Below are positions 1 through 64,000 of a stretch of 64,000 nt of DNA, in pieces. Source of the DNA: Neptunitalea chrysea. GTDB taxonomy: Bacteria; Bacteroidota; Bacteroidia; Flavobacteriales; Flavobacteriaceae. A program made the translations under genes and the position numbers. Position 1 is the stretch's first letter; each line of letters starts with the position of its first letter. Below the pieces are notes generated by a model. That model was not told the DNA's origin, searched no databases, and was given only the letters and a program-made list of their open reading frames with translations. Where the stretch lies: contig NZ_BRVP01000001.1 of NCBI RefSeq assembly GCF_027924145.1, forward strand, positions 124,001 through 188,000, in the 5' to 3' direction.

Positions 1-252
1 CCACAACAGGTAATTAAACGTGCTAATAAAATATTAAAGCAGTTAGAGAAATCGCACGCAGGAGAACAAACCAAAGAAACCATTGCCAGATTGGAAGATG
101 AAATGCAGTTGAGCATTTTTAATTTAGACGATCCGTTATTAATGGAGATAAAAGAAGAAATATTACATACCGATATAGATACGTTAACCCCTGTAGAAGC
201 TTTAATGAAGCTGAATGAAATTAAGCGAATGTTGGTAAAGAAAACCAAGTGA
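1..252 (+). CDS. mutS: DNA mismatch repair protein MutS, C-terminal end (partial)
   Basis: The reading frame is open from the first base and ends in TGA at 250-252, giving the last 83 residues of a protein whose start lies outside the window. The tail has the shape of MutS: a helical segment leaving the ATPase domain, then the acidic stretch NLDDPLLMEIKEEIL and the closing LTPVEALMKLNEIKRML. In MutS this C-terminal region follows the ABC-type ATPase and supports dimer and tetramer contacts and MutL coupling. No ATPase motif is visible here, so the call rests on the C-terminal pattern alone. Confidence 0.85.
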   Translation, partial: PQQVIKRANKILKQLEKSHAGEQTKETIARLEDEMQLSIFNLDDPLLMEIKEEILHTDIDTLTPVEALMKLNEIKRMLVKKTK

Positions 253-307
253 TTTATTGATTTTTAAGGGGTTGTGAAAAAATATATTTTTTTTGCTACA
301 AAAAACT

Positions 308-336
308 TTGACGTTGCTATAAATGTATTATATTTG
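308..336 (+). promoter_or_regulatory. Flavobacterial-type promoter for the tRNA cluster
   Basis: TTG at 308-310 and TATATTTG at 329-336, separated by 18 bases, fit the Bacteroidetes primary sigma consensus TTG-N17-23-TAnnTTTG. The predicted start is about 30 bases before the tRNA-Gly gene and downstream of the mutS stop. Confidence 0.65.
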
Positions 337-374
337 CATCCGCAATCAAGAATTGCAAACGCTCTTAAAAATAT

Positions 375-447
375 GCGAAAATAGCTCAGCTGGTAGAGCG
401 CAACCTTGCCAAGGTTGAGGTCGCGGGTTCGAACCCCGTTTTTCGCT
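375..447 (+). tRNA. tRNA-Gly (GCC)
   Basis: A full cloverleaf is visible. The acceptor stem pairs GCGAAAA with TTTTCGC, followed by discriminator T447. There is a D arm, a five-pair anticodon stem CAACC/GGTTG around the loop TTGCCAA with anticodon GCC, and a T arm with TTCGAAC. CCA is not encoded, as is usual in this phylum. It heads a cluster of three tRNAs. Confidence 0.97.
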
Positions 448-462
448 CATGTAATGTATAAC

Positions 463-548
463 GCTCGAGTGGTGGAATTGGTAGACACGCTGGACTTAAA
501 ATCCAGTGATCAGTAATGGTCGTGCGGGTTCAAGTCCCGCCTCGAGTA
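463..548 (+). tRNA. tRNA-Leu (TAA), copy 1
   Basis: An 86-base class II tRNA with a long variable arm. The acceptor pairs GCTCGAG with CTCGAGT, the anticodon loop CTTAAAA carries TAA, and the T loop is TTCAAGT. It lies 15 bases after tRNA-Gly, probably in the same transcript, and is followed at once by an intrinsic terminator. Confidence 0.97.
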
Positions 549-550
549 CA

Positions 551-584
551 AAAAAGCCTTGTCGGTTTTGACGAGGCTTTTTTT
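551..584 (+). terminator. Intrinsic terminator after tRNA-Leu copy 1
   Basis: The stem AAGCCTTGTC/GACGAGGCTT, with one G-T wobble and a short GTTTT loop, is followed by a run of seven T. It ends the tRNA-Gly/tRNA-Leu transcript, so copy 2 probably needs its own promoter or readthrough. Confidence 0.85.
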
Positions 585-637
585 CTATTTTAAAGCAGCT
601 TTTTAAAAGAGGTTATACATTTATATATACAATATTC

Positions 638-723
638 GCTCGAGTGGTGGAATTGGTAGACACGCTGGACTTAAAATCCAGTGATCAGTAATGGTCGTGC
701 GGGTTCAAGTCCCGCCTCGAGTA
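638..723 (+). tRNA. tRNA-Leu (TAA), copy 2
   Basis: Identical across all 86 bases to the copy 175 bases upstream, including anticodon TAA and the variable arm. The flanking DNA is unlike that of copy 1: the terminators differ in sequence. This suggests an older tandem duplication with only the tRNA kept identical. I could not find a clear consensus promoter in the 54 bases between the first terminator and this gene. Confidence 0.97.
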
Positions 724-728
724 CAAAA

Positions 729-758
729 GCCTTATCATTTTTTTGATAAGGTTTTTTT
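729..758 (+). terminator. Intrinsic terminator after tRNA-Leu copy 2
   Basis: The perfect seven-pair stem CCTTATC/GATAAGG is followed by seven T. The stretch from 759 to 973 after it holds no gene that I can support. Confidence 0.85.
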
Positions 759-973
759 GTTTTCTTTCTCCTTACGTATTTATATGTTTAGAATACTGTT
801 AAATAGGTATTTATGATTATACCCCGTATAGGGTATGTATTCGTTTTAATAAAATTGGAATTTTGAGAAGTACGTAATTCACAATCGATTTTGTAGCTAC
901 AGTGAATTGTTTACAAAGGTGTTTCCGAAAAGCCTTAAATAGAGTAGGACTCAATTTTCTAAAACTTTTTATT

Positions 974-1240
974 ATGACAGATGTAATGGTATGAGCGTAT
1001 ACTCCTTATACTTCCGATATTTCAAGTGAGGCATCAGCGGCCTTTAAAACAGCATTAAAAGATTTTGTAGGGGTAACCTATACTCCGGTAGCGGTATCAT
1101 CGCAAGTGGTTCATGGTGTTAATTACAAGTTTTTCTGTAATACGTCAACTCCTGAGTTTGTGATGGGAGAAGGGGCTGCCATTGTAAGCATTTTTGCTTT
1201 AAACGGTTCGGCGCATATTACTCATATTCAAACGCTTTAA
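974..1240 (+). pseudogene. Cystatin-like small protein gene interrupted by an in-frame TGA
   Basis: From ATG 974 the frame runs 88 codons to TAA 1238-1240 but carries a TGA at codon 7 (992-994). After that stop it reads AYTPYTSDISSEASAAFKTA and continues with GVTYTPVAVSSQVVHGVNYK, a convincing protein. The segment QVVHG fits the QxVxG motif of cystatin-like folds, and the layout resembles bacterial cystatin-like proteins of 80-90 residues from memory. No in-frame start codon follows the TGA until a GTG deep inside the domain. It could be a TGG-to-TGA nonsense mutation, a readthrough case or a sequencing error. It sits 11 bases before the next gene and is probably co-transcribed with it. Confidence 0.5.
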
Positions 1241-1251
1241 ACTGAATTATT

Positions 1252-1917
1252 ATGCAAGGAATCCCGATTGCCGTTAAGAACGTTACGGTCTATGCGTATT
1301 TTAATCCGTTAGAGCCGTTAGAAGAAGTGATTCTTACAGGAGCCACAGGAACGTATACCGTTGGAACTTTAATGACCAGCGTATTTTACAATTTAGACTT
1401 GAATGCCGATGGGAAGTTTCAGAATCCTTTAAGTATTCACGGTGCCTATTATGCGGTATGTGAAACAGCTGATGGAAAAACCATAAAAACAGAATGGATG
1501 TATTGTATAGATAATTCTTTAGCAGCAAAATTCGGTCGTACCGTTACATTAGGAAAACCTGCTACTGAAGATGTGCTGCATACCAGTATAGGATTAGGTA
1601 TGATAGACCCATCTGATTATATCAGATTAACTCCGTTAGCAGGTATCACCGTAAGTCAGAGATTTCCTGGGATAACTCCATTATCCAGAACTATTATTAT
1701 GAATGGCGAGGGGTATGTTATCACTACTCGTTTTGGAACACCGCATTTAATGGGTATTGAGGTAGATAGTGGAGATCGTGTTTCCAGCTTAGTGCTAGGG
1801 GCGCAAAATATTTCTATAACGGCAAAAACACCTTCAGGAGATACTCATACGCAGTTTGGTTTAACAACCATTTCGGCAGGCGAACCGGCTATCTTTTTAA
1901 AATTACTTGAGGCTTGA
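1252..1917 (+). CDS. Hypothetical protein, 221 aa, no recognised domain
   Basis: I do not recognise this protein. It has no signal peptide or membrane segment. The composition is rich in beta-prone and small residues, with repeated short strands ending in glycine or proline turns (for example GATGTYTVGTL and YIRLTPLAGITVSQRFPG), so a mostly beta fold is likely. The C-terminal half, about residues 125-221, looks like a separate sandwich-like domain. It starts 11 bases after the interrupted cystatin-like gene and ends in front of a terminator, so the two probably form a small transcript. The function is unknown and I infer none. Confidence 0.7.
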   Translation: MQGIPIAVKNVTVYAYFNPLEPLEEVILTGATGTYTVGTLMTSVFYNLDLNADGKFQNPLSIHGAYYAVCETADGKTIKTEWMYCIDNSLAAKFGRTVTLGKPATEDVLHTSIGLGMIDPSDYIRLTPLAGITVSQRFPGITPLSRTIIMNGEGYVITTRFGTPHLMGIEVDSGDRVSSLVLGAQNISITAKTPSGDTHTQFGLTTISAGEPAIFLKLLEA

Positions 1918-1949
1918 TTTAAAATGCATTTAATAATAACTTGTTAAAG

Positions 1950-1987
1950 TTAACCTCGGCATTGTTTGTGGCGGGGTTAATTTTTTT
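1950..1987 (+). terminator. Intrinsic terminator after the 221-aa gene
   Basis: TTAACC at the left pairs with GGTTAA at the right, with further partial pairing inside, followed by seven T. It separates this gene from the oppositely oriented histidine kinase. Confidence 0.65.
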
Positions 1988-2024
1988 GAATTATTGTTGT
2001 CTATTATTTTTATTGTCTTCGTGA

Positions 2025-4247
2025 TTACTCTCCTAAGTATTGCTCTAATAATATCTGTAACTTTTCAAAAATAACTGGCTTCGTAAGGAAGTCATCCAAA
2101 CCTTCGGTAAAGGCAAGTTTTCGGTCTTCTTCAAAAGCAGAGGCAGTTACCGCTATAATAGGAATAGGGGTGTCTTTGTATTTTTGGGTAGCTTTAATTT
2201 GTTTAGTAGCTTCAATACCATTTAATAAGGGCATTTGAATATCCATAAGCATAAGCTCATAATCGTTACTTAGATATTCATCTAAAGCTTCTTTCCCATT
2301 ATGGGTAATAGTATATGCTACCTGTAGCTTGGATAGCATACGTTGCAATACCATTTGATTTATTTTGTTATCCTCGGCTATTAAAATACGATTGCCTTTC
2401 AGTTTGTCTAATTTGGTATTGTTAGCTGTTGTATGTGTCAGGGAAGTAGGTATATGGGCCACCTCAAAGCTTAGTTCAAAGTAAAACTTGGTTCCTTGGT
2501 TAGGGGTGCTTTCTAAGTGTAATGTACCTCCCATAAGTTGTACTAGCTCATTACTAATGGTAAGTCCTAATCCGGTACCACCATATTTTCTAGTGGTAGA
2601 AATATCGTTTTGTACAAAGGCTTCAAAAAGGCGCTTTTGCTGATCTTTTTCTATTCCAATACCGGTGTCTTTTACTGTAAATCGTACTACCGTATGGGTG
2701 TCTGTTTTCGCTACCTTTTTAACTACAAGACTTACACTACCTATGTGGGTAAATTTAATGGCATTACTTACAATGTTTAGCAATACCTGTTGTAAACGCA
2801 ACACATCTCCTTTAAGTTGTTTTGGGATGCTTTTATCTATTTTGGTTTTAAAAGCGATGTTTTTTTCCTTAACCTGATGTTTAAAAATACCTTCAATGTT
2901 TTTAAATACACTATTTAGTTGAAAGGTATTGTTTTCAATAGTCATTTTACCTTCTTCCAGTTTGGAGTAATCCAGAATCATGTTCACCAGTTCTAGCAGG
3001 TGGTTAGCAGAGTAATTGGCTAGTTGAATGTTTTTCTTTTGTTCATCGCTTAAAGGTTCCATTTCAATAATCTGCAACATACCAATAATACCATTAAGAG
3101 GGGTGCGTATTTCATGACTCATATTGGCTAAAAATCGAGCTTTGTAGTGAACGTTTCGATCTGCTTTTTCCTTTTCTTCATTAAGCCTTACAATGGTTTT
3201 ATTTAAGGTTTCCTTCATAAGTTGAAAATTAGAGAACAGTCTCCGTATTTCAATTGCCGAAAGCTTAAATTTAGGTGCCGGAAGCGAGTTATTAGGATTG
3301 TTTAGAAAGTCATTTTGAATGTAATACCTAAATCGATCATTAATAAGTTTAATATCGTGGGTAAGTGTTTTTACTAAATAAGTGCTGGCAAAAATAGCGA
3401 TGATTCCAATAAAAATGGTTTGAATTATCAGGTAGTTGGAGTTGGTTTTATTCAACTGCATCATTTTGTCGGCCGTGATGCTTTTAATGTTTACCAAGTT
3501 ATTGTTAATCTGGTCGTGCAGTTTTTTTACATCATTAATAAGTCCTGTTTCATTGTAAAACCCTAACAGATTGCTTTTTTCTACGTACTCATTAAAGGTA
3601 GTGTGGTAGGTGTTTAACAGTTCTAGTGTTTGAGCGTCGTTTTTAAACTGTTTCTCAATTTCAGTAATAAGAAAGTTGAATCTTTCTTGATAAATATGTT
3701 CGCCACGAAGCATAAAATCTTTTTCATGTCTTCTTAGCTGTAGTATAACATCTTTTGGTATTACGTCAAGGCGCTCTATTTTATGAGCAGCTTCTCGCAT
3801 GCTCCCTTCAGTACCATAATCTTTAAAGCCTCTTAGTTGTATTGCTTTTCTGGTGTCCCAGGCTAAGGTAATTAACTTCTGGTAGTTATTGTTTGCTGTT
3901 TTAATAGAATCTTGAATAGCAATACTCAGATTTTTAGAATCTCCTTTTAAATAGGACAATGCTTTTTGATTTATCTGGAGATTATTAAGGTAGGTATCTA
4001 TGTTAGGTTGTGTATTACGAGTGTAAAAAGAAGGATCTTTATACCCTGCTAAAATAAAGTTCTGATAGTTGATGAAATTTTCTGAAAATCGGTTTTGTGT
4101 CTTAGATAGCTTAATAGAAAATACAGAAACCTTATTAGTTTCTTTATCGGTACGTAAATACAAAAATAACCATAAGGCAAGAATTAATGCCAAATAAATA
4201 AAAGACTGCCAGATCTGAAAGGCTAAGTTTTTAGTATGTATTTTCAA
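2025..4247 (-). CDS. Hybrid sensor histidine kinase / response regulator
   Basis: This inner-membrane hybrid kinase has a transmembrane helix at about residues 10-30, a helical periplasmic sensor of roughly 240 residues, and a second helix at about 272-292. A linker is followed by HisKA with the phospho-acceptor H378 in NMSHEIRTPLNG. The HATPase domain has N, G1 (DTGIGI) and G2 (GGTGLGL) boxes. A C-terminal receiver has D669 in LMDIQMPLLNG and a closing TKP. There is no DNA-binding output domain, so phosphate is expected to move on through an Hpt protein or a separate regulator. It stands alone between convergent and tandem neighbours, and its signal is unknown. All catalytic motifs look intact. 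Confidence 0.93.
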   Translation of the reverse strand: MKIHTKNLAFQIWQSFIYLALILALWLFLYLRTDKETNKVSVFSIKLSKTQNRFSENFINYQNFILAGYKDPSFYTRNTQPNIDTYLNNLQINQKALSYLKGDSKNLSIAIQDSIKTANNNYQKLITLAWDTRKAIQLRGFKDYGTEGSMREAAHKIERLDVIPKDVILQLRRHEKDFMLRGEHIYQERFNFLITEIEKQFKNDAQTLELLNTYHTTFNEYVEKSNLLGFYNETGLINDVKKLHDQINNNLVNIKSITADKMMQLNKTNSNYLIIQTIFIGIIAIFASTYLVKTLTHDIKLINDRFRYYIQNDFLNNPNNSLPAPKFKLSAIEIRRLFSNFQLMKETLNKTIVRLNEEKEKADRNVHYKARFLANMSHEIRTPLNGIIGMLQIIEMEPLSDEQKKNIQLANYSANHLLELVNMILDYSKLEEGKMTIENNTFQLNSVFKNIEGIFKHQVKEKNIAFKTKIDKSIPKQLKGDVLRLQQVLLNIVSNAIKFTHIGSVSLVVKKVAKTDTHTVVRFTVKDTGIGIEKDQQKRLFEAFVQNDISTTRKYGGTGLGLTISNELVQLMGGTLHLESTPNQGTKFYFELSFEVAHIPTSLTHTTANNTKLDKLKGNRILIAEDNKINQMVLQRMLSKLQVAYTITHNGKEALDEYLSNDYELMLMDIQMPLLNGIEATKQIKATQKYKDTPIPIIAVTASAFEEDRKLAFTEGLDDFLTKPVIFEKLQILLEQYLGE

Positions 4248-4397
4248 AATATTGGGGGCTATCAGAAATTGAAATTACGGCTATAGGCTTAAATGTACGT
4301 TAGTTCATTATAAAAAAAAGGTTAAGATATTAAACGCTCTAAATTTATCTCGAAATAGACATATAATTCTTAATAAAGGCATCGTGAACTTACTCTA

Positions 4398-5288
4398 TTA
4401 CTTTACTAAAAATTTTGTTTTCACATAATAAGAGGATACAAAATAGTACCCTATACAGGTTATTAGTACAAAGGTTAGTAACGAGAGCTCTAACCAAAAT
4501 TCCATTGGATGTATCCAAATTTCTTTAAATACATTCCATCGTCCTAAAATTTCTACAAAGTTCCAGAATATGATTACTGTAGGAACTGCATATCTAATAG
4601 CATAATCAAACTTTTTAATCTTTACCAAGGTTCTTATTAAATAGGCAGACCAAAGTAAAGAGCCAAATGCGGTGATATACGTTACAGGGTGTTTGTCTCC
4701 TGCAATATCAGAATCGTACACTGTTAATAGCACCAGATAAAAAGTCCATAATATCATAATGGTTTCTATAAAGGTAACCAAAGCAATCGGTTTGCTTTTC
4801 TCTTTTGATTTTAAGCTTTTTTTAATGCCAATTTGTTTTTGTATCCAATTAAAAAATTGGCATTTGTTATATGAAAATACGTAGAACAAGAAAAATGTAC
4901 CCAGCAATCCCAAACTTGAAGGCATTATAAGATATTCGGGTTTAGTAACTACGGTTCCGTTTTCTGTTAGCGGAAGTGTACCAATTTTTTCTGCAATCCA
5001 TACAAATGAAAATTCAATCCACCCGGTCCAAACTAAAATGCCTGCTAGTAACCCTAGTAAAGTAGCGGTCGACTTTTTTTTATCTACCGAAAAACCTGAT
5101 CTAAGAGCAATGACTCCTAAAAGCCCAATACAAAAGGCTCCTGTGTATTTATAGTCTAGAAGTAATTGTTGGTTTAACACCATAAGGGCGTGACCTATAG
5201 GCATAAACAATAACACAATTATAAAAGAAAATATGCCTGTTTTGTATTGTTGAAGTCTCATATTATTATTTAGATTTATTCTAAACAA
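4398..5288 (-). CDS. Multi-pass inner-membrane protein, unknown function
   Basis: About eight hydrophobic helices are visible, beginning with IFSFIIVLLFMPIGHALMVL and ending with a helix at LLTFVLITCIGYYFV. A charged, lysine-rich loop (KKSLKSKEKSKP) sits near the middle. I recognise no transport or enzyme motif. Translation may begin at the internal ATG at 5261 (MRLQQYKTG) rather than at 5288, because the first nine residues are polar and not needed for the first helix. It is a single gene with no obvious operon partner: more than 100 bases separate it from both same-strand neighbours. Confidence 0.75.
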   Translation of the reverse strand: MFRINLNNNMRLQQYKTGIFSFIIVLLFMPIGHALMVLNQQLLLDYKYTGAFCIGLLGVIALRSGFSVDKKKSTATLLGLLAGILVWTGWIEFSFVWIAEKIGTLPLTENGTVVTKPEYLIMPSSLGLLGTFFLFYVFSYNKCQFFNWIQKQIGIKKSLKSKEKSKPIALVTFIETIMILWTFYLVLLTVYDSDIAGDKHPVTYITAFGSLLWSAYLIRTLVKIKKFDYAIRYAVPTVIIFWNFVEILGRWNVFKEIWIHPMEFWLELSLLTFVLITCIGYYFVSSYYVKTKFLVK

Positions 5289-5400
5289 AAATATACAGAA
5301 ATAGCTTAGTTTTCAATAAACACTATCGAGTGTTTAACTACCAATGATATTTGTCAGGTGTATAAAAAAACTATACCGAAAACTAATGATGTATAGCTTC

Positions 5401-7161
5401 TTACGAATTTCTTTTGTCTTGCATTAGTTTAGTAACCGCTTCTTCCAAAGATCCGGCAGGTTCTACCTGTTTGTTGTTAATAAAGAAAATCTCATCGGCA
5501 CTTTCAATGGTGTTTAAACGATGTGCAATAATAATGAGGGTGGTCTCTTTAGGAAGTTTTTTTAAGATTTTATCTAATAGCTGTTCTGTTACCGTATCAA
5601 TATTTGCGGTGGCTTCGTCTAGTATTAGTAAATTGGGGTTGCGCAATACAGCACGCATAAAGGCAATTACTTGCTTTTGCCCTAAGCTGATACTGCTATC
5701 ATCTTCAACTTCGGTTTGTAAGCCCTTGTTGAATAAGCTTAACAGTTCCTCTAATCCTGAGTTATGCAATAGTTTAATAAGCTCTTCATCAGAAGTATTT
5801 TCATAAGATGAATTTCCATAAAGAATATTATCTTTTACTGTACCACTAAACAGAAAAGGTTCTTGTAAAATAAATCCGATTTTATGAGTGCGTTCTTTTG
5901 TGGTGTAGCTTTTTAAATTTTTTCCATTTAGATAAATAGTACCCGATGTTGGGTCAAACAATCGGGCAATTAATGACGCTGTAGTTGTTTTACCTCCACC
6001 GGTAGGCCCCACCAGCGCATAGGTTTTTCCTTTTTCAAGATTAAAGTTAATATCGTGTAACACCTCTTTACCTTCAGGGTATGAAAAATGTACTTTCTCA
6101 AAACTCAATACAGCGTTTTTATGTTGAGGTGTATTGGTGATTTCTACTATGGCAAGGTCACTCTCCAGATTTAAAATTTGAGAAATACGATCCCAGCCAG
6201 CCATAGCCAGTTGAAAGTTGGTCCATAAGGCAGCTATTTGCTGTAAAGGATTATAGAAGCTTTGTGCGTAGGCTATGTAGCTCACTAAGAGTCCAACCGT
6301 GAAATTGCCTGCTATTATTAAACTAATACCATACACCAACACAATAAGCTGTGCAAAATTGGCACCTAATCCGTATACCGGAACAAACAGATTGTTAGCA
6401 AGTCCGGCCTTGATAGAGGCATCATAATTTTCGTTATTTACTTTCGAAAAACGTGATCTGAAATAATCTCTTCTATTGAAAGCAATAACTACTTTAAAGT
6501 TGCTAAGACTTTCTTGTACTTCAGCACTTAAATTTCCGGTAGTTTTTAAACTAATGGCGTTTCGTTTTTTAATCCATGGCGAAACAATTAGCGTAAAAGC
6601 AAATATACACACCCCAGGAATAAGGGTAGCAGCCCCCAACTGAATATGAATTACCAGTAAACATACTCCGGCACCAATCATAATAGCCATATTGCCTATA
6701 AACTGCATTAATGATTGCGAGAAGAACTGGTTAATTTTATCGGTATCGTTATTTACACGAGAGATAATATCTCCTGTTTTATTCTGATTAAAGAACCCAA
6801 TAGGAAGTTCTTGTAGTTTGTTAAATAAAGCGTTACGTAAGGTGTATAGCATGCGTTGCCCAATAGAACCCATTACTTTAGTTTGGAAGTACTGCGTACC
6901 ACTGGCTACCAAATACGTGGCTAAAACCGCAGCAGCATAATACAATAAACTTTTATAATCTCCGGTAGTAACGGCATTATCTACTGCATATCCTACTAAT
7001 AAAGGAGCTATTAATTTAGAAGCAGCGTTGATAATAATGATAAAGAATGCCCACCACAAATTTTTCTTTTCATGCGGAATAAGCTTGAATAATTTATTTA
7101 AAGCACGGACATTAGAAGTCTTTTTCTGTTGCTCAAAAAGCTGATCTAAATTATAGTTCAT
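5401..7161 (-). CDS. ABC exporter half-transporter, catalytic-site subunit (TM288-like)
   Basis: A fused membrane domain with six helices and a nucleotide-binding domain. Walker A is GPTGGGKTT (about residue 390), Walker B is LLILDEATANID with the catalytic Glu present, and the switch His is in IIIAHRLN. The ABC signature, however, reads SISLGQ instead of LSGGQ. The upstream partner has the complementary defects, so the two should form a heterodimeric exporter with one catalytic and one degenerate ATP site. An alternative start at 7200 would give 599 residues. I chose ATG 7161 (MNYNLDQLFEQQ), which overlaps the partner's stop by 11 bases. The substrate is unknown; drug or lipid export is typical of the family. 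Confidence 0.88.
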   Translation of the reverse strand: MNYNLDQLFEQQKKTSNVRALNKLFKLIPHEKKNLWWAFFIIIINAASKLIAPLLVGYAVDNAVTTGDYKSLLYYAAAVLATYLVASGTQYFQTKVMGSIGQRMLYTLRNALFNKLQELPIGFFNQNKTGDIISRVNNDTDKINQFFSQSLMQFIGNMAIMIGAGVCLLVIHIQLGAATLIPGVCIFAFTLIVSPWIKKRNAISLKTTGNLSAEVQESLSNFKVVIAFNRRDYFRSRFSKVNNENYDASIKAGLANNLFVPVYGLGANFAQLIVLVYGISLIIAGNFTVGLLVSYIAYAQSFYNPLQQIAALWTNFQLAMAGWDRISQILNLESDLAIVEITNTPQHKNAVLSFEKVHFSYPEGKEVLHDINFNLEKGKTYALVGPTGGGKTTTASLIARLFDPTSGTIYLNGKNLKSYTTKERTHKIGFILQEPFLFSGTVKDNILYGNSSYENTSDEELIKLLHNSGLEELLSLFNKGLQTEVEDDSSISLGQKQVIAFMRAVLRNPNLLILDEATANIDTVTEQLLDKILKKLPKETTLIIIAHRLNTIESADEIFFINNKQVEPAGSLEEAVTKLMQDKRNS

Positions 7162-8884
7162 ACGTACTGGTGCTTTGTTGTGAATTAAATATTTGTACAT
7201 ATTCCGGACTGCTATGTAGTAGCTCTTCGTGTGTTCCGGTGGCTAATAATTCGCCTTCCATTAGCAGAATGATACGGTCATAATCTAACACCGCATTAAT
7301 TTTCTGGGTAACCGATACTAAGGTAATCTCAGGATAATTAACCCTTAGGTTGTGCCAAATTCGTTGTTCGGTTTGTGTATCTACACGTGCTGTAAAATCA
7401 TCTAAAAATAAAATCTTAGGATTCTGAGCCAAGGCTCTAGCTAGCATAATTCGTTGCTTTTGTCCGCCTGATAACGTTGTACCGCGTTCGGCAATATTGG
7501 TGTCTAATCCGTCTGGTAGTTCTTTAATAAAGTCGGCCAGTTCTGCAGTGTCTATCGCCTTTTGTAAATCGGTATCCTTTACTGTATTGCTAAATGCAAT
7601 GTTTTCTCTAATGGTCATATTAAACAATACACTGTCCTGAAATACCAATCCAATTTGCATGTAGAATTTAGTAGACTTGTAGGTTTCTATAGTATCACCA
7701 TCATATAAAACAGTTCCCGAATTTTGTGAAAGCAAGCCGGTAAGTATATTTAGTAATTGCGTTTTTCCGGCAGCAGTAGGCCCAATAATAGCGACTCTTT
7801 CTGCTGGTTGTATGGTAAAACCAACATTTTTTAATATGGGTTTTTGGTCATACGTTAGGTTAAGATTACTCACGGTAATACGTCCGGTTAAAGGACTCGT
7901 TTTACTGCCTTTATATTCGGTGTCTTCGGCATCTAATACCTCTTTGATGCGAATATATGAAGCTGTTGCCTGTGCAATAATATTACTTGTAAACCCAATC
8001 ACCAAAATAGGGAATATTAACAGGGCTAAATAACTTCTAAAAGCAGCAAAATCTCCTAGAGTCATATCACCTTCAATAACATAATGTCCACCCAAAACCA
8101 AGATAACCAAATTTGCCATATTGGCTACAAAGATGATAATTGGGATAAGGGCTGCAAACAATCGTAAAATAGAAAGACCCAAATCACGTGCGCGTGCATT
8201 CACCTCCATAAATTTATGATACTCCTGCTGTTGCGAGTTTACCACGCGTATTAATGCCGCGCCAATAATACTCTCGTTAATAGTTTTATTTAGACGATCT
8301 ATTACCGATCGACTCTCGGTATACAATACTTTTACTTTTTTAAGTACCAGAAAAAAGGCAACTCCAATCACCGGGATAATAGCGATAACGGTTAGCGCCA
8401 GTTTCCAATCGATACTTAACAATAAAATGCTCCCTCCAATAATTACAAAAACCGAAGAAAACATAGATACCACGGCTTGAGAAACAAATAGTTTAATGGC
8501 ATCGATATCTGAAGTAAAGTTGGTTAATAGTTTAGACGGGTTCGCCTTTTGTACAAATGCATGACTCTGCCTAGATATTTTATCGGATAACTGATTGCGT
8601 AAATCACGGGCTACTTTTTCAGACGTAAAGGTTTGTAAAACACTTTGTAAATAAGTGAACACAAAAATAACCCCTGCAACCCAACCAAAGGTTTTTATAA
8701 TGGTATTGGCAGAAAAGGTGTTGTTGCTAAAAGAATCGATACCGTCTCCAATAATCTTCGGGATCCATAAATTTAATCCGTTACTTAATAAGGCAAACAG
8801 AATGAGCAGTATAACCAAACCTCTATACGGTTTTAATATTTTAAAAATATTAGGCTTTTTGGTTTTTGGCGTTGTTGGTTTCAC
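7151..8884 (-). CDS. ABC exporter half-transporter, degenerate-site subunit (TM287-like)
   Basis: First gene of a two-gene operon, 577 residues, with six membrane helices followed by a nucleotide-binding domain. Walker A is GPTAAGKTQ (about residue 370) and the signature is a perfect LSGGQKQR (about 474). Walker B is LFLDDFTARVD, with Asp where the catalytic Glu should be, and the switch region is VSVTQKIN, with Gln replacing His. These are exactly the non-canonical residues known from the degenerate-site subunit of heterodimeric exporters such as TM287/288, and its good signature completes the partner's active site. Its stop lies inside the 5' end of the next gene, so translation is probably coupled. 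Confidence 0.9.
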   Translation of the reverse strand: MKPTTPKTKKPNIFKILKPYRGLVILLILFALLSNGLNLWIPKIIGDGIDSFSNNTFSANTIIKTFGWVAGVIFVFTYLQSVLQTFTSEKVARDLRNQLSDKISRQSHAFVQKANPSKLLTNFTSDIDAIKLFVSQAVVSMFSSVFVIIGGSILLLSIDWKLALTVIAIIPVIGVAFFLVLKKVKVLYTESRSVIDRLNKTINESIIGAALIRVVNSQQQEYHKFMEVNARARDLGLSILRLFAALIPIIIFVANMANLVILVLGGHYVIEGDMTLGDFAAFRSYLALLIFPILVIGFTSNIIAQATASYIRIKEVLDAEDTEYKGSKTSPLTGRITVSNLNLTYDQKPILKNVGFTIQPAERVAIIGPTAAGKTQLLNILTGLLSQNSGTVLYDGDTIETYKSTKFYMQIGLVFQDSVLFNMTIRENIAFSNTVKDTDLQKAIDTAELADFIKELPDGLDTNIAERGTTLSGGQKQRIMLARALAQNPKILFLDDFTARVDTQTEQRIWHNLRVNYPEITLVSVTQKINAVLDYDRIILLMEGELLATGTHEELLHSSPEYVQIFNSQQSTSTYEL

Positions 8885-8986
8885 TTTACTAATTTAAAAA
8901 GGGAGGTATATTAAATAAACTGCTAAGATATAAATCTGTAAGGTTACTTTAAATATAATTAGCATCTTTATAACATAAGTAGAAAG

Positions 8987-9006
8987 AATACTTAGTAGTA
9001 AGTATT
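8987..9006. repeat. Inverted repeat upstream of the KAP NTPase gene
   Basis: The perfect eight-base arms AATACTTA and TAAGTATT flank a GTAG centre, 57 bases before the NTPase start. There is no T run, so it looks more like an operator than a terminator. The 179-base gap between the divergent ABC operon and the NTPase gene holds no other recognisable feature beyond a weak TAAATTTA box near 9028. Confidence 0.4.
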
Positions 9007-9063
9007 TTAATCGCATAAAAATTTGGTAAATTTATAGGCTATAACCACTATAATTACTCTACC

Positions 9064-12000
9064 ATGAAATCCTTTAGACCCAATGATTTATTTGAAGTAA
9101 AGCTAGGAGAGTCTACAAGGGGGTATGATGTTATTTTTGTACCTATAGACGGAAAAGGATCATTGGGGCAGTTGAATAGATTCGTGTTGAAATCTAAAGG
9201 ATTGAATGAATCTATAACTGGCCAACTTAATTTATTAAAAGGATTTGATGTTTATTCAGGGAAAGGTTTCTTAATTGTTTTTATTGTAACAATAGATTAT
9301 TCAAGGAACAACTTACCAATAGAATTATTAAAAATTAATTTACTTAATGCCTTAAAAGAATTAAGCGGTTTTATTATCAAAAAAAATATTTGGATTCCAT
9401 TAATGGGTACAGGTGTAGCTGGATTATCTTATTCTGAGAGTTATAAAATTCAATATGAGATTATAACGGATTATCAGTTGGATGTGCCTTTTAATGTAGT
9501 GTTTTCTATTCCAGATGATAGTGAAGGAGTAAAGCTATTTGAAGAGATGAATATGGCTACTAGTTTGGAATATTTGAAGGAAGATGATTTCATGAAGTTA
9601 GAAGCTTATATTTTAAAAAATAGTATTAAGTTCTATATAGTTGGGACTATCTGGGATCGTGGTGAAATGGCTGATGCTTTTTATAAAGAAGGGTATTGGG
9701 AAAATGGTTATGGAAGTAGTAATGAAAAGTTTGCTACGATAGTAGACAATGTAAAGCCGGGTGATTTTTTGGTGCATAAGTCGACCTATGCCAAAAAGGG
9801 AGATAGTATTTTAAGGATAAAAGGGTTTGGTGTGGTAACCCAAAATCCTAAAAATGGAACTAAATTAGAGGTAGATTGGTTAGTTAAAGACATTCAATTT
9901 GATGTATCAGGATTAGGGCATTATCGAGAAACGATTCAGGAAGCTAGTCTAGATCATGTAAACAAAATTATAAGTGGTATTACCGCTACTAGTGTTAGGG
10001 AGAATATAATTCATCAGATACAATCGTATCAACTTAAACCTACTACAGAAATTAGTACATGGCAAGAACAATTAGCCAATATTTCTTCAGATTCAGATAG
10101 AGGAGCTGATAGTTTAAATATAATGGAGGACGTAAAGGCTTTTGCTAGAGTTATTGCCGCAGATAGTTTTACGCCACCATTAGCAATAGCCCTTTTTGGA
10201 GAGTGGGGAAGCGGAAAGAGTTTTTTTATGAAACAATTGAAAGGGACCATTGAAGGGGTTTCTAATAATCCGAAAAAGGTGTACTGCACGGGCATTGCCC
10301 ATATAGAGTTTAATGCTTGGTCGTATATGGATGCCAATTTATGGGCTAGTTTAACCTCTAAAATATTTCAAGGACTCAATGCGTATATTAAAGATCATAG
10401 TGTAGATGATGAAGCAAAGAGGAAGATAGAAAAAAAGCTAACTAAAGATCTGAACATTACCAAGGTAGAGCTATTGCAACTAGAAGAGAAAGAGCAAGTT
10501 TTAAAGAGTGAACTAAAGGTATTAGATGATAAAAAAGTAAAGCTTGCCAGTGAATTGAAAGGGAAAATTAAGCAATTAAGAAGGAGTTCTGTGGTAGATG
10601 TTCTTGAGGGAGTAAAAAAACAATATAAGTACAAAGAAAAATTAGCGGAGCTTCAAAAACTTTCATCTAAGGATTTTGCGAATTTTGTCCCTGAAGATTA
10701 TCAGGATGATCCTGAGAAAGTGTATGAACATTTAAACACAATAACAACCTATATGCGAATGCTTTTTTCAATAAAGGATTGGTGGAAACATATTTTACTG
10801 ATCTTATTTATTGGGGGGGCTATCTATTTAGGACCTATGTTAGGAGAGCAATTGGATAAGATGAAAGTTCATCTATCGGATATCTTCATACAGATAGTGC
10901 CTGTTGCATCTATGGTATTAGCAAGATTGTATAAATTAAAAGAAAAATTTGATAGTTATATAGCTCCTTTTTGGAAACTTAAAAAAGAGTATAATGATAA
11001 AAAAGAAGCAGCTTTATATAAACTTGAACAATGGGAAAAGGCGCTAAAGTTTGAGATAGAGAAGAAAGAAAAGGAAATTCTATTAGTTGAAGGTAATGTT
11101 ATTGGGCATAAGAAGATACAATCTGAAATACAGTATAAAATAGAGCATGCATTATCAACTGAGGCGTTAATGAATTTTATAGATAAGCGTGCGGGAGGTT
11201 CTGATTATAAACAACATTTAGGTATTATTTCAACGGTACGTCAGGATTTGGAAACGTTAAATACTTTATTGGCAGGACATCGGGAAGAACAATCGGTTGC
11301 AGATAAAGAATTTAAAAAACTATTTAAAAATCAAAAAAGTTTACAGCGAATTATATTGTATGTGGATGATTTAGATAGGTGTCCTGAGCAAAAAGTAGTA
11401 GAGGTTTTGGAGGCTGTAAATCTTTTAATGGCCTACCCTTTATTTGTAGTAGTGGTTGGTGTAGACCCAAGGTGGGTAAAGAATGCATTGTATAAACAGC
11501 ATTTTGCTCAGTTTTCTCATGTAGAAGCAGATATAGGAATTATAGAGCCTTTGGAAGTTTCTAATTATTTAGAGAAAATATTTCAGGTACCATATAATCT
11601 TAAAAAACCAGAGGAGAAGGATATTAATACAATGATTTCAAATATCGCTAATGTTCAAGCTCTTCCTTTGCGTGAAGAAATAAATAAGGAAGATGGTATG
11701 CTAATAGGATATCAAGGGGAAAATGAACCTGAACGAGGTACACCTGAACCAAGTAAACCCGAGATCATTGTAGATACTAAGTCGGAAGAAGATTTAGTGA
11801 AAGAACTCATTCTTACAAAGAAAGAAGTAGAGAGTTTGCAATATTTCAGTGTCTTAATAGGAGGTAGTCCTAGGTTAGTAAAGAGGTATTTAAATGTTTA
11901 TCGTATTTTAAAAACGCATAAAGATTTGATTTATAAGGAAGAGGAGGGTGCTATTGATGACGCTTTATTGGTGTTGATTTTTATGTTGGCACTTTCTATA

Positions 12001-12222
12001 GGTCCCTATAAAAATAATCTGTCTTTGTTCAAAGAGGCGTTTGATAATGGAGATTTAAAAGATACAACCCTTCAAGAATTTCTTAAGACAGCCGAAGCCG
12101 AAGTTCTTCCTAAGGATATTAAAATACTTTTGGAAGGTAATGACCAAATAAAAGTCATTACCTTATCTGGTTTCAGCATAAATTATGAATTATTGAAGCG
12201 TTTTACCATAAACGGTTTTTAA
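9064..12222 (+). CDS. Macro-like / EVE-like / KAP P-loop NTPase, candidate defence protein
   Basis: A 1052-residue multidomain protein. Residues 1-165 look macro-domain-like (weak call), with WIPLMGTGVAGLS at 110-122. Residues 190-300 resemble the EVE/YTH-like module seen at the N terminus of some McrB-type ATPases: FYIVGTIWD, then YWENGY at 211-216, KPGDFLVHKSTY and a GFGVVT strand. A KAP-family NTPase follows, with Walker A GEWGSGKS at 379-386 and Walker B IILYVDDLDRCP near 763-774. Between them lie a coiled coil (about 435-510), two hydrophobic helices (about 577-594 and 607-625) and more coiled coil, the arrangement typical of KAP proteins. KAP includes PifA, the F-plasmid T7-exclusion protein. 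The gene is solitary among housekeeping genes. A defence role is inference; EVE domains can bind modified bases. Its stop overlaps the convergent neighbour by four bases. Confidence 0.82.
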   Translation: MKSFRPNDLFEVKLGESTRGYDVIFVPIDGKGSLGQLNRFVLKSKGLNESITGQLNLLKGFDVYSGKGFLIVFIVTIDYSRNNLPIELLKINLLNALKELSGFIIKKNIWIPLMGTGVAGLSYSESYKIQYEIITDYQLDVPFNVVFSIPDDSEGVKLFEEMNMATSLEYLKEDDFMKLEAYILKNSIKFYIVGTIWDRGEMADAFYKEGYWENGYGSSNEKFATIVDNVKPGDFLVHKSTYAKKGDSILRIKGFGVVTQNPKNGTKLEVDWLVKDIQFDVSGLGHYRETIQEASLDHVNKIISGITATSVRENIIHQIQSYQLKPTTEISTWQEQLANISSDSDRGADSLNIMEDVKAFARVIAADSFTPPLAIALFGEWGSGKSFFMKQLKGTIEGVSNNPKKVYCTGIAHIEFNAWSYMDANLWASLTSKIFQGLNAYIKDHSVDDEAKRKIEKKLTKDLNITKVELLQLEEKEQVLKSELKVLDDKKVKLASELKGKIKQLRRSSVVDVLEGVKKQYKYKEKLAELQKLSSKDFANFVPEDYQDDPEKVYEHLNTITTYMRMLFSIKDWWKHILLILFIGGAIYLGPMLGEQLDKMKVHLSDIFIQIVPVASMVLARLYKLKEKFDSYIAPFWKLKKEYNDKKEAALYKLEQWEKALKFEIEKKEKEILLVEGNVIGHKKIQSEIQYKIEHALSTEALMNFIDKRAGGSDYKQHLGIISTVRQDLETLNTLLAGHREEQSVADKEFKKLFKNQKSLQRIILYVDDLDRCPEQKVVEVLEAVNLLMAYPLFVVVVGVDPRWVKNALYKQHFAQFSHVEADIGIIEPLEVSNYLEKIFQVPYNLKKPEEKDINTMISNIANVQALPLREEINKEDGMLIGYQGENEPERGTPEPSKPEIIVDTKSEEDLVKELILTKKEVESLQYFSVLIGGSPRLVKRYLNVYRILKTHKDLIYKEEEGAIDDALLVLIFMLALSIGPYKNNLSLFKEAFDNGDLKDTTLQEFLKTAEAEVLPKDIKILLEGNDQIKVITLSGFSINYELLKRFTINGF

Positions 12223-13289
12223 ATCTTCACCTTATAAATGGTAAATTCCATATCGTTTATAGTGCCTTTTACCTCATTAATTCGGGAGTTGGTGTAATAC
12301 AAATAGCCGTTAAATATACTAAAGCTATCGGCCCATTTTACCTGTGCTCCGCTTAGTAAGGTTTTTAATTCACCTTTTGGAGTAAGATAATCTATCGCAT
12401 CTTTTTCTAAATTGGCTAAGTATAAGTTTCCTTGTTGGTCGAAAATCATTCCGTCTGGTGCTCCGGTTGTAGCTACTTTGGTAACACTTTTTTCTATACC
12501 TGTTTCCGAACCATTTATCAACGAGTCAACAGGTACCGAGAAAAGACTATACCCTGTAAGGGCGTGATAATAAAGCCTGTCGTTTTTTAAGGCAATACCG
12601 TCTGAATGTACTGTGCGTTTTTGTTTCTCTCCGTGGAAGGTAAGAAAATCGACTTCTGATGAGGTGGAAAAATGACCATCTAACACACGTTTACTTTCCT
12701 TGGTCTTTAAATTGTAAACCACCAAACCCGGTTGCGCACTATCGGTAAAATAGATCATGTTATTTTTAGTGTCTATTCGCAAATCGTTGATATATGATTT
12801 GGGTTTATAGCTACCCTCGGTAAGGATAAGGATATCACGAAGTGAATTGTTATGCAGGTTAAAAACAAAAACTCGCGGGGCGTCTATAACACTTTTAAAC
12901 AGCGGGTTTCTAGTGTCTAAAACATACAGCATACTGTCTTTAGCCACCACCGATTGAACCGCTACAAAGGTAGAATCTGATACGGGGTTTCCTATTTCCC
13001 AAGTATTCCATTCAGCGGATGGGTAGGGCTTTGGGATATCGTTTTCAAATACCTCTATAACTGAATTATTCACTCCTGTACGCCACCTTGGGAAGTTTGC
13101 GAAAATTCTACCGGCATCGGTAACCGTTACTCCGGTTACTTGTTGTCCTTTAAAATGCGCTATTTCAATGGCTGTAGTTACTGAATCAGCTATAGGTTTA
13201 CTAGTGGCTTTTTTCTCAGGTTTATCGCCACATGAGATAAGGCTAAAAATTCCTACAATAGCAAGAGTTATAAATTTTAGTTGGTACAT
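12219..13289 (-). CDS. Major royal jelly protein / Yellow-type beta-propeller lipoprotein
   Basis: About 356 residues from ATG 13289. This start puts a clean lipoprotein signal at the N terminus (LAIVGIFSLISC with the lipobox Cys near residue 20), whereas a start at 13334 would add 15 polar residues in front of it. The mature part shows repeated blade-like segments and the MRJP pattern: VTVTDAGRIFANFPRW near the start, RVFVFNLHNNSLRDI, IYFTDSAQPGLVVYN and a late PDGMIFDQQGNLYLA. Bacterial members are extracytoplasmic propellers related to gluconolactonase/SMP-30 folds, and the substrate is not known. It converges with the NTPase gene, sharing four bases at the stops. Confidence 0.8.
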   Translation of the reverse strand: MYQLKFITLAIVGIFSLISCGDKPEKKATSKPIADSVTTAIEIAHFKGQQVTGVTVTDAGRIFANFPRWRTGVNNSVIEVFENDIPKPYPSAEWNTWEIGNPVSDSTFVAVQSVVAKDSMLYVLDTRNPLFKSVIDAPRVFVFNLHNNSLRDILILTEGSYKPKSYINDLRIDTKNNMIYFTDSAQPGLVVYNLKTKESKRVLDGHFSTSSEVDFLTFHGEKQKRTVHSDGIALKNDRLYYHALTGYSLFSVPVDSLINGSETGIEKSVTKVATTGAPDGMIFDQQGNLYLANLEKDAIDYLTPKGELKTLLSGAQVKWADSFSIFNGYLYYTNSRINEVKGTINDMEFTIYKVKI

Positions 13290-13365
13290 AGTGCTTTTTA
13301 ATTTAAAGTAAAGAAAGTTGGATGATTTATCCAACTTCTTTAACGTTTTTACAGAATAAATGAGT

Positions 13366-13989
13366 TTAACGTGATTGGGTTTTATGAATGTATGAACAAA
13401 AATACGTTTGCAAATGATTTACGTATTCATCTTTTAATTGATTGATACGTTCAGTTCCTCCGTTTTTTTCAATATCATAAAAATGCATACTTGGAATGTT
13501 CTGTAAAGAAATAAATTCGTTCATTCTATGAAAACCAAATAAAATACCGTCATCTACACTAGTTTCTTTAAAGAACTCTTCAGGTAAAGTAAAGGCAGTT
13601 TCAGGAGCGTTCCAACTGGTAGTAACCATATATTTTCCTATAAGCAAACCTCCTTTACCATAGTTAATGTCGGGGTTTTCCATTTTACGGCCATCACTGT
13701 AATACATTCCTTTTCTATGTCCGGCGGTAAACACCAAATCTATATATTCTTTGAGGGCATATGGCATGGCAAACCACCAGATAGGAAAATGGTAGATGAT
13801 TGCATCTGCCCACAGAAAGTTCGCTACTTCCTCTTCTGGGTTATAGGGTTCGTTAATATCTGTGGTTCGCAGTTCAAAACCGTTTTCAGGGGTAAAATAG
13901 TGTTTGTCTAATTCTAGTAAAGTATGGTTAAATTGACCAGGGGAATGGGCAAATTTATATCCGCCGTTAATAGCAAAAACTTTTGTCAT
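13366..13989 (-). CDS. mdaB: MdaB-type NAD(P)H quinone oxidoreductase (flavodoxin-like)
   Basis: A flavodoxin-fold protein of 207 residues, typical for MdaB. It starts MTKVFAINGGYKFAHSPGQFN, where the FMN phosphate loop lies, and carries the flavin-binding strand AIIYHFPIWWFAMPYALKEY and a GKGGLLIGKYMVTTSW segment. MdaB enzymes reduce quinones by two electrons with NADPH in the cytoplasm and protect against oxidative and electrophile stress. It is divergent from a LysR-type regulator gene with 99 bases between them, the classic arrangement for control by that regulator. Confidence 0.85.
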   Translation of the reverse strand: MTKVFAINGGYKFAHSPGQFNHTLLELDKHYFTPENGFELRTTDINEPYNPEEEVANFLWADAIIYHFPIWWFAMPYALKEYIDLVFTAGHRKGMYYSDGRKMENPDINYGKGGLLIGKYMVTTSWNAPETAFTLPEEFFKETSVDDGILFGFHRMNEFISLQNIPSMHFYDIEKNGGTERINQLKDEYVNHLQTYFCSYIHKTQSR

Positions 13990-14015
13990 ATCAATATTCT
14001 TTTATAATTACATGA

Positions 14016-14060
14016 CAAACTTAAAGCGGTTTTATTACTAATAAAAATAATGTAAATTTG
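14016..14060. promoter_or_regulatory. Divergent mdaB/lysR control region with LysR-type operator
   Basis: On the minus strand TAAGTTTG (14023-14016) fits a -7 box for mdaB. On the plus strand TAAATTTG (14053-14060) fits one for the regulator gene. Between them TTATTACTAATAA (14032-14044) is a perfect six-base palindrome around a central C and satisfies the T-N11-A rule for LysR-type binding sites. No clear -33 TTG is seen for either promoter, which fits activator dependence. Confidence 0.55.
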
Positions 14061-14088
14061 ACCTTTGTATAAGTAAAGTTATAGATGT

Positions 14089-15000
14089 ATGCGGTCAAAT
14101 TTAGAATGGTTTAGAACTTTTAAGGAGATATATGAAACAGGTACCATGAGTGGAGCAGCAAAGCAATTGTATATTTCACAGCCTGGAGTAGGGTTACATT
14201 TAAATGCTTTAGAGTTATATACAGGGTTTCCTTTGTTTGACAGAACTCCTAGAAAAATGATCCCAACCGAGAAAGGACATTTATTATATCAGCAAATTAA
14301 TGTGTCTTTACAAAATTTAGAAGACATTGAAATGCGTTTTAAAAAGAAGTCGGGTGAAGAGCGTGCAACGGTTAGCGTAGGGATGTGTGTTGAAACATTT
14401 CAGCAGGCCTTAGAAAAGTATATTCCTAATCTGGGTTTTAACCTGATTATGCAATTCGATTCTAATGTAAAGCTTACTCAGGCGTTAGAAAACGGAGCAA
14501 TAGATTTAATTTTAACCTCGGAAGTAAGTACTAATAAGTCATTGGTTTTTACTCCGTATACCAATGAACGTTTAATTTTGATAGCGGGTAGGAAGATGGA
14601 TTTGTCGGGTTTAAAAACCATAGATAAAGCAGATAAAGAGCAATTTAAAGATTGGTTGCGAAAGCAAATTTGGTACAATACTGCATCTGATATGAAGATG
14701 TTGAATACATTTTGGGAAAACAATTTTAACGAGTTACCCGACTTTTTACCAAATTATATTGTACCCAATAAGTATTCTATAATTCGATGTTTATCGGAAG
14801 GGGAAGGACTGGCTATTTTACCAGATTTTTTATCTAAAAAAGCGGTTACAGATGGTTGTGTTTATACTATATGGGAAGGGTATACACCGGTGGAAACTAC
14901 CTTATTTTTCGGGAGAAGAAAACAGTCTTTAGTAATGAATGAAATAGCACAAATAGAACAGATGCTGAGAGAAGAATTCGGTTGTTATTTTATAGCGTAA
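14089..15000 (+). CDS. LysR-family transcriptional regulator
   Basis: 303 residues, the normal LysR length. An N-terminal winged helix-turn-helix (about residues 1-60) contains TFKEIYETGTMSGAAKQLYI and SQPGVGLHLNALE. It is followed by a linker helix and a periplasmic-binding-protein-like effector domain (about 85-300). It is divergent from the quinone reductase gene and the spacer has a T-N11-A palindrome, so it most likely controls mdaB and itself. The effector cannot be told from sequence; a quinone or an oxidative signal is a reasonable guess. Confidence 0.92.
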   Translation: MRSNLEWFRTFKEIYETGTMSGAAKQLYISQPGVGLHLNALELYTGFPLFDRTPRKMIPTEKGHLLYQQINVSLQNLEDIEMRFKKKSGEERATVSVGMCVETFQQALEKYIPNLGFNLIMQFDSNVKLTQALENGAIDLILTSEVSTNKSLVFTPYTNERLILIAGRKMDLSGLKTIDKADKEQFKDWLRKQIWYNTASDMKMLNTFWENNFNELPDFLPNYIVPNKYSIIRCLSEGEGLAILPDFLSKKAVTDGCVYTIWEGYTPVETTLFFGRRKQSLVMNEIAQIEQMLREEFGCYFIA

Positions 15001-15026
15001 ACTATACATAAATGCTCTCACCTTTT

Positions 15027-15074
15027 CCCTAATTAAACCTAGAGTTTTTGGGTAAATAAACAGTTTAATTAGGG
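15027..15074. repeat. Long-armed inverted repeat downstream of lysR
   Basis: CCCTAATTAAAC (15027-15038) and GTTTAATTAGGG (15063-15074) are perfect twelve-base arms around a 24-base loop. There is no T run on either side, so it is not a standard terminator. The rest of 15001-15207 contains only small palindromes such as TTACC/GGTAA near 15100 and CTCAATAATTGAG near 15160, and no gene. Confidence 0.45.
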
Positions 15075-15207
15075 CCAGCTTACACAATGTTATAAACATT
15101 ACCATAACGGTAACACATGTTTTTCTTGTGCATTAATTTTTTGGTGGTTAACGTTTTTACTCAATAATTGAGATTAAATGCTCAGAGACTTGCCCCGAAG
15201 TAGTTTG

Positions 15208-15369
15208 CTACTTTTTTGTACCACTCTTTACTAGTGAGATAATAAATAACACTAAGAATACAAAGAATGAAATTTTAGCAATAAATGCAGCAGTACCTGC
15301 AATGGCTCCAAAACCTAATACAGCGGCTATTAGAGCGATAACGATAAATGTGATTGACCATCTTAACAT
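15208..15369 (-). CDS. DUF1328 family small membrane protein (YtjA-like)
   Basis: A 53-residue protein that is easy to miss. It begins [20 protein letters not shown], continues [20 protein letters not shown] and ends SLVKSGTKK. This is the complete DUF1328 pattern: an MLRWS-type start, two closely spaced helices with a glycine-rich turn and a basic tail. Family members sit in the inner membrane and often appear among envelope-stress genes; no biochemical role is established. It stands alone on the minus strand. The 181 bases between it and the next gene contain only weak promoter-like AT-rich sequence. Confidence 0.85.
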
Positions 15370-15550
15370 AATTTACTTTCTTTTTAATTATTGTACTGTA
15401 AATTTAAAGCCGATAGGATGGGGAGATCTAATTTTAAAAGTATTTAACATCTTTCTTAAAATAAATGTTAAACCATTATCAATGTGCTAATTATTTGTTG
15501 AAAATTTGGATTTAAGTTTTAAAATGTTATAATAGGTATTGAATTAAAAA

Positions 15551-15754
15551 TTGAAATATACCATGGGACTGATAGGCGTTCAAAGAAGAACGAAACAGGA
15601 AAAAAGGTTTTCAGATGAAATGGGTATGTTTAATGCAAAAGTGACCTACATACAAAAAACTTTTGCAAGCATACCATACAAAACTTTACATAAGTATAGA
15701 GAAACATACTATGGTAAGGTTAAAGATTGTAGTGATTGCGTTATAAGTCATTAA
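15551..15754 (+). CDS. Small hypothetical protein, up to 67 aa
   Basis: A short basic protein with no signal peptide and no known domain. It may start at 15551 or, more likely, at the ATG at 15563 (MGLIGVQRRTKQEKRFSDEM). The support is contextual: its stop lies two bases before a strong bidirectional hairpin terminator that would otherwise serve only fabD coming from the other side, so something on the plus strand plausibly ends there. It could still be a chance frame. Confidence 0.35.
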   Translation: MKYTMGLIGVQRRTKQEKRFSDEMGMFNAKVTYIQKTFASIPYKTLHKYRETYYGKVKDCSDCVISH

Positions 15755-15756
15755 AA

Positions 15757-15796
15757 TAAAAAATGCCCTTCATTCATAATGAAGGGCATTTTTTAT
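15757..15796. terminator. Bidirectional terminator between the small gene and fabD
   Basis: Fourteen-base perfect arms (AAATGCCCTTCATT at 15761-15774 and its complement at 15778-15791) enclose a three-base loop. An A run on the left and a T run on the right make it usable from both directions. Confidence 0.88.
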
Positions 15797-15812
15797 ATGA
15801 TTTAAAAAGTTG

Positions 15813-16703
15813 TTATTCTGCTGGTATTTCAGCTGAAGCAACTACTGATTGTTTGTTTATTTTCTTCACAAGACCTTGAAGTACTTTTCCTGGTCCTACT
15901 TCTGTAAATAAGGTAGCACCATCTGCAATCATTTGCTCAACACTTTGTGTCCATTTTACTGGGGCTGTTAATTGAGCGATTAAGTTTTTCTTAATCTCTG
16001 TAGGGTCGGTAACAGCAGTTGTAGTTACATTTTGGTATATTGGGCATGTTGGCGTAACAAATTTAGTAGCCTCAATAGCAGCAGCTAACTCTTCTCGTGC
16101 AGGTTCCATTAATGGAGAATGGAAAGCACCACCAACAGGTAGCACTAATGCTCTTCTTGCTCCAGCTTCTTTCATTTTTTCACAAGCAGTGTTAATAGCT
16201 TCAACCTCACCAGAGATAACTAATTGTCCTGGGCAGTTATAGTTTGCAGCAACTACAATACCTTCAGTTTCTTCACAAAGTCTTTCTACATCAGCATCGG
16301 CTAAGCCCAATACAGCAGCCATGGTGCTTGGTGTAACCTCACATGCTTTTTGCATGGCTAAAGCTCTTTTAGAAACTAGGGTTAAAGCATCTTCAAATGG
16401 TAATGCTCCGTTAGCAACTAAAGCAGAAAATTCACCTAAAGAATGACCTGCAACCATATTTGGTTTAAAACTATCCCCTAAAACTTTGCTTAAGATTACG
16501 GAATGTAAAAATATAGCCGGTTGGGTAACTTTGGTTTGCTTTAAATCTTCAGGAGTTCCTTCAAACATAATGTCTGTTATATGAAATCCTAAAATGTTGT
16601 TCGCTTTTTCAAAAAGTTCTTGCGCTATAGGAGACTTTTCATAAAGGTCTAATCCCATACCTACAAATTGCGCTCCCTGACCGGGAAATACATATGCATT
16701 CAT
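15813..16703 (-). CDS. fabD: Malonyl-CoA:ACP transacylase FabD
   Basis: Transfers malonyl groups from CoA to acyl carrier protein for fatty acid synthesis in the cytoplasm. It has 296 residues, the usual length. The N terminus is MNAYVFPGQGAQFVGMG, the nucleophile S88 sits in GHSLGEFSAL, the malonyl-binding Arg is expected in the KRALAMQKAC segment, and the catalytic His is in GGAFHSPLMEPA. It is a single gene with a TAAATTTG -7-like box at 16731-16724, just upstream of the start. It does not lie in a fab cluster here. Confidence 0.96.
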   Translation of the reverse strand: MNAYVFPGQGAQFVGMGLDLYEKSPIAQELFEKANNILGFHITDIMFEGTPEDLKQTKVTQPAIFLHSVILSKVLGDSFKPNMVAGHSLGEFSALVANGALPFEDALTLVSKRALAMQKACEVTPSTMAAVLGLADADVERLCEETEGIVVAANYNCPGQLVISGEVEAINTACEKMKEAGARRALVLPVGGAFHSPLMEPAREELAAAIEATKFVTPTCPIYQNVTTTAVTDPTEIKKNLIAQLTAPVKWTQSVEQMIADGATLFTEVGPGKVLQGLVKKINKQSVVASAEIPAE

Positions 16704-16770
16704 AATTTCTTATTTAGTGACGGCAAATTTAACAAATTCTTATTTATTAAGCTTCTAGCCTTTAACATGA

Positions 16771-17553
16771 TTAACTATATTGTCTTATAATAGTAGCAAC
16801 TGAACCTAAATAACTGCTACCAAAAAGGTTTAGGTGTACCAGTAAATAATACAATTGCCAAAGGCTAAGCCTTTTTTTCCAGTCTTTTTGTAGCGGATAA
16901 ACAGTATTGTAATATTGAAATAATTCTTCTGAAAAACCACCAAACAAATGCATCATGGCAATATCCATTTCCCTTGGGGCATACGCTACTGCCGGATCTA
17001 TCACACAAGGATGCCCATCTTCACCAACCAAGAAATTGCCGCTCCACAAATCTCCATGAATAAGGGCTGGTGGTTCATTTGGTATCAGTTCTTTTATATA
17101 ATTGTAGAATCGCTCTAAACGCTGAAACGTATATCCGTTTTTAGCAGCCATTTGAAACTGAGGCTTCAGTCGATTTTCTATATAAAAGTCGGCCGAATTG
17201 TCAATAGTTACTTTGTTATATTGAGGTAGACTGCCTATATAGTTGTCTTTATCTAACCCAAATGTAGCATTACTTTGTTGGTGTAGTTTAGCTAATTGTT
17301 CCCCAAAAAGTTGCCAGAAATTAGCCGTTTTTTTTCCTGCACTCACGTACTCCATAATTAAATACGAAGTCTCTTCTATAGCCCCTGTAGCATATATTTG
17401 CGGAATTCTTATGGTTTTAGTATTTCGCAACAGTTGTAGCCCATATGCTTCTGCATCAAACATAGTAGGGAACGCATTGGCGCTATTCAGTTTTAGAGCT
17501 CTTGTACCTAAATTGGTTTCAAGAAGAAAGGTTTCATTAATATCGCCACCCAC
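16771..17553 (-). CDS. Fructosamine kinase family protein (start uncertain; coding reaches about 17631)
   Basis: A protein of the fructosamine/ketosamine-3-kinase fold, which phosphorylates glycated amines. It shows PLVGGDINETF, the kinase loop LIHGDLWSGNFLV and the metal-binding DPAVAYAPREMDIAMMHLFG. The first canonical start is the GTG at 17553, but this is inside the conserved GGDIN strand. The same frame continues upstream without a stop to 17631 and reads STHILHRISEQDGFQLLSYK, the N-terminal helix expected in this family. With it the protein is about 286 residues, close to the family's usual size. No ATG, GTG or TTG exists in that extension. It therefore starts at a non-AUG codon, or is reached by -1 frameshifting from folA, or the homopolymer contains an error. 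Confidence 0.8.
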   Translation of the reverse strand: MGGDINETFLLETNLGTRALKLNSANAFPTMFDAEAYGLQLLRNTKTIRIPQIYATGAIEETSYLIMEYVSAGKKTANFWQLFGEQLAKLHQQSNATFGLDKDNYIGSLPQYNKVTIDNSADFYIENRLKPQFQMAAKNGYTFQRLERFYNYIKELIPNEPPALIHGDLWSGNFLVGEDGHPCVIDPAVAYAPREMDIAMMHLFGGFSEELFQYYNTVYPLQKDWKKRLSLWQLYYLLVHLNLFGSSYLGSVATIIRQYS

Positions 17554-17590
17554 TAAAGGTTTGTATGATAGTAACTGAAAACCGTCTTGT

Positions 17591-17643
17591 TCGGAAATAC
17601 GATGTAATATATGAGTGCTGATTCCGATTATTTTTTTCTTTTA
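17591..17643 (-). other. folA / fructosamine-kinase junction: A7 slippery run, stop and hairpin
   Basis: On the minus strand the last folA codons are AGA AAA AAA followed by TAA (17630-17628), so a seven-A run (17637-17631) sits in the A AAA AAA phase used at -1 frameshift sites. A slip by -1 continues as AAA AAA ATA ATC GGA, precisely the fructosamine-kinase frame. Directly after the stop, TCGGAA (17627-17622) can pair with TTCCGA (17596-17591). The arrangement is seen directly; use as a frameshift signal is inference. Confidence 0.45.
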
Positions 17644-18113
17644 TAGGTTTGGTACGTGAATGAGTATGCGTGTTTTACATCTTTGTCATGAAACACAGAA
17701 TCTACTATTTTCCAGTTTTTAGATGAAATTTCAGGAAAAAAAGTATCAGCTTCAAATTCGCCATGTACTCTAGTTAGTTCTATACAATCGGCAACCTCAA
17801 TCGCCATTTTATATATTTCGCCACCACCTATAATGTAAGGTGTATCATCATTAGTAACCGTAGCTATGGCTTCTTCTAGAGAGTGCACTACAATACAACC
17901 TTCCGGTTTATAGTCGGTTTTGCGAGTTATTACAATATGTGTTCTGTTAGGTAATGGCTTAGGGAAGCTTTCAAACGTTTTTCTGCCCATAATTATATGA
18001 TGCCCCGTTGTAAGTTCTTTAAAACGTTTAAAGTCGTCAGGTAAATGCCATACCAAATCATTGTCTTTACCTAAAGCGTTATTTTCTGCCGCAGCGGCAA
18101 TGATTGTAATCAT
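17628..18113 (-). CDS. folA: Dihydrofolate reductase
   Basis: Reduces dihydrofolate to tetrahydrofolate with NADPH. It has 161 residues, the normal size. It starts ITIIAAAAENNALGKDNDLVWHL (read in two parts, with the acidic residue in LPDDFKRFKELT), then HIIMGRKTFESFP, VITRKTDY and the GGGEIYKMA NADPH loop. It follows the 2TM-domain gene by seven bases and probably shares its transcript. Its natural-looking C terminus YQTYKRKK ends in an A7 run that abuts the fructosamine-kinase frame. thyA, its partner in the thymidylate cycle, lies 3 kb away on the same strand but in another transcript. Confidence 0.96.
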   Translation of the reverse strand: MITIIAAAAENNALGKDNDLVWHLPDDFKRFKELTTGHHIIMGRKTFESFPKPLPNRTHIVITRKTDYKPEGCIVVHSLEEAIATVTNDDTPYIIGGGEIYKMAIEVADCIELTRVHGEFEADTFFPEISSKNWKIVDSVFHDKDVKHAYSFTYQTYKRKK

Positions 18114-18120
18114 CTTCTAT

Positions 18121-18498
18121 TTATTGGTTTTTTGAAATTAAAGGGTATTCTTTCTCTACCTCTTGCTGTAGTTTGGCAATTCGTTTCTTTTGTATAGTAA
18201 CCAGTTTTTCTTTTTGTGCACGTTGCCATTCTTGGCCTAAAAACCGATTGATAATAAATACGTTTATAGTGTGTATACACACTAAAAAAGCCCAAGCCGT
18301 CATTACCCAAACCGACCAGTTAGTGTTTGGATAGTAGCCCAGTACTTTATTAAAAATGAGCAAAAATATACTTCCTATTAAAAATAAAATACAATGAATG
18401 TATACTATTCTTTTTTGTTTCATTCGTTTTTTGGCAGTCTCTATAAGGTCATGTTGAGAGGCTTCCAAGGTATCTTCAGATTTACTTTTTTGACTCAT
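18121..18498 (-). CDS. 2TM domain-containing protein
   Basis: 125 residues. A polar N terminus (MSQKSKSEDTLEASQ) and a basic helix ETAKKRMKQKR are followed by two hydrophobic helices, roughly VYIHCILFLIGSIFLLIF and VMTAWAFLVCIHTINVFI. The segment INRFLGQEWQRAQKEKL and a charged tail complete it. This matches the 2TM family common in Flavobacteriia, sometimes fused to histidine kinases or found beside LytR-type regulators. It precedes folA by seven bases. Its function is not established. Confidence 0.82.
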   Translation of the reverse strand: MSQKSKSEDTLEASQHDLIETAKKRMKQKRIVYIHCILFLIGSIFLLIFNKVLGYYPNTNWSVWVMTAWAFLVCIHTINVFIINRFLGQEWQRAQKEKLVTIQKKRIAKLQQEVEKEYPLISKNQ

Positions 18499-18607
18499 AA
18501 CAGTGTTTTTTATAAAGATACAATTTTATTCAGGGTGTTAAATATAGGTTTTAATAAATGTCAGTTAAAATAAAAGCCGAGTTTTTAAAAAATGTTAATC
18601 TCTGTAG

Positions 18608-18615
18608 TACCTTTG
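18608..18615 (+). promoter_or_regulatory. TAnnTTTG box immediately before the SRPBCC gene
   Basis: TACCTTTG matches the -7 consensus and ends four bases before ATG 18620. Transcription would begin at or next to the A of the start codon, implying a leaderless or nearly leaderless message. No clear -33 TTG is seen. Confidence 0.35.
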
Positions 18616-18619
18616 TGGT

Positions 18620-19102
18620 ATGCCTAAAATTGTTTTAGAAACAAATATAACCTCAGATATTGTAACTGTTTTTAATTTGAGTAGGAGTGTAGCACTGCAT
18701 GAGTTGTCTACTTCTAAAACAAATGAAAAGGCAGTTGATGGTGTTACTAACGGACTATTAGGTCTAGGAGATGTGGTAACCTGGCGGGCAAGACATTTAG
18801 GGGTGTATCAGTATCTAACTGTAGAAATATCAAAATTTAAAGCGCCTTATTTTTTTGAAGATAGGATGGTGAAAGGTGTTTTTAAATCTATGAATCATCA
18901 GCACTATTTTTATATGAAAGAGAACAGGGTGTGTATGAATGATATTTTTGAATACAAAGCACCCTTAGGGATTTTAGGGAAATTGGCGGACGTGTTATTT
19001 TTAGAGCGATATATGCACAGATTTTTAGAAAAACGAAATAAGGTAATTAAAGAGATTGCAGAAGACCCTAAAAAGGTGACTCAATTTTTAAAACCAAATT
19101 AA
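18620..19102 (+). CDS. SRPBCC / START-like cyclase-dehydrase family protein
   Basis: 160 residues with the SRPBCC pattern: an initial strand KIVLETNITSDIVTVFNLSR, a loop, paired strands DVVTWRARHLGVYQYLTVEI, DRMVKGVFKSMNHQHYF and NRVCMNDIFEYKAPLG, and a long C-terminal helix. Such proteins bind hydrophobic ligands in a deep pocket, and this subtype often appears as a cell-division-inhibitor-like or ligand-binding protein in Bacteroidetes. The ligand is unknown. It is followed four bases later by an aminotransferase gene, so the two form an operon. Confidence 0.78.
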   Translation: MPKIVLETNITSDIVTVFNLSRSVALHELSTSKTNEKAVDGVTNGLLGLGDVVTWRARHLGVYQYLTVEISKFKAPYFFEDRMVKGVFKSMNHQHYFYMKENRVCMNDIFEYKAPLGILGKLADVLFLERYMHRFLEKRNKVIKEIAEDPKKVTQFLKPN

Positions 19103-19106
19103 TGAT

Positions 19107-20198
19107 ATGAAACAAGTACAGAAGGATTTTCCTGTAGCACAAAATTATACCTATGTAAATACGGCAGCCAGTGGGTTGCTTTCTGAAGATATGTTAGATT
19201 ACCGCCAAGAGCAAGATTTGGATTTTCTAATAGGTGGAAGTATATACCGTGAAAAGCAGGTGTCTTTTTTTAATAATGTTAGAAAATCTGTAGCCAACTT
19301 TTTTGATGGCAAGGCTACTAATGTTTCGTTAGTGCCTAATTTTAGTTGGGGGATGAATGCTTTAATAGAAGGTTTAAAACCAACTGAGAAAGTATTGTTG
19401 TTAGATGTAGATTATCCATCTATTAACTGGTCTGTAGAGAGCAGAGGGCTTAAGGTAGTTACTTTGCCTATTACAGCTAATTTAGAAGAGGTTATTTTAG
19501 AAAAAGTAAAAGAAGAAAAACCAACCGTATTTGCGTTTAGTATAGTGCAGTTTATTAACGGGGTTAAGATAGACCTTGCTTTTATAAAGAAATTGAAAGC
19601 TGAGTTTCCGGAGTTGTTGTTAATAGCAGATGGTACACAGTACTTTGGAACAGAACCATTTAGTTTTAAAGATTCAGGAATTGATGTAATTGGTGCGAGT
19701 GCTTACAAATGGATGTTAGGTGGTTATGGTTGTGGCTTTTTTATGTTTACAGATGCAGTAATGTCTCGTTTTGATGTGAAGACTACCGGAATGGCATCGG
19801 CAGATGGTAATATGGAGGCTACTGATATTTCATTAGTTAGGAAATTAGACCCCGGACATTTAGATATGTTCAACTTTGGCAGTATGCAGTTTGGGCTGGA
19901 GTATTTAACAGATCTTAATTTAACTGATATTTCAGATTATTTAACGGGGTTATCTGTAAAAGCTTATAAAGGGTTTAAAGAATTAGGGTTGTTAGATGAC
20001 GCAGTAGAAAATAGACCTAATCAGTTATCTACTATTTTTAGTTTAAAGCTAGAGGAAAAGTACCTTGGGGTTTTAAGAGAACAATCTATTATTGCATCGT
20101 ACAGAGCAAACCGATTACGCGTGAGTTTTCATATTTACAATACAGAGAAAGATGTAAATAAGTTGTTGTTGGCGCTACGTAAAATTTTAAATAACTAA
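19107..20198 (+). CDS. Class V aminotransferase family PLP enzyme
   Basis: 363 residues. The fold-type I PLP signature includes YVNTAASGLLSEDM at the start, a substrate region NFSWGMNALIEGL, LLIADGTQYFG with the Asp that binds the pyridine nitrogen, and the Schiff-base lysine K201 in GASAYKWMLGGYG. The family contains cysteine desulfurases, kynureninases and isopenicillin-N epimerase-like enzymes. There is no catalytic Cys loop of the desulfurase kind, so the reaction cannot be assigned. It is co-transcribed with the SRPBCC gene and meets the next gene tail to tail. Confidence 0.85.
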   Translation: MKQVQKDFPVAQNYTYVNTAASGLLSEDMLDYRQEQDLDFLIGGSIYREKQVSFFNNVRKSVANFFDGKATNVSLVPNFSWGMNALIEGLKPTEKVLLLDVDYPSINWSVESRGLKVVTLPITANLEEVILEKVKEEKPTVFAFSIVQFINGVKIDLAFIKKLKAEFPELLLIADGTQYFGTEPFSFKDSGIDVIGASAYKWMLGGYGCGFFMFTDAVMSRFDVKTTGMASADGNMEATDISLVRKLDPGHLDMFNFGSMQFGLEYLTDLNLTDISDYLTGLSVKAYKGFKELGLLDDAVENRPNQLSTIFSLKLEEKYLGVLREQSIIASYRANRLRVSFHIYNTEKDVNKLLLALRKILNN

Positions 20199-20212
20199 AA
20201 TAGTAAACTACT

Positions 20213-21001
20213 TTACAGTAGTTTACTTAAGGCGTAAATGGCTTCGTTATAAAAGCTGTTTACGCTTTTTATGGTAATGTTATCGGTAAAGTTGGCGGGT
20301 AATATAATACCTTTAAAGTCTTCGGTTAACTGCCATGTGCCAACGGTTAGTGTTACTTTAGTAGTGTAATTAACAGTACGTTTGTTATCTACTACATAGC
20401 CAAAAAAGTACGGTACTTCACAAATGTCATTAGACGGGCTATAGCCGCAACAAATGTATTTAGAAAAACTGTTGTCTAATGATTTGTCTATGGTTACTTT
20501 ACTATGTAAGGTTTTTGGGCATACTATAATAGTACTGGCTTTTTGAGAGGTGTTTAGCGCTAATTCTTCCAAACATTTTTGTGCAATATTTCGATGTTCA
20601 ATGGCGGTGTATATAGCCATTTCTTCCTCGTTATCTACCGATGTAAAACCATCAAATGGGGTTTCTAAGTTGTAAGTAGTAGAAGTATTGTATAGCTCAG
20701 GAGAAAGATTAAAATCTTCTAGATTTTCTACAATCCAGTTTTTTATAATAGCTTCATTAACACCAAGTAAGTCTAATTCGTAGATAGTATCATTTTGCAC
20801 TATTCGTAGCATAATGTCTTTATAGCTCAGTTCTAATTGAGTATTGTTTGTTTTTTGACTTAGTAAGGCACTTTTTGCGATATCCCAATGGAGTACTAGG
20901 TGGCTGTTGTTTTCCTCTTTTGGAAGAAAGCTATTTCCAAAAGCACTTAAAAATTGTGCTAAGTGCAAGAATTTGTGCTGAACAGCATTAAGAATAACCA
21001 T
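20213..21001 (-). CDS. Hypothetical cytoplasmic protein, 262 aa
   Basis: I do not recognise this family. There is no signal peptide and no membrane helix. The protein begins with a helix (MVILNAVQHKFLHLAQFLSAF) and alternates strands and helices, with several cysteines in its second half (KCLEEL, IVCPKT, YICCGYSP, CEVPYF). The CC pair and spread cysteines are not in a metal-site spacing I know. It lies between thyA and the convergent aminotransferase gene, separated from thyA by a terminator, so it is probably transcribed on its own. Confidence 0.7.
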   Translation of the reverse strand: MVILNAVQHKFLHLAQFLSAFGNSFLPKEENNSHLVLHWDIAKSALLSQKTNNTQLELSYKDIMLRIVQNDTIYELDLLGVNEAIIKNWIVENLEDFNLSPELYNTSTTYNLETPFDGFTSVDNEEEMAIYTAIEHRNIAQKCLEELALNTSQKASTIIVCPKTLHSKVTIDKSLDNSFSKYICCGYSPSNDICEVPYFFGYVVDNKRTVNYTTKVTLTVGTWQLTEDFKGIILPANFTDNITIKSVNSFYNEAIYALSKLL

Positions 21002-21035
21002 AATTATGAGCTATTTAGAGTTATAGTGTTACAAC

Positions 21036-21074
21036 ATAAAAAAAAGGATAATTCATTGCACATGAATTATCCTT
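21036..21074 (-). terminator. Intrinsic terminator of thyA
   Basis: The perfect twelve-base arms AAGGATAATTCA (21044-21055) and TGAATTATCCTT (21063-21074) are followed on the minus strand by a run of T (A in the plus strand at 21036-21045). Confidence 0.85.
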
Positions 21075-21139
21075 GAAGATACAGTTATTTATTTTAAAAT
21101 TTATGATAACAAAGGTTAAATGCTCGTTAACCAATAAAT

Positions 21140-21964
21140 TTATATAGCAACAGCCGCTTTAATATGTGGGTGCGGATTGTAATTGTCTAATACGAAGTCT
21201 TCAAATTTAAAATCGAATATACTTTTAACCTCAGGATTTAGTGTCATTGTGGGTAATGCTCTTGGTTCGCGACTTAATTGAAGTTGTACTTGTTCAAGGT
21301 GATTGTTATATATATGTACATCACCAAAGGTATGTACAAAGTCTCCGGCTTCGTAACCACATACTTGTGCTACCATCATAGTTAACAGTGCATAGGAAGC
21401 AATGTTAAATGGAACACCTAAAAATACATCGGCACTACGTTGGTATAATTGGCAAGAAAGTTTTCCATTAGACACATAGAACTGAAAAAAAGCATGACAA
21501 GGAGGTAAGGCTGCTTTACCGTTAGCTACATTTTCTGCAAAAGTAACCGAGGTGTTAGGCATAACACTAGGGTTCCAGGCAGACACTAACATTCGTCTGC
21601 TATCCGGGTTTTTCTTAATGGTCTCTATAATATCCTTAATCTGGTCAATTTCTTCTCCATTCCAATTACGCCACTGATGACCGTATATAGGACCGAGATC
21701 ACCATCTTCATTAGCCCACTCATTCCAGATACGAACTCCGTTATCAGTAAGGTATTTAATATTGGTGTCTCCGTTTAAAAACCATAAAAGCTCATAAATA
21801 ATAGATTTCAGGTGTAACTTTTTAGTAGTTACCATAGGAAACCCTTCACTTAGGTTAAAGCGCATCTGATACCCAAAAATACTTTTTGTTCCAGTTCCGG
21901 TTCGGTCTTCTTTTGTGTGGCCAAACTCTAAAATGTGATTTAGAAGGTCATGATATTGTTTCAT
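21140..21964 (-). CDS. thyA: Thymidylate synthase ThyA
   Basis: Methylates dUMP to dTMP using methylenetetrahydrofolate. It has 274 residues. Motifs are [12 protein letters not shown] (phosphate Arg), [26 protein letters not shown], the nucleophile C156 in [27 protein letters not shown] and HIYNNHLEQ. Compared with the E. coli enzyme there is an insertion of about ten residues just before the active-site Cys ([13 protein letters not shown]), which explains the length. It functions with the dihydrofolate reductase encoded 3 kb away. Confidence 0.97.
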
Positions 21965-22176
21965 TTGAGACTAAATTTTCTAATAATAATCAAAGTACAA
22001 AAAATTAATTTATTTCAAAAATCTACACATGTAAATGTAAAATTCTTACTAATTGACGTTTAAAAAGTAAATATTCATAAATCAGTAAAAAATTTCTGTC
22101 CTAAATAATGATAATAATCATGTATTAGGCATAAAGTTCGAGGTAGTTTTGAACTGTAAAATTAAAACAAATAAAA

Positions 22177-22734
22177 ATGAAAAGATTGGTTTTAACTCTT
22201 GTAATTACAGTTTTAGGGATAAGTTTAGGAGCCTCTCAAAACTATATAGCAAAATCATCAACTTCTGAGTTGTCTGTAAGTGGTACTTCAAGCCTTCACG
22301 ATTGGGAGTGTTCAGTAAAAGATTTTACCGGAGAGATTGATGCTGTTATAACAGACGGAGCGGTAAGTGCAATTAACAATTATAACTTCACTTTTAAAGT
22401 AAAGTCTTTAGAAAGTGGTAAAGGAGGTATGAACAAAAAAATGTATGAAGCTTTAAAAGAAGAAGATTACCCCGTAATTACCTATAAAGGTTCAGAAGTT
22501 GTTTTTATAAATGGACAGGCTAAGTTTAAAGGAAAAATGACAATGGCGGGAGTAACCAAGTATTTTGAAACTATGATAGATGTTACCTACGAAGGAGGAA
22601 ATATAAAATTAGAAGGAAGTAAGGCATTCAAATTGGCCGACTTTAGTATAAAACCACCAACAGCAATGTTTGGAACCATTAAAACAGGAGAAGAAGTAAG
22701 TATTCATTACAACATTCTTTTGTTAACTAAGTAA
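22177..22734 (+). CDS. YceI family periplasmic protein
   Basis: 185 residues with an N-terminal signal peptide (MKRLVLTLVITVLGISLGAS). The YceI lipocalin-like barrel shows SGTSSLHDWECSVKDFTGEI, FTFKVKSLESGKGGMNKKMY, the DYPVITYKGSEV strand and TMAGVTKYFE. YceI proteins bind polyprenoid chains or act as secreted stress proteins. It leads a cluster with a porin-like gene 29 bases downstream and a second, shorter YceI-like gene after it. A TAGTTTTG box at 22144-22151 fits a promoter -7 element. Confidence 0.88.
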   Translation: MKRLVLTLVITVLGISLGASQNYIAKSSTSELSVSGTSSLHDWECSVKDFTGEIDAVITDGAVSAINNYNFTFKVKSLESGKGGMNKKMYEALKEEDYPVITYKGSEVVFINGQAKFKGKMTMAGVTKYFETMIDVTYEGGNIKLEGSKAFKLADFSIKPPTAMFGTIKTGEEVSIHYNILLLTK

Positions 22735-22763
22735 ATTTTTTTTAACTCAACAATTATTAAATC

Positions 22764-24038
22764 ATGAAACAGCAATTAAATTGGTTATTAGTACTATTGG
22801 TAGTGGTATTTGTAACAGGAACTGGGTTAGCACAGGAAACACAAATAGGTTATTATAATAAACCAGGAAAAGAAAGTCTTAATAAGTTTGAAACATCGAA
22901 AGTAGATAGCGCAGCTTTTAAAGATGTTAAGGTACGAGTAGGTGGAGCATTTGCGTTACAATTTCAAGGCATAGAGCATTCAAATGATTCTGGTGTAGCT
23001 TTGGCTGATATAGGAAATGAATTTAACTTGGCTACTGCGAATTTGAATTTTGATGTTCAGTTAGCAGAAGGTGTGCGTATGAACTTAGTTACATACCTTT
23101 CTTCAAGACACCACGAAGATACTTGGGTAAAAGGTGGATATATTCAATTTGATAAATTACCTTTTTTAAATAGCGAAGTATTGAATAAATTAATGGAAGA
23201 TGTGACTATTAAAATAGGGCATATGGAAATTAACTATGGGGATGCTCACTTTAGACGTACTGACAACGGTAATGCAATTTACAACCCATTTGTAGGTAAC
23301 TTGTTAATGGATGCTTTTGCAACAGAGATAGGTGGTGAGGTATATTATCAAAAGAATGGATTCTTAGCAATGGTTGGTGCTTCTAATGGAGAAATAAAGG
23401 GAGATGTTACCAATCACGGATCAACTGATCCTTCTATCTACTTTAAAGTAGGATATGATAAGCAAGTAAACGATGCTTTAAGAACAAGATTAACAGCTTC
23501 TTATTATTCAACTAATAAATCTGCTAACAATACGCTATATGCAGGAGACAGAGGTGGATCTAGATATTATTATGTAATGGAACCAGAAGAAGCTGCAGGA
23601 GATTTTTCTTCTTACTTCCGTTCAGGTAGATTTAATCCTGGGTTTAACTATGAAGTGCATGCTCTTATGATTAACCCTTTTGTTAAGTATAATGGTTTAG
23701 AATTCTTTGGGACTGCCGAGTTTACTAGTGGTAGAAAAGCTTCTGAGATAGATAATAGAAATGCAACTCAACTTGCTGGAGAATTGTTATATAGATTTGG
23801 AGCAAATGAGAACTTTTATGTAGGAGGTAGATATGCTACAGTTACTTCAGAAATGAATGGATATGAAGACGATGTAACTGTTAATAGAGTGCAAGCTGGT
23901 GCAGGTTGGTTTTTAACTAACAATGTTTTAGCAAAATTAGAGTATGTTAATCAACAGTATAAAGATTATCCTGCCGGAAGTATTTATGAAGGAGGAGAGT
24001 TTAAAGGATTTATGTTTGAAGCTGTAATTTCCTTCTAA
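22764..24038 (+). CDS. Outer-membrane porin-like beta-barrel protein
   Basis: 424 residues with a signal peptide ending near GTGLAQ. The mature part has alternating amphipathic strands, many aromatic girdle residues and a C-terminal aromatic residue (GFMFEAVISF), all expected for an outer-membrane barrel. Segments such as VKIGHMEINYGDAHFRRTDN and LLMDAFATEIGGEVYY resemble Bacteroidetes porins related to the phosphate-selective OprO/P type, but I cannot fix the substrate. It follows the YceI gene closely and the pair ends in a terminator. Confidence 0.8.
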   Translation: MKQQLNWLLVLLVVVFVTGTGLAQETQIGYYNKPGKESLNKFETSKVDSAAFKDVKVRVGGAFALQFQGIEHSNDSGVALADIGNEFNLATANLNFDVQLAEGVRMNLVTYLSSRHHEDTWVKGGYIQFDKLPFLNSEVLNKLMEDVTIKIGHMEINYGDAHFRRTDNGNAIYNPFVGNLLMDAFATEIGGEVYYQKNGFLAMVGASNGEIKGDVTNHGSTDPSIYFKVGYDKQVNDALRTRLTASYYSTNKSANNTLYAGDRGGSRYYYVMEPEEAAGDFSSYFRSGRFNPGFNYEVHALMINPFVKYNGLEFFGTAEFTSGRKASEIDNRNATQLAGELLYRFGANENFYVGGRYATVTSEMNGYEDDVTVNRVQAGAGWFLTNNVLAKLEYVNQQYKDYPAGSIYEGGEFKGFMFEAVISF

Positions 24039-24090
24039 TTGTAAATTCAGTTAATTGATTAACACAAAAATAGAAGTTTAAGAGTAGTTG

Positions 24091-24134
24091 GAAAGCAGTA
24101 CACATTTTTTACTAAATTGTACTGCTTTCTTTAT
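24091..24134 (+). terminator. Terminator after the YceI-porin pair
   Basis: GAAAGCAGTACA and its complement TGTACTGCTTTC form twelve-base arms around an AT-rich loop, followed by TTTATT. Confidence 0.75.
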
Positions 24135-24157
24135 TTAACCACTAATGTAAAGCACTA

Positions 24158-24703
24158 ATGCGTAATATAATAACCATACTAGTAAGTGTTTTTTTAGGAA
24201 TATTTTGTTGTGCTGTTAAAGCACAGGGTAAGATTAGTGTAAAGATAACTACTAATGTTAATAGCTTTAGTTGCGATTGTAAAGAGAATGATTTTATTTA
24301 TGCCAATAAAACAATATCTACGGCTAAAGATAATACTACGATTCTGTTTCCGTTAGTTTCTTTTAATTGTCCTAAAAAGTTAATGGAAAGAGATCTTCAG
24401 GAGTTATTTAAATCAGAAGTATATCCTTATGCAAAATTATCTATATTAGAAAAGGATATAAATAAAAACACAGGCGATACCACTATTAAATTTAGCTTAA
24501 CCCTTAAGGATGTTACTAAAACATACGAGGTCTTATTAGCAAATGTAAAACGTGGGGATAAGAATTATTTAAGTGGTGATCAAATGATTCAGTTAACCAA
24601 TTTTAACGTAGAGCCGCCTACCAAAATGCTTGGCGTTATACGCGTTAGAAATGAGGTGAATATAGCTTTTTTAATACCTCAGGATCAAATATTAGCCTAT
24701 TAA
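24158..24703 (+). CDS. YceI-like secreted protein, divergent
   Basis: 181 residues with a signal peptide (ILVSVFLGIFCCAVKAQ). The strand order resembles YceI: NSFSCDCKENDFIYA, FPLVSFNCPKKLMERDLQEL, a YPYAKLSILEKD strand, LTLKDVTKTYEV and the closing NFNVEPPTKMLGVI, which parallels the closing strand of the neighbouring YceI protein (DFSIKPPTAMFGTI). The conserved His-containing start is replaced by a Cys pair, so ligand binding may differ. Its 3' end overlaps the convergent nucleoside transporter gene by 12 bases. Confidence 0.78.
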   Translation: MRNIITILVSVFLGIFCCAVKAQGKISVKITTNVNSFSCDCKENDFIYANKTISTAKDNTTILFPLVSFNCPKKLMERDLQELFKSEVYPYAKLSILEKDINKNTGDTTIKFSLTLKDVTKTYEVLLANVKRGDKNYLSGDQMIQLTNFNVEPPTKMLGVIRVRNEVNIAFLIPQDQILAY

Positions 24704-26347
24704 AATTCCGGCAAGCGTAGCGGAAAGTAAAGAAGCAAGCATACCACCAATCATAGCTTTTAAGCCATACTTAGAAAGTAATGCCCTTTTACCTGGTGCT
24801 AAAGAACCAATACCGCCAATTTGAATACCGATTGAAGCAATATTTGCAAAACCAGATAACATAAAGGTAGAGATAACAATAGATTTCATTTCTACAAAGG
24901 CACCAGCATTTTTAAGGTTGTTTAAGCTATTGTAGGCAATAAATTCAGAAGCGATTAACTTTTCTCCTAATAGACGACCTACTAAGCTCGCATCTTCCCA
25001 GTTAACACCAACCCCGTAAGCTAAAGGTGAAAATATAGTACCCAAGATATATTGAAGAGATAAAGAATCGTATTTATGATTGGTATAAGAAGCTATAGCT
25101 GTGTTTAGGGAAGTGAGATCTCCTACCCAGCCTAACAAACCATTTACCATAGCAATAAAGGCAACAAATACCAATAACATAGCTCCTACATTAGCTGCTA
25201 ATTTTAAACCTTCTGTAGTACCTACAGCAATAGCATCTAAAAAGTTAGACCCAATTTTATCTGAAGAGACTTTAACCGAAGTATCTATAGGTTCTGTTTG
25301 TGGTACTAACATTTTAGCAATAACAATGGCTCCCGGAGCAGCCATAATAGAAGCCATTAATAATTGTTTGGCAAATAATAATCGCATGAGTTCGTCTCCA
25401 CTTCCTAGTAAGTCAATATAGGCAGCTAAAACACCGCCGGCTAGGGTAGCCATACCACCTACCATTACCAAGAATATTTCTGACTTATTCATTCGCTCTA
25501 AATAGGCCTTAATCATTAAAGGAGCTTCTGTTTGTCCTAAGAAAATATTACCGGCTACAGCTAAACTTTCTGCGCCCGATATTTTTAATGCTTTGGTCAT
25601 AACCCAAGCCAATCCTTTTACTATAATTTGTAATACTCCTAAATAAAAGAATAGAGAAGTAAGAGCAGAGAAAAAGATAACTGTAGGTAGTATTTGGAAA
25701 ATAAATACAAAACCAAACGATTGTGTATCCATTAATTTATCTCCTAATAGGAAGGTACTTCCAGCACGTGTAAAGTCTAGTATTGTTACAAATGCACTAC
25801 TTACCTGGTCAAAAATCCATTGAATTGCCGGTACGTAGATAATACCAATAGCCATAACTATTTGTGCTGTGATACCGAACCCGACAAGTTTCCAAGGGAT
25901 GTTTTTTTTATCAGAGCTAAATAAATAAGCAATGGCTAAAATTAATAGGATACCTATAGCGCCTCTCCATAAATTATCGAAGGAAAATCCTTTACTTTCA
26001 AGTTTAGCAATTTCCGTTATTTTAGCAACCTTTGTGATAGGGGTAGCTTTAGTGGTAAAAGTATAAGTTGTTGCTTTATTATTAAAAACTAAAGTAGAAT
26101 CAGTAAGTTCATTTATTCTGTAAGTAGCAGTAGAATCAGATTTCGAATAATAAAGTAATAAAAGATTATTCTGATTTATATAATCTCCTTCTAATGTATA
26201 TTGACTAAATTTTTGTTTAAAAGCTCCAGCACTAAATTCGATATAATTTTGGTTGGCATCCACCCATTTTTTTTCAAGTTTTTTCTGGGCATTTACAGTT
26301 ATTACGGTACAAAAAAGGACAATAATAAAGCACAAAAATTTATTCAT
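24692..26347 (-). CDS. CNT-family nucleoside transporter with N-terminal secreted domain
   Basis: A concentrative nucleoside transporter that imports nucleosides with H+ or Na+. The C-terminal 430 residues show the NupC pattern: the loop VAGNIFLGQTEAPLMIKAYL, ATLAGGVLAAYI, GTTEGLKLAANVGAMLLVF, and the end GFANIASIGIQIGGIG. Unusually, the protein starts with a signal-peptide-like sequence (CFIIVLFCTVITVNAQ) and about 90 residues of a beta-rich domain before the first transporter helix near residue 128. NupC itself is about 400 residues, so the extra 150 are an N-terminal addition expected outside the cytoplasm. It lies 18 bases after the bifunctional nuclease gene, so both are probably on one transcript. 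Confidence 0.9.
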   Translation of the reverse strand: MNKFLCFIIVLFCTVITVNAQKKLEKKWVDANQNYIEFSAGAFKQKFSQYTLEGDYINQNNLLLLYYSKSDSTATYRINELTDSTLVFNNKATTYTFTTKATPITKVAKITEIAKLESKGFSFDNLWRGAIGILLILAIAYLFSSDKKNIPWKLVGFGITAQIVMAIGIIYVPAIQWIFDQVSSAFVTILDFTRAGSTFLLGDKLMDTQSFGFVFIFQILPTVIFFSALTSLFFYLGVLQIIVKGLAWVMTKALKISGAESLAVAGNIFLGQTEAPLMIKAYLERMNKSEIFLVMVGGMATLAGGVLAAYIDLLGSGDELMRLLFAKQLLMASIMAAPGAIVIAKMLVPQTEPIDTSVKVSSDKIGSNFLDAIAVGTTEGLKLAANVGAMLLVFVAFIAMVNGLLGWVGDLTSLNTAIASYTNHKYDSLSLQYILGTIFSPLAYGVGVNWEDASLVGRLLGEKLIASEFIAYNSLNNLKNAGAFVEMKSIVISTFMLSGFANIASIGIQIGGIGSLAPGKRALLSKYGLKAMIGGMLASLLSATLAGILIG

Positions 26348-26365
26348 ACAAGGGGCGTTTATTGG

Positions 26366-26989
26366 TTATTTTGTTTCTCTTTTTGAGATTTCGTCACGGA
26401 TACGCGCTGCTTTTTCGTAGTCTTCATTATTTACAGCAGTTTCCAACATTTTGTGAAGTTCACTTAAAGAGTAGGTTTTATACGATTCTTTTGAAGTAGT
26501 AGGAGCATCGGCTTCTGGTTCAATGATATCGTTTACAAGAATTTCTTCCTTGTCTTCAGCGTCTTCATTACCATCGAAGTTAAGGTGTATGCCTGCCTTG
26601 TCAAGAATGCTTTTATATGTAAAAATTGGAGCGTTAAATCGCAGTGCTAAAGCAATAGCATCACTGGTTCTGGCATCAATAATTTCTTCTATCCGATCTC
26701 TTTCGCAGATAATACTTGAATAGAAAACCCCATCTACAAGTTTGTGTATAATTACTTGTTTTACAATAATTTCAAACCTGTCGGCAAAGTTCTTGAACAA
26801 GTCATGTGTAAGGGGTCTTGGCGGTTTTATTTCTTTCTCAAGCGCAATTGCTATAGATTGCGCTTCAAAAGCACCTATAACTATTGGTAATTTTCTATCG
26901 CCATCTACTTCGTTAAGGATTAAAGCATAAGCGCCATTTTGAGTTTGGCTGTAAGATATTCCTTTAATATTAAGTTTCACTAGACTCAT
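26366..26989 (-). CDS. Bifunctional nuclease family protein with UvrB/UvrC motif
   Basis: About 207 residues from ATG 26989 (MSLVKLNIKGISYSQTQNG); an ATG two codons earlier is also possible. The N-terminal BFN/DUF151 domain shows LPIVIGAFEAQSIAIALEK, PRPLTHDLFKNF and the DARTSDAIALALRF segment. An acidic linker leads to a C-terminal UvrB/UvrC helix pair, LHKMLETAVNNEDYEKAARI. BFN proteins from plants and Thermotoga have nuclease activity in vitro, and the UVR motif suggests a protein-protein contact. It is followed 18 bases later by the nucleoside transporter, which hints at nucleic-acid salvage, though this is inference. Confidence 0.9.
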   Translation of the reverse strand: MSLVKLNIKGISYSQTQNGAYALILNEVDGDRKLPIVIGAFEAQSIAIALEKEIKPPRPLTHDLFKNFADRFEIIVKQVIIHKLVDGVFYSSIICERDRIEEIIDARTSDAIALALRFNAPIFTYKSILDKAGIHLNFDGNEDAEDKEEILVNDIIEPEADAPTTSKESYKTYSLSELHKMLETAVNNEDYEKAARIRDEISKRETK

Positions 26990-27004
26990 AAACACATAGC
27001 TTCA

Positions 27005-27056
27005 TAAAAAAAATAGGCTGTCTAAATAGGCTTTGTATTTAGACAGCCTTTTTGAG
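27005..27056 (-). terminator. Terminator of the etfBA operon
   Basis: AGGCTGTCTAAAT (27015-27027) pairs perfectly with ATTTAGACAGCCT (27037-27049). On the minus strand a T run follows (A at 27005-27013), placing it right after etfA. Confidence 0.87.
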
Positions 27057-27074
27057 TGGCACAAGTTAAAAAAA

Positions 27075-28037
27075 TTATGTATTATTCGCCTTATATTCTT
27101 TTAATTTTTCTATGAGTTGTGGTACAACCTCAAAAGCATCTCCTACAACACCGTAATCAGCGGCTTTAAAAAACGGTGCTTCAGGGTCGTTATTAATAAC
27201 TACTTTTACTTTTGATGCATTCACCCCTGCTAAATGTTGTATGGCTCCTGAGATACCAATAGCTATGTAAAGGTTAGAAGCAACCGGCTTACCAGTTTGC
27301 CCTACATGTTCACCATGTGGTCTCCAACCAAGATCTGATACTGGTTTAGAACAAGCAGTAGCCGCACCAAGTACGTCAGCTAATTCTTCTATCATACCCC
27401 AATTTTCTGGTCCTTTTAAACCACGTCCACCAGAAACTACAATTTCGGCATCGGCAATGGTTACTTTACCGGTAGCTTTATCTGTACTTAGTACTTTACT
27501 AGAGCTTTCTACAATGGTTGGAGCAAAATCTTCGGTTGTACAAGTGGTTTGCTCTTCTTTTAATCCAAAAGAATTTTTTGCTAATCCAATAACAGCTTTC
27601 TCTGTATCTACTTGAGTTAAAGCAAAAGCTTTATTGGTAAAAGTGGTACGTTTCACTTTTAAAGGATTAGTGCTTTCTGGTAATGAAACTACATTAGGAG
27701 CATATCCTGCGTTTAATTTAACGGCTACCATAGGGGCTAAGAACTTGTCGTTTGCAGAAGATCCTAAAACTACTAAAGTAGCAGTTTCTTTTTCTGCAGC
27801 CTGTAAAATGGTGTCGGCATATAAAGTGGCGTTAAATTCGCTTAGGTTCTCATTTTTCACATTTAATACTTTAGATACACCATAGGTCCCTAAAGTATCA
27901 GTGTCATCTGTGTTAAATGAAACAGCTGTTACACTTAATCCGTTTTGCGCTGCTATGGCAGCAGCATATGAAGCTACTTCAAAAGCAGCTTTTTTTAATT
28001 TTCCGTTTTCGGATTCTGTATATATTAAAATTGACAT
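27075..28037 (-). CDS. etfA: Electron transfer flavoprotein subunit alpha
   Basis: Second gene of the etfBA operon; the heterodimer carries electrons from acyl-CoA dehydrogenases to ETF-quinone oxidoreductase. It has 320 residues, as usual. The C-terminal FAD domain is clear: VVSGGRGLKGPENWGMIEEL, the TACSKPVSDLGWRPHGEHVG region, QTGKPVASNLYIAIGISGAI, QHLAGVNASKVKVVINNDPE and APFFKAADYGVVGD. It lies 25 bases after etfB. Confidence 0.97.
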   Translation of the reverse strand: MSILIYTESENGKLKKAAFEVASYAAAIAAQNGLSVTAVSFNTDDTDTLGTYGVSKVLNVKNENLSEFNATLYADTILQAAEKETATLVVLGSSANDKFLAPMVAVKLNAGYAPNVVSLPESTNPLKVKRTTFTNKAFALTQVDTEKAVIGLAKNSFGLKEEQTTCTTEDFAPTIVESSSKVLSTDKATGKVTIADAEIVVSGGRGLKGPENWGMIEELADVLGAATACSKPVSDLGWRPHGEHVGQTGKPVASNLYIAIGISGAIQHLAGVNASKVKVVINNDPEAPFFKAADYGVVGDAFEVVPQLIEKLKEYKANNT

Positions 28038-28062
28038 TCTCTCTTGTTTTAATGGGTTTGTA

Positions 28063-28809
28063 TTAAATTACCTTAGCTTCGTTATGTAACAAACTAATTA
28101 ATTCATCCAGATTATCAGGACTTACTAATTTTACATCTCCTTTAGCAGCAGGCTTTTCGAAAGAAGTTATTTGTGTTTGTGCTTCTACAGCTTCTGGTTC
28201 TAAAACCGCAAGTTGTTTTTTACGAGCCATCATAATTCCACGCATGTTCGGAATTCTAAGGTCTTTTTCTTCAACTAATCCTTTTTGTGCACCAATAACT
28301 AATGGTAAGGTAGTTTCAATCTCTTCTTTACCACCATCTATTTCACGTGTAGCTTTTGCGGTTGTTCCTTCAACTTCAAGACCAATACACATGTTTACAA
28401 AGTTTGCTCCGGTAAGTGTAGCTAACATTCCCGGAACCATTCCTCCGTTATAGTCTATAGATTCTCTGCCGGCAATAACCAAGTCGTACTGACCATCGGC
28501 TACCACTTTTGCTAATTGTTTTGCTACAAAAAAGCCATCGGTAGGGGTTGCATTAATTCTAATTGCTTCATCTGCTCCAATGGCAAGTGCTTTACGTAGT
28601 GTAGGTTCGGTATCTGCAGTGCCAACATTAACTACGGTTATAGAAGCGCCTTGCTTCTCTTTAAACCACATGGCTCTGGTTAAGCCAAATTCATCATTTG
28701 GGTTAATTACAAATTGCACACCGTTCTTGTCAAACTCTGTATCATTGTTAGCAAAGTTTATTTTAGACGTAGTATCGGGTACATGACTAATGCAAACTAA
28801 TATCTTCAT
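28063..28809 (-). CDS. etfB: Electron transfer flavoprotein subunit beta
   Basis: First gene of etfBA, 248 residues. It starts MKILVCISHVPDTTSKINF and contains NPNDEFGLTRAMWFKEKQGA, the DLVIAGRESIDYNGGMVPGM nucleotide-binding stretch and LPLVIGAQKGLVEEKDLRIP followed by the conserved NMRGIMMARKK recognition loop that docks onto dehydrogenases. A long palindrome lies 62 bases upstream of the start and may control the operon. Confidence 0.97.
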   Translation of the reverse strand: MKILVCISHVPDTTSKINFANNDTEFDKNGVQFVINPNDEFGLTRAMWFKEKQGASITVVNVGTADTEPTLRKALAIGADEAIRINATPTDGFFVAKQLAKVVADGQYDLVIAGRESIDYNGGMVPGMLATLTGANFVNMCIGLEVEGTTAKATREIDGGKEEIETTLPLVIGAQKGLVEEKDLRIPNMRGIMMARKKQLAVLEPEAVEAQTQITSFEKPAAKGDVKLVSPDNLDELISLLHNEAKVI

Positions 28810-28870
28810 TTTAGTATAATTTTTTTAAGAAATCAATAATTTAAACACGAAGTTAATGATAATTTTTAAA

Positions 28871-28894
28871 ATATACTATGCACGCATAGTATAT
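28871..28894. promoter_or_regulatory. Long palindrome in the etfB/pdhB divergent region
   Basis: ATATACTATGC (28871-28881) and GCATAGTATAT (28884-28894) form perfect eleven-base arms around two bases. This looks like an operator for a dimeric regulator, such as one of TetR type; no T run follows on either side. The divergent spacer 28810-29205 (396 bases) otherwise holds no gene. A TATTTTTG box at 29130-29137 could be the -7 element of the rightward gene, giving a leader of about 60 bases. Confidence 0.5.
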
Positions 28895-29205
28895 TTTTTA
28901 CTCAAAATCAGTAAATAATCGGAAGTATTGATTTTATTGATATTTGTATCCTAACAAATTTACTTTAGAAATAGGTTTTAAAGAAATTACGACGTTCTTT
29001 TTAAGAAACCTTAGGAGATTTAGGTTAGGGTTTGTTATATTTTTATTTAAAATAGAGAAAAGCGTTAAGTAAACTCTCTTTTATCGGTTTTTAATTGAAA
29101 ACTTATTAAAATAGTTTTTAAAGAATTACTATTTTTGTGAAGCCGATTTTTTAATCTGCATAAATAAGTTATATAGAAAGTAAAAAAATATTCAAAAAAG
29201 TTTCA

Positions 29206-30183
29206 ATGAGAACAATTCAATTTAGAGAAGCAGTTTGCGAGGCCATGAGCGAGGAAATGCGCACAGATGAGTCTATTTATCTTTTGGGTGAGGAAGTTGC
29301 AGAATACAACGGTGCTTACAAAGCTTCTAAAGGTATGTTAGACGAATTTGGTCCTAAACGTGTTATTGATACTCCTATTGCAGAACTTGGTTTTGCTGGT
29401 ATAGCAGTAGGTTCTGCTATGAATGGAAATCGCCCTATAGTAGAGTTCATGACTTTCAACTTCTCATTGGTAGGTATAGATCAGATTATTAATAATGCAG
29501 CTAAAATACGTCAGATGTCTGGCGGTCAGTTTAATTGTTCTATCGTATTTAGAGGGCCAACAGCATCTGCTGGTCAGTTGGCAGCTACCCACTCACAAGC
29601 ATTTGAGAACTGGTTTGCAAACTGTCCTGGTTTAAAAGTTGTTGTTCCATCAAATCCTTACGATGCAAAAGGATTATTGAAATCGGCTATCAGAGACAAT
29701 GACCCTGTAATCTTTATGGAGTCTGAACAAATGTATGGAGATAAAGGAGAAGTGCCAGAAGGAGAATATACTATTCCATTAGGAGTTGCAGATATTAAAA
29801 GAGAAGGTACAGATGTAACCGTTGTTTCTTTTGGTAAAATTATTAAAGAGGCTTATGTTGCTGCTGATGAGTTGGCAAAAGAAGGAATTAGCTGTGAGGT
29901 TATTGATATTCGTACAGTACGTCCTTTAGATTATGATACGATTTTAAAATCTGTTAAGAAAACAAATCGTTTAGTAATTTTAGAAGAAGCATGGCCATTT
30001 GGTAACGTTGCTACTGAGATTACGTTTCAGGTACAATCTCAAGCATTCGATTTCTTAGATGCACCTATACAAAAAATTAATACTGCCGATACACCAGCGC
30101 CTTATTCTCCAGTTTTATTAAAAGAGTGGTTGCCAAATAGCGAAGATGTTATTAAAGCGGTAAAAAAAGTGATGTACAAATAA
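29206..30183 (+). CDS. Pyruvate dehydrogenase E1 component, beta subunit
   Basis: 325 residues. The beta subunit of the heterotetrameric thiamine-diphosphate E1 enzyme opens the conversion of pyruvate to acetyl-CoA. It shows YLLGEEVAEYNGAYKASKGM with the Glu that activates the cofactor, RVIDTPIAELGFAGIAVGSA, FRGPTASAGQLAATHSQAFE, PSNPYDAKGLLKSAIRDNDP and the C-terminal DIRTVRPLDYDTI and LEEAWPFGNVATE. The QFNCSIVFRGPTASAGQLAA context fits pyruvate rather than branched-chain enzymes. The alpha subunit is not adjacent, common in this group. A terminator follows. Confidence 0.93.
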   Translation: MRTIQFREAVCEAMSEEMRTDESIYLLGEEVAEYNGAYKASKGMLDEFGPKRVIDTPIAELGFAGIAVGSAMNGNRPIVEFMTFNFSLVGIDQIINNAAKIRQMSGGQFNCSIVFRGPTASAGQLAATHSQAFENWFANCPGLKVVVPSNPYDAKGLLKSAIRDNDPVIFMESEQMYGDKGEVPEGEYTIPLGVADIKREGTDVTVVSFGKIIKEAYVAADELAKEGISCEVIDIRTVRPLDYDTILKSVKKTNRLVILEEAWPFGNVATEITFQVQSQAFDFLDAPIQKINTADTPAPYSPVLLKEWLPNSEDVIKAVKKVMYK

Positions 30184-30205
30184 AAATAAAACTTTAGCGT
30201 TATAG

Positions 30206-30232
30206 AACTTCACCGTATGGTGAAGTTTTTTT
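30206..30232 (+). terminator. Terminator after the PDH E1 beta gene
   Basis: AACTTCACC and GGTGAAGTT form perfect nine-base arms around GTAT, followed by seven T. Confidence 0.87.
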
Positions 30233-30257
30233 ATTTTGTACCCATACTAAATTCTAT

Positions 30258-32756
30258 ATGACTCAAAAATTATTAGTTTACTGCTGCTTATTTTTCTACT
30301 GCTCGCTTTTTGCCCAAACTAAAGTAGGAGGGAGGGTTATAGATGAAAGCGGAGAGCCCATTGCGTTTGCTAACGTAATGTTTAAAGAAAACCCAACGGT
30401 TGGTGTAATTACCAATGATGACGGAACCTTTTACCTTGAGACAGATGAAACCTATAAAGTATTAACGGTTTCGTTATTGGGCTTTGCTGCTCAAGATATA
30501 GATCTTACCAAGAAGGTAACTTATAATTTAGAAGTGGTACTTACTGAGGGAGAGCAATTAGATGAGGTTGTGGTGTATTTTGGTAAAACCTCAAAAAAAA
30601 ATAACCCTGCCATAGATATACTTAAGAAGATATGGGCAAAGAAAAGAGATAATGGGTTAAATAGGTTTAAACAATATGAGTTTGATAAGTATGAAAAAGT
30701 TGAATTTGATTTAAATACCATAGATAGTACACTTGTAAATAGTAAACTCTTTAAAGGAATGGAGTTTATTTTTAAAGAAGTAGACACGTCTAGCATTACT
30801 GGTAAAACGTATTTGCCTATGTTTATTAATGAGGCTGTTTACGAAGTGTATGGTGATAATAAATTGGGTAAGCAAGTAGAAAGACTTACAGGAAATAGAA
30901 ACTCAGGGTTTAGTTCTAATCAAAATATAATATCGTTTGTTCAGGATTTGTATTCTGAGTATAATATCTACAATAATTATATGGTGTTTTTTGATAAGAG
31001 CTTTACCAGTCCTTTATCAAAAACAGGGGTAGACGTTTATAACTATGTTTTAAACGATAGTACTTTTATTGATAATAAATGGTGTTATAATATTGTATAC
31101 TATCCGAGAAGAAAGAATGAACTCACCTTTAAGGGAGATTTTTGGGTAAACGATACTACTTTTGCTGTTAAGAATATTAATCTACAGGTAACTCGTAGTG
31201 CTAATATTAACTGGGTAAAAGATATATACATAGAACAAGATTTTGAAGTAGTGAATGACTCTACCTTTCTACTAAAACGCGATTACATGATGAGTGATTT
31301 TAGTTTAAATAAGAAAGAGAAATCAAGAGGTATTTATGGTAAACGAACTACGGTATATGATAATTATGTTTTTGATAAGGAAAAGCCAAGAAGCTTTTAT
31401 GAGGCTAAAGTAGATCCGTATAATGAGAAAGCATATAATAGGGATGATACTTTTTGGGAAAACAGTAGGCTAGAAGAGCTTAATAAAGATGAGCGTAAGG
31501 TGTATAATATGCTTGATACTCTTAAGACTGTGCCTAAGTTTAAAAGACTATATAGTTTAGCCAGTATTTTAGGATCTGGTTACATAGAGTTTGATAAGAT
31601 GAATTTTGATTTTGGTCCCATATTTTCAACCTTTGGATATAACGAACGAGAAGGTGTTAGAGTAAGAGCTGGGGGTAGAACATATTTTGGTCAGAATGAT
31701 AAGTGGCGTATCGAAGGATACACGGCTTACGGTTTTAAAGATAATCAATTTAAGTACGGTATTTCTGGAAAAATATTACTAGACCGTAAAAATCGTTTAA
31801 TTATATCGGCTGGTAATAGAAGAGATATTGAACAAATAGGGGTGAGTTTAACATCTACGAATGATGTTTTAGGAAGAAGTTTTGCTTCGTCATCTGTGTT
31901 TACTTCAGGGTCTAATAATACCTTAACAAATATCAATCTTTCTACCGTTGCTGTTGAATTTGAACCGGCTAAAAATTTAATATTAAAAACACAGGGTTCT
32001 TACAGGATGCTACGTTCTGCATTACCCGATATTTTTAGCTTGAGTTATGTTGATTCTGAATCTCTAACTGGAGTTGAAAATGAAACCAATCAATTAGATA
32101 TTATTACTTCTTTAGAGTATACTCCAAAGCGTAAGACTATTGGTTACGGAGTAGAACGAAGAAATGTGAATGATGATTATGCTAGATACATGGTGCTTTA
32201 TACTGGTGGTTTGAAAGGGATGGTAGATAGCGATTTTGATTATCAGAAGATTCAATTGTATTATAGGCAGCCTATAAATATTGGAGGTTTTGGTAGGTTA
32301 ACGTCTACTATAGAAGCAGGAAAAACATTTGGTGAAGTACCATTGAGTTTATTAAGTGTAATACCAGGTAATCAAACCTATTTTTCTATATTTAATACGT
32401 TTCCAAATTTAGATTTTTATGAATTCGTGACAGATTCATACGTGTCATTACACTTAGAGCATAATTTTAATGGACGATTATTTTCTAGAATTCCGTTTTT
32501 ACGAAAATTAAATTGGAGAGAGATAGTAGGTGTACGAGGAGCGTATGGAACGTTGTCTGATGAAAATATAGCGCTTAGCGCACCTGCATCAATAGTATTA
32601 CAGGCACCGGATTCTAAGCCTTACTGGGAGTATTCTTTTGGGATAGGGAATATTTTTAAAGTATTTAGAATCGACTTTAATTTTAGAGGTAATTATTTAG
32701 ACACGCCCGGTGCAAGACCTTTTAGTGTAACAGGAGCATTTGGGTTTTATTTTTAA
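30258..32756 (+). CDS. DUF5686 and carboxypeptidase-regulatory-like domain outer-membrane protein
   Basis: 832 residues. A signal peptide (LLVYCCLFFYCSLFAQ) is followed by a CarboxypepD_reg-like domain of about 80 residues (VGGRVIDESGEPIAFANVMF, then VLTVSLLGFAAQDIDL). The long DUF5686 region carries stretches such as YNIVYYPRRKNELTFKGDFW and NDTTFAVKNINLQVTRSANI, then a predicted C-terminal barrel ending DTPGARPFSVTGAFGFYF. The family is confined to Bacteroidetes and is located in the outer membrane; its role is unknown. It stands between a terminator and the pyrophosphatase gene and has its own start 25 bases after that terminator. Confidence 0.88.
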   Translation: MTQKLLVYCCLFFYCSLFAQTKVGGRVIDESGEPIAFANVMFKENPTVGVITNDDGTFYLETDETYKVLTVSLLGFAAQDIDLTKKVTYNLEVVLTEGEQLDEVVVYFGKTSKKNNPAIDILKKIWAKKRDNGLNRFKQYEFDKYEKVEFDLNTIDSTLVNSKLFKGMEFIFKEVDTSSITGKTYLPMFINEAVYEVYGDNKLGKQVERLTGNRNSGFSSNQNIISFVQDLYSEYNIYNNYMVFFDKSFTSPLSKTGVDVYNYVLNDSTFIDNKWCYNIVYYPRRKNELTFKGDFWVNDTTFAVKNINLQVTRSANINWVKDIYIEQDFEVVNDSTFLLKRDYMMSDFSLNKKEKSRGIYGKRTTVYDNYVFDKEKPRSFYEAKVDPYNEKAYNRDDTFWENSRLEELNKDERKVYNMLDTLKTVPKFKRLYSLASILGSGYIEFDKMNFDFGPIFSTFGYNEREGVRVRAGGRTYFGQNDKWRIEGYTAYGFKDNQFKYGISGKILLDRKNRLIISAGNRRDIEQIGVSLTSTNDVLGRSFASSSVFTSGSNNTLTNINLSTVAVEFEPAKNLILKTQGSYRMLRSALPDIFSLSYVDSESLTGVENETNQLDIITSLEYTPKRKTIGYGVERRNVNDDYARYMVLYTGGLKGMVDSDFDYQKIQLYYRQPINIGGFGRLTSTIEAGKTFGEVPLSLLSVIPGNQTYFSIFNTFPNLDFYEFVTDSYVSLHLEHNFNGRLFSRIPFLRKLNWREIVGVRGAYGTLSDENIALSAPASIVLQAPDSKPYWEYSFGIGNIFKVFRIDFNFRGNYLDTPGARPFSVTGAFGFYF

Positions 32757-32805
32757 CATAGCTCATAGCGTTATTTCAATATATAGTAAGTAAGTATAAT
32801 ATATT

Positions 32806-32836
32806 TTGGTTTTTTATAGACGTTAGTCTATTTTTG
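32806..32836 (+). promoter_or_regulatory. Flavobacterial promoter of the pyrophosphatase gene
   Basis: TTG at 32806-32808 and TATTTTTG at 32829-32836, 20 bases apart, match the consensus well. The start of ppa is 27 bases downstream. Confidence 0.65.
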
Positions 32837-32862
32837 AAAAACTATCATTAAGTAATAAAATC

Positions 32863-33390
32863 ATGAGTGAAATTCCGACTTTTGACGTCCTAGTGGAGAT
32901 ACCAAAAGGAAGTAGAAACAAATTTGAATACGATTTCGAGAAAAAAAGAATCCGTTTTGACAGGGTTTTATATTCTGCAATGTTTTATCCTGCAGACTAT
33001 GGGTTTATTCCTGAAACATTAGCAGAGGACGGAGATCCTCTTGATGCAATGGTTTTCTTTACAGAACCAACTATACCAGGTTGTCTTGTAGAGGTAAAGC
33101 CAATAGCTGTTTTTAAAATGGCTGATGATAAAGGACCTGATGAAAAAATTATCTGTGTTCCTGTATCCGATCCGATTATGAACAAATTGAGTGATCTTAG
33201 CGACTTAAATATACATACCTTAAAAGAGTTTGAACACTTTTTTCAAGTATATAAAGACCTTGAACAGAAGTTTGTACAAGTTGATGGTTGGGGAGATTTA
33301 AGTGAAGCGTTAAATTACATTAAGAGTGCTAGAGACCGTTTTGAAGGGCTTTCTGAAGAAGAAAAAGCAAAATATTCAATAGATATTTAA
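32863..33390 (+). CDS. ppa: Inorganic pyrophosphatase (family I)
   Basis: Hydrolyses pyrophosphate to drive biosynthesis. It has 175 residues, the bacterial family I length. Motifs are VEIPKGSRNKFEYDFEKKRI, DRVLYSAMFYPADYGFIPET, the metal-binding EDGDPLDAMVF (D-G-D-P-x-D) and DDKGPDEKIICVPVSDP. It has its own promoter and a terminator, so it is monocistronic. Confidence 0.97.
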   Translation: MSEIPTFDVLVEIPKGSRNKFEYDFEKKRIRFDRVLYSAMFYPADYGFIPETLAEDGDPLDAMVFFTEPTIPGCLVEVKPIAVFKMADDKGPDEKIICVPVSDPIMNKLSDLSDLNIHTLKEFEHFFQVYKDLEQKFVQVDGWGDLSEALNYIKSARDRFEGLSEEEKAKYSIDI

Positions 33391-33415
33391 TTTATTGTAA
33401 AAAAATAACTATTAG

Positions 33416-33450
33416 CCTCGTTTGTTGTTAAATAGACGAGGTTTTTTTTT
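33416..33450 (+). terminator. Terminator of ppa
   Basis: CCTCGT and ACGAGG pair across a 14-base loop and are followed by nine T. Confidence 0.8.
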
Positions 33451-33532
33451 ATTTTTTAATAAAACGTTTTTTTGAGTTTGGTGGTTTAAAAAAAAAAGTT
33501 GAAATTAGGGCTGCCTAACTTAAACCAACACT

Positions 33533-33946
33533 ATGAATTTAATAAAGCTGTTTTCAAAAACCACAGGTTTTTTTGAAACTACATCTCATATGGCTTTTGC
33601 TATCAGTGAAGACTCCTCAGGGTCATCAAAAGCTTGGCAGATATCTTGGGGGAAGGGAGTTTCAGTAAACCTTAAAGTAAAAAAATTACTTAAGAAAAAA
33701 GGATTTGGTAATATAAAGTATCAGTCTCCGCATGAAGAGCATGGACACTTTGTCGTCCGTGGTTTTTGGGTTGTTGTAAAGTGTAGTAGAAATCAGGCTA
33801 ATCAGGAATATGTTTCTTATGGAATGGGAGCAGATCAGGGTAGCTATCAACATGCCGAAGAAAAAGCATTGCTTAATCTAAGGCACTATGATACTGATTG
33901 GAATGATAGTTATGGGTATTCTATTTCCAGAAAAGGAATTTTTTAG
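33533..33946 (+). CDS. Hypothetical protein, 137 aa
   Basis: I do not recognise a family. It is soluble, with no signal peptide. The sequence has a basic middle (VSVNLKVKKLLKKKGFGNIK) and a second half rich in His, Tyr and Trp (SPHEEHGHFVVRGFWVVVKC, SYQHAEEKALLNLRHYDTDW), suggesting an alpha/beta fold that could bind metal. The strand pattern and start right after an AT-rich leader support a real gene. Its stop overlaps the convergent deoxynucleoside kinase gene by four bases. Confidence 0.65.
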   Translation: MNLIKLFSKTTGFFETTSHMAFAISEDSSGSSKAWQISWGKGVSVNLKVKKLLKKKGFGNIKYQSPHEEHGHFVVRGFWVVVKCSRNQANQEYVSYGMGADQGSYQHAEEKALLNLRHYDTDWNDSYGYSISRKGIF

Positions 33947-34557
33947 AATAACCCATTTAGCTCGGCATCTATTCTATTGATGATGTCTCCTAAATCTTCC
34001 GGGTTTTCTACAAAATCTATGTTATCAACGTCCACAATAAGAAGTTTTCCTCGGTTGTAACCGTGAATCCATGCCTCGTAGCGTTCATTTAAGCGACTTA
34101 GATAGTCAATTGAAATTGTATTTTCATAATCTCGGCCTCTTTTATGAATTTGTTTTACGAGGTTTGGTATTGAACTTCTTAAATAGATAAGTAAATCTGG
34201 AGCCTGTACTAAACTTTCCATTAGTTCAAATAGAGAGGTATAGTTTTCAAAGTCTCTGTTAGTCATAAGTCCCATAGCATGTAAGTTAGGGGCAAATATG
34301 TGAGCGTCTTCGTAGATAGTTCTATCTTGAATAATGGTTTTACCACTTTGCCTTATTTTTAAAATTTGGCGGAATCTACTATTTAAGAAGTAGATTTGAA
34401 GGTTAAAACTCCATCGCTCCATTTGGTTGTAAAAATCATCTAAGTAGGGATTGTCTACAACATCTTCTAAATGTGGTTCCCAGCTAAAATGCTTTGCCAG
34501 TAACTTTGTTAATGTTGTTTTACCAGCGCCAATGTTTCCTGCTATTGCAATGTGCAT
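33943..34557 (-). CDS. Deoxynucleoside kinase (deoxyadenosine/deoxyguanosine kinase type)
   Basis: Phosphorylates deoxynucleosides for salvage. It has 204 residues, a P-loop IAGNIGAGKTTLTKLLAKHF at the start, the substrate Glu in PHLEDVVDNPYL, the QDRTIYEDAHIF segment holding the DR(S/T) motif, LLIYLRSSIPNLVKQIHKRG for the lid and RDYENTISIDYLSRLNERYE. These match the dGK/dAK family of Bacillus and Bacteroidetes. Its ATG directly follows the stop of the upstream gene (TAGATG), so translation is likely coupled. Confidence 0.93.
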   Translation of the reverse strand: MHIAIAGNIGAGKTTLTKLLAKHFSWEPHLEDVVDNPYLDDFYNQMERWSFNLQIYFLNSRFRQILKIRQSGKTIIQDRTIYEDAHIFAPNLHAMGLMTNRDFENYTSLFELMESLVQAPDLLIYLRSSIPNLVKQIHKRGRDYENTISIDYLSRLNERYEAWIHGYNRGKLLIVDVDNIDFVENPEDLGDIINRIDAELNGLF

Positions 34558-35337
34558 CTATTTGTTGTTTTGTTTAGAGTAAACTCTCAATTGTTTTTTT
34601 TCTTGATAAATATACAAGTTATCTCTGTTTAGAGAAACATATTCCGAAAAATTGTCGGTATCTATATTTATAGGGGTTAGTTCACTGTTATTTAATTGTA
34701 AAATTTGGTTGTTTACAACTACCATGATATCCTTTTTATCTGATATTAATAGTTTGCCATTTGTGCAAGGTATTTTTGTTAATAGACTTCCGTAGGTGTT
34801 GTATTGATAGATAAATTTATCGCTTAAAACCCAGCAAAAATTGTAGTTGCTTTTCATGTCTAAAACTTTTTCATGTATAGGAAAACCAATTTTGGTAGAT
34901 TGCTCGGTTTGGTAGTTGTAAAGTTCAAGTTGTTGAGTGTTAGTGTCAAAAACCCAAATGTTTTGAGAGGAGCCTGTTGTTGCAAACTGAATATTTTTAA
35001 AAGATCCGTTTAGCGAAAAATTGATTTTGTAAAACTCGTTAAGCGCATTGTCTAGTATTACTACCGTATTAAATTTTTTGTATAATACTGTTATTCGTAA
35101 TGGATTTAAAATGTCGACAGAAGAAATACTATCTAGCAGTATATTATTATAAGATGTAATCGTTTGTTTTTGTTGTTTAATAAGAGTGTTTCCTTGGCTG
35201 TAATAGAAGTTTTCAAAATCATCGACCCCATAAAAGGCAGAGGCTTTAAAATTCAAAGAATCCTTTTTTAAATAGCTTACGGTAGATTGTCCGTAATTGG
35301 CTATTGAGAAGAGAAATAGTATAAAGAAAAAACGCAT
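34558..35337 (-). CDS. Secreted hypothetical protein, probable beta-propeller
   Basis: 259 residues with a signal peptide (MRFFFILFLFSIANYGQS). The mature part shows repeated short strands with Trp/Tyr-containing blades (NIWVFDTNTQQLELYNYQTE, FCWVLSDKFIYQYNTYGSLL, LLISDKKDIMVVVNNQILQL), suggesting a propeller of five or so blades. No enzyme motif is visible. The start codon lies inside the 3' arm of a strong hairpin terminator of the upstream operon, and the hairpin's T run encodes the Phe run of the signal peptide. It is translationally coupled to the kinase gene downstream. Confidence 0.8.
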   Translation of the reverse strand: MRFFFILFLFSIANYGQSTVSYLKKDSLNFKASAFYGVDDFENFYYSQGNTLIKQQKQTITSYNNILLDSISSVDILNPLRITVLYKKFNTVVILDNALNEFYKINFSLNGSFKNIQFATTGSSQNIWVFDTNTQQLELYNYQTEQSTKIGFPIHEKVLDMKSNYNFCWVLSDKFIYQYNTYGSLLTKIPCTNGKLLISDKKDIMVVVNNQILQLNNSELTPINIDTDNFSEYVSLNRDNLYIYQEKKQLRVYSKQNNK

Positions 35338-35369
35338 TTAGTATTTTTTTATAAAAATACTAAATGCGT
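35332..35369 (-). terminator. Strong terminator hairpin containing the next gene's start codon
   Basis: Seventeen-base perfect arms (35353-35369 and 35332-35348) enclose a four-base loop. On the minus strand the 3' arm ends in ATGCGT and is followed by six T, making an ideal intrinsic terminator for the DUF4270/OMP operon. The ATG at 35337-35335 within that arm is the start of the propeller gene, so the element can both stop transcription and hide that start codon. Confidence 0.75.
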
Positions 35370-35409
35370 AAAACAATCAATTATACTCTTAAAAAAGTTT
35401 AACTAGTTT

Positions 35410-36657
35410 TTAGTTAATTTTATTTTTAACAAACCACATGTTTTCTAATGATAGGTTAATACTAACCATGTGATAGTTTTCTTTTACAAGTGATGATGAT
35501 ACAACACCTCTTTTACCATAAGAATAAGATATATTAATAAAAGAGTTGTTACGTAGGCTTAATGGTAATCCTAAACCTAAGGTGAGTGCTTTGTTGTCTA
35601 TAGTCTCATCGTTAATGGTTAAATATCCATTGTCATAACAGAAACCGCCTCTGTAGCGTACACGATCCCAATATTTAAAAGATCTGTCACTTTTTAGGTA
35701 TTCAAAACCAACACCAATAAAGTCTTTGTCTTTAAAAGTTCCTAAGTTGTCTGTTTGGTCAGTAGTGCCCCATAACGATCTTTTATAATCTGCATTTATG
35801 GTAAATTTATCGGCAAAAGTTTTTCTAAAACCAACAGCAAATTCAAATGGTAAATCAAAGTTGTCTATTTCTAGTTCTTCATCATCAGAAACTGTTATGC
35901 TGGCAAGATCAATAATTTTGCTAACCTCTATGTTTTGCGAAGCATGTAAACTGGTTGGAAATTTTACTGTAGCACCAAAGCCAAATTTTTCGTTTACATC
36001 TATTTGTGCCCCAACGGCGGCTCTTAGGTTTTTATAATATGTGTTTCTATCTATGTATAAGTAGCTATTATTATAAGTAATAACTTCATTTTCATCAATA
36101 GCACCAAATATATATTCAAGACTACCACCCAAACGTATTGCTTTGTTAAGAGCTATGCCGTAACTAGCTTTAAAGCTATTTAATCCTCCACTACCATTTA
36201 CATATGTGGTGTAAGTTTCTGTGCTTCCTTCTACGTTAGTTTGTAGTCCTATTAATTCGTATCCTACATTGGAGTAAGGGGTAAGTACAATGCTTACAGC
36301 AGATTTAGGAGTTACTGGAAACGCTACGGCCAAATTAGCAAAGTTGGTTCTTACTTTACTATCGTCAGACTTATTGTTTTGGTATGTATCCATTTCTCCA
36401 TTTATACCTATGTCAAACATAAATGACTTTTTAAATATACTACCAAGAGATGCTGGGTTTAAATTATTTAGCTCATAAGTAGAGCCAAAAGCAACACCAC
36501 TTTTACCCAAGGCATTTGTTTTACCTAAATTAGCCTCGTTAAATACTCCTAATCCGTATAACGAATAAGGAGAGCCTGTAAGATTATTTGTGGTTTGCGC
36601 GTTTGCTATATACATGCATGCAATAGCAAGTATTACCGTTATATAAAGTCTATTCAT
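35410..36657 (-). CDS. Outer-membrane beta-barrel protein following DUF4270
   Basis: About 415 residues from ATG 36657, giving the signal peptide MNRLYITVILAIACMYIANA; starts 12 or 15 bases upstream would only add a few residues. The mature N terminus NNLTGSPYSLYGLGVFNEAN and the following strands (GKSGVAFGSTYELNNLNPAS) resemble FadL/OmpP1-like barrels of Bacteroidetes, and the end SINLSLENMWFVKNKIN is strand-like. It overlaps the upstream DUF4270 gene by eight bases, and together they probably encode a lipoprotein plus barrel pair at the outer membrane. The cargo is unknown. Confidence 0.8.
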   Translation of the reverse strand: MNRLYITVILAIACMYIANAQTTNNLTGSPYSLYGLGVFNEANLGKTNALGKSGVAFGSTYELNNLNPASLGSIFKKSFMFDIGINGEMDTYQNNKSDDSKVRTNFANLAVAFPVTPKSAVSIVLTPYSNVGYELIGLQTNVEGSTETYTTYVNGSGGLNSFKASYGIALNKAIRLGGSLEYIFGAIDENEVITYNNSYLYIDRNTYYKNLRAAVGAQIDVNEKFGFGATVKFPTSLHASQNIEVSKIIDLASITVSDDEELEIDNFDLPFEFAVGFRKTFADKFTINADYKRSLWGTTDQTDNLGTFKDKDFIGVGFEYLKSDRSFKYWDRVRYRGGFCYDNGYLTINDETIDNKALTLGLGLPLSLRNNSFINISYSYGKRGVVSSSLVKENYHMVSINLSLENMWFVKNKIN

Positions 36658-37972
36658 CATTGTAAAGGGCATAAGTTATTACCAATTCAGCATTAAATTC
36701 ATTTGTGTCACTATCATTAAAAATTGCTCTGTCTACACAGGTTTCATAATCTATAGGAAGTAGGCATAGAGATAAATCATCATCAATAGTACTTGCTAAT
36801 ATGTTGTCTGCAAAAGTAACAATGTTAATGGTGTAATACGTTTCACTAAATTCTGTTTTAGACGTTAATAGCGCGTTAACTTCTTCGCCTGCATAATCAT
36901 ACAAATGTTGTGATAATTCCTGATGCCTGTTAATGATGTAAACACTCAAAGAATCGCTTAAATTTCTGTTATCTGAATAGTTCTCTTGATTAACATAAAC
37001 TTTTAGATAGGCATTCAGAACAGTTCCTGAGTCTCCTAGTTCAAAGAGTGATTTCATATGAGGTATTCTAATGGTATTACCAATACCAATACCGCCCTGC
37101 ATATAGAAATGGTTTTCTGTTGTGTTTGATAGGTAGGTTTCTTCTTCGTCTTCAAAGTTCTCAAAGTTGGTTCCTGTTTTATCAGATTCTATATGATTGA
37201 AATAGGTTTCAGGAGTGTCTGTGGTATTCAGAATTAAATCAATACTCTGAACATCGTTAGATACATCTTCAGGTACAGAATAGTAAAGACGAACGTATGT
37301 ATTGTCTGAATCTGATGAGAAACCTAAAATGGATCCGTCATCATTAAATACAGGTTGAATAGTAATGCCATTAAAGAAGTCTCTGAATAAATTGATGTCT
37401 GTGATATTGCCATCTTGAATTTCGGAAAATAATTCTTGACCAAAGGTAGCGTCTAATGTAATTCTAATAGAGTCGCTACTCATAGGTTTTGGTGTAAATG
37501 TATGACTTCCAAAAATAGTGGTGTCGTCATAGTTTAAGGTACTCGTGTTGTAGAAATAATCTTCATTGTTTTTAGGTTTGATACGCTCAGTAACCTCATG
37601 AACATTATACGTCATTTGTGTAAGCGTATCGTTATAGAAATAATTGTCGTATCCCATAACTAAAACAATACTGTCAAAAACCCCTTCATCATCAACATCA
37701 TATGTTTCTGGGGTAAATTCCAGATATGAAGAACTGTAAGTTTTCCCAAAAACCGGATCTGAATACGATCCTAATAATAATCGATCTCCAATAGGAAATG
37801 GAATACTATCAAATTTAAAACTTGAAAATTCCACCGTCATGGTGTCAATACTGAATACTTTTGTGTTTGTATTTGTAAAAGATTCCCCGGCCTCAAGAGT
37901 AATATCGTCTGCTGTGTTACAGGCAATTATAGTGATTGCGAATGTGCACAACCAAAAAAGTTTTTTCATCAT
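36650..37972 (-). CDS. DUF4270 family lipoprotein
   Basis: 440 residues. A lipoprotein signal (KLFWLCTFAITIIACNTADD, Cys near residue 18) is followed by the DUF4270 pattern: FSIDTMTVEFSSFKFDSIPF, DRLLLGSYSDPVFGKTYSSS, FDSIVLVMGYDNYFYNDTLT and the late HFYMQGGIGIGNTIRIPHMK. The family is restricted to Bacteroidetes, is surface-associated and has no known activity. It is first in an operon with a barrel protein. A TACTTTTG -7-like box is seen at 37996-37989 on the minus strand. Confidence 0.85.
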   Translation of the reverse strand: MMKKLFWLCTFAITIIACNTADDITLEAGESFTNTNTKVFSIDTMTVEFSSFKFDSIPFPIGDRLLLGSYSDPVFGKTYSSSYLEFTPETYDVDDEGVFDSIVLVMGYDNYFYNDTLTQMTYNVHEVTERIKPKNNEDYFYNTSTLNYDDTTIFGSHTFTPKPMSSDSIRITLDATFGQELFSEIQDGNITDINLFRDFFNGITIQPVFNDDGSILGFSSDSDNTYVRLYYSVPEDVSNDVQSIDLILNTTDTPETYFNHIESDKTGTNFENFEDEEETYLSNTTENHFYMQGGIGIGNTIRIPHMKSLFELGDSGTVLNAYLKVYVNQENYSDNRNLSDSLSVYIINRHQELSQHLYDYAGEEVNALLTSKTEFSETYYTINIVTFADNILASTIDDDLSLCLLPIDYETCVDRAIFNDSDTNEFNAELVITYALYNDE

Positions 37973-38309
37973 CTCACTTTATTTTCTTCAAAAGTATTTT
38001 TATCTATATATATATAAAATCATATTATACGTATTTGCCGATTTTTAAGACTAAACAGGGGTTTTTAAAGATGTACAGTGTAGCGTCTGTTGGTAGATTT
38101 TTTATATCGGTTTGTATGTTAAAAAACCTATTTCGTCTATTTGATTTTACTTAAAGAAAGAGGCTGAATAGATTTGTTTCGAAATGTTTTTTTAAGCACA
38201 GTCATTCAATTGTGGAATAACTAATTTTTAGTATTGTTTGAGGTGTAGGTTTTTGACAAATATAAAAACTTTGATAGCGTAATTTTTAAGAATATTATAT
38301 AACTCTAAA
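37973..38309. other. Divergent intergenic region, no gene supported
   Basis: These 337 bases separate the DUF4270 operon and the kelch lipoprotein gene. Apart from the probable -7 box for the leftward operon near 37990 there is a TA-repeat stretch near 38010 and AT-rich sequence. I see no conserved RNA and no convincing short gene on either strand. Confidence 0.5.
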
Positions 38310-39308
38310 ATGAACATGAAAAAGTTTAATGGTTTTAAAAGAATTAGTGCAATACTTCCTTTAATGGTGCTTTTAGTAGCCTGTGGAAGTGATGACGATG
38401 ATGACTCTATAGGAAACTGGGTAGAACGTTCTTCGCTTAATGGTAAAGCAAGAAGTAGTGCAGTTTCTTTTGTAATAGATAATAAAGGATATATTTCTAC
38501 AGGTTATGATGGGGATGATTACCGTGTAGATACATGGCAATATGATATAAGTGGAGATTATTGGGTACAGGTGGCTGATTTTACGGGTACTGCCCGTAGC
38601 TCTGCAGCTTCATTTGTTGTAGGTGGAAAAGGGTATGTAGGTACAGGTTATGACGGGACTAATGAATTGGGAGATTTTTTTAAATATGATCCGGATGCAA
38701 ATTCTTGGTCTCAAGTAGCTGATTTTCCTGATGATCCTCGTAGAGGTGGTGTAGGTTTTGCTGGAACTTCATACGGATTTTTTGGTAGTGGAACCGATGG
38801 AGATAATGATAGAAAAGATTTTTGGAAATATGATCCTTCACTTGATAACTGGACTGAAGTTGTTGGTTTTGGTGGGGGTAAAAGACACGATGCTACCACA
38901 TTTACAATAGATAACATGGTGTATTTTGGTACTGGTGTTTCTAATAGTACCTATTTAACAGATTTTTGGTCGTTTAATACCGATACTGAAGTATGGACAA
39001 GATTAGAAGAGCTTGATGATGATGATGATTATGATGTTGTAAGAAGTAATGCTGCAGGTTTTGCAATTAATGGTTATGGTTATGTTGCTTGTGGTGTTTA
39101 CAGTTCTCAAATTAACAGTGTTTGGGAATACGACCCTTCTAACGATACTTGGGAGGAAAAAACAGATTTCGAGTTAACTACTAGAAGAGATCCTGTTGCT
39201 TTTTCTAACGGAACACAAGGTTATGTGTTATTGGGTAGAAACGGTACAAGTTATTTAGATGATATGATGGAGTTTTATCCATTTGATGAATATGATGATG
39301 AGGACTAA
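38310..39308 (+). CDS. Kelch-repeat lipoprotein
   Basis: 332 residues. The signal ILPLMVLLVACGSDDDDDS has a lipobox with Cys near residue 26. The very acidic run after it is typical of surface-exported Bacteroidetes lipoproteins, where such residues help send the protein to the outer leaflet. Six kelch blades follow, each about 47 residues, with the pattern R(S)SAVSFVIDNKGYISTGYD, DTWQYD, a Trp and ADF. The fold should be a propeller. The C terminus is again acidic. The binding partner is unknown. Confidence 0.88.
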   Translation: MNMKKFNGFKRISAILPLMVLLVACGSDDDDDSIGNWVERSSLNGKARSSAVSFVIDNKGYISTGYDGDDYRVDTWQYDISGDYWVQVADFTGTARSSAASFVVGGKGYVGTGYDGTNELGDFFKYDPDANSWSQVADFPDDPRRGGVGFAGTSYGFFGSGTDGDNDRKDFWKYDPSLDNWTEVVGFGGGKRHDATTFTIDNMVYFGTGVSNSTYLTDFWSFNTDTEVWTRLEELDDDDDYDVVRSNAAGFAINGYGYVACGVYSSQINSVWEYDPSNDTWEEKTDFELTTRRDPVAFSNGTQGYVLLGRNGTSYLDDMMEFYPFDEYDDED

Positions 39309-39336
39309 TTTTTAGAGTTTTATTTAGTTCTTAAAC

Positions 39337-39377
39337 AGAGGTTCGGTAGTTTATTCCCCCTCCGAGCCTCTTCTTTA
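39337..39377 (+). terminator. Terminator after the kelch gene
   Basis: AGAGGTTCGG (39337-39346) pairs with CCGAGCCTCT (39362-39371) with one G-U pair, followed by a T-rich tail. Confidence 0.7.
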
Positions 39378-39416
39378 TCTTTTAGTTAGAAAAACGTAGT
39401 TACGATATAATTTAAG

Positions 39417-39761
39417 ATGAAGAAAAATAAAAAATCTTTTATAGCAACAATAGTTGTTGTTATAGTAGTTTGTAGTGTGATGCTGTTTGTTTATGCAAAA
39501 TTTACTACAGTTAGTAATAGTTCACCAGAGATAGAATGTTATGAGATTGAAGGTGAGTATGGTTATAAAATATATATTAATGGTGAGGTTTTTATAAACC
39601 AGCCGTTTATTCCTTCTGTTAGTGGTAACCCCCCTTTTTGTAGTAAAGCCGATGCTAGTTCTGTAGCAACGCTTGTTAGGAATAGGTTAATGTTAAAAAG
39701 AAGCTATACTGTAACAAAAAAGGATATTGAAAAACTTCAAATTTCTTTATATTGTCTGTAA
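39417..39761 (+). CDS. DUF4907 family protein
   Basis: 114 residues with a single N-terminal membrane anchor (IATIVVVIVVCSVMLFVYA) and a small extracytoplasmic domain: YGYKIYINGEVFINQPFIPS, VSGNPPFCSKADASSVATLV and a terminal helix. This matches the Bacteroidetes DUF4907 pattern. Its N-terminal helix and position 18 bases before the sensor kinase suggest it is part of the same operon and may take part in signalling or be its target; this is inference. Confidence 0.72.
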   Translation: MKKNKKSFIATIVVVIVVCSVMLFVYAKFTTVSNSSPEIECYEIEGEYGYKIYINGEVFINQPFIPSVSGNPPFCSKADASSVATLVRNRLMLKRSYTVTKKDIEKLQISLYCL

Positions 39762-39779
39762 TTATTGTATTAACTAGCT

Positions 39780-40874
39780 ATGGGAGTTGCATCTGAAAAA
39801 AAAATAATACTGATACATGTGCTTATTTGGACATGCTTCATCTCATTAAGTTGGGTTCAGTTTTATACCGATTTTAAAGAGGTAACTGCTCAGTTCTACT
39901 ATAGTAAGTTAATTAATATTGGAGTTTTTTACTTTAACTACCTCTACTTAGTTCCTAAGTTTTTACTGAAGAGAAATCTTAAACAGTATCTATTTTTTAT
40001 AATTGTCTTATTATTGACAATAGTTGTCTTAAACAATTTTTTTCAACCTGAATTTATTAGGATGGAAAGAGTTGGTGAGGTAGCGCAACGAGTTGGGCAC
40101 ATAGAACCTGCTATGCCTAAAGGTGGTTTTAATCCGAATCCTGATTTTAAACCAGATATGCCTAATAGATGGGTTTTTAAATATATAATGCCATCGGTAG
40201 TGCCTTTATTGCTTATTGTTATTGGTACGGTAATAAAAATGTATGCTGAATGGAGGGCTACAGAAGAAACTAAAAAAGAAATTGCTGCAAAAAAATTGTC
40301 TTCTGAATTGCAGCTTTTAAAGGCGCAATTAAATCCACATTTTTTATTTAATTCGTTAAATACAATTTATTCGTTATCTGTAAAACAATCTACAGAAACA
40401 TCGGATGCGGTAATAAATCTTTCGGAGATGATGCGTTACATGTTGTATGAGGCTGATAAAGAATTAGTGCCATTAGAGAAAGAGCTTGATTATTTACATA
40501 ACTATATTTATTTACAAAGGTTACGTTTGGCAAATGATCAGGAAGTTACTTCAAATATTCATGGGGATTATTATCACAAAAAAATTCAGCCCTTATTGTT
40601 TGTTTCGTTTGTAGAGAATGCTTTTAAATACGGAACCGATTTTACCGGTAAAACAAAAATTAAGATTGTTATTGGTATAAAAGACGATAGTCTTACGTTT
40701 TTCTGCGAGAATGTTATTGGTAGGGTTGATAAAGATAAAAGAAGCTCGGGGATAGGGCTTGAAAATACCAAAAGTAGGTTAAAGTTATTGTATCCAGGTA
40801 CCCATGATTTAACTATAACAAATGAAAATGGTAAGTTTACAGTAAACTTATTCGTAAAATTTAATAAATCATGA
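39780..40874 (+). CDS. LytS/YehU-type sensor histidine kinase
   Basis: 364 residues. Four hydrophobic helices occupy about residues 1-165, with a Pro/Asn-rich loop (MPKGGFNPNPDFKPDMPNRW) between helices three and four. The His_kinase domain has the phospho-acceptor H187 in LNPHFLFNSLNTIYSLS. The ATPase part shows VENAFKYGTD and SSGIGLENTKSRL. It is translationally coupled to the LytTR regulator by an ATGA overlap, so the two form one two-component system. The signal is unknown. The GLPGLI and barrel genes downstream are possible targets. Confidence 0.93.
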   Translation: MGVASEKKIILIHVLIWTCFISLSWVQFYTDFKEVTAQFYYSKLINIGVFYFNYLYLVPKFLLKRNLKQYLFFIIVLLLTIVVLNNFFQPEFIRMERVGEVAQRVGHIEPAMPKGGFNPNPDFKPDMPNRWVFKYIMPSVVPLLLIVIGTVIKMYAEWRATEETKKEIAAKKLSSELQLLKAQLNPHFLFNSLNTIYSLSVKQSTETSDAVINLSEMMRYMLYEADKELVPLEKELDYLHNYIYLQRLRLANDQEVTSNIHGDYYHKKIQPLLFVSFVENAFKYGTDFTGKTKIKIVIGIKDDSLTFFCENVIGRVDKDKRSSGIGLENTKSRLKLLYPGTHDLTITNENGKFTVNLFVKFNKS

Positions 40875-41602
40875 AGTGTGTAATAATTGATGACGAACCC
40901 TTGGCAATAGATGTAATAAAAAGTTATTGTGAACGTATTGATTTTATTGAGATAGTAGGGGTTTTTACCAATGCTATAGATGCTCATTTAGTACTTAATA
41001 GCAAGCAAGTAGACCTTATTTTTTTAGATATAGAGATGCCACAAATAAACGGCATTGAATTTATTAACTCAATATCAAACAAACCTTTATTTATTTTTAC
41101 CACGGCATATTCTGAATATGCTTTAGAAGGATTTGAGTTAAATGCGGTAGATTATTTAATGAAACCTATTCCTTATCATCGCTTTGTTAAGTCGGTGTTA
41201 AGGGCTAAGGAGATAATGAATTTTAAGAACAATCAAATTACTTCACTTATGAATACTTTTCCAGCATATGGTTCTGTTACGGAAGAACCTAAGTTAATAT
41301 TTCTAAGATCTGATTACGAGAACGTAAAAGTGGAAGTTAATGATATAAAATATGTACAAGGATTAAAAGATTATCTAAAAGTAAATTTAGAAAGCACTAA
41401 TAAATCAATTATAACGCTATCTAATTTTAAAGATATTTCCGAAAAACTACCGAAACATAATTTTATACGTATCCATAAATCGTACTTGGTTAACATACAT
41501 CATATCAAATCTGTACAAAAGAGTCGTGTGGTTATTGGTGATGAAAAAGTACCTATTGGCGATAGTTATAAAGCAGATTTTTTCAACCGATTGGGTATTT
41601 AA
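40871..41602 (+). CDS. LytTR-type response regulator
   Basis: 243 residues. The receiver domain has DDEPLAIDVIKSYCERID, the phosphorylated Asp in LIFLDIEMPQINGIEF (about residue 55) and YLMKPIPYHRF. A LytTR DNA-binding domain follows (about 140-243), with VNDIKYVQGLKDYLKVNL, NFIRIHKSYLVNIHHIKSVQ and a closing VPIGDSYKADF. LytTR proteins bind paired sites with nine-base repeats. It overlaps the kinase gene by four bases. Confidence 0.95.
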   Translation: MKCVIIDDEPLAIDVIKSYCERIDFIEIVGVFTNAIDAHLVLNSKQVDLIFLDIEMPQINGIEFINSISNKPLFIFTTAYSEYALEGFELNAVDYLMKPIPYHRFVKSVLRAKEIMNFKNNQITSLMNTFPAYGSVTEEPKLIFLRSDYENVKVEVNDIKYVQGLKDYLKVNLESTNKSIITLSNFKDISEKLPKHNFIRIHKSYLVNIHHIKSVQKSRVVIGDEKVPIGDSYKADFFNRLGI

Positions 41603-41751
41603 CACTCATTAGCACTAGTTAACTAATAATGTAAGTGTTAATTGTTTATTTTATTTCCTGAAAGACTAAACCTTTTATAAAAAAAGAAGTCTAAAGTTTA
41701 TAATAAAAAAATCCTATCCAACGAGGGTTTTTGAAAATCATTTTTTTAAAT

Positions 41752-42642
41752 ATGAAAAGATATTTTGTTTACGTTATCGGATTACTAAGTTTTGTATCCG
41801 GCTATGCTCAGGAATTTCAGGGAGTAGCACAATACGAGTCTAAGACCTCATTCGATTTTGATATGGGTGATCGTAAGATTCCAGACGATATGAAAAAGCG
41901 TATGGAAGAACGCATGAAGTCTATGTTTGAGAAAACCTTTATTCTAACATTTAATAAAACGGAAGCCACTTATTTAGAACTAGAAAAGCTTGAAACGCCC
42001 GGTCAAAATGGAGGACGTCCGCGTATGCCTGGTTTTGGTGGTTCAGGGAAATATTATAAGAATATAAAAGATAATCGTTATACCAATCAAGTGGAGGTAT
42101 TTGGAAAAATGTTTCTAGTAAAAGATACCTTAAATCATTTACAATGGAAACTTGAAAATGAGAGTAAAAAAATTGGTAACTACACTTGTTTTAAGGCTAC
42201 AGCTGTAAAGCCTGTAGATCAGTTCGATTTTAAAAATATGCGTCCTCGAGGAAGAAGAGGTGGAGATAATAAGGAAGGTGAAGAAAATCCTGAAAAGGAA
42301 AAGGATACTACTAAAACTTCACTTTTAGATCAGATAGAAGTACCTAAAGAAATTACCATTACAGCATGGTATACCCCTGAGATACCTGTAAGCATGGGGC
42401 CTGATGAATATAACGGATTACCAGGGTTAATTTTAGAAATAAATGCTAATCGTACTACGATACTTTGTTCTAAAATAACGTTAAATCCTTCTGGAACAGA
42501 AGATATAAAAGAGCCTAGTAAAGGGAAGGAAGTATCTCAAGAAGAATTTAATGATATTATGAAGAAGAAGATGGAGGAAATGCGTGAACGTTTTAGATCT
42601 GGTGGCGGAAGACGTGGAGGTAGTCCAGGTAGAATGTTTTAA
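41752..42642 (+). CDS. GLPGLI family protein
   Basis: About 296 residues from ATG 41752, which puts the signal peptide MKRYFVYVIGLLSFVSGYAQ at the N terminus. The naming motif appears as YNGLPGLILEINANRTTILC near residue 230, after WYTPEIPVSMGP. The protein is highly charged, with Arg/Gly-rich (PRGRRGGDN) and Lys/Glu-rich stretches. GLPGLI proteins are secreted or periplasmic and often sit next to an OMP_b-brl_3 barrel, as here, where the barrel gene starts 19 bases downstream. Function is unknown; metal-related roles have been suggested for neighbours of this kind but are not shown here. Confidence 0.88.
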   Translation: MKRYFVYVIGLLSFVSGYAQEFQGVAQYESKTSFDFDMGDRKIPDDMKKRMEERMKSMFEKTFILTFNKTEATYLELEKLETPGQNGGRPRMPGFGGSGKYYKNIKDNRYTNQVEVFGKMFLVKDTLNHLQWKLENESKKIGNYTCFKATAVKPVDQFDFKNMRPRGRRGGDNKEGEENPEKEKDTTKTSLLDQIEVPKEITITAWYTPEIPVSMGPDEYNGLPGLILEINANRTTILCSKITLNPSGTEDIKEPSKGKEVSQEEFNDIMKKKMEEMRERFRSGGGRRGGSPGRMF

Positions 42643-42661
42643 TGTTTAGGTGCAGGATATT

Positions 42662-45361
42662 ATGAGAATTTTATTAGTTATTGTTTGTAGTCTCTTTTTG
42701 GGAAGTTATAGTTATGCCCAAAATATTACGGTAAAAGGAACTGTTAAAGATGCGCAAGGAAATGTTCTTGAAATGGCAAATGTTATTGCTATTAACCAAG
42801 AAACACAAAATTTAGATGCCTTTGGTATTTCTAATACTCAAGGGTTATACAAATTGAATTTAAAGGCGGGTGCTACTTATACACTTAAAGTAACCTTTTT
42901 AGGGTATAAGGCTATTGAGGAGAGTTATACAGCCCCAACAGAAAATGTAACCAGAGATTTTATAATGGAAGAAGCAGCTAATGAGTTAGATGCTGTAGAG
43001 GTTACATATGAAATGCCTGTTACTGTAAAAGGAGATACTATAGTGTACGACTCCGATTCTTTTAGCAATGGTACCGAGAAAAAGTTAGAAGATATTCTTA
43101 AAAAGTTACCAGGAGTAGAGGTTAATGATGAAGGACAAATTGAGGTAGAAGGAAAAACGGTTACTAAGGTAATGGTGGAAGGAAAAGATTTTTTTGATGG
43201 CGACTCTAAGTTAGCTGCTCAAAATATACCTTCAAATGCCGTTGATAAAATTGAGGTGTTAAGAAACCATAATGAGGTTTCTCAGTTAAAAGGTCTTACC
43301 AATGACCAAGATAATGTGGCCTTAAATATTAAACTTAAAGAGGGGAAGAAAAATTTTTGGTTTGGAGATATTTCTGTGGCTGTCGGATTAGATGAACGCT
43401 ATTTAGTGCATCCTAAACTATTCTATTACAGTCCTAAGTATAGTATTAATATTATTACGGATTTAAATAATATAGGAGAGTTACCGTTTACAATGCGAGA
43501 TTACTTCAATTTTACTGGTGGCTTTAGAGACATTAATAGTAGAGGGGGTACAAGCTTTAGTGTATCGTCTAATGGGTTAGGGCTTTCTACACTACAGAAT
43601 AACAGAGCTAAAGAAATTGACACTAAGTTTGGAGCAGCTAATTTTAGTTATTCTCCTACTAAAACTTGGGGTTTAAGCGGGTTCTTAATCTATTCTTATT
43701 CTAAAACAGCTTTAGAAGAACAGCGTTTTAGACGATTTGCTGATCCTAATAATACCAACAATCAATTCGGAGAAGAGGAAGATGCATATACTAATACGAA
43801 TCAGAAAACGAGCTTAGGTTTGGCAAAATTCAGTTCTACGTATAAGCCTAATACCAATCTTCAATTTGATTATGATGCTTTATTAAAATTATCAGATCAG
43901 GAAGAAAGTAGAAATGTACTTTCTATTTCTAGTGTAACAGATGAGATTTATGAGAACAAAACGCAAAAACCATTGTCGTTAAATCAGAATGCAAATCTGT
44001 ATTATACAATCAACGATAAAAATATTTTAGCGGTAGAGGCACAACATTTATATCAGGATGAAGATCCTTTTTATAATGCTATAAGAGAAGAACAGCCGTT
44101 TGTTGGTATTGTTCCTACAGATGATACCCAAAGCATGTACGATATTAATCAGGATAAGAGGGTTAAAACGAGCAAGCTAGATGCCAAAGTTGATTACTAC
44201 TTTGTGCCCGGACCAAAAAGTAACTTAAACTTTACGCTAGGTACAACACAAAGTACTCAAAACTTTAGCTCGCATATATTCCAGATATTAGATGATGGTA
44301 GCGAGCTTGGTTTTACTGATGAAGAATTAAATAATGATGTAGATTTTACATTCTCTGATATCTATGCAGGTTTTCATTACAAAGTAATTTCAGGTAAGTT
44401 TACTTTTAACCCTGGTTTTACAGCACATGCTTACAAAGCTACTAACGAACAATTAGGTACTTCAGTATCAGATGAGTTAGTAAATGTGGTTCCTGATGTA
44501 TATGTTAATTTCCAAATGAAAAAATCGCAGAGTTTACGTTTCAATTATGCTATTAATAGACAGTTTACAGATGTTAATAGTTTTGCGCAAGGTTATGTGT
44601 TTAGCAATTATAATAGTATGTATAGTGGAAACCGAGATTTAGAGAGTGCATTATATCATACGGTATCGCTTAATTTCTTTAGTTTTAATATGTTTAATTT
44701 TACCAACATATTTGCTAATGTAAGCTATAGCAAACAATTAGATGCGTTTAAAAACAGTAGTGCTATTACAGGAATTAATCAGGTGAGCTCTACCATTAAT
44801 TCTAATTTTGCCGATGATAATCTTAGTTTTAATGGTCGTTACCAAAGAACCTTTTGGAAATTAAAAGTAGGTACGGGAGCTAGTGTTTCGTATTCTAAAA
44901 GAAACAATATTGTAAACCTTGAAAGAAGTATATCCGAGTCATTAACGCAAAATTACAAAGGTAGTATAGCTACTAATTTTAGAGAGGCTCCAAATTTAGA
45001 GGTAGGGTACAGTTATAGTGTTAATAACTATGATAATGCGGGTTCTAAAACCATTAACTATACAGATAAACCGTATGTGAAGTTTGATGCAGCGTTTTTG
45101 AAAGGGTTTATTTTTACAGCGGATTATGATTATTACCATTTTAAGTCCAAAGATAATACGGTTGATAATGAATATGATTTTCTTGATACTGCATTGTCCT
45201 ATCAAAAATCTGGTAGTAAATGGGAATATAGTGTAGAAATAACGAACCTATTAAATACAAAAAGTTTAAATCAGGATAGTTTTAGTGACTTGTATAATAC
45301 AACATCACAATACTTCATACAGCCACGTTATGTAATGTTTAAAGTGAAGTATAATTTATAG
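42662..45361 (+). CDS. TonB-receptor-like outer-membrane protein (CarboxypepD_reg / OMP_b-brl_3)
   Basis: About 899 residues from ATG 42662 (MRILLVIVCSLFLGSYSYAQ); a GTG 12 bases earlier is the alternative. A CarboxypepD_reg-like domain (TVKGTVKDAQGNVLEMANVI) leads into a plug-like region (LEDILKKLPGVEVNDEGQIE, then KVMVEGKDFFDGD) and a large barrel ending QPRYVMFKVKYNL. It resembles TonB-dependent receptors but lacks an obvious TonB box. Paired with GLPGLI, it is probably a surface uptake or assembly unit. The substrate is unknown. Confidence 0.88.
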   Translation: MRILLVIVCSLFLGSYSYAQNITVKGTVKDAQGNVLEMANVIAINQETQNLDAFGISNTQGLYKLNLKAGATYTLKVTFLGYKAIEESYTAPTENVTRDFIMEEAANELDAVEVTYEMPVTVKGDTIVYDSDSFSNGTEKKLEDILKKLPGVEVNDEGQIEVEGKTVTKVMVEGKDFFDGDSKLAAQNIPSNAVDKIEVLRNHNEVSQLKGLTNDQDNVALNIKLKEGKKNFWFGDISVAVGLDERYLVHPKLFYYSPKYSINIITDLNNIGELPFTMRDYFNFTGGFRDINSRGGTSFSVSSNGLGLSTLQNNRAKEIDTKFGAANFSYSPTKTWGLSGFLIYSYSKTALEEQRFRRFADPNNTNNQFGEEEDAYTNTNQKTSLGLAKFSSTYKPNTNLQFDYDALLKLSDQEESRNVLSISSVTDEIYENKTQKPLSLNQNANLYYTINDKNILAVEAQHLYQDEDPFYNAIREEQPFVGIVPTDDTQSMYDINQDKRVKTSKLDAKVDYYFVPGPKSNLNFTLGTTQSTQNFSSHIFQILDDGSELGFTDEELNNDVDFTFSDIYAGFHYKVISGKFTFNPGFTAHAYKATNEQLGTSVSDELVNVVPDVYVNFQMKKSQSLRFNYAINRQFTDVNSFAQGYVFSNYNSMYSGNRDLESALYHTVSLNFFSFNMFNFTNIFANVSYSKQLDAFKNSSAITGINQVSSTINSNFADDNLSFNGRYQRTFWKLKVGTGASVSYSKRNNIVNLERSISESLTQNYKGSIATNFREAPNLEVGYSYSVNNYDNAGSKTINYTDKPYVKFDAAFLKGFIFTADYDYYHFKSKDNTVDNEYDFLDTALSYQKSGSKWEYSVEITNLLNTKSLNQDSFSDLYNTTSQYFIQPRYVMFKVKYNL

Positions 45362-45391
45362 GTAAGGGTTGTATTAATAAGAGGGTTTCCT

Positions 45392-45449
45392 AAACACTGA
45401 GAATCAGTCGCATATTTAAAAATTATTTGACAGATTAATCTCAGTGTTT
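45392..45449 (+). terminator. Possible terminator or hairpin after the barrel gene
   Basis: AAACACTGAGA (45392-45402) pairs perfectly with TCTCAGTGTTT (45439-45449) across a 36-base loop and is followed by TT. The long loop makes the call uncertain. The rest of the space to 45650 is AT-rich with nothing else I can support. Confidence 0.4.
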
Positions 45450-45649
45450 TTGATGTTATTTTTGTAGAAACAGAATAATTTTGTTAAGAAGCAAAGCCAA
45501 TTCTGTTATTTTTTCTTAAAAAAAGATTAAAATATAACGTGTAAAAATACATTAGTGTGTATTTTTAATATAAAGTGTTATATTAGCGCAATAACAACCT
45601 CCCAAACTGTTGTTAATGTATTTTTTGTATTAACCCAAACCCTTAAAGG

Positions 45650-46246
45650 ATGATTAGAAATTTTTGGAATGAAACGTGGAAACCCCTACAATTTGATGAC
45701 AAGGTTTGTGAAACAGAGACCTTTAAAATCTCCAACTATGGTAGAATAATTGATTGTAGAGGAGAAGAGGAAGTGCTTGTCAAGTCTAAGTATGTAAATG
45801 GATATGAGAAATTGACGGTACGTCTTTCTCCCGATTACGTTAAGGAAAAGCAAGCAGCTACTAAAAAGAAAATTAACAAGTTTACTACACGTTATGTGCA
45901 CAAATTAGTGGCAGAACATTTTCTTGAAAAAGAAGAAGGCAAGCAGTATGTAATTCATGTTAACTACATTAAGAAGGAAAACAAGGTAGAGAACCTTAAA
46001 TGGGCAACTAAAAGAGAAAAAGAGTTGCATCAGTTTTCCAATCCAGAGTTTAAGAATATAGATAGAGGAGATCGTATCAAATATTCTAAACTTACCGAAG
46101 GAAGAGTTAAAATCTTAAAGAAAAAGTTATTAGACCCAAACAGAAGAACGCGTTTGAAAATTTTAGCAAAGCAATTTGGAGTGTCTGAAATGCAATTGCA
46201 TAGAATTAAAACCGGTGAAAACTGGGGGCATGTAACTATTGATTAG
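45650..46246 (+). CDS. NUMOD4/HNH-like protein, probably domesticated homing-endonuclease relative
   Basis: 198 residues. A NUMOD4 DNA-binding motif opens the protein (ETWKPLQFDD, then FKISNYGRIID and NGYEKLTVRL). The HNH-like part follows: RYVHKLVAEHFLEKEEGKQY, VIHVNYIKKENKVENLKWAT. In active relatives the core usually reads NHxDxNKxNN; here the residue before the His is Ile and the acidic position is Asn. The C terminus looks like a helix-turn-helix (LKILAKQFGVSEMQLHRIKT). It has its own transcript in a housekeeping setting, with no intron or intein nearby, and may act as a DNA-binding regulator. Confidence 0.75.
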   Translation: MIRNFWNETWKPLQFDDKVCETETFKISNYGRIIDCRGEEEVLVKSKYVNGYEKLTVRLSPDYVKEKQAATKKKINKFTTRYVHKLVAEHFLEKEEGKQYVIHVNYIKKENKVENLKWATKREKELHQFSNPEFKNIDRGDRIKYSKLTEGRVKILKKKLLDPNRRTRLKILAKQFGVSEMQLHRIKTGENWGHVTID

Positions 46247-46274
46247 ATTGAGGTCTTATGGAAAATAGACTATA

Positions 46275-46313
46275 AAAAAGGTGCTTTAAATTTTTATTAA
46301 AAGCACCTTTTTT
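46275..46313. terminator. Bidirectional terminator
   Basis: AAGGTGCTTTAAA on the left pairs with TTAAAAGCACCTT on the right with slight slippage. A and T runs on the two sides serve both the NUMOD4 gene and the convergent LOG-family gene. Confidence 0.82.
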
Positions 46314-46342
46314 AGGTTTATTATATGTTTAATATCTTATAG

Positions 46343-46924
46343 CTATATGTCTTCTTTTCCAATCCATTGGGTTACATTTGGCGCCTCATAGTTACGCATC
46401 TTTTCTAAAAGATCATCTATAGTATTACTAATGACCACCATTTGTCTGTAATTAGGTTTTAAAAGCCCTTTGTTAACCATGGTATCAAAAAAAGCGATGA
46501 GTTCATCATAATACCCAGCTATGTTTAAAATACCTATTGGCTTTTTATGTAATCCTAGTTGCGCCCATGTAAGCATTTCAAATAATTCATCTAAGGTACC
46601 ATAACCACCCGGTAATGTAATAACACCATCACATAGCTCGTTCATCTTTTCTTTACGTTCAAGCATGGTCTCTACTAAAATCAGTCGGTCTATACCTAAA
46701 TGAGCAACTTCTTTTTGTTGTAAAAAATAAGGGAGTACTCCAGTAACATTGCCATTGTTTTCCAAAACTCCATCGGCTAATTTTCCCATCAAACCCAGTT
46801 TAGAACCACCATAGATAAGCGTTATTTTTTGTTCCGCTAAAGCAGTTCCCAGTAAGTAGGCTTGTTCTTCAAATAGAGGGTCGGTACCCGAACTAGATCC
46901 ACAGAATACAACAATATTTTTCAT
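46343..46924 (-). CDS. LOG family protein (cytokinin-type nucleoside 5'-monophosphate phosphoribohydrolase fold)
   Basis: 193 residues. The Rossmann-like fold shows VVFCGSSSGTDPLFEEQAYL, LIYGGSKLGLMGKLADGVLE, MLERKEKMNELCDGVITLPG and the LOG motif PGGYGTLDELFEMLTWAQLG. Family members cleave nucleoside monophosphates to base plus ribose phosphate. The Arg and Glu of the catalytic MxxRK and PGGxGTxxE motifs are present. It follows metK by 36 bases on the same strand and may share its SAM-responsive transcript. Confidence 0.92.
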   Translation of the reverse strand: MKNIVVFCGSSSGTDPLFEEQAYLLGTALAEQKITLIYGGSKLGLMGKLADGVLENNGNVTGVLPYFLQQKEVAHLGIDRLILVETMLERKEKMNELCDGVITLPGGYGTLDELFEMLTWAQLGLHKKPIGILNIAGYYDELIAFFDTMVNKGLLKPNYRQMVVISNTIDDLLEKMRNYEAPNVTQWIGKEDI

Positions 46925-46960
46925 ATCAAAAAGTTTAAAGATGCTATGACATAAAGATAC

Positions 46961-48214
46961 TTAAGAAATACGAAAAACCTCTTTTACTTTGTCAACATAA
47001 TCTAATTTTTCCCAAGTAAATAACTCTACTTCTTTAGTAGTAGTATCACCGTTAGGAGCTGTAAAAACTTTAGTAATTTGCTGAGGCTTTCTTCCCATGT
47101 GTCCGTAAGCTGCAGTTTCACTGTAAATAGGATTACGTAATTTTAACCGTTGCTCAATAAAGTACGGCCTCATATCAAAAATAGAAGCAATCTTTTGAGC
47201 AATTTCTGCGTTGGTTAAATTGGTTTTATTGGTTCCGTAGGTATCAACAAAAATTCCCATAGGTTCTGCTACACCAATGGCATAACTTACCTGCACTAAA
47301 ATTTCGTTGGCCACACCGGCAGCTACTAAATTTTTTGCAATATGACGGGTAGCATAAGCCGCACTTCTATCTACTTTACTAGGGTCTTTACCAGAAAAAG
47401 CACCACCACCATGCGCACCTTTACCACCGTAGGTATCTACAATAATTTTACGCCCTGTTAATCCGGTATCACCATGAGGTCCCCCAATAACAAATTTACC
47501 TGTAGGGTTTATATGGTATTTAATATCTGCGTTAAACAAATGTGCATATTGGGGATGTTTTTCAATGATGCGCGGAATTAAAATGTTGGTAATATCTTCT
47601 TTAATTTTAGCCAACATAGCCAGCTCTTCATCAAAATCATCATGTTGGGTCGAAAGAACAATAGTATCAATACGCTCTGGTTTGTTATCATCGCTGTACT
47701 GCAACGTAACCTGACTCTTAGCATCTGGGCGTAAATAAGTAATTTCTTTGTTTTCTCTTCTAAGTTCGGCAAGTTCTTGTAGTAATTTATGAGACAAATC
47801 TAATGCTAATGGCATATAATCCTCAGTCTCATTAGAAGCGTATCCAAACATAATTCCTTGGTCACCTGCCCCCTGATCTTCTTTATTAACTTTATCTACT
47901 CCTTGATTAATTTCTGTAGATTGTTCATGTATAGCCGATAATACACCACACGAATTAGCCTCAAACATGTATTCGCTTTTGGTGTAGCCAATTTTTTTAA
48001 TTACTTGCCTGGCAATATCCTGTACATCCAGATAAGTAGTAGATTTTACTTCACCTGCTAAAATTACTTGTCCGGTTGTAACTAAGGTTTCACAAGCTAC
48101 TTTTGATTCTGAATCAAAAGCTAAAAAATTATCTATAAGAGCATCACTAATCTGATCTGCAATTTTATCAGGATGTCCTTCGCTAACGGATTCTGATGTG
48201 AAAAAATACGACAT
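46961..48214 (-). CDS. metK: S-adenosylmethionine synthetase
   Basis: Makes SAM from methionine and ATP. It has 417 residues. Motifs are [20 protein letters not shown], the [12 protein letters not shown] hexapeptide-like loop, [40 protein letters not shown] and [20 protein letters not shown]. All catalytic His, Asp and Lys residues appear present. The 594-base divergent region upstream carries a SAM-II-like riboswitch on the metK strand about 170 bases before the start, so its product probably represses it. It uses the methionine made by the genes on the other side. Confidence 0.98.
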
Positions 48215-48380
48215 AATCTTTCTCTATTTTAATGTTACTCACTCCGTGAGATTTTATGTTTCGGGTTGTGCCGAAAAAAATAATATTCTAGTTATAATGA
48301 AACTTTGCAAACTACATTTGGTAGTTCACTTCTTAGAGAAATAAAAAATGACCGAAAGGTTATCTAAAGAGTAGACGTGT

Positions 48381-48430
48381 ACTGCTTTAGCATTTTTTAT
48401 GGAGGTCGCAATCAGTCAAATTTATCCTCT
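48381..48430 (-). ncRNA. SAM-II riboswitch in the metK leader
   Basis: Read on the minus strand, the 50 bases show the conserved blocks of the SAM-II pseudoknot in order: a P1 arm GAGG, the AUUUGACUGA loop, UUGCGA, the P1 arm CCUC, AUAAA and GCUAAAG. The loop ACUG can pair with the terminal CAGU to make the pseudoknot, replacing the ACC/GGG pairing of the well-studied alphaproteobacterial RNA. Length and spacing fit (canonical about 52 bases). SAM-II is known mainly from Alphaproteobacteria, with Bacteroidetes members as I recall. The rest of the metK leader down to 48215 shows only a weak hairpin with T run near 48350. Confidence 0.68.
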
Positions 48431-48511
48431 AATGGGGCAAAGGTATGAAAACAAATATTAATAAAAACCTAATTGCGCGGAATATTTTTAGCTAAAAAAA
48501 TGTAAAAATAT

Positions 48512-48543
48512 TTGGTTTATATATTTAATATGACGTTACTTTG
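48512..48543 (+). promoter_or_regulatory. Probable promoter of the SAM-I-controlled met operon
   Basis: TTG at 48512-48514 and TACTTTG at 48537-48543 (one base short of the TAnnTTTG box) are 22 bases apart. Transcription would start about 25 bases before the riboswitch. Confidence 0.45.
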
Positions 48544-48573
48544 CATTGTTAAAAGTTCAAATACTTATTGAAG

Positions 48574-48684
48574 TGTTATCAAGAAAGGCGGAGGGAATAG
48601 ACCCTGAGAAGCCTTGGCAACCCTTTATTCTTTTATAAAGAAGGTGCTAAATTCTACCTCGAATATACGAGAGGATAGATAACA
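48574..48684 (+). ncRNA. SAM-I (S-box) riboswitch upstream of metY
   Basis: Closing helix TGTTATC (48574-48580) with GATAACA (48678-48684). The S-box core is complete: AAGAAAGGCGGAGGGA, GACCC, GAGAAGCC, TTGGCAACCC, AAGGTGCTAAATTCTACC and GAGGATAGATAA. After it, TAATAC/GTATTA with a T-rich tail (48688-48720) could be the expression-platform terminator. It precedes metY by 124 bases. SAM binding is expected to lower expression of the homocysteine-forming genes. Confidence 0.95.
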
Positions 48685-48808
48685 ACGAGTAATACTTTCT
48701 GTATTATTTTAGTTTTTCTTAATAACATTTTTCTGTAAGCAGCCTTTGATAAAAGGCCTTGTTTGGCTTTTGGTTTAATATTTTTTATTTAACTAAATGT
48801 AAAGAAAA

Positions 48809-50083
48809 ATGAGCGCATTAAAATTTTCAACCAACGCCCTACATGCAGGGCATCAGGTAACCGACCATGCAGGTGCTAGAGCAGTACCTATTTACCAAAC
48901 CACTTCGTATGTATTTAATGATACCGAGCATGCGGCTAATGTATTTGGTTTGGCTGAACCAGGATTCATCTATACCCGATTAAACAATCCTACAAATGAT
49001 GTTTTAGAGCAACGTTTGGCAGCTCTTGAAGGAGGTGTTGGTGCGGTAGTTACTGCATCGGGGACGGCTGCAATTACTACTACATTATTAACTTTGCTAA
49101 AAGCAGGAGATCATATTGTGGCATCTACCAGTTTATATGGTGGTACGTATAATCTTTTAAATGTTACTTTGCCAAGATTAGGGATTACCACCACCTTTGT
49201 AGATCCTGATAATCCTGAAAATTTTGAAAAGGAAGTACAGGAGAATACCCGTGCTTTTTTTGCAGAAAGTTTAGGAAATCCGAAACTGGATGTGTTAGAT
49301 CTTGAAGCTATATCTTCTATAGCAAAGGCTGCTGGAGTACCTTTTATTGTGGATAATACAGTGGCTACACCTTATCTCTTAAAGCCTATTGAATATGGTG
49401 CCGATATTGTAATTCATTCGTTGACTAAATATATTGGGGGGAATGGCACTTCTTTAGGCGGTGTTATTATTGATGGTGGTAATTTTAAATGGGATAACGG
49501 TAAGTTTCCGGAGTTTACAGAACCCTCTCCAGGCTATCACGGTCTTAAATTGTATGAAGCAGTAGGGAATCTTGCATTTATTGTAAAAATTAGAGTTGAG
49601 GGTTTACGTGATTTAGGAGCAGCTTTAAGTCCGTTTAATGCATTCCAAATAATACAAGGGTTAGAGACCTTGCCTTTGCGTATTAAAAAACATAGTGAGA
49701 ATGCTTTGGAGTTGGCACAATGGTTAGAAGATCAGCCACAAGTGGCTTGGGTAAATTATCCGGGATTAGTCTCATCTAAATATCATAGCCTAAGTGGAAA
49801 GTATTTGTCTGAAGGACAAAGCGGTATTGTAACCTTTGGTTTAGAAGGGGGCTATGATGCAGCTAAAAAAGTAGCAGATGAAACAACATTATTTTCGTTA
49901 TTAGCGAATATTGGAGATACCAAATCTCTTATTATACATCCTGCGAGTACTACGCATCAACAGTTGACAGATGAACAACAGGTAACAACCGGAGTAACTA
50001 AAGACTTAATTAGATTGTCGGTAGGGTTAGAAGATATTACAGACCTTAAAGCCGAATTGGAAACTATTTTTAAAACGATATAA
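48809..50083 (+). CDS. metY: O-acetylhomoserine sulfhydrylase (MetY)
   Basis: A PLP enzyme of the Cys/Met metabolism family that forms homocysteine from O-acetylhomoserine and sulfide. It has 424 residues, the longer size typical of MetY. Motifs are STNALHAGHQVTDHAGARAV, PIYQTTSYVFNDTEHAANVF, FIYTRLNNPTNDVLEQRLAA, SLGNPKLDVLDLEAISSIAK, the pyridoxal Lys in IHSLTKYIGGNGTSLGGVI and GDTKSLIIHPASTTHQQLTD. It is first in the operon controlled by the SAM-I riboswitch, and the acetyltransferase that makes its substrate is encoded next. Confidence 0.95.
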   Translation: MSALKFSTNALHAGHQVTDHAGARAVPIYQTTSYVFNDTEHAANVFGLAEPGFIYTRLNNPTNDVLEQRLAALEGGVGAVVTASGTAAITTTLLTLLKAGDHIVASTSLYGGTYNLLNVTLPRLGITTTFVDPDNPENFEKEVQENTRAFFAESLGNPKLDVLDLEAISSIAKAAGVPFIVDNTVATPYLLKPIEYGADIVIHSLTKYIGGNGTSLGGVIIDGGNFKWDNGKFPEFTEPSPGYHGLKLYEAVGNLAFIVKIRVEGLRDLGAALSPFNAFQIIQGLETLPLRIKKHSENALELAQWLEDQPQVAWVNYPGLVSSKYHSLSGKYLSEGQSGIVTFGLEGGYDAAKKVADETTLFSLLANIGDTKSLIIHPASTTHQQLTDEQQVTTGVTKDLIRLSVGLEDITDLKAELETIFKTI

Positions 50084-50094
50084 TATTATATATA

Positions 50095-53000
50095 GTGTCA
50101 AATACATTGCATACCATCCAGCTTGCATCTTTTGTAACTGAAGGGGGGAACTTTTTTAATGACCTTCCTTTAAGTTACCAACATTTTGGTCAGCCTATTG
50201 GTGCTGCACCCGTGGTATTGGTAAACCATGCTTTAACTGGAGACTCTAATGTTTCGGGGCCTAATGGTTGGTGGAGTTCACTTATTGGAGAAGGGAAAAG
50301 TATAGATACCGATACGTATACCGTACTTAGCTTTAATATTCCCGGAAATGGATACGACGGTTTTGTAATAGAAGATTATAAGGCTTTTATAGCTAGAGAT
50401 GTAGCTCGTGTTTTCTTAGCAGGATTAGAACAATTAAAGGTAACACATTTATATGCTTTAATTGGAGGTTCTTTAGGAGGAGGTATTGCCTGGGAAATGA
50501 GTTGTATTCAAACAGATATTTCAGATCATTTGATAACCATAGCAACTGATTGGAAGGCCACCGACTGGCTTATTGCAAATTGCCAGATTCAGGAACAAAT
50601 ATTACAGAATTCTAATAATCCGGTGCACGATGCGCGTATGCATGCTATGTTATGTTACAGAACTCCGGAGTCGTTTAAGGCAAAGTTTCAGCGAAGCACC
50701 AATGCAGAGTTAAAGATATTTAATGTAGAGAGCTGGTTATTGCATCATGGAGCTAAGTTGCAAGAACGTTTTCAATTGTCTGCTTATAGATTAATGAATC
50801 AGCTTTTAAAAACAATTGATGTAACTAGAGATAGAGAAAATATAACAGCCGTATTTAACAGTATTAAAGCAGCGATACATATTGTAGGGGTAGATTCTGA
50901 TTTGTTTTTTTCGGCTGAAGAAAATAGGGATACCTACCGTAAGCTGGCACAAACCAAGAGCAATGTTACCTATGGCGAAATTAAATCGGTACATGGACAC
51001 GACGCTTTTTTAATAGAATTTGAACAACTAGAAAAATTGATCAGTAAGGTGTTTCCGTCACCTAAATATAAAAGAATGAAAGTAGTAAAATTTGGAGGGA
51101 AGTCATTGGCAAATGGCGAGGGATTAGCGAATACATTAGAAATTATTAATGAGCGTGTAGCTGCTAAAGAGCGTATTGCAGTTGTGGTGTCTGCAAGAGG
51201 TAAGGCAACAGATCAGTTAGAGCGTATGCTGTATAGAGCTGCTCTTGGTAAAAATATAGAGGAAGATTTTGAAAAGTTTAAACAATATCAGCTACTAGTT
51301 ACAGATGTAGATATTAATGAAGAACTTGCTACTTTACATAAGATATTTGAAGGGGTTACGCTACTAAGAGATTACAGCGAAAAAGTAAAAGATCAGGTAT
51401 TGTCTCAAGGAGAAATTATTGCTGGGAAAACCATAGCTAAATTGTTAAATGATAAAGGGGTTGCTGCTAATTTTGCAGATAGCAGAACATTGCTGGTGAC
51501 CGATAATACCTTTGGGAATGCACAACCTAATCATTCTTTATCTAAAGAAAAGGTAGTAGCATACTTTAACGAGCACAGAGATGCGGTACAAATTGTAACC
51601 GGATTTATTGGGGCTACTAAAGAAGGAGAAACCACTACATTGGGTAGAAACGGAAGTAATTACACCGCTTCTTTATTAGCCAATTATTTAGATGCTGAGG
51701 AGTTACAAAATTATACGCATGTAAATGGTATTTACACTGCCAACCCCGATTTAGTAGCTGATGCCGAAATAATAAAAGAACTTTCGTATGAAGAGGCCAA
51801 TGAATTGGCCAATTTTGGGGCAAACATATTACATGCAAAAACCATTATACCGTTAATAGAAAAGAACATTCCGTTGCGTATTTTAAATACGTTTGATACG
51901 GAAAATCAAGGTACAACAATTCACTCTAATGCGCCGTCACAAGGAATCAGATCGGTGTCTACTTTTCAAAATGTTGCTTTAATTAACTTAGAAGGTAGAG
52001 GGCTACTTGGAAAAGCGGGTGTAGATGCACGTATTTTTAAAGCACTTGGGGCTAAACAAATTAGTGTAAGTATCATTTCGCAGGGTTCTTCAGAACGTGG
52101 AATAGGGTTGGTAGTGGATTCTAAAGATGCCTTTGAGGCTAAAAAAGCATTAGAGCTTGAGTTTGAAAATGACTTCTATACCAACGATGTAAGTGAAGTG
52201 TATGTAAATACCGATGTATCTGTTATTTCTATTGTGGGACAAGAGTTAGCTACTTTTAATAAACCCTATGATGCCTTAATTAAAAACCAGATTGTTCCGT
52301 TGTTACTTAATAATACAGTAACTGGTAAGAATGTTAGTTTGGTAGTGAAACGTTCACAGGTAACCAAAGCAATTAATATAATTCATGGGGAAATATTCGG
52401 TATTTCTAAAAAAGTAAATTTAGTACTATTTGGTCATGGTACGGTTGGTGGTACCTTGATAGATCAGGTGTTAAATGCACGTGAGAGTATTTTAGAGCGT
52501 AAAGGGTTAGCCGTGAATATTGTGGCTATTCTAAATTCTAAAAAAATACTATTTAGTGCTAACGGAGTAACAGGAGACTGGAAAACTCAACTAGCGGAAA
52601 GTACGATTGCTAATAATGGTTTACAAGGATTGTTTGAATTGATAGATAATTCGCATTTAGGAAACCTGATTGCAGTAGATTCTACTGCTAATAAAGACTT
52701 TGTTGCTAATTATATTCCTTTAGTAGAAAACGGATTTGATTTAGTGTCTGCTAATAAGATAGCTAATACGATTTCATTAGATTTTTATAAAGAGCTGCGT
52801 GATGTATTAAACAAATACCAGAAGAAGTATTTATACGAAACAAATGTAGGTGCCGGATTGCCTTTGATTGATACCATTAGTTTATTGCATAATTCAGGTG
52901 AAAATATTACGCGTATTAATGGGGTGTTTAGTGGTACATTAAGTTATTTGTTCAATACGTTTTCTGAAAGTGATGCGCCATTCAGTGAGGTGTTACAAAC

Positions 53001-53496
53001 GGCTATTGATAGTGGCTATACAGAACCAGACCCAAGAGACGATTTAAGTGGGGTAGATGTGGGTAGAAAATTGCTGATTTTAGCTAGAGAGTTAGACTTG
53101 GCAAATGAGTTTGAAGATGTAAAGATTCAGAATTTAATACCTGAAAATTTACAAGATACTACGGTATCAGAGTTTTTAGGAAGGCTAGCAGAGTTGAATC
53201 CGGTATTTGAAGCAATTAAAAAGAACCAGAAGCCTGGACATGTATTGCGTTATGTTGGCGATTTACATGGAGACTTATTTAAGGATGATGGAGCAAAGCT
53301 AGATGTAAAATTGGTGTCGGTGCCTAAAGAAAGTGCTTTAGGACAAGTTAAAGGATCCGATTCTATTTTTGAAATATATACGGAGTCTTATGGAGAGCAC
53401 CCTATTGTAATTCAGGGGGCAGGTGCAGGAGCAGCAGTAACGGCAAGGGGTGTCTTTGGTGATATTTTAAGATTAGCTGAAAAAAATATTCACTAA
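50095..53496 (+). CDS. Fused homoserine O-acetyltransferase - aspartate kinase - homoserine dehydrogenase
   Basis: 1133 residues with three enzymes of one pathway. Residues 1-325 are a MetX-like alpha/beta hydrolase: HALTGDSNVSGPNGWW, nucleophile Ser in LIGGSLGGGIAWEM, Asp in VGVDSDLFFSAEEN and His in VHGHDAFLIEF. An aspartate kinase follows from about 328 (MKVVKFGGKSLANGEGLANT), with ACT regulatory repeats around 600-750. Homoserine dehydrogenase starts near 775 with the NAD loop GHGTVGG at 780-786, the catalytic stretch GVFSGTLSYLFNTFSES and YTEPDPRDDLSGVDVGRKLL. The start is GTG, 11 bases after metY. In ordinary KFGGTSV kinases Thr occupies the place of Lys here. The fusion makes O-acetylhomoserine from aspartate semialdehyde and commits flux to methionine under SAM control. 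Confidence 0.92.
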   Translation: MSNTLHTIQLASFVTEGGNFFNDLPLSYQHFGQPIGAAPVVLVNHALTGDSNVSGPNGWWSSLIGEGKSIDTDTYTVLSFNIPGNGYDGFVIEDYKAFIARDVARVFLAGLEQLKVTHLYALIGGSLGGGIAWEMSCIQTDISDHLITIATDWKATDWLIANCQIQEQILQNSNNPVHDARMHAMLCYRTPESFKAKFQRSTNAELKIFNVESWLLHHGAKLQERFQLSAYRLMNQLLKTIDVTRDRENITAVFNSIKAAIHIVGVDSDLFFSAEENRDTYRKLAQTKSNVTYGEIKSVHGHDAFLIEFEQLEKLISKVFPSPKYKRMKVVKFGGKSLANGEGLANTLEIINERVAAKERIAVVVSARGKATDQLERMLYRAALGKNIEEDFEKFKQYQLLVTDVDINEELATLHKIFEGVTLLRDYSEKVKDQVLSQGEIIAGKTIAKLLNDKGVAANFADSRTLLVTDNTFGNAQPNHSLSKEKVVAYFNEHRDAVQIVTGFIGATKEGETTTLGRNGSNYTASLLANYLDAEELQNYTHVNGIYTANPDLVADAEIIKELSYEEANELANFGANILHAKTIIPLIEKNIPLRILNTFDTENQGTTIHSNAPSQGIRSVSTFQNVALINLEGRGLLGKAGVDARIFKALGAKQISVSIISQGSSERGIGLVVDSKDAFEAKKALELEFENDFYTNDVSEVYVNTDVSVISIVGQELATFNKPYDALIKNQIVPLLLNNTVTGKNVSLVVKRSQVTKAINIIHGEIFGISKKVNLVLFGHGTVGGTLIDQVLNARESILERKGLAVNIVAILNSKKILFSANGVTGDWKTQLAESTIANNGLQGLFELIDNSHLGNLIAVDSTANKDFVANYIPLVENGFDLVSANKIANTISLDFYKELRDVLNKYQKKYLYETNVGAGLPLIDTISLLHNSGENITRINGVFSGTLSYLFNTFSESDAPFSEVLQTAIDSGYTEPDPRDDLSGVDVGRKLLILARELDLANEFEDVKIQNLIPENLQDTTVSEFLGRLAELNPVFEAIKKNQKPGHVLRYVGDLHGDLFKDDGAKLDVKLVSVPKESALGQVKGSDSIFEIYTESYGEHPIVIQGAGAGAAVTARGVFGDILRLAEKNIH

Positions 53497-53519
53497 TTTA
53501 GAAGCATTAAACAGTAGTC

Positions 53520-54692
53520 ATGAGTGATAGAAGTTATAAGTTTGAAACAGAAGCTGTTAGAACGCAGTTAGAGAGAAGTCAATTTTCAGAACATAGTACA
53601 CCGTTATATTTAACATCAAGTTTTGTGTTTGATGATGCTGAAGATATGCGTGCTTCATTTGCAGAAGAGAAAAGTAAAAACTTATATAGTAGGTTTAGCA
53701 ACCCAAATACAAGCGAGTTTGTAGAGAAAATATGTAAGATGGAAGGTGCTGAGGCAGGTTATGCCTTCGCTACCGGTATGGCGGCTGTGTATAATACCTT
53801 GGCGGCCTTATTAAGTGCGGGAGATCATATAGTTTCTGCAAGTAGTGTATTTGGGTCTACCCATTCATTATTTAAAAAGTATTTGCCAAAGTGGAATATA
53901 GAAACTTCATATTTTAAGGTGAACGAACCAGAAACTATAGAAAGTTTTATTCAGCCAAATACAAAAATTTTATATGCTGAAACCCCTACCAATCCGGCAA
54001 TAGATATTCTAGATTTAGAATTGTTGGGTAACATCGCTAAAAAGCATGATCTTATTTTGGTGATAGATAATTGTTTTGCAACTCCTTACATTCAAAACCC
54101 AATTAAATACGGTGCAGACTTAGTAGTACACTCAGCTACTAAGTTAATTGATGGCCAAGGTAGAGTATTAGGGGGAGTAGCTGTTGGGAGAGCCGATTTA
54201 ATTAGAGAAATTTATTTGTTTAGTCGTAATACAGGGCCAGCAATGTCCCCGTTTAATGCGTGGGTATTGTCAAAGAGCTTAGAGACTTTATCGGTACGAA
54301 TTGAAAAGCATTGTGAAAATGCGTTAAAGGTAGCACAGTTTTTAGAAGGACACCCTGCAGTTTCTTCGGTTAAGTACCCATTTTTGCCATCGCATCCACA
54401 GTATAAAACGGCTATGAAGCAAATGAAATTAGGGGGTAATATTGTGGCTTTTGAAATTAAAGGAGGTATTGAAACAGGTAGGGCGTTTTTAAATAAAATT
54501 AAGATGTGTTCGCTATCTGCAAACCTCGGAGATACCCGTACAATTGTAACCCATCCTGCTTCTACAACGCATAGCAAACTTTCTGAAGATGAGCGTTTAG
54601 CGGTAAGTATTACAGATGGTTTAGTAAGAACTTCTATAGGCTTGGAACATGTAGATGATATAATCTATGATATAAATCAGGCTTTATCCTAA
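53520..54692 (+). CDS. metZ: O-succinylhomoserine sulfhydrylase-like PLP enzyme (MetZ)
   Basis: 390 residues, same PLP family as metY but of the shorter MetZ/cystathionine gamma-synthase branch. It shows FETEAVRTQLERSQFSEHST, PLYLTSSFVFDDAEDMRASF, LYSRFSNPNTSEFVEKICKM, YAETPTNPAIDILDLELLGN, pyridoxal Lys in VVHSATKLIDGQGRVLGGVA and GDTRTIVTHPASTTHSKLSE. Having both MetY and MetZ implies redundancy or different substrate preference. It lies 23 bases after the fusion gene and in the same operon. Confidence 0.92.
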   Translation: MSDRSYKFETEAVRTQLERSQFSEHSTPLYLTSSFVFDDAEDMRASFAEEKSKNLYSRFSNPNTSEFVEKICKMEGAEAGYAFATGMAAVYNTLAALLSAGDHIVSASSVFGSTHSLFKKYLPKWNIETSYFKVNEPETIESFIQPNTKILYAETPTNPAIDILDLELLGNIAKKHDLILVIDNCFATPYIQNPIKYGADLVVHSATKLIDGQGRVLGGVAVGRADLIREIYLFSRNTGPAMSPFNAWVLSKSLETLSVRIEKHCENALKVAQFLEGHPAVSSVKYPFLPSHPQYKTAMKQMKLGGNIVAFEIKGGIETGRAFLNKIKMCSLSANLGDTRTIVTHPASTTHSKLSEDERLAVSITDGLVRTSIGLEHVDDIIYDINQALS

Positions 54693-54736
54693 AAAAATAA
54701 GTTAAAATCGCATACATTAAAATTAATTTATGTAGG

Positions 54737-54777
54737 TTTGTATAGTAATCTACTAGTCCTATAGATTACTATACAAA
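54737..54777 (+). promoter_or_regulatory. Fifteen-base palindrome overlapping a promoter box before cysH
   Basis: TTTGTATAGTAATCT (54737-54751) and its exact complement (54763-54777) flank an 11-base centre, ending 13 bases before the cysH start. The left end overlaps TAGGTTTG (54733-54740), a perfect TAnnTTTG box. It may be an operator that blocks this promoter or a leader hairpin. There is no T run after it, so termination is unlikely. Confidence 0.6.
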
Positions 54778-54790
54778 AAGAAAAAGAAGT

Positions 54791-55414
54791 ATGAAAGTAG
54801 CAGAAGACATTTTACATTACAATGAGATTCTTAAAAGGAAAACTCCAAACGAAATAGTGGAGTGGGTTTTAAGTTTTGCACAACGACCTGTTATTACTAG
54901 TAATTTTGGGCCGTATTCGTCATCGTTATTACATTTAGTATCAGATGTAATTAGCAATATTCCTGTAATTTGGTGTGATACCGGTTTTAATACCGATGCT
55001 ACCTATATGCACATAGAAAAAACCATTAAGCAGTTAAGGTTAAATGTAAAGAAATATGAGCCTGCACTGTCTAAGTCATTTATAAGTTATTACTACGGAG
55101 TTCCTGAGCCTGAGAATGAGAAACATAAATTGTTTACAGAAATAGTAAAGTTAGAGCCTTTTAGAAGAGCTATGAATGAGCATAAGCCTGATGTTTGGTT
55201 TTCAAATATCAGACAGTCTCAAACTCCTCATAGAGCTTCTTTAGATATTTTAAGTTTTACTAATGATGGCGTGCTAAAGGTGAGTCCGTTCTTTTATTAT
55301 AATAATAAGGAAATCTATGAGTACATTCAGGAACATCAATTAACAAATGAGTTTAATTATTTTGACCCTACCAAGGTGTATTCCAACAGAGAGTGTGGTA
55401 TTCATTTAAGATAA
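54791..55414 (+). CDS. cysH: Phosphoadenosine phosphosulfate reductase family protein (CysH)
   Basis: Reduces activated sulfate to sulfite. It has 207 residues. A PP-loop-like start (ITSNFGPYSSSLLHLVSD) and the substrate region VIWCDTGFNTDATYMHIEKT are followed by the invariant C-terminal ECGIHL with the catalytic C202. There are no paired cysteines of the CC...CxxC type, so it lacks the 4Fe-4S cluster of APS reductases and should use PAPS. ATP sulfurylase and APS kinase genes are not in the window. The gene has its own palindrome-marked promoter region and leads into the sulfite reductase. Confidence 0.9.
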   Translation: MKVAEDILHYNEILKRKTPNEIVEWVLSFAQRPVITSNFGPYSSSLLHLVSDVISNIPVIWCDTGFNTDATYMHIEKTIKQLRLNVKKYEPALSKSFISYYYGVPEPENEKHKLFTEIVKLEPFRRAMNEHKPDVWFSNIRQSQTPHRASLDILSFTNDGVLKVSPFFYYNNKEIYEYIQEHQLTNEFNYFDPTKVYSNRECGIHLR

Positions 55415-55435
55415 AAATCTAATTATATAGTGTAG

Positions 55436-55470
55436 AAAATAGAACAGATAGGAAACGTCTGTTTTATTTT
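55436..55470 (+). terminator. Hairpin between cysH and sulfite reductase (attenuator-like)
   Basis: AAAATAGAACAGA (55436-55448) pairs with TCTGTTTTATTTT (55458-55470) with one wobble. The T-rich 3' arm could act as a weak terminator, letting cysH be expressed more than the genes after it. Confidence 0.5.
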
Positions 55471-55508
55471 TAATTATAAAATAATTTAATCTATAGGTTT
55501 AGTAGAAT

Positions 55509-57605
55509 ATGAGAAGTTTTAGAACAGAAATAGAAAATCCGGTAGTTGAAAAAGACATTATAGAATTAGAAAAGAAAATACGTCTTTTTAAAGAAGGGAA
55601 GGTAGATGAAGAACGATTCAGAAGTTTGCGTTTGGCTAGAGGTGTATATGGACAACGTCAACAGGGAGTTCAAATGGTACGTATTAAATTGCCGTATGGT
55701 AAGGTGACAGGAGATCAGTTGTTGCGTATTGCAGATGTATCTGATGAATACTCTACGGGTAGATTGCATATTACTACACGTCAAGATATCCAAATTCATT
55801 ATGTAAGTTTAGATAGAACCCCTGAGTTATGGGCAGAACTAGAGAAAAGTGATGTAACCTTGAGAGAGGCTTGTGGGAATACGGTTAGAAATGTTACAGC
55901 AAGTGAGATTGCAGGAATAGATACAGACGAACCTTTTGATGTATCACCTTATGCGCATGCTGTTTTTCAGTTCTTTTTAAGAAATCCGGTGTGTCAGGAA
56001 ATGGGACGAAAGTTTAAAATGGCGTTCTCGTCTTCTGACAAAGATTCTGCTTTGTCGTTTATTCATGATTTAGGGTTTATTCCGAAGCTGAAAGATGGAG
56101 AAAGAGGATTTAAGGTGTTGTTAGGGGGCGGACTAGGTTCGCAACCTAATCATGCTGAATTGGTACATGATTTTTTACCTTCTGAAAAATTAATACCGTT
56201 TATAGAGAGTGTATTGCGTGTTTTTGATAGACACGGAGAACGTGCTAAACGTTTAAAAGCCCGAATGAAGTTTTTGGTGCAAGGGATAGGATTAGAAGCT
56301 TTTCTGCAATTGGTAGAAGAGCAGCAATTAGCATTATCGTATCAAACATATTCGATACATACAGATGATTTTGAAAAGGATTATGGGGTATTGAATAAGA
56401 TTACCGTTCCGGAAGTAAGCATAGACGATGAAGCAGGGTATAAGGCTTGGTTACAAACGAATGTGTTACCGCAAAAACAAGATGGGTTTTATGCGATTGG
56501 TATTAAGGTAAAACTAGGCGATTTCTATACCGATAAAGCCAGAAAGTTAGCTGAATTAGTTAAAAAATATGCTAGTAATGAACTTCGTTTATCACTACGC
56601 CAAAACATTTTAATACGCGATGTAAAAGAGGAGTTATTGCCTTTTTTCTACAGCCAATTAGCCGAGCTTGGGTTTACCAGCTTAGGGTATAATTCTACAG
56701 TAGATATAACCGCTTGTCCGGGAACTGATACCTGTAATTTAGGAATTGCCAGTAGTACAGGAATTGCCGATGTATTAGGTGATGTGTTGGTGAATGAATA
56801 TCCTGAGTATTTAAATAATAAAGACATAACTATAAAGATTAGTGGTTGTATGAATGCCTGTGGGCAACACAATATGGCGCAGATTGGTTTTCAGGGAATG
56901 TCTATTCGTCAAGGAAAATTAGTAGCACCGGCTTTACAAGTATTACTGGGTGGAGGTGTATTAGGAGATGGCTCCGGTAGATTTTCAGATAAAGTAATCA
57001 AAATTCCTTCTAAAAGAGGACCGCAAGCTTTGAGGGTTCTGTTAGATGATTTTAAAGCAAATGCAAAAGATGAATCTTTTCTAAATTATTATAATAAACA
57101 AGGTAAGAAATACTTTTACGATTTTCTGAAACCTTTATCGGAAACCGACAATTTGGTAGCGGATGACTTTGTAGACTGGGGGCATTCGAAGGCATATGTA
57201 CAAGAAGTGGGTATAGGGGAGTGTGCTGGCGTTGTAGTAGACCTAATAGCTACGCTGTTATTTGAAGTAGAAGAAAAATTAGAAAATGCCAAAAATGCTT
57301 TAGAAAGCAATGCCTATGCCGATAGTATTTACCATTCCTATACAGTGATTGTAAATGCAGCTAAAGCATTGTTGCTTGCTGAGAACGTAAAAACAAATAC
57401 TCAGGCAGGTATAATAAAACAATTTGAAGAATTGTTTGGAGATCAAATAACGTTGGAAGTTCCGTTTTCGAAGTTTGTATATCAGATAAATAAAAATGAA
57501 CCTACTGAAAGTTTTGCTAAGAAATATGTTGCCGATGCAACTTTATTTTATAAAAAGGTAGATGCTTTTAGAAAAAAACAGATAGAACATGAAGTTGGCA
57601 AGTAA
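55509..57605 (+). CDS. Sulfite reductase hemoprotein with C-terminal HEPN domain
   Basis: 698 residues. The first 560 form a nitrite/sulfite reductase: RLARGVYGQRQQGVQMVRIK, LHITTRQDIQIHYV, LREACGNTVRNVTASEIAGI, and cluster cysteines C403, C409, C447 and C451 (ACPGTDTCNLG and GCMNACGQH), which bind the 4Fe-4S/siroheme unit. It reduces sulfite to sulfide. From about residue 570 a HEPN-like helical bundle is added (ECAGVVVDLIATLLFEVEEK and YADSIYHSYTVIVNAAKALL). The catalytic RxxxxH of ribonuclease HEPNs is not seen, so a structural or binding role is more likely. It overlaps the siroheme methylase gene by 17 bases. Confidence 0.93.
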   Translation: MRSFRTEIENPVVEKDIIELEKKIRLFKEGKVDEERFRSLRLARGVYGQRQQGVQMVRIKLPYGKVTGDQLLRIADVSDEYSTGRLHITTRQDIQIHYVSLDRTPELWAELEKSDVTLREACGNTVRNVTASEIAGIDTDEPFDVSPYAHAVFQFFLRNPVCQEMGRKFKMAFSSSDKDSALSFIHDLGFIPKLKDGERGFKVLLGGGLGSQPNHAELVHDFLPSEKLIPFIESVLRVFDRHGERAKRLKARMKFLVQGIGLEAFLQLVEEQQLALSYQTYSIHTDDFEKDYGVLNKITVPEVSIDDEAGYKAWLQTNVLPQKQDGFYAIGIKVKLGDFYTDKARKLAELVKKYASNELRLSLRQNILIRDVKEELLPFFYSQLAELGFTSLGYNSTVDITACPGTDTCNLGIASSTGIADVLGDVLVNEYPEYLNNKDITIKISGCMNACGQHNMAQIGFQGMSIRQGKLVAPALQVLLGGGVLGDGSGRFSDKVIKIPSKRGPQALRVLLDDFKANAKDESFLNYYNKQGKKYFYDFLKPLSETDNLVADDFVDWGHSKAYVQEVGIGECAGVVVDLIATLLFEVEEKLENAKNALESNAYADSIYHSYTVIVNAAKALLLAENVKTNTQAGIIKQFEELFGDQITLEVPFSKFVYQINKNEPTESFAKKYVADATLFYKKVDAFRKKQIEHEVGK

Positions 57606-58368
57606 CCCAAAATTAACCGTAGTAGGTGCCGGCCCTGGTGATGCAGATTTAATAACCTTAAAGGCTGTAAAGGCATTGCAAAATGCAGCTGTTATATTGT
57701 ATGATGCCTTAGTGAACAAAGAATTATTGGAGTATGCAGAAGGAGCAGAACAGATATATGTAGGGAAACGTAAAGGGTGTTATGCATATCAGCAAGAGCA
57801 AATAAATCAGTTAATTGTACACCGTGCTTTAACTAAAGGTCATGTAGTACGTTTAAAAGGAGGCGATCCGTTTATTTTTGGTCGCGGGGCAGAGGAGATG
57901 GAATATGCTGCAGGGTATGGTGTAGAGGTAGCAATGGTGCCGGGTATTTCTTCTTCGTTAGCAGTGCCTGCTTATCAAAATATTCCGTTAACCAAACGTG
58001 GTAGTGCAGAGAGTTTTTGGGTAATTACAGGAACTACCAAATCACATAATATTTCTAATGATGTAGCTCTTGCGGCTAAATCTACAGCAACAGTAGTGAT
58101 TTTAATGGGTATGAGTAAGCTGTCTAAAATAATGGAACTATTCAAAGAAGAAGGGAAACAAGATTTACCTGTAGCGATTATTCAAAATGGTACTACCGAA
58201 GATGAAAAAATAGGGGTAGGAACTGTTAATACAATTGAACAAGTGGTTGCAGAAAACGATTTAAGCAATCCTGCTATTATTGTGTTGGGAGAAGTTGTAA
58301 ATCATAGATATAGGTTACATACTATATGTGTGCAAGCAGCAAATAATAGTTTAAAGGTGGCTGTTTAA
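57589..58368 (+). CDS. cobA: Uroporphyrinogen-III C-methyltransferase
   Basis: Adds two methyl groups from SAM to uroporphyrinogen III, the first step to siroheme. It has 259 residues, typical for a stand-alone SUMT. Motifs are LTVVGAGPGDADLITLKAVK, ALVNKELLEYAEGAEQIYVG, KRKGCYAYQQEQINQLIVHR, VRLKGGDPFIFGRGAEEMEY and VPGISSSLAVPAYQNIPLTK. It starts inside the sulfite reductase gene, whose siroheme it helps to make. Confidence 0.96.
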   Translation: MKLASNPKLTVVGAGPGDADLITLKAVKALQNAAVILYDALVNKELLEYAEGAEQIYVGKRKGCYAYQQEQINQLIVHRALTKGHVVRLKGGDPFIFGRGAEEMEYAAGYGVEVAMVPGISSSLAVPAYQNIPLTKRGSAESFWVITGTTKSHNISNDVALAAKSTATVVILMGMSKLSKIMELFKEEGKQDLPVAIIQNGTTEDEKIGVGTVNTIEQVVAENDLSNPAIIVLGEVVNHRYRLHTICVQAANNSLKVAV

Positions 58369-58369
58369 A

Positions 58370-58963
58370 ATGGGAAATAAGAAAGCTATGGAAAAGAACG
58401 AATTATATCCCATTTTTTTAAAGGTACATGTATTACATGTAACCATTGTAGGAGGCGGATGGGTTGGACTAGAAAAGGTAGGTTTTCTTTTAAAGTCTAG
58501 CCCAAACGCAAACGTGAAAATGGTAGCCTTGGAATTTTCAGAGCGTGTGAAAGAACTGGTCGAAGAGCATAATGTGCAATTAGTACAAAAGGCGTATGAG
58601 AAGACAGATCTTCAAGGAAGTCAGTTGGTTATAGCGGCTACAAATGATGAGCAGGTAAATATTAGCGTGTATAATGATGCAAAAGAGAAAAACATTTTAG
58701 TAAATGTGGCTGATAATCCTCCGTACTGCGATTTTTATATGGGCGGTATTGTAACCAAAGGGAATGTGAAAATAGCCATTTCTACTAACGGGAAGTCACC
58801 TACCACCGCCAAACGTTTGCGCCAATTTTTTGAAGAGGTATTGCCTGATGATATTAATAAACTGGTAGAAAATTTAAATAGCTACCGGAAAAGTTTGAAA
58901 GCCGATTTTGAATCGAAAGTAGAGCATCTGAATACCTTAACAGAATCATTGATAAAGAAATAA
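58370..58963 (+). CDS. Precorrin-2 dehydrogenase / sirohydrochlorin ferrochelatase (Met8/CysG-B type)
   Basis: Oxidises precorrin-2 and inserts iron to finish siroheme. It has 197 residues. The NAD-binding VTIVGGGWVGLEKVGFLLKS, VIAATNDEQVNISVYNDAKE, VNVADNPPYCDFYMGGIVTK and IAISTNGKSPTTAKRLRQFF are present. In most members GGG is followed by K or R and then V-A; here it is WVG. It begins one base after the previous stop and may alternatively start at the ATG 18 bases further on. It completes the siroheme pathway within the operon. Confidence 0.92.
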   Translation: MGNKKAMEKNELYPIFLKVHVLHVTIVGGGWVGLEKVGFLLKSSPNANVKMVALEFSERVKELVEEHNVQLVQKAYEKTDLQGSQLVIAATNDEQVNISVYNDAKEKNILVNVADNPPYCDFYMGGIVTKGNVKIAISTNGKSPTTAKRLRQFFEEVLPDDINKLVENLNSYRKSLKADFESKVEHLNTLTESLIKK

Positions 58964-59009
58964 ATAAAAGACGGTTACCACCAATGGCCGTAGATACATA
59001 TTAGTAAGT

Positions 59010-60062
59010 ATGATAAAGACAGATATTTTAATTATTGGAGCAGGACCAACAGGACTATTTACGGTGTTTGAAGCTGGATTATTAAAATTAAAATGCCATT
59101 TAATTGATGCCTTACCACAGCCGGGAGGTCAGTTGGCTGAATTATATCCAAAAAAACCTATTTATGATATTCCGGGGTTTCCAGAAGTATTAGCGGGAGA
59201 TTTAGTAGATAACCTCTTAGAACAAGGAAAGCAGTTTAAACCAGGGTTTACCCTTGGGGAACGGGCAGATAGTATACAAAAATTAGAAGACGGTACTTTT
59301 ATTGTAACCACCAATAAAGGAACCAAACACCATGCACCTGTAGTGGCCATTGCAGGAGGGCTAGGAAGTTTTGAACCGAGAAAACCAATACTTGAGCATC
59401 TCGATTTTTATGAAGAGAATGGAGTAGAATACTTCGTGAAAAATCCGGAACAATATAGAGATAAAAGAGTGGTAATTGCTGGAGGAGGTGATTCTGCATT
59501 GGACTGGAGTATTTATTTAGCAGATATTGCCAGTGAAGTAACCTTGGTACATAGAAGAAATGAATTTAGAGGCGCCTTAGATTCTGTAGAAAAAGTACAA
59601 GAACTAAAGCACTTAGGAAAAATAAGTTTAATTACACCTGCAGAGGTAACCGGTTTAAGAGGTACAGATACGCTAGAGGCATTAGTAATTAATGTAGATG
59701 GAGAAGAACAATTAGTGGAAACCGATTATTTCATTCCATTATTTGGATTGTCTCCTAAATTGGGACCTATTGGTGAATGGGGATTAGAAATTGAAAAAAA
59801 TGCTATTAAGGTAGATAATGCCTTAGATTATCAAACTAATATTCCGGGGCTATTTGCTATAGGTGATGTGAATACCTATGAAGGTAAACTAAAGCTTATT
59901 TTATGTGGTTTCCACGAGGCAACTTTAATGTGTCAAACCGCTTATAAAATTATTAACCCCGGTAAAAAATACATGCTTAAGTATACTACAGTAAGTGGTG
60001 TAAATGGTTTTGACGGAACCAAGAAGCAAGCGCCGAAACCGGTGGTACAGGCAATAGTTTAA
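59010..60062 (+). CDS. Ferredoxin-NADP+ reductase, thioredoxin-reductase-like type
   Basis: 350 residues. FAD-binding IIGAGPTGLFTVFEAGLLKL, PGGQLAELYPKKPIYDIPGF, the NADP-binding VVIAGGGDSALDWSIYLADI and VTLVHRRNEFRG, and FAIGDVNTYEGKLKLILCGF identify the YumC/TrxB-like ferredoxin-NADP reductase. There is no CxxC, so it is not a thioredoxin reductase. Following the sulfite reductase and siroheme genes, it probably supplies electrons through ferredoxin for sulfite reduction. Confidence 0.93.
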   Translation: MIKTDILIIGAGPTGLFTVFEAGLLKLKCHLIDALPQPGGQLAELYPKKPIYDIPGFPEVLAGDLVDNLLEQGKQFKPGFTLGERADSIQKLEDGTFIVTTNKGTKHHAPVVAIAGGLGSFEPRKPILEHLDFYEENGVEYFVKNPEQYRDKRVVIAGGGDSALDWSIYLADIASEVTLVHRRNEFRGALDSVEKVQELKHLGKISLITPAEVTGLRGTDTLEALVINVDGEEQLVETDYFIPLFGLSPKLGPIGEWGLEIEKNAIKVDNALDYQTNIPGLFAIGDVNTYEGKLKLILCGFHEATLMCQTAYKIINPGKKYMLKYTTVSGVNGFDGTKKQAPKPVVQAIV

Positions 60063-60090
60063 GTAGTTACATACATATATTTTAATTAAT

Positions 60091-60121
60091 AAGCGTTCAT
60101 AATTTGTTTTTATGAACGCTT
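60091..60121 (+). terminator. Hairpin after the sulfur assimilation operon
   Basis: AAGCGTTCAT and ATGAACGCTT are perfect ten-base arms. The 3' side is only moderately T-rich (TTGCCGTTTCTTTG), so it is a likely but not strong terminator. No other feature lies between here and the second SAM-I riboswitch except a possible promoter I could not define. Confidence 0.55.
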
Positions 60122-60156
60122 TGCCGTTTCTTTGCGGTGTTCTTTAATAGTATGTT

Positions 60157-60257
60157 GTTATCACGAAAGGCAGAGGGACTAGACCCGTTGAAGCCTTGGC
60201 AACCCTACACTTGTAGAAGGTGCTACATTCTACCGTATTTATGTACGGACAGATAAC
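60157..60257 (+). ncRNA. SAM-I (S-box) riboswitch upstream of split metH
   Basis: Closing helix GTTATC (60157-60162) with GATAAC (60252-60257). The core reads CACGAAAGGCAGAGGGAC, GACCC, GTTGAAGCC, TTGGCAACCC, AAGGTGCTACATTCTACC and GGACAGATAA. It is clearly related to the copy at 48574. Downstream, 60272-60285 (CCTTTCACGATAAC) can pair with the riboswitch's own 5' end in 12 of 14 positions, a possible alternative structure. The first methionine synthase gene starts 120 bases later. Confidence 0.95.
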
Positions 60258-60376
60258 TCGGAGTAAACCAACCTTTCACGATAACATCTTATACCAGTTT
60301 CAGACACCATTTTTAAGACGGTATGCCTTTTAAGGTATACTAAAATAGTTAGATGATTTAATTGATATAGTATAAA

Positions 60377-61381
60377 ATGAGCAGGATTGAAGAGGCGTTA
60401 CAGAAACGTATTTTAGTATTAGATGGAGCCATGGGAACCATGCTGCAACGCTTTAAATTTGAAGAAGAAGATTTTAGAGGAGAACGATTTAAAGATTTTG
60501 CGCATCCTCTAAAGGGAAATAATGACTTGCTTTCTATTACACAACCCGAAGCAGTAAAGTCGGTTCATAAAGAGTATTTTGAGGCAGGTGCAGATATTGT
60601 AGAAACCAATACATTTTCTGGTACTACCATTGGTATGGCAGATTACCATATGGAAGATTTGGTCTATGAGTTAAACTATCAATCGGCTAAAATAGCTAAA
60701 GAAGTTGCTGATGAGATATCTGCTAAAGAGCCAGAGAAACCTCGTTTTGTAGCAGGTTCAATTGGTCCTACTAACAGAACCGCCAGTATGAGTCCAGATG
60801 TAAATGATCCAGGATATAGAGCGGTAACTTTTGATGGGTTAAAAACGGCCTACAAGCAACAAGTTGAGGCTTTAATAGATGGTGGAGTAGATTTATTATT
60901 GGTAGAAACCATTTTTGATACCCTAAATGCAAAAGCAGCTTTGTTTGCTATAGAAGAGGTAAAGGAGGAAAGAGCCGTAACTACTCCAGTCATGGTGTCA
61001 GGTACCATTACAGATGCTTCTGGTAGAACGTTATCAGGGCAAACTGTAGAAGCTTTTTTAATTTCAATATCGCATATTCCTATTTTAAGTGTTGGATTTA
61101 ACTGTGCTTTGGGAGCAGATCAATTACAACCTTATTTAAAGAGATTAGCTCAGAATACAGAAGCAGCCGTTTCTGCGCATCCTAATGCTGGGTTACCAAA
61201 TGCCTTTGGCGAATATGACCAGACACCAGCGCAAATGCAAGAGTTGATACGCTCTTATATGGATGAGCATTTAGTGAATATTATTGGGGGATGTTGTGGT
61301 ACCACACCAGACCATATTAAGCTAATTGCTGAATTGGCGACTGAGTATAAACCAAGAACTTTTGCAGAAGTATCGAAATAA
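60377..61381 (+). CDS. Methionine synthase, homocysteine-binding module (split MetH)
   Basis: 334 residues corresponding to the N-terminal homocysteine S-methyltransferase domain of MetH, here a separate gene. It shows [80 protein letters not shown] and the zinc ligands C243 (GFNCALGAD) and C306-C307 (GGCCGTT). It is under the SAM-I riboswitch, and its stop overlaps the next start as TAATG, so the two parts are translated together. Confidence 0.95.
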
Positions 61382-64000
61382 TGAAGATAGAAGAAACAAA
61401 ATATCTAAAACTATCAGGCTTAGAACCTTTAGTGGTAACCCCTGAGAGTAATTTTATAAATGTAGGAGAACGTACGAACGTAACGGGGTCTCGTAAGTTT
61501 TTACGATTAATAAAAGAAGAGCAGTACGATGAAGCACTGGATATTGCCAGGAATCAGGTAGAGGGTGGTGCTCAGATTATTGATATAAACATGGACGAAG
61601 GAATGTTAGATGGCGTATATGCCATGACAAAATTCCTAAATCTGATTGCTGCAGAACCAGATATTGCCAGAGTGCCTGTAATGATTGATAGCTCTAAATG
61701 GGAGATTATTGAAGCTGGATTAAAAGTAGTACAAGGAAAAGGGGTGGTAAACTCCATTTCGCTTAAAGAAGGGGAAGCTTTGTTTATAGACCATGCCAAA
61801 AAAATTAAGCGTTACGGGGCTGCTGTTATTGTAATGGCGTTTGATGAGGTTGGTCAGGCAGATACATATGAGCGTAGAATAGAGATTTGTAAAAGATCGT
61901 ACGATATATTGGTGGATAAAGTAAAGTTTGCTCCACAGGATATCATTTTTGATCCGAATATATTTCCGGTGGCCACAGGGATGGAAGAGCATCGTAAAAA
62001 TGCACTTGATTTCTTTAGAGCTACCCAATGGATTAGAGAAAATTTACCACATGCGCATGTTTCAGGTGGGGTGAGTAATGTATCGTTTTCTTTTAGAGGT
62101 AATAATACGGTACGGGAAGCCATGCATGCAGCATTTCTATATCATGCCATTCAGCATGGAATGACCATGGGAATTGTGAATCCAGAAATGATCGAGGTAT
62201 ATGATCAGGTTGATAAGGAACTTTTGACCTATGTAGAAGATGTACTGCTAGACAGAAAAGACGATGCTACTGAACGACTTTTGGAATATGCTGAAAGTAT
62301 TAAAGGTGATGGTAAGGTAATTGCCAAACAAGCGCAAGAATGGCGTAGTGGTTCTATTCAGGAACGAATTATACATGCATTGGTAAAAGGATTAGATGAG
62401 TTTATTGAAGTTGATGTAGAAGAAGCCAGACAAGAAGTTGCTAAACCTATTATGGTGATTGAGCAACATTTAATGAATGGTATGAATGTAGTAGGCGATT
62501 TGTTTGGTAGTGGAAAAATGTTCTTACCACAGGTGGTAAAGTCGGCCAGAGTAATGAAAAAAGCAGTGGCTTATCTTTTACCATTTATAGAGGAAGAAAA
62601 ACGCCCTCCGGTCCCCAAAGGGGGAGTAAAACCTACTTCATTTTGGGAAACTGCGGATCCTCTGAATTATGGTCTATTAAAGGAGTTTGTTAAGGGATTA
62701 AGATATCAAGAGCCAACAGAAGCAGAAACAATTCTATGGGAATACTTAGAGAATAAACAACTTGAAGGATATAATTTTAGAAGACAACATATTATAGGAA
62801 ACTATATTGCGGATTTTGTTTGCTTGAAAGAAAATTTAATTATTGAAGTTGATGGTTTAATTCATCAGTTACCTGAAAATAAAATAAGTGATGAAGAAAG
62901 AATAAAATGGTTAAATTCTCAGGGATATCATGTTCTTCGATTTACTAATGAAGAAGTAATAGGTGCTATTGATACAGTTTTACAAAGAATTTTGCGCGGT
63001 CTACAAGCTCCCCTGTCTGGGGCGAGGGGGGCTGGTAAAGTATTAATGGCTACCGTAAAAGGAGATGTACATGATATTGGTAAAAATATTGTATCGGTGG
63101 TATTGGCCTGTAACAATTTTGAGATAATTGATTTAGGGGTTATGGTACCACCTGAAAAAATTATAGAAACCGCACAGCGTGAGCAGGTGGATATTATTGG
63201 GTTAAGTGGACTAATAACGCCGTCTTTAGATGAGATGGTGTATCTAGCTAAGGAATTAGAACGTTTAAATATTAGCATTCCGGTAATGATTGGTGGCGCC
63301 ACTACTAGTAGAGCACATACGGCTGTGAAAATAGCTCCTGAATATAAGGATGCTATTGTACACGTAAACGATGCATCAAGAGCCGTAACTGTAGCAAGTA
63401 GTTTATTGCAACCTGATACCAAAGCAGGATATACTAAAAATATACGAGAAGAATACGATAAACTAAGAGAAGGCTATTTAAATAGAAGTAGAGAAAAGAA
63501 TTTCTTAAGTATTTCAGATGCCAGAAAAAATAAGTTTCCGATAGATTGGGATGCTTATGTACCTTTAAAGCCTAATTTTATTGGGGTAAAGCAAATAAAA
63601 GTATCCTTATCAGAACTAGTACCTTATTTTGACTGGACACCATTTTTCCAATCTTGGGAGTTACATGGAAAGTTTCCTGAAATCTTAGAAGATAAAATAG
63701 TAGGAGAACAAGCTACCTCATTATATGCCGATGCTCAGAGTTTATTAAAGCAAATTATAACAAAGAAATGGTTTACTGCAAAAGGCATAGTAGGTATATT
63801 TCCTGCTAATCAGGTAAACGATGACGACATCTTGGTAAAGGATGAAAACGGTGAAGAGCTTGCTACGTTTTTAACGTTACGGCAACAATCGCAAAAAACG
63901 AAAGGGGCTCCAAACATTGCCTTAGCAGATTTTGTGATTCCGGAGGATAAAGGAGTTACTGATTATGTTGGTTGTTTTTGCGTAACTGCTGGTTTTGGAG
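61381..64000 (+). CDS. metH: Methionine synthase, folate/B12/activation modules, with inserted DUF559 domain (partial)
   Basis: The frame runs from ATG 61381 to the end of the window without a stop, 873 residues so far. Residues 20-285 are the pterin domain ([57 protein letters not shown]). Residues 300-407 are the B12 cap ([20 protein letters not shown], ending [11 protein letters not shown]). Residues 408-551 are foreign: a DUF559 domain. The B12 domain resumes at 552 ([20 protein letters not shown], with cobalt ligand H564) and continues to [20 protein letters not shown]. An activation domain starts near 710 and is cut off by the window. All MetH motifs on both sides of the insert are intact, so the enzyme may still work. 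Confidence 0.93.
62603..63032 (+). mobile_element. In-frame insertion carrying a DUF559 (Vsr-like) domain inside metH
   Basis: About 430 bases interrupt metH between the cap and B12 domains without breaking the frame. The encoded domain has the DUF559 pattern: [49 protein letters not shown] and [12 protein letters not shown], with E489, D491, H495 and R507 preserved. The ends are GC-rich in an AT-rich genome: GCCCTCCGGTCCCCAAAG with GGGGGAG at the left, and at the right a sequence ending GGGGCGAGGGGGGC. The right end read in reverse complement resembles the left end (about 18 of 25 positions), so they are imperfect inverted terminal repeats. No intein splice residues are seen. No transposase is encoded. 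Confidence 0.8.

Follow-up and report, generated by a model that had tools for sequence, protein, structure and literature searches.

Within the window, by which we mean the whole 64,000-nucleotide stretch of Neptunitalea chrysea DNA that was analysed, an intact open reading frame at positions 9064-12222 of the forward strand starts with ATG and runs without interruption. The gene stands alone, as an earlier note on this DNA had described and as the open reading frames of the window bear out: two ABC exporter genes on the opposite strand lie on one side, and on the other is a convergent lipoprotein gene, the last 4 bp of which overlap the end of our gene. Neither a mobile element nor another defence gene adjoins it in the window. 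Its G+C content (32.9% vs 34.5%) does not indicate a foreign base composition. The features of the gene and its protein are as follows.

9064..12222, + strand: whole gene, macro-like / EVE-like / KAP NTPase, 1052 aa (open reading frame; family alignment A5)
8887..12225, no strand: segment missing from the same-genus genome G001 (blastn blocks end at 8886 and restart at 12226)
9064..9567, + strand: macro-fold domain, residues 1-168, with a conserved IWIPLMGTGVAGLS loop (AlphaFold2 model, VIA, Foldseek, family alignment A3)
9619..9978, + strand: EVE-superfamily-like domain, residues 186-305 (alignment A7; McrB N-termini; hhalign to an EVE profile)
10198..10221, + strand: Walker A motif GEWGSGKS, residues 379-386, including K385 (invariant core in alignment A5)
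10408..10584, + strand: long predicted helix, possibly a coiled coil, residues 449-507, within the NTPase (DSSP of the full-length model, moderate confidence)
10789..10923, + strand: predicted transmembrane hairpin, residues 576-620 (hydropathy)
11113..11910, + strand: C-terminal part of the KAP P-loop core, best Pfam stretch, residues 684-949 (PF07693, E 1.3e-25)
11347..11379, + strand: Walker B motif RIILYVDDLDR, residues 762-772, including D768/D769 (alignment A5, motif)

Domains of the protein

To describe the N-terminal part, we built an AlphaFold2 model of residues 1-328 on an alignment with 25 relatives, which reached a mean pLDDT of 90.5. The macro part of this predicted model matched macro domain 2 of PARP9 (VIA Z 17.0, rmsd 2.9 over 162 residues), macroH2A1.1 (VIA Z 16.6) and DarTG (VIA Z 15.5), and Foldseek matched it to macroH2A with an E of 1e-6. 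By sequence alone the resemblance is weak: in a Pfam search with the whole protein, Macro (PF01661) reached 12.2 bits (E 0.18), under its cut-off of 22. By predicted fold only, residues 1 to ~168-170 are clearly a divergent member of the macro superfamily, in agreement with the macro-like N-terminal domain proposed earlier. The loop WxPLMGTGxGG, which we take to be the second phosphate loop of macro domains, is kept across the family (alignment A3).

The following region, residues 186-305, forms a domain of its own that is homologous to the N-termini of McrB-type NTPases that have mcrC adjoining, and shares 33-36% identity with the McrB-linked copies. One of these, on a Paracoccus plasmid (L034), lies N-terminal to McrB with mcrC beside it, and two other loci (L029 and L030) encode an EVE-like-McrB protein with a McrC gene beside (PF10117, E 5e-64 and 1e-63). 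Across the 17 KAP- and McrB-linked sequences of alignment A7, five residues are invariant: W197, F206, W212, G256 and W272. W212 had been singled out in the earlier note as an EVE aromatic residue. Pfam EVE was not reported for the window protein and matched 1 of the 17 members, at E 0.062. When the EVE-like profile was aligned by hhalign to an EVE profile made from a diverse alignment of Pfam-EVE copies, the match had a probability of 86% (E 5e-6, score 38.5, 111 columns), while the control macro, KAP and reversed profiles all remained below 1%. After column shuffling, 197 of 200 profiles scored 18.8 or less and the remaining three were end artefacts of 12-16 columns. The diverse EVE alignment was needed for this match: a single EVE protein gave no match to the EVE-like profile, and a profile of housekeeping EVE copies only gave 12% over 25 columns, indicating that the signal stems from divergent EVE copies. 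Fold searches with both models placed macro domains alone among the top 50 matches, so that the fold comparison suggested for residues 1-300 confirmed the macro domain and returned nothing for the EVE-like part within those 50. On these profile comparisons we regard residues 186-305, with moderate confidence, as EVE-superfamily-like. Of the EVE/YTH-like domain read earlier from the motif YWENGY, the homology to McrB N-termini and the moderate EVE profile match stand, and a Pfam-level EVE assignment does not.

Residues 336-1052 constitute the KAP NTPase part, and KAP (PF07693, 90.7 bits vs a cut-off of 20) is the sole Pfam family above cut-off in the protein. The Walker motifs were located with family alignment A5, which contains 17 sequences, and the Walker A lysine K385 agrees with the earlier note. 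Between Walker A and Walker B lie two hydrophobic segments, residues 576-594 and 602-620, consistent with the two membrane helices proposed for this position. All 17 aligned proteins have a strong first segment (KD 1.9-3.3), and the weaker second segment falls under the threshold of 1.3 in about half of them. In the full-length model, confidence is low over the KAP part (mean pLDDT 69). Sequence searches of the PDB with the whole protein and with the macro and EVE-like profiles gave no significant match.

PADLOC matched the KAP core to both QatA and PifA, and membership of either was rejected. PifA is encoded by the F plasmid and acts in T7 exclusion; we know of no macro or EVE modules in it. 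The PifA match (E 8e-9, residues 723-860) is weak, its best stretch covering 123 of 720 profile positions within part of the KAP core, and the link to PifA drawn in the earlier note is therefore not borne out as membership. With QatA of qatABCD (PMC13279940) the protein shares a KAP NTPase core (PADLOC E 7e-16) and a link to defence. Its NCBIfam score is 72.6 bits vs an equivalog cut-off of 600 bits, and no qatB, qatC or qatD adjoins the window gene.

Relatives, interchangeable N-termini and an empty site

Among 397 family genomes, any match was found in 14 and the EVE plus KAP combination in only six. A whole-protein pattern scan of genome contigs, and of viral contigs, returned no relatives, whereas the macro alignment, scanned against 84,980 species, yielded 22 loci. 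In 12 of the 22, a macro domain, an EVE-like domain and this type of KAP occur together, giving at least 12 other Bacteroidota species that are scattered: Zobellia, Lutibacter, Leeuwenhoekiella, a Flammeovirgaceae bacterium, Chitinophaga, two Aquimarina, Flavobacterium, Roseivirga, an uncultured Flavobacteriaceae, Flavipsychrobacter and Pontibacter. The window copy sits on a long branch of the KAP tree (2.83 changes per column) with no firm place, suggesting that its function may have shifted.

The N-termini of the relatives are interchangeable. We found macro-KAP, macro-macro-KAP, macro-EVE-macro-KAP, EVE-EVE-KAP and, with an unassigned first domain, both domain-EVE-KAP and domain-EVE-macro-KAP. 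This variety bears on which module would act as the trigger. Four macro-KAP proteins lack a detected EVE-like domain (L055, L056, L059 and L062) and the EVE-like region scores weakly in two others (L057, E 4e-9; L044, E 5e-13), which speaks for a trigger through the macro domain only, as in TM-macro Thoeris. An ADP-ribose-derived signal would then be bound by the macro domain, and the EVE-like part would be a nucleic-acid tether or vestigial. ThsA, which has a macro domain and a membrane segment in one protein without a KAP NTPase, provides the precedent: its macro domains bind ADPR or IAD, leading to nucleotide-induced oligomers and clustering of the membrane domains (PMC11204291). However, EVE-KAP proteins without a macro domain are equally present (L021-L023), and a search with TIR_2 (PF13676) for a ThsB-type partner as the source of the signal gave no match in the genome at E 0.001, other signal enzymes being possible. 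We consider a macro-only trigger unlikely.

Several loci show other arrangements. In L021-L023, residues ~1-120 form another N-terminal domain in place of the macro domain, with no Pfam match. An alphaproteobacterial MAG (L063, 6950-10284) has a separate macro-like gene and a separate KAP gene, followed by a Tle1-like phospholipase gene (PF09994, E 1e-79), possibly a split version with a membrane-lipid effector. At L065 (6935-12956), a macro-like gene of 220 aa directly precedes a gene for a 1770-aa protein with DUF7379, lipase-like and CHAT protease domains, and here the macro module may be paired with another effector. On a Rhizobium plasmid (L035, 4690-10438), a KAP gene precedes genes for SIR2 and nucleoside 2-deoxyribosyltransferase, and the stop and start codons overlap.

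Comparison with the same-genus genome G001 revealed an empty site. The orthologues of the two flanking genes (76% and 70% identical) are adjacent there, 86 bp apart, indicating that a stretch the size of a gene was gained or lost while the surrounding region stayed collinear. Its presence is patchy. Conservation at this place in all relatives, which the earlier note had named as counting against a defence role, is thus not what we observed. Insertion of a prophage or large island was also considered and rejected, as no integrase lies beside the gene and the insertion is gene-sized. The ordinary flanking genes, and the lack of an adjoining mobile element or defence gene in the window, would suit a housekeeping or stress-signalling membrane NTPase with no tie to phages. 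Yet the gene is missing from G001 and from nearly all of the 397 family genomes, and its relatives are cargo of restriction-modification (R-M) operons in which others hold abortive-infection genes (see below), making a housekeeping role very improbable.

The position between hsdM and hsdS

In nine relatives (L048, L060, L051, L047, L058, L055, L056, L059 and L027), the gene has hsdM on one side and hsdS on the other, followed by hsdR. The nine operons are intact and represent one type I R-M lineage; in L048, Pfam identified the N6_Mtase/HsdM_N, Methylase_S and HsdR domains. From the hsdM stop to the KAP start there are -1 to 3 bp in 8 of the 9 operons, and L058 has two more small genes before hsdS. 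Partial hsdM genes remain at L052 and on plasmid L036. About half of the relatives have no R-M neighbour, nor does the window copy, which is flanked by the ABC exporter and lipoprotein genes and not by hsdM and hsdS. On the KAP tree, the operon and solitary states switch at least three times on supported branches. The proposal of a single-gene defence system therefore suits the solitary copy here but not the many relatives inside hsdM-x-hsdS-hsdR.

In order to find loci that had not been picked by their KAP gene, we searched the 397 family genomes with HsdM alone. HsdM of at least 69% identity was present in six genomes, each of which has additional genes in the hsdM-hsdS interval. In three of them the cargo includes KAP: macro-EVE-KAP in G426, X-EVE-macro-KAP in G237 and a PifA-like KAP in G043. 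The query HsdM came from G426, and the KAP search had already turned up G237, which leaves G043 as the independent KAP case. Equally independent of the KAP search is what the three remaining genomes carry: an AAA_15/AbiEii-like ATPase (G252), putAbiC with SIR2-TIR (G431, where hsdS lies beyond the genes listed) and RhuM-Fic (G328). At 14 further loci with HsdM of 43-47% identity, none had KAP in the slot. The presence of KAP, putAbiC, SIR2-TIR, AAA_15 and RhuM-Fic between hsdM and hsdS indicates a general defence-cargo slot.

The cargo coordinates are 6936-10943 of L144 (G431), 9278-11038 of L145 (G252) and 8696-10509 of L143 (G328), the last with a GIY-YIG-like gene beside RhuM-Fic in the slot. 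The PifA-like KAP of G043 (L075, 6417-9413; PADLOC E 4e-44) has N-terminal hydrophobic segments and lies between hsdM and hsdS.

The main rival to a sensor and effector reading of the protein is a guardian role like that of PrrC, in which the type I R-M complex would silence the KAP protein, and KAP would kill the cell once a phage anti-restriction protein disables R-M. Such a role is consistent with the identical operon position in nine relatives and the near-zero gaps, and it has precedents: the type I R-M enzyme linked to PrrC keeps it silent, and a phage anti-restriction factor activates it (PMC2610378), and RloF lies between hsdR and hsdS of a type I R-M operon (PMC11411939). However, the slot also holds unrelated cargo, and the type I R-M systems of the window's own genome are only ~25% identical to the HsdM of the host lineage. 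These unrelated systems, together with the solitary copies in the window and about half of the relatives, argue against dependence on the R-M complex, and we regard the guardian role as unlikely as well. The genome that contains the window has two type I R-M loci; in one of them (G000:C9 47000-64000, L072), hsdR is preceded by two DUF262-like genes and followed by an Mrr gene.

A candidate sensor and effector in one protein

Context gives good support to a defence role for the gene: its relatives occur as cargo in type I R-M operons, in the same place as abortive-infection genes. This places the possible defence function raised in the earlier note on independent grounds. The reading we favour, and which we think is probably correct, is that of an anti-phage gene in whose product the macro module, the EVE-like module or both sense infection and activate a KAP effector anchored in the membrane, as a complement to restriction. 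The hairpin inserted in the KAP NTPase would anchor the protein in the inner membrane. Modified (phage) DNA or RNA is the probable target of the EVE-like module, and an ADP-ribose-type nucleotide made or released in infection that of the macro module. Ligand binding would lead to NTP-driven oligomerisation of the KAP NTPase, which would then act at the membrane, so that the infected cell or the phage is stopped. Working alongside type I restriction, such a protein would be a second line against phages that escape it because their DNA is modified or otherwise protected, and the window copy would be a stand-alone mobile version. A further extension strikes us as rather speculative: the family could be combinatorial immune receptors that move in and out of the R-M slot, in which exchangeable sensor modules, whether macro, EVE-like, doubled copies of either or unassigned domains, are joined to a common membrane KAP engine, and the single polypeptide acts as a two-input gate, firing only when modified nucleic acid and an ADP-ribose-type signal are present together.

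Taken singly, defence proteins with KAP, sensors with macro domains and EVE readers are already known. Tmn, like our protein, is an anti-phage KAP NTPase with membrane segments, two in its case; it blocks several phages by an unknown mechanism, and no macro or EVE-like sensor is mentioned in its description, on which our comparison rests (PMC11846954). QatA, also a KAP protein, forms heptamers or octamers and binds to DNA (PMC13279940). Among the EVE architectures of defence systems, EVE-McrB is the commonest, and Bacteroidetes have it in abundance; the EVE census that reports this makes no mention of KAP (PMC7641849). In EVE-McrB/McrC type IV restriction, a homologous EVE-like domain likewise sits on the N-terminal side of a P-loop NTPase, whereas the putative reader of our protein is fused to a KAP NTPase and not to a McrB GTPase, and has no mcrC. 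TgvAB, like the relatives of our gene, is nested in a type I R-M operon, where it restricts phages with hypermodified DNA and complements the restriction of unmodified DNA; unlike the single KAP gene, it is a GmrSD-like system of two genes (PMC11411939). In the open-access literature, the scope of our search, there was no description of the KAP, EVE and macro fusion, its exchangeable N-terminus or its placement between hsdM and hsdS. The earlier note knew of no described system with this exact order; that agrees with our search, but the order itself recurs in at least 12 species.

The KAP NTPases PifA, Tmn and QatA act against phages. The family described here has its putative sensors, in recognisable form, on the same polypeptide as the KAP engine, so that trigger and effector can be tested within a single gene by exchanging domains or mutating individual residues. 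Additionally, the slot between hsdM and hsdS offers a simple rule for finding more defence genes in this R-M lineage.

Follow-up and report, generated by a model that had tools for sequence, protein, structure and literature searches.

The window, that is, the whole stretch of DNA analysed here, comprises 64,000 nt of Neptunitalea chrysea from contig NZ_BRVP01000001.1, and the genome of this organism is referred to below as the own genome. The methionine synthase encoded at its end is split, with an ORF for the homocysteine domain lying directly upstream of metH. The metH frame that begins at position 61381 stays open through a foreign insert up to the end of the window (873 aa) and is 1040 aa long when the whole contig is read. 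The features of this locus are as follows.

60377 to 61381, forward strand: separate ORF with the homocysteine-binding domain of methionine synthase, S-methyl_trans (Pfam PF02574, 5e-100)
61381 to 64000, forward strand: metH, the host gene, with pterin, B12-binding and activation domains; it runs off the window
62602 to 63030, forward strand: in-frame insert of 143 codons (codons 408-550), placed by codon phase and by comparison with 31 insert-free alleles
62602 to 62628, no strand assigned: left GC-rich end, translated as the linker RPPVPKGGV (pLDDT below 50 at residues 409-420 in the MetH model)
62612 to 62625, no strand assigned: short palindrome TCCCC-AAA-GGGGGA in the left end, read from the sequence
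62641 to 63006, forward strand: DUF559 nuclease domain with an N-terminal TADPxxYxLLKE motif, from Pfam, alignment and a structural model
62845 to 62865, forward strand: likely catalytic residues E489, D491 and H495 (ExDGxxH motif), invariant in 80 aligned rows
63006 to 63033, no strand assigned: right GC-rich end, which forms an imperfect inverted repeat with the left one and gives PLSGARGA on translation (pLDDT below 50 at residues 544-549 in the MetH model)

The preliminary description of this DNA had reported a foreign DUF559 stretch in frame inside metH without a frame break, and this holds because the frame is open and the stretch has no counterpart in insert-free relatives. Its place was also given correctly but its exact limits were not, as the insert spans 62602-63030 and 143 codons and not 62603-63032 and about 144 codons. 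Pfam assigned residues 327-399 of MetH to B12-binding_2, 436-541 to DUF559 (9e-33) and 552-643 to B12-binding, so that DUF559 sits between the two B12-binding domains, and the insert matched PF04480 (DUF559) with 112.9 bits against a curated cut-off of 20.6. The residues that follow, A551-G552-K553, resemble the native continuation, which is AGK in relatives. Ordinary MetH had been said to have a short linker of about ten residues at this place and indeed the linker is 11 residues long in 27 of the 31 insert-free alleles read, while the other four have 12 residues (two alleles) or 17 (two alleles). The insert substitutes for several of these linker codons, no target duplication was seen at the metH insert when it was compared with the insert-free alleles, and the exact ends vary slightly among the metH lineages. 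In an alignment of 40 MetH fragments the insertion site is flanked by two blocks of invariant columns (fragment residues 93-109 and 265-285).

The metH junction was found in 116 of 149 family genomes, four of which have an insert (G000, G015, G047, and G146) while metH is in one piece in the other 112; 30 of these uninterrupted alleles were fetched and read. In the only other genome of the same genus that was compared metH is also uninterrupted. It had been reasoned earlier that the insert would be an old fusion if all relatives carried it with no empty site, and these empty-site alleles show that this is not the case. The own genome has one DUF559 in total. A blastn search of it with the insert returned the insert itself and eight chance-like matches (E 0.06 to 0.8), and the proposed check for other copies in this genome thus gave no convincing match. 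Since it is the sole DUF559 of the genome and its ends are worn and imperfect, the own copy may no longer be mobile. PF01717, the domain of the second, MetE-type methionine synthase, was not found in the own genome, which is 99% complete, whereas the same search was positive in 10 of 14 control genomes; therefore, the own MetH is probably needed by the cell. In addition, each of 13 genomes that bear an insert in LeuRS has one LeuRS match. Because of the missing PF01717 and the single LeuRS matches, it is probable that host enzymes carrying an insert are functional.

The residues E489, D491, and H495, which had been named as likely to be catalytic, are present in the insert and their columns are invariant across the 80 aligned relatives. 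The ExDGxxH motif is retained in 92 of the 96 in-frame loci counted. It has been lost with the frame retained in three decayed LeuRS copies (L052, L054, and L093) and in one MetH copy (L091), while in L051, which comes from a draft that is 64% complete, the LeuRS frame is broken. The dN/dS of the insert domain was 0.03-0.23 in the 19 computable pairs of 21, many of them with dS nearly saturated, and the domain is under purifying selection. By profile the domain matched 3hrl (3e-31) and I-Bth0305I (9e-7), and the PADLOC homing endonuclease model matched it as well (9e-5). A Foldseek search with the model of the domain (pLDDT 84) gave 3hrl, a DUF559 protein, at 1.8e-8, the catalytic domain of I-Bth0305I at 1.6e-4, and Vsr at 0.13. 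The kinship had been described as Vsr-like, but Vsr is not the nearest group because the EDxHD homing endonuclease I-Bth0305I is closer in fold, and judged by profile and predicted fold the DUF559 domain is homologous to it. In the model of the MetH fragment DUF559 folds apart from the rest, but the overall pTM was 0.49 and the placement of the domain in that model is therefore uninformative. The Pfam scan found DUF559 and no transposase domain in the insert.

The insert in metH is one of many. PF04480 is present in 72 of the 149 family genomes. When in-frame inserts were used for scanning, 75 of 395 genomes from the order matched (E up to 1e-18), as did 49 of 395 from the phylum (E up to 1e-35), and among the 59 phylum matches 35 are in open frames of at least 800 aa. 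A scan of reference genomes gave more than 550 matching stretches, of which the best 80 were retained. The 174 loci analysed were the best matches of several scans or were chosen by frame length, and proportions among them are not population estimates. DUF559 is in frame in 96 of these loci, which fall into eight host families: MetH (44), LeuRS (23), RecG (8), MetRS (6), CinA (5), IleRS (4), adenine deaminase (4), and a UvrD-like helicase (2). Host identity was assigned by Pfam for one locus each of MetRS, CinA, adenine deaminase, IleRS, and the UvrD-like helicase, and by conserved motifs for the remainder. Among the MetH inserts, 40 are in the same linker as in the own metH, three are in the activation domain and one is in the homocysteine domain. 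Single hosts, identified by Pfam, are ValRS, acetyl-CoA synthetase, aldehyde dehydrogenase-MaoC, HsdR, and DegT aminotransferase, the last with two loci at two sites. DUF559 is also fused terminally, to the N-terminus of HemD in seven loci and to the C-termini of HisD and IspG. The named carriers include records of Christiangramia, Leeuwenhoekiella, Marivirga, Flavobacterium, Pedobacter, and Prevotella. From these comparisons, the metH insert is apparently a member of a selfish cassette family that has repeatedly invaded the same loops of important bacterial enzymes, and the cassettes seem to remain in the finished protein and not to be spliced out.

Several other loci were noted. In the seven hemD-linked loci (L004, L009, L011, L017, L018, L028, and L095), DUF559 is just upstream of hemD, in frame, with GC-rich inverted repeats around it, and these seven form one clade outside that of the in-frame inserts. 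In L295, 31 nt that resemble two outer cassette ends joined together are in frame, and we infer that this is the scar of a deleted cassette. In six loci (L146, L155, L156, L162, L168, and L317) the LeuRS loop from WIGxSxGA to FTTRPDT has short, repeat-like stretches in frame without DUF559, whose peptides are, for example, SEAKQSH, CHSALDAES, and MLNQVQHD; it seems that palindromic repeats in general can land in this loop. In the recG of G592 (L302) the loop has 23 residues where 15 are usual, and it is unlike the cassette ends.

The ends of the own copy had been described as imperfect GC-rich inverted repeats, each of them a hairpin. The inverted repeat stands but the hairpins of this copy are weak: compared with shuffled sequences the left one is no better (z -0.23, and 0.43 in a wider window) whereas the right one is better (z -3.0, and -1.8 in a wider window). 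For this reason the ends have to be judged from the relatives. Of 93 loci with an in-frame insert, 32 reached an inverted-repeat score of at least 30, and so did 36 of 77 other loci, those of free-standing DUF559 genes that also lie between such ends, while control stretches taken 500 bp further out gave 0 of 91 and 0 of 75, respectively. When end partners were swapped between loci the score was still reached in 190 of 1383 cases for the in-frame set and in 44 of 1139 for the others because the loci share end types. The own metH locus scores 17 and the test does not single it out; about two thirds of the in-frame loci, the own one included, fail the test singly. An example of the ends is AGCCCCCTAACCCCC-AAA-GGGGGAA on the left with its reverse complement on the right. 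The palindrome CCCCCNAAGGGGG is in 8 of 11 genomes with 2 to 33 copies, while the control with the reversed pattern gave none in all 11, and it is often in nuclease-free inverted pairs that are 47-96 bp apart. In G359, 12 of its 15 matches are in six inverted pairs, one of which is the metH cassette. The own genome lacks the exact palindrome.

A tree was built from 88 domains, leaving out L051, L052, L053, L054, and L093, which are decayed, broken or a probable intein, and one short row. In this tree 43 in-frame inserts form one clade (support 100/94), the clade of the own insert, and they group by target site, with one change for RecG, two for MetH and three for LeuRS. Those of the UvrD-like helicase fall within the LeuRS group, and L088, a MetH insert, adjoins RecG. 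On the side of the host, the ten insert-bearing metH genes are scattered among 31 empty ones such that eight changes are needed, seven of them forced by strong branches. Paired insert and host trees were made for 37 of the 40 MetH loci, leaving out L206, L210, and one locus with short flanks. In AU tests on these 37 loci the insert data rejected the strong host splits (0.001) and so did the reverse test (2e-63), but six strong splits are common to both trees. Since these six splits are shared while the trees conflict, the descent of the MetH inserts, as far as it can be read from the sequences, is vertical over short times and lateral over longer ones.

Movement is seen best in recG. The cassette regions of G211 and G334 differ at 4 positions in 470 nt (0.9%) whereas their flanks differ at 140 in 1931 nt (7.3%; P 4e-11), and dS is 0.029 for the insert and 0.415 for the host. 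Judged by this divergence, the computation shows one recent movement of the recG cassette. The high identity ends within about 20 nt of the cassette, with no clear co-conversion tract beyond, and there is no clear tract either between the own metH and the same-genus allele. Among the 11 pairs profiled the recG pair is the sole clean case and several others have an insert divergence like that of the host; similarly, among 21 pairs the synonymous divergence of the insert is below that of the host part in several and similar or higher in others. In the genus of G211 and G334 recG was found in 117 of 121 genomes, and of the 30 best matches, which were read, 5 have the cassette and 25 do not, the other 87 being known by frame length alone. 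In G556, a recG that has the cassette groups with insert-free alleles. The earlier proposal was of a mobile element in a tolerated loop that keeps the frame, probably stays in the protein and may spread by a homing-like cut. Its mobility is supported by inserts at the same site in many genera, by the conflict between insert and host trees, and by the recently moved recG copy.

The in-frame nesting, the empty alleles, the many host genes, the site-specific lineages and the conflict with host trees come directly from the computation, and so do the homology to a homing endonuclease and the ends common to nuclease-free pairs. Based on these findings, we consider it likely that the insert is a homing element that does not splice, with palindromic ends that serve as linkers once translated and a nuclease that is carried as a passenger domain. 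The proposed cassette would consist of an EDxHD/DUF559 endonuclease between two inverted-repeat hairpin ends, and it would sit in a variable loop of a conserved gene, beside codons that are strictly conserved. Translated in the frame of the host, the ends would give linkers rich in proline and glycine, and the host enzyme would carry the nuclease as a passenger domain. This nuclease would recognise the conserved sequence of cassette-free alleles, either in its own cell or in DNA that has been taken up, and break it, and repair from a cassette-bearing copy would install the cassette in the same frame. An occasional landing in a new gene would start a new site lineage, and old copies would lose the catalytic residues while keeping the frame or be deleted to a scar. 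The own copy would likewise stay in the protein and may have moved by the homing route.

The main rival to homing is transposition by the ends, in which the hairpin ends make a REP-like or MITE-like element mobile and DUF559 is the enzyme that moves it; the same loops would then be used again and again through a preference for certain targets and the survival of tolerated insertions. The ends speak for it, being inverted repeats with internal palindromes, as do the nuclease-free inverted pairs of CCCCCNAAGGGGG in 8 of 11 genomes, the free-standing DUF559 genes between such ends, and the new sites that arise, as with the UvrD-like helicase inserts nested in the LeuRS clade. However, inserts from the same site group together and those from the same genome do not, there was no sign of a target duplication, and Pfam found no transposase domain in the insert; on balance we think that this explanation is rather unlikely. 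A mix of the two is also possible, in which homing refills a known site and rare end-driven jumps found new ones.

A history of old domain fusions, passed on by vertical descent and retained because the host enzyme makes use of them, would account for the purifying selection, for the six splits in common with the host tree and for the frame being kept in copies without catalytic residues (L052 and L054), but it is very improbable given the empty site in the same-genus genome and in 112 of the 116 family genomes, the many unrelated host enzymes, the conflict between insert and host trees, the recent movement in recG and the scar in L295. We regard as slightly less probable still an unrecognised element of the intein or intron type that is removed from the protein or the RNA, even though the patchy same-site distribution in conserved genes is like that of inteins and L053 (G125:C1:234000-239000) has a DUF559-type nuclease in a probable intein (Intein_splicing 2e-6, below the Pfam cut-off). 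The preliminary description had noted that the insert lacks intein splice residues, and this is so: it starts with Arg and ends with Arg-Gly before Ala, and the Pfam scan of the own MetH gave no intein domain. Rfam likewise gave nothing for 60300-64000 at E values up to 1, and the open frame and the selection at the protein level argue against removal of either type. An artefact of assembly or annotation might be considered since the source assembly is a draft of 88 contigs, but the insert is inside a contig of 264,851 bases and independent genomes of named organisms show this arrangement too, which makes the chance of this negligible.

Among the known systems, I-Bth0305I has the homologous catalytic domain (9e-7 by profile, 1.6e-4 by predicted fold), but it is annotated as a mobile intron protein whereas the metH domain is bare and translated inside a host enzyme where no intron or intein was found. 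According to the available part of its description, I-Bth0305I has an extended multi-domain structure and a target of nearly 60 bp (PMC3943268). The known EDxHD enzymes described there have long extra DNA-binding regions, and the 120-residue domain of the metH insert is without them, which counts against homing. The nearest published concept found is the ShiLan element of a phage methylase, which in the accessible text is embedded in a gene, stop-free and apparently non-splicing, with a hidden homing-type nuclease (PMC11855218). That nuclease is of the HNH type, out of the host frame and in a non-essential phage methylase, whereas the metH-type cassette has DUF559 in frame in conserved bacterial enzymes, with palindromic ends. 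REPs, REPINs/RAYT, and CGTC- and GTAG-tagged repeats are similar in that they are small palindromes, often in inverted pairs and some of them inside genes, and the CGTC repeats, in the part of the account available, have no dedicated transposase (PMC3733652). The interspersed palindromes in inverted pairs that are a feature of REP/RAYT are present in 8 of 11 genomes but not in the own genome, and unlike REP/RAYT with its tyrosine (HUH) transposase the insert holds a DUF559 nuclease and nothing else by Pfam. The cassette ends are not assigned to either the GTAG or the CGTC family. Rickettsia palindromic elements are also palindromic DNA in frame in genes that likely make functional proteins, and the portion of PMC3733652 that deals with them mentions no nuclease. 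A published section on inteins places a DUF559 gene of Thermosynechococcus in the EDxHD homing endonuclease family, and the available text of that account describes no in-frame non-splicing inserts or palindromic ends (PMC9403480). In the open-access literature, with subscription journals and preprint servers outside the scope, we found no published description of in-frame DUF559 cassettes or of their palindromic ends.

A wider reading is that DUF559 proteins supply the mobility enzyme that has been missing for C-rich hairpin repeats of the CCC-TAA-CCC type, a large superfamily spanning Bacteroidota, Alphaproteobacteria and Cyanobacteria, with non-autonomous, autonomous and gene-invading forms; this we put forward tentatively, as a reading with somewhat less than even chances, and the basis for it beyond Bacteroidota is thin. 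Of 39 plasmid records with a match, five were inspected for ends; two of these have strong inverted repeats around the DUF559 gene (Sphingomonas and Sinorhizobium), one has a weaker visible pair (Synechocystis) and two, both from Azospirillum, have a hairpin pair on one side only. On the Sphingomonas plasmid (L311, 1405-1890) the DUF559 gene is between sufB and sufC with the strong inverted repeat around it, and on the Sinorhizobium plasmid (L312, 1310-2040) there is a full hairpin pair on each side of the gene, with an inverted-repeat score of 101. Phages gave only three weak matches. If this reading is true, then the nuclease-free end pairs would be the non-autonomous form, the free-standing genes between end pairs the autonomous form, and one lineage the gene-invading form, which is translated within conserved enzymes as a passenger domain.

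On the common view, a homing element that sits in a conserved gene depends on an intron or an intein to take it out. The DUF559 family suggests another route of persistence, namely, a variable loop beside invariant codons where the frame is kept and the palindromic ends supply the linkers. The cassette family would thereby mark, in natural proteins, the places where conserved enzymes tolerate the insertion of a domain. It would also assign a function to DUF559, a domain that has had none, and connect a nuclease, in a way that can be tested directly, with bacterial palindromic repeats of a class for whose movement there is no explanation.
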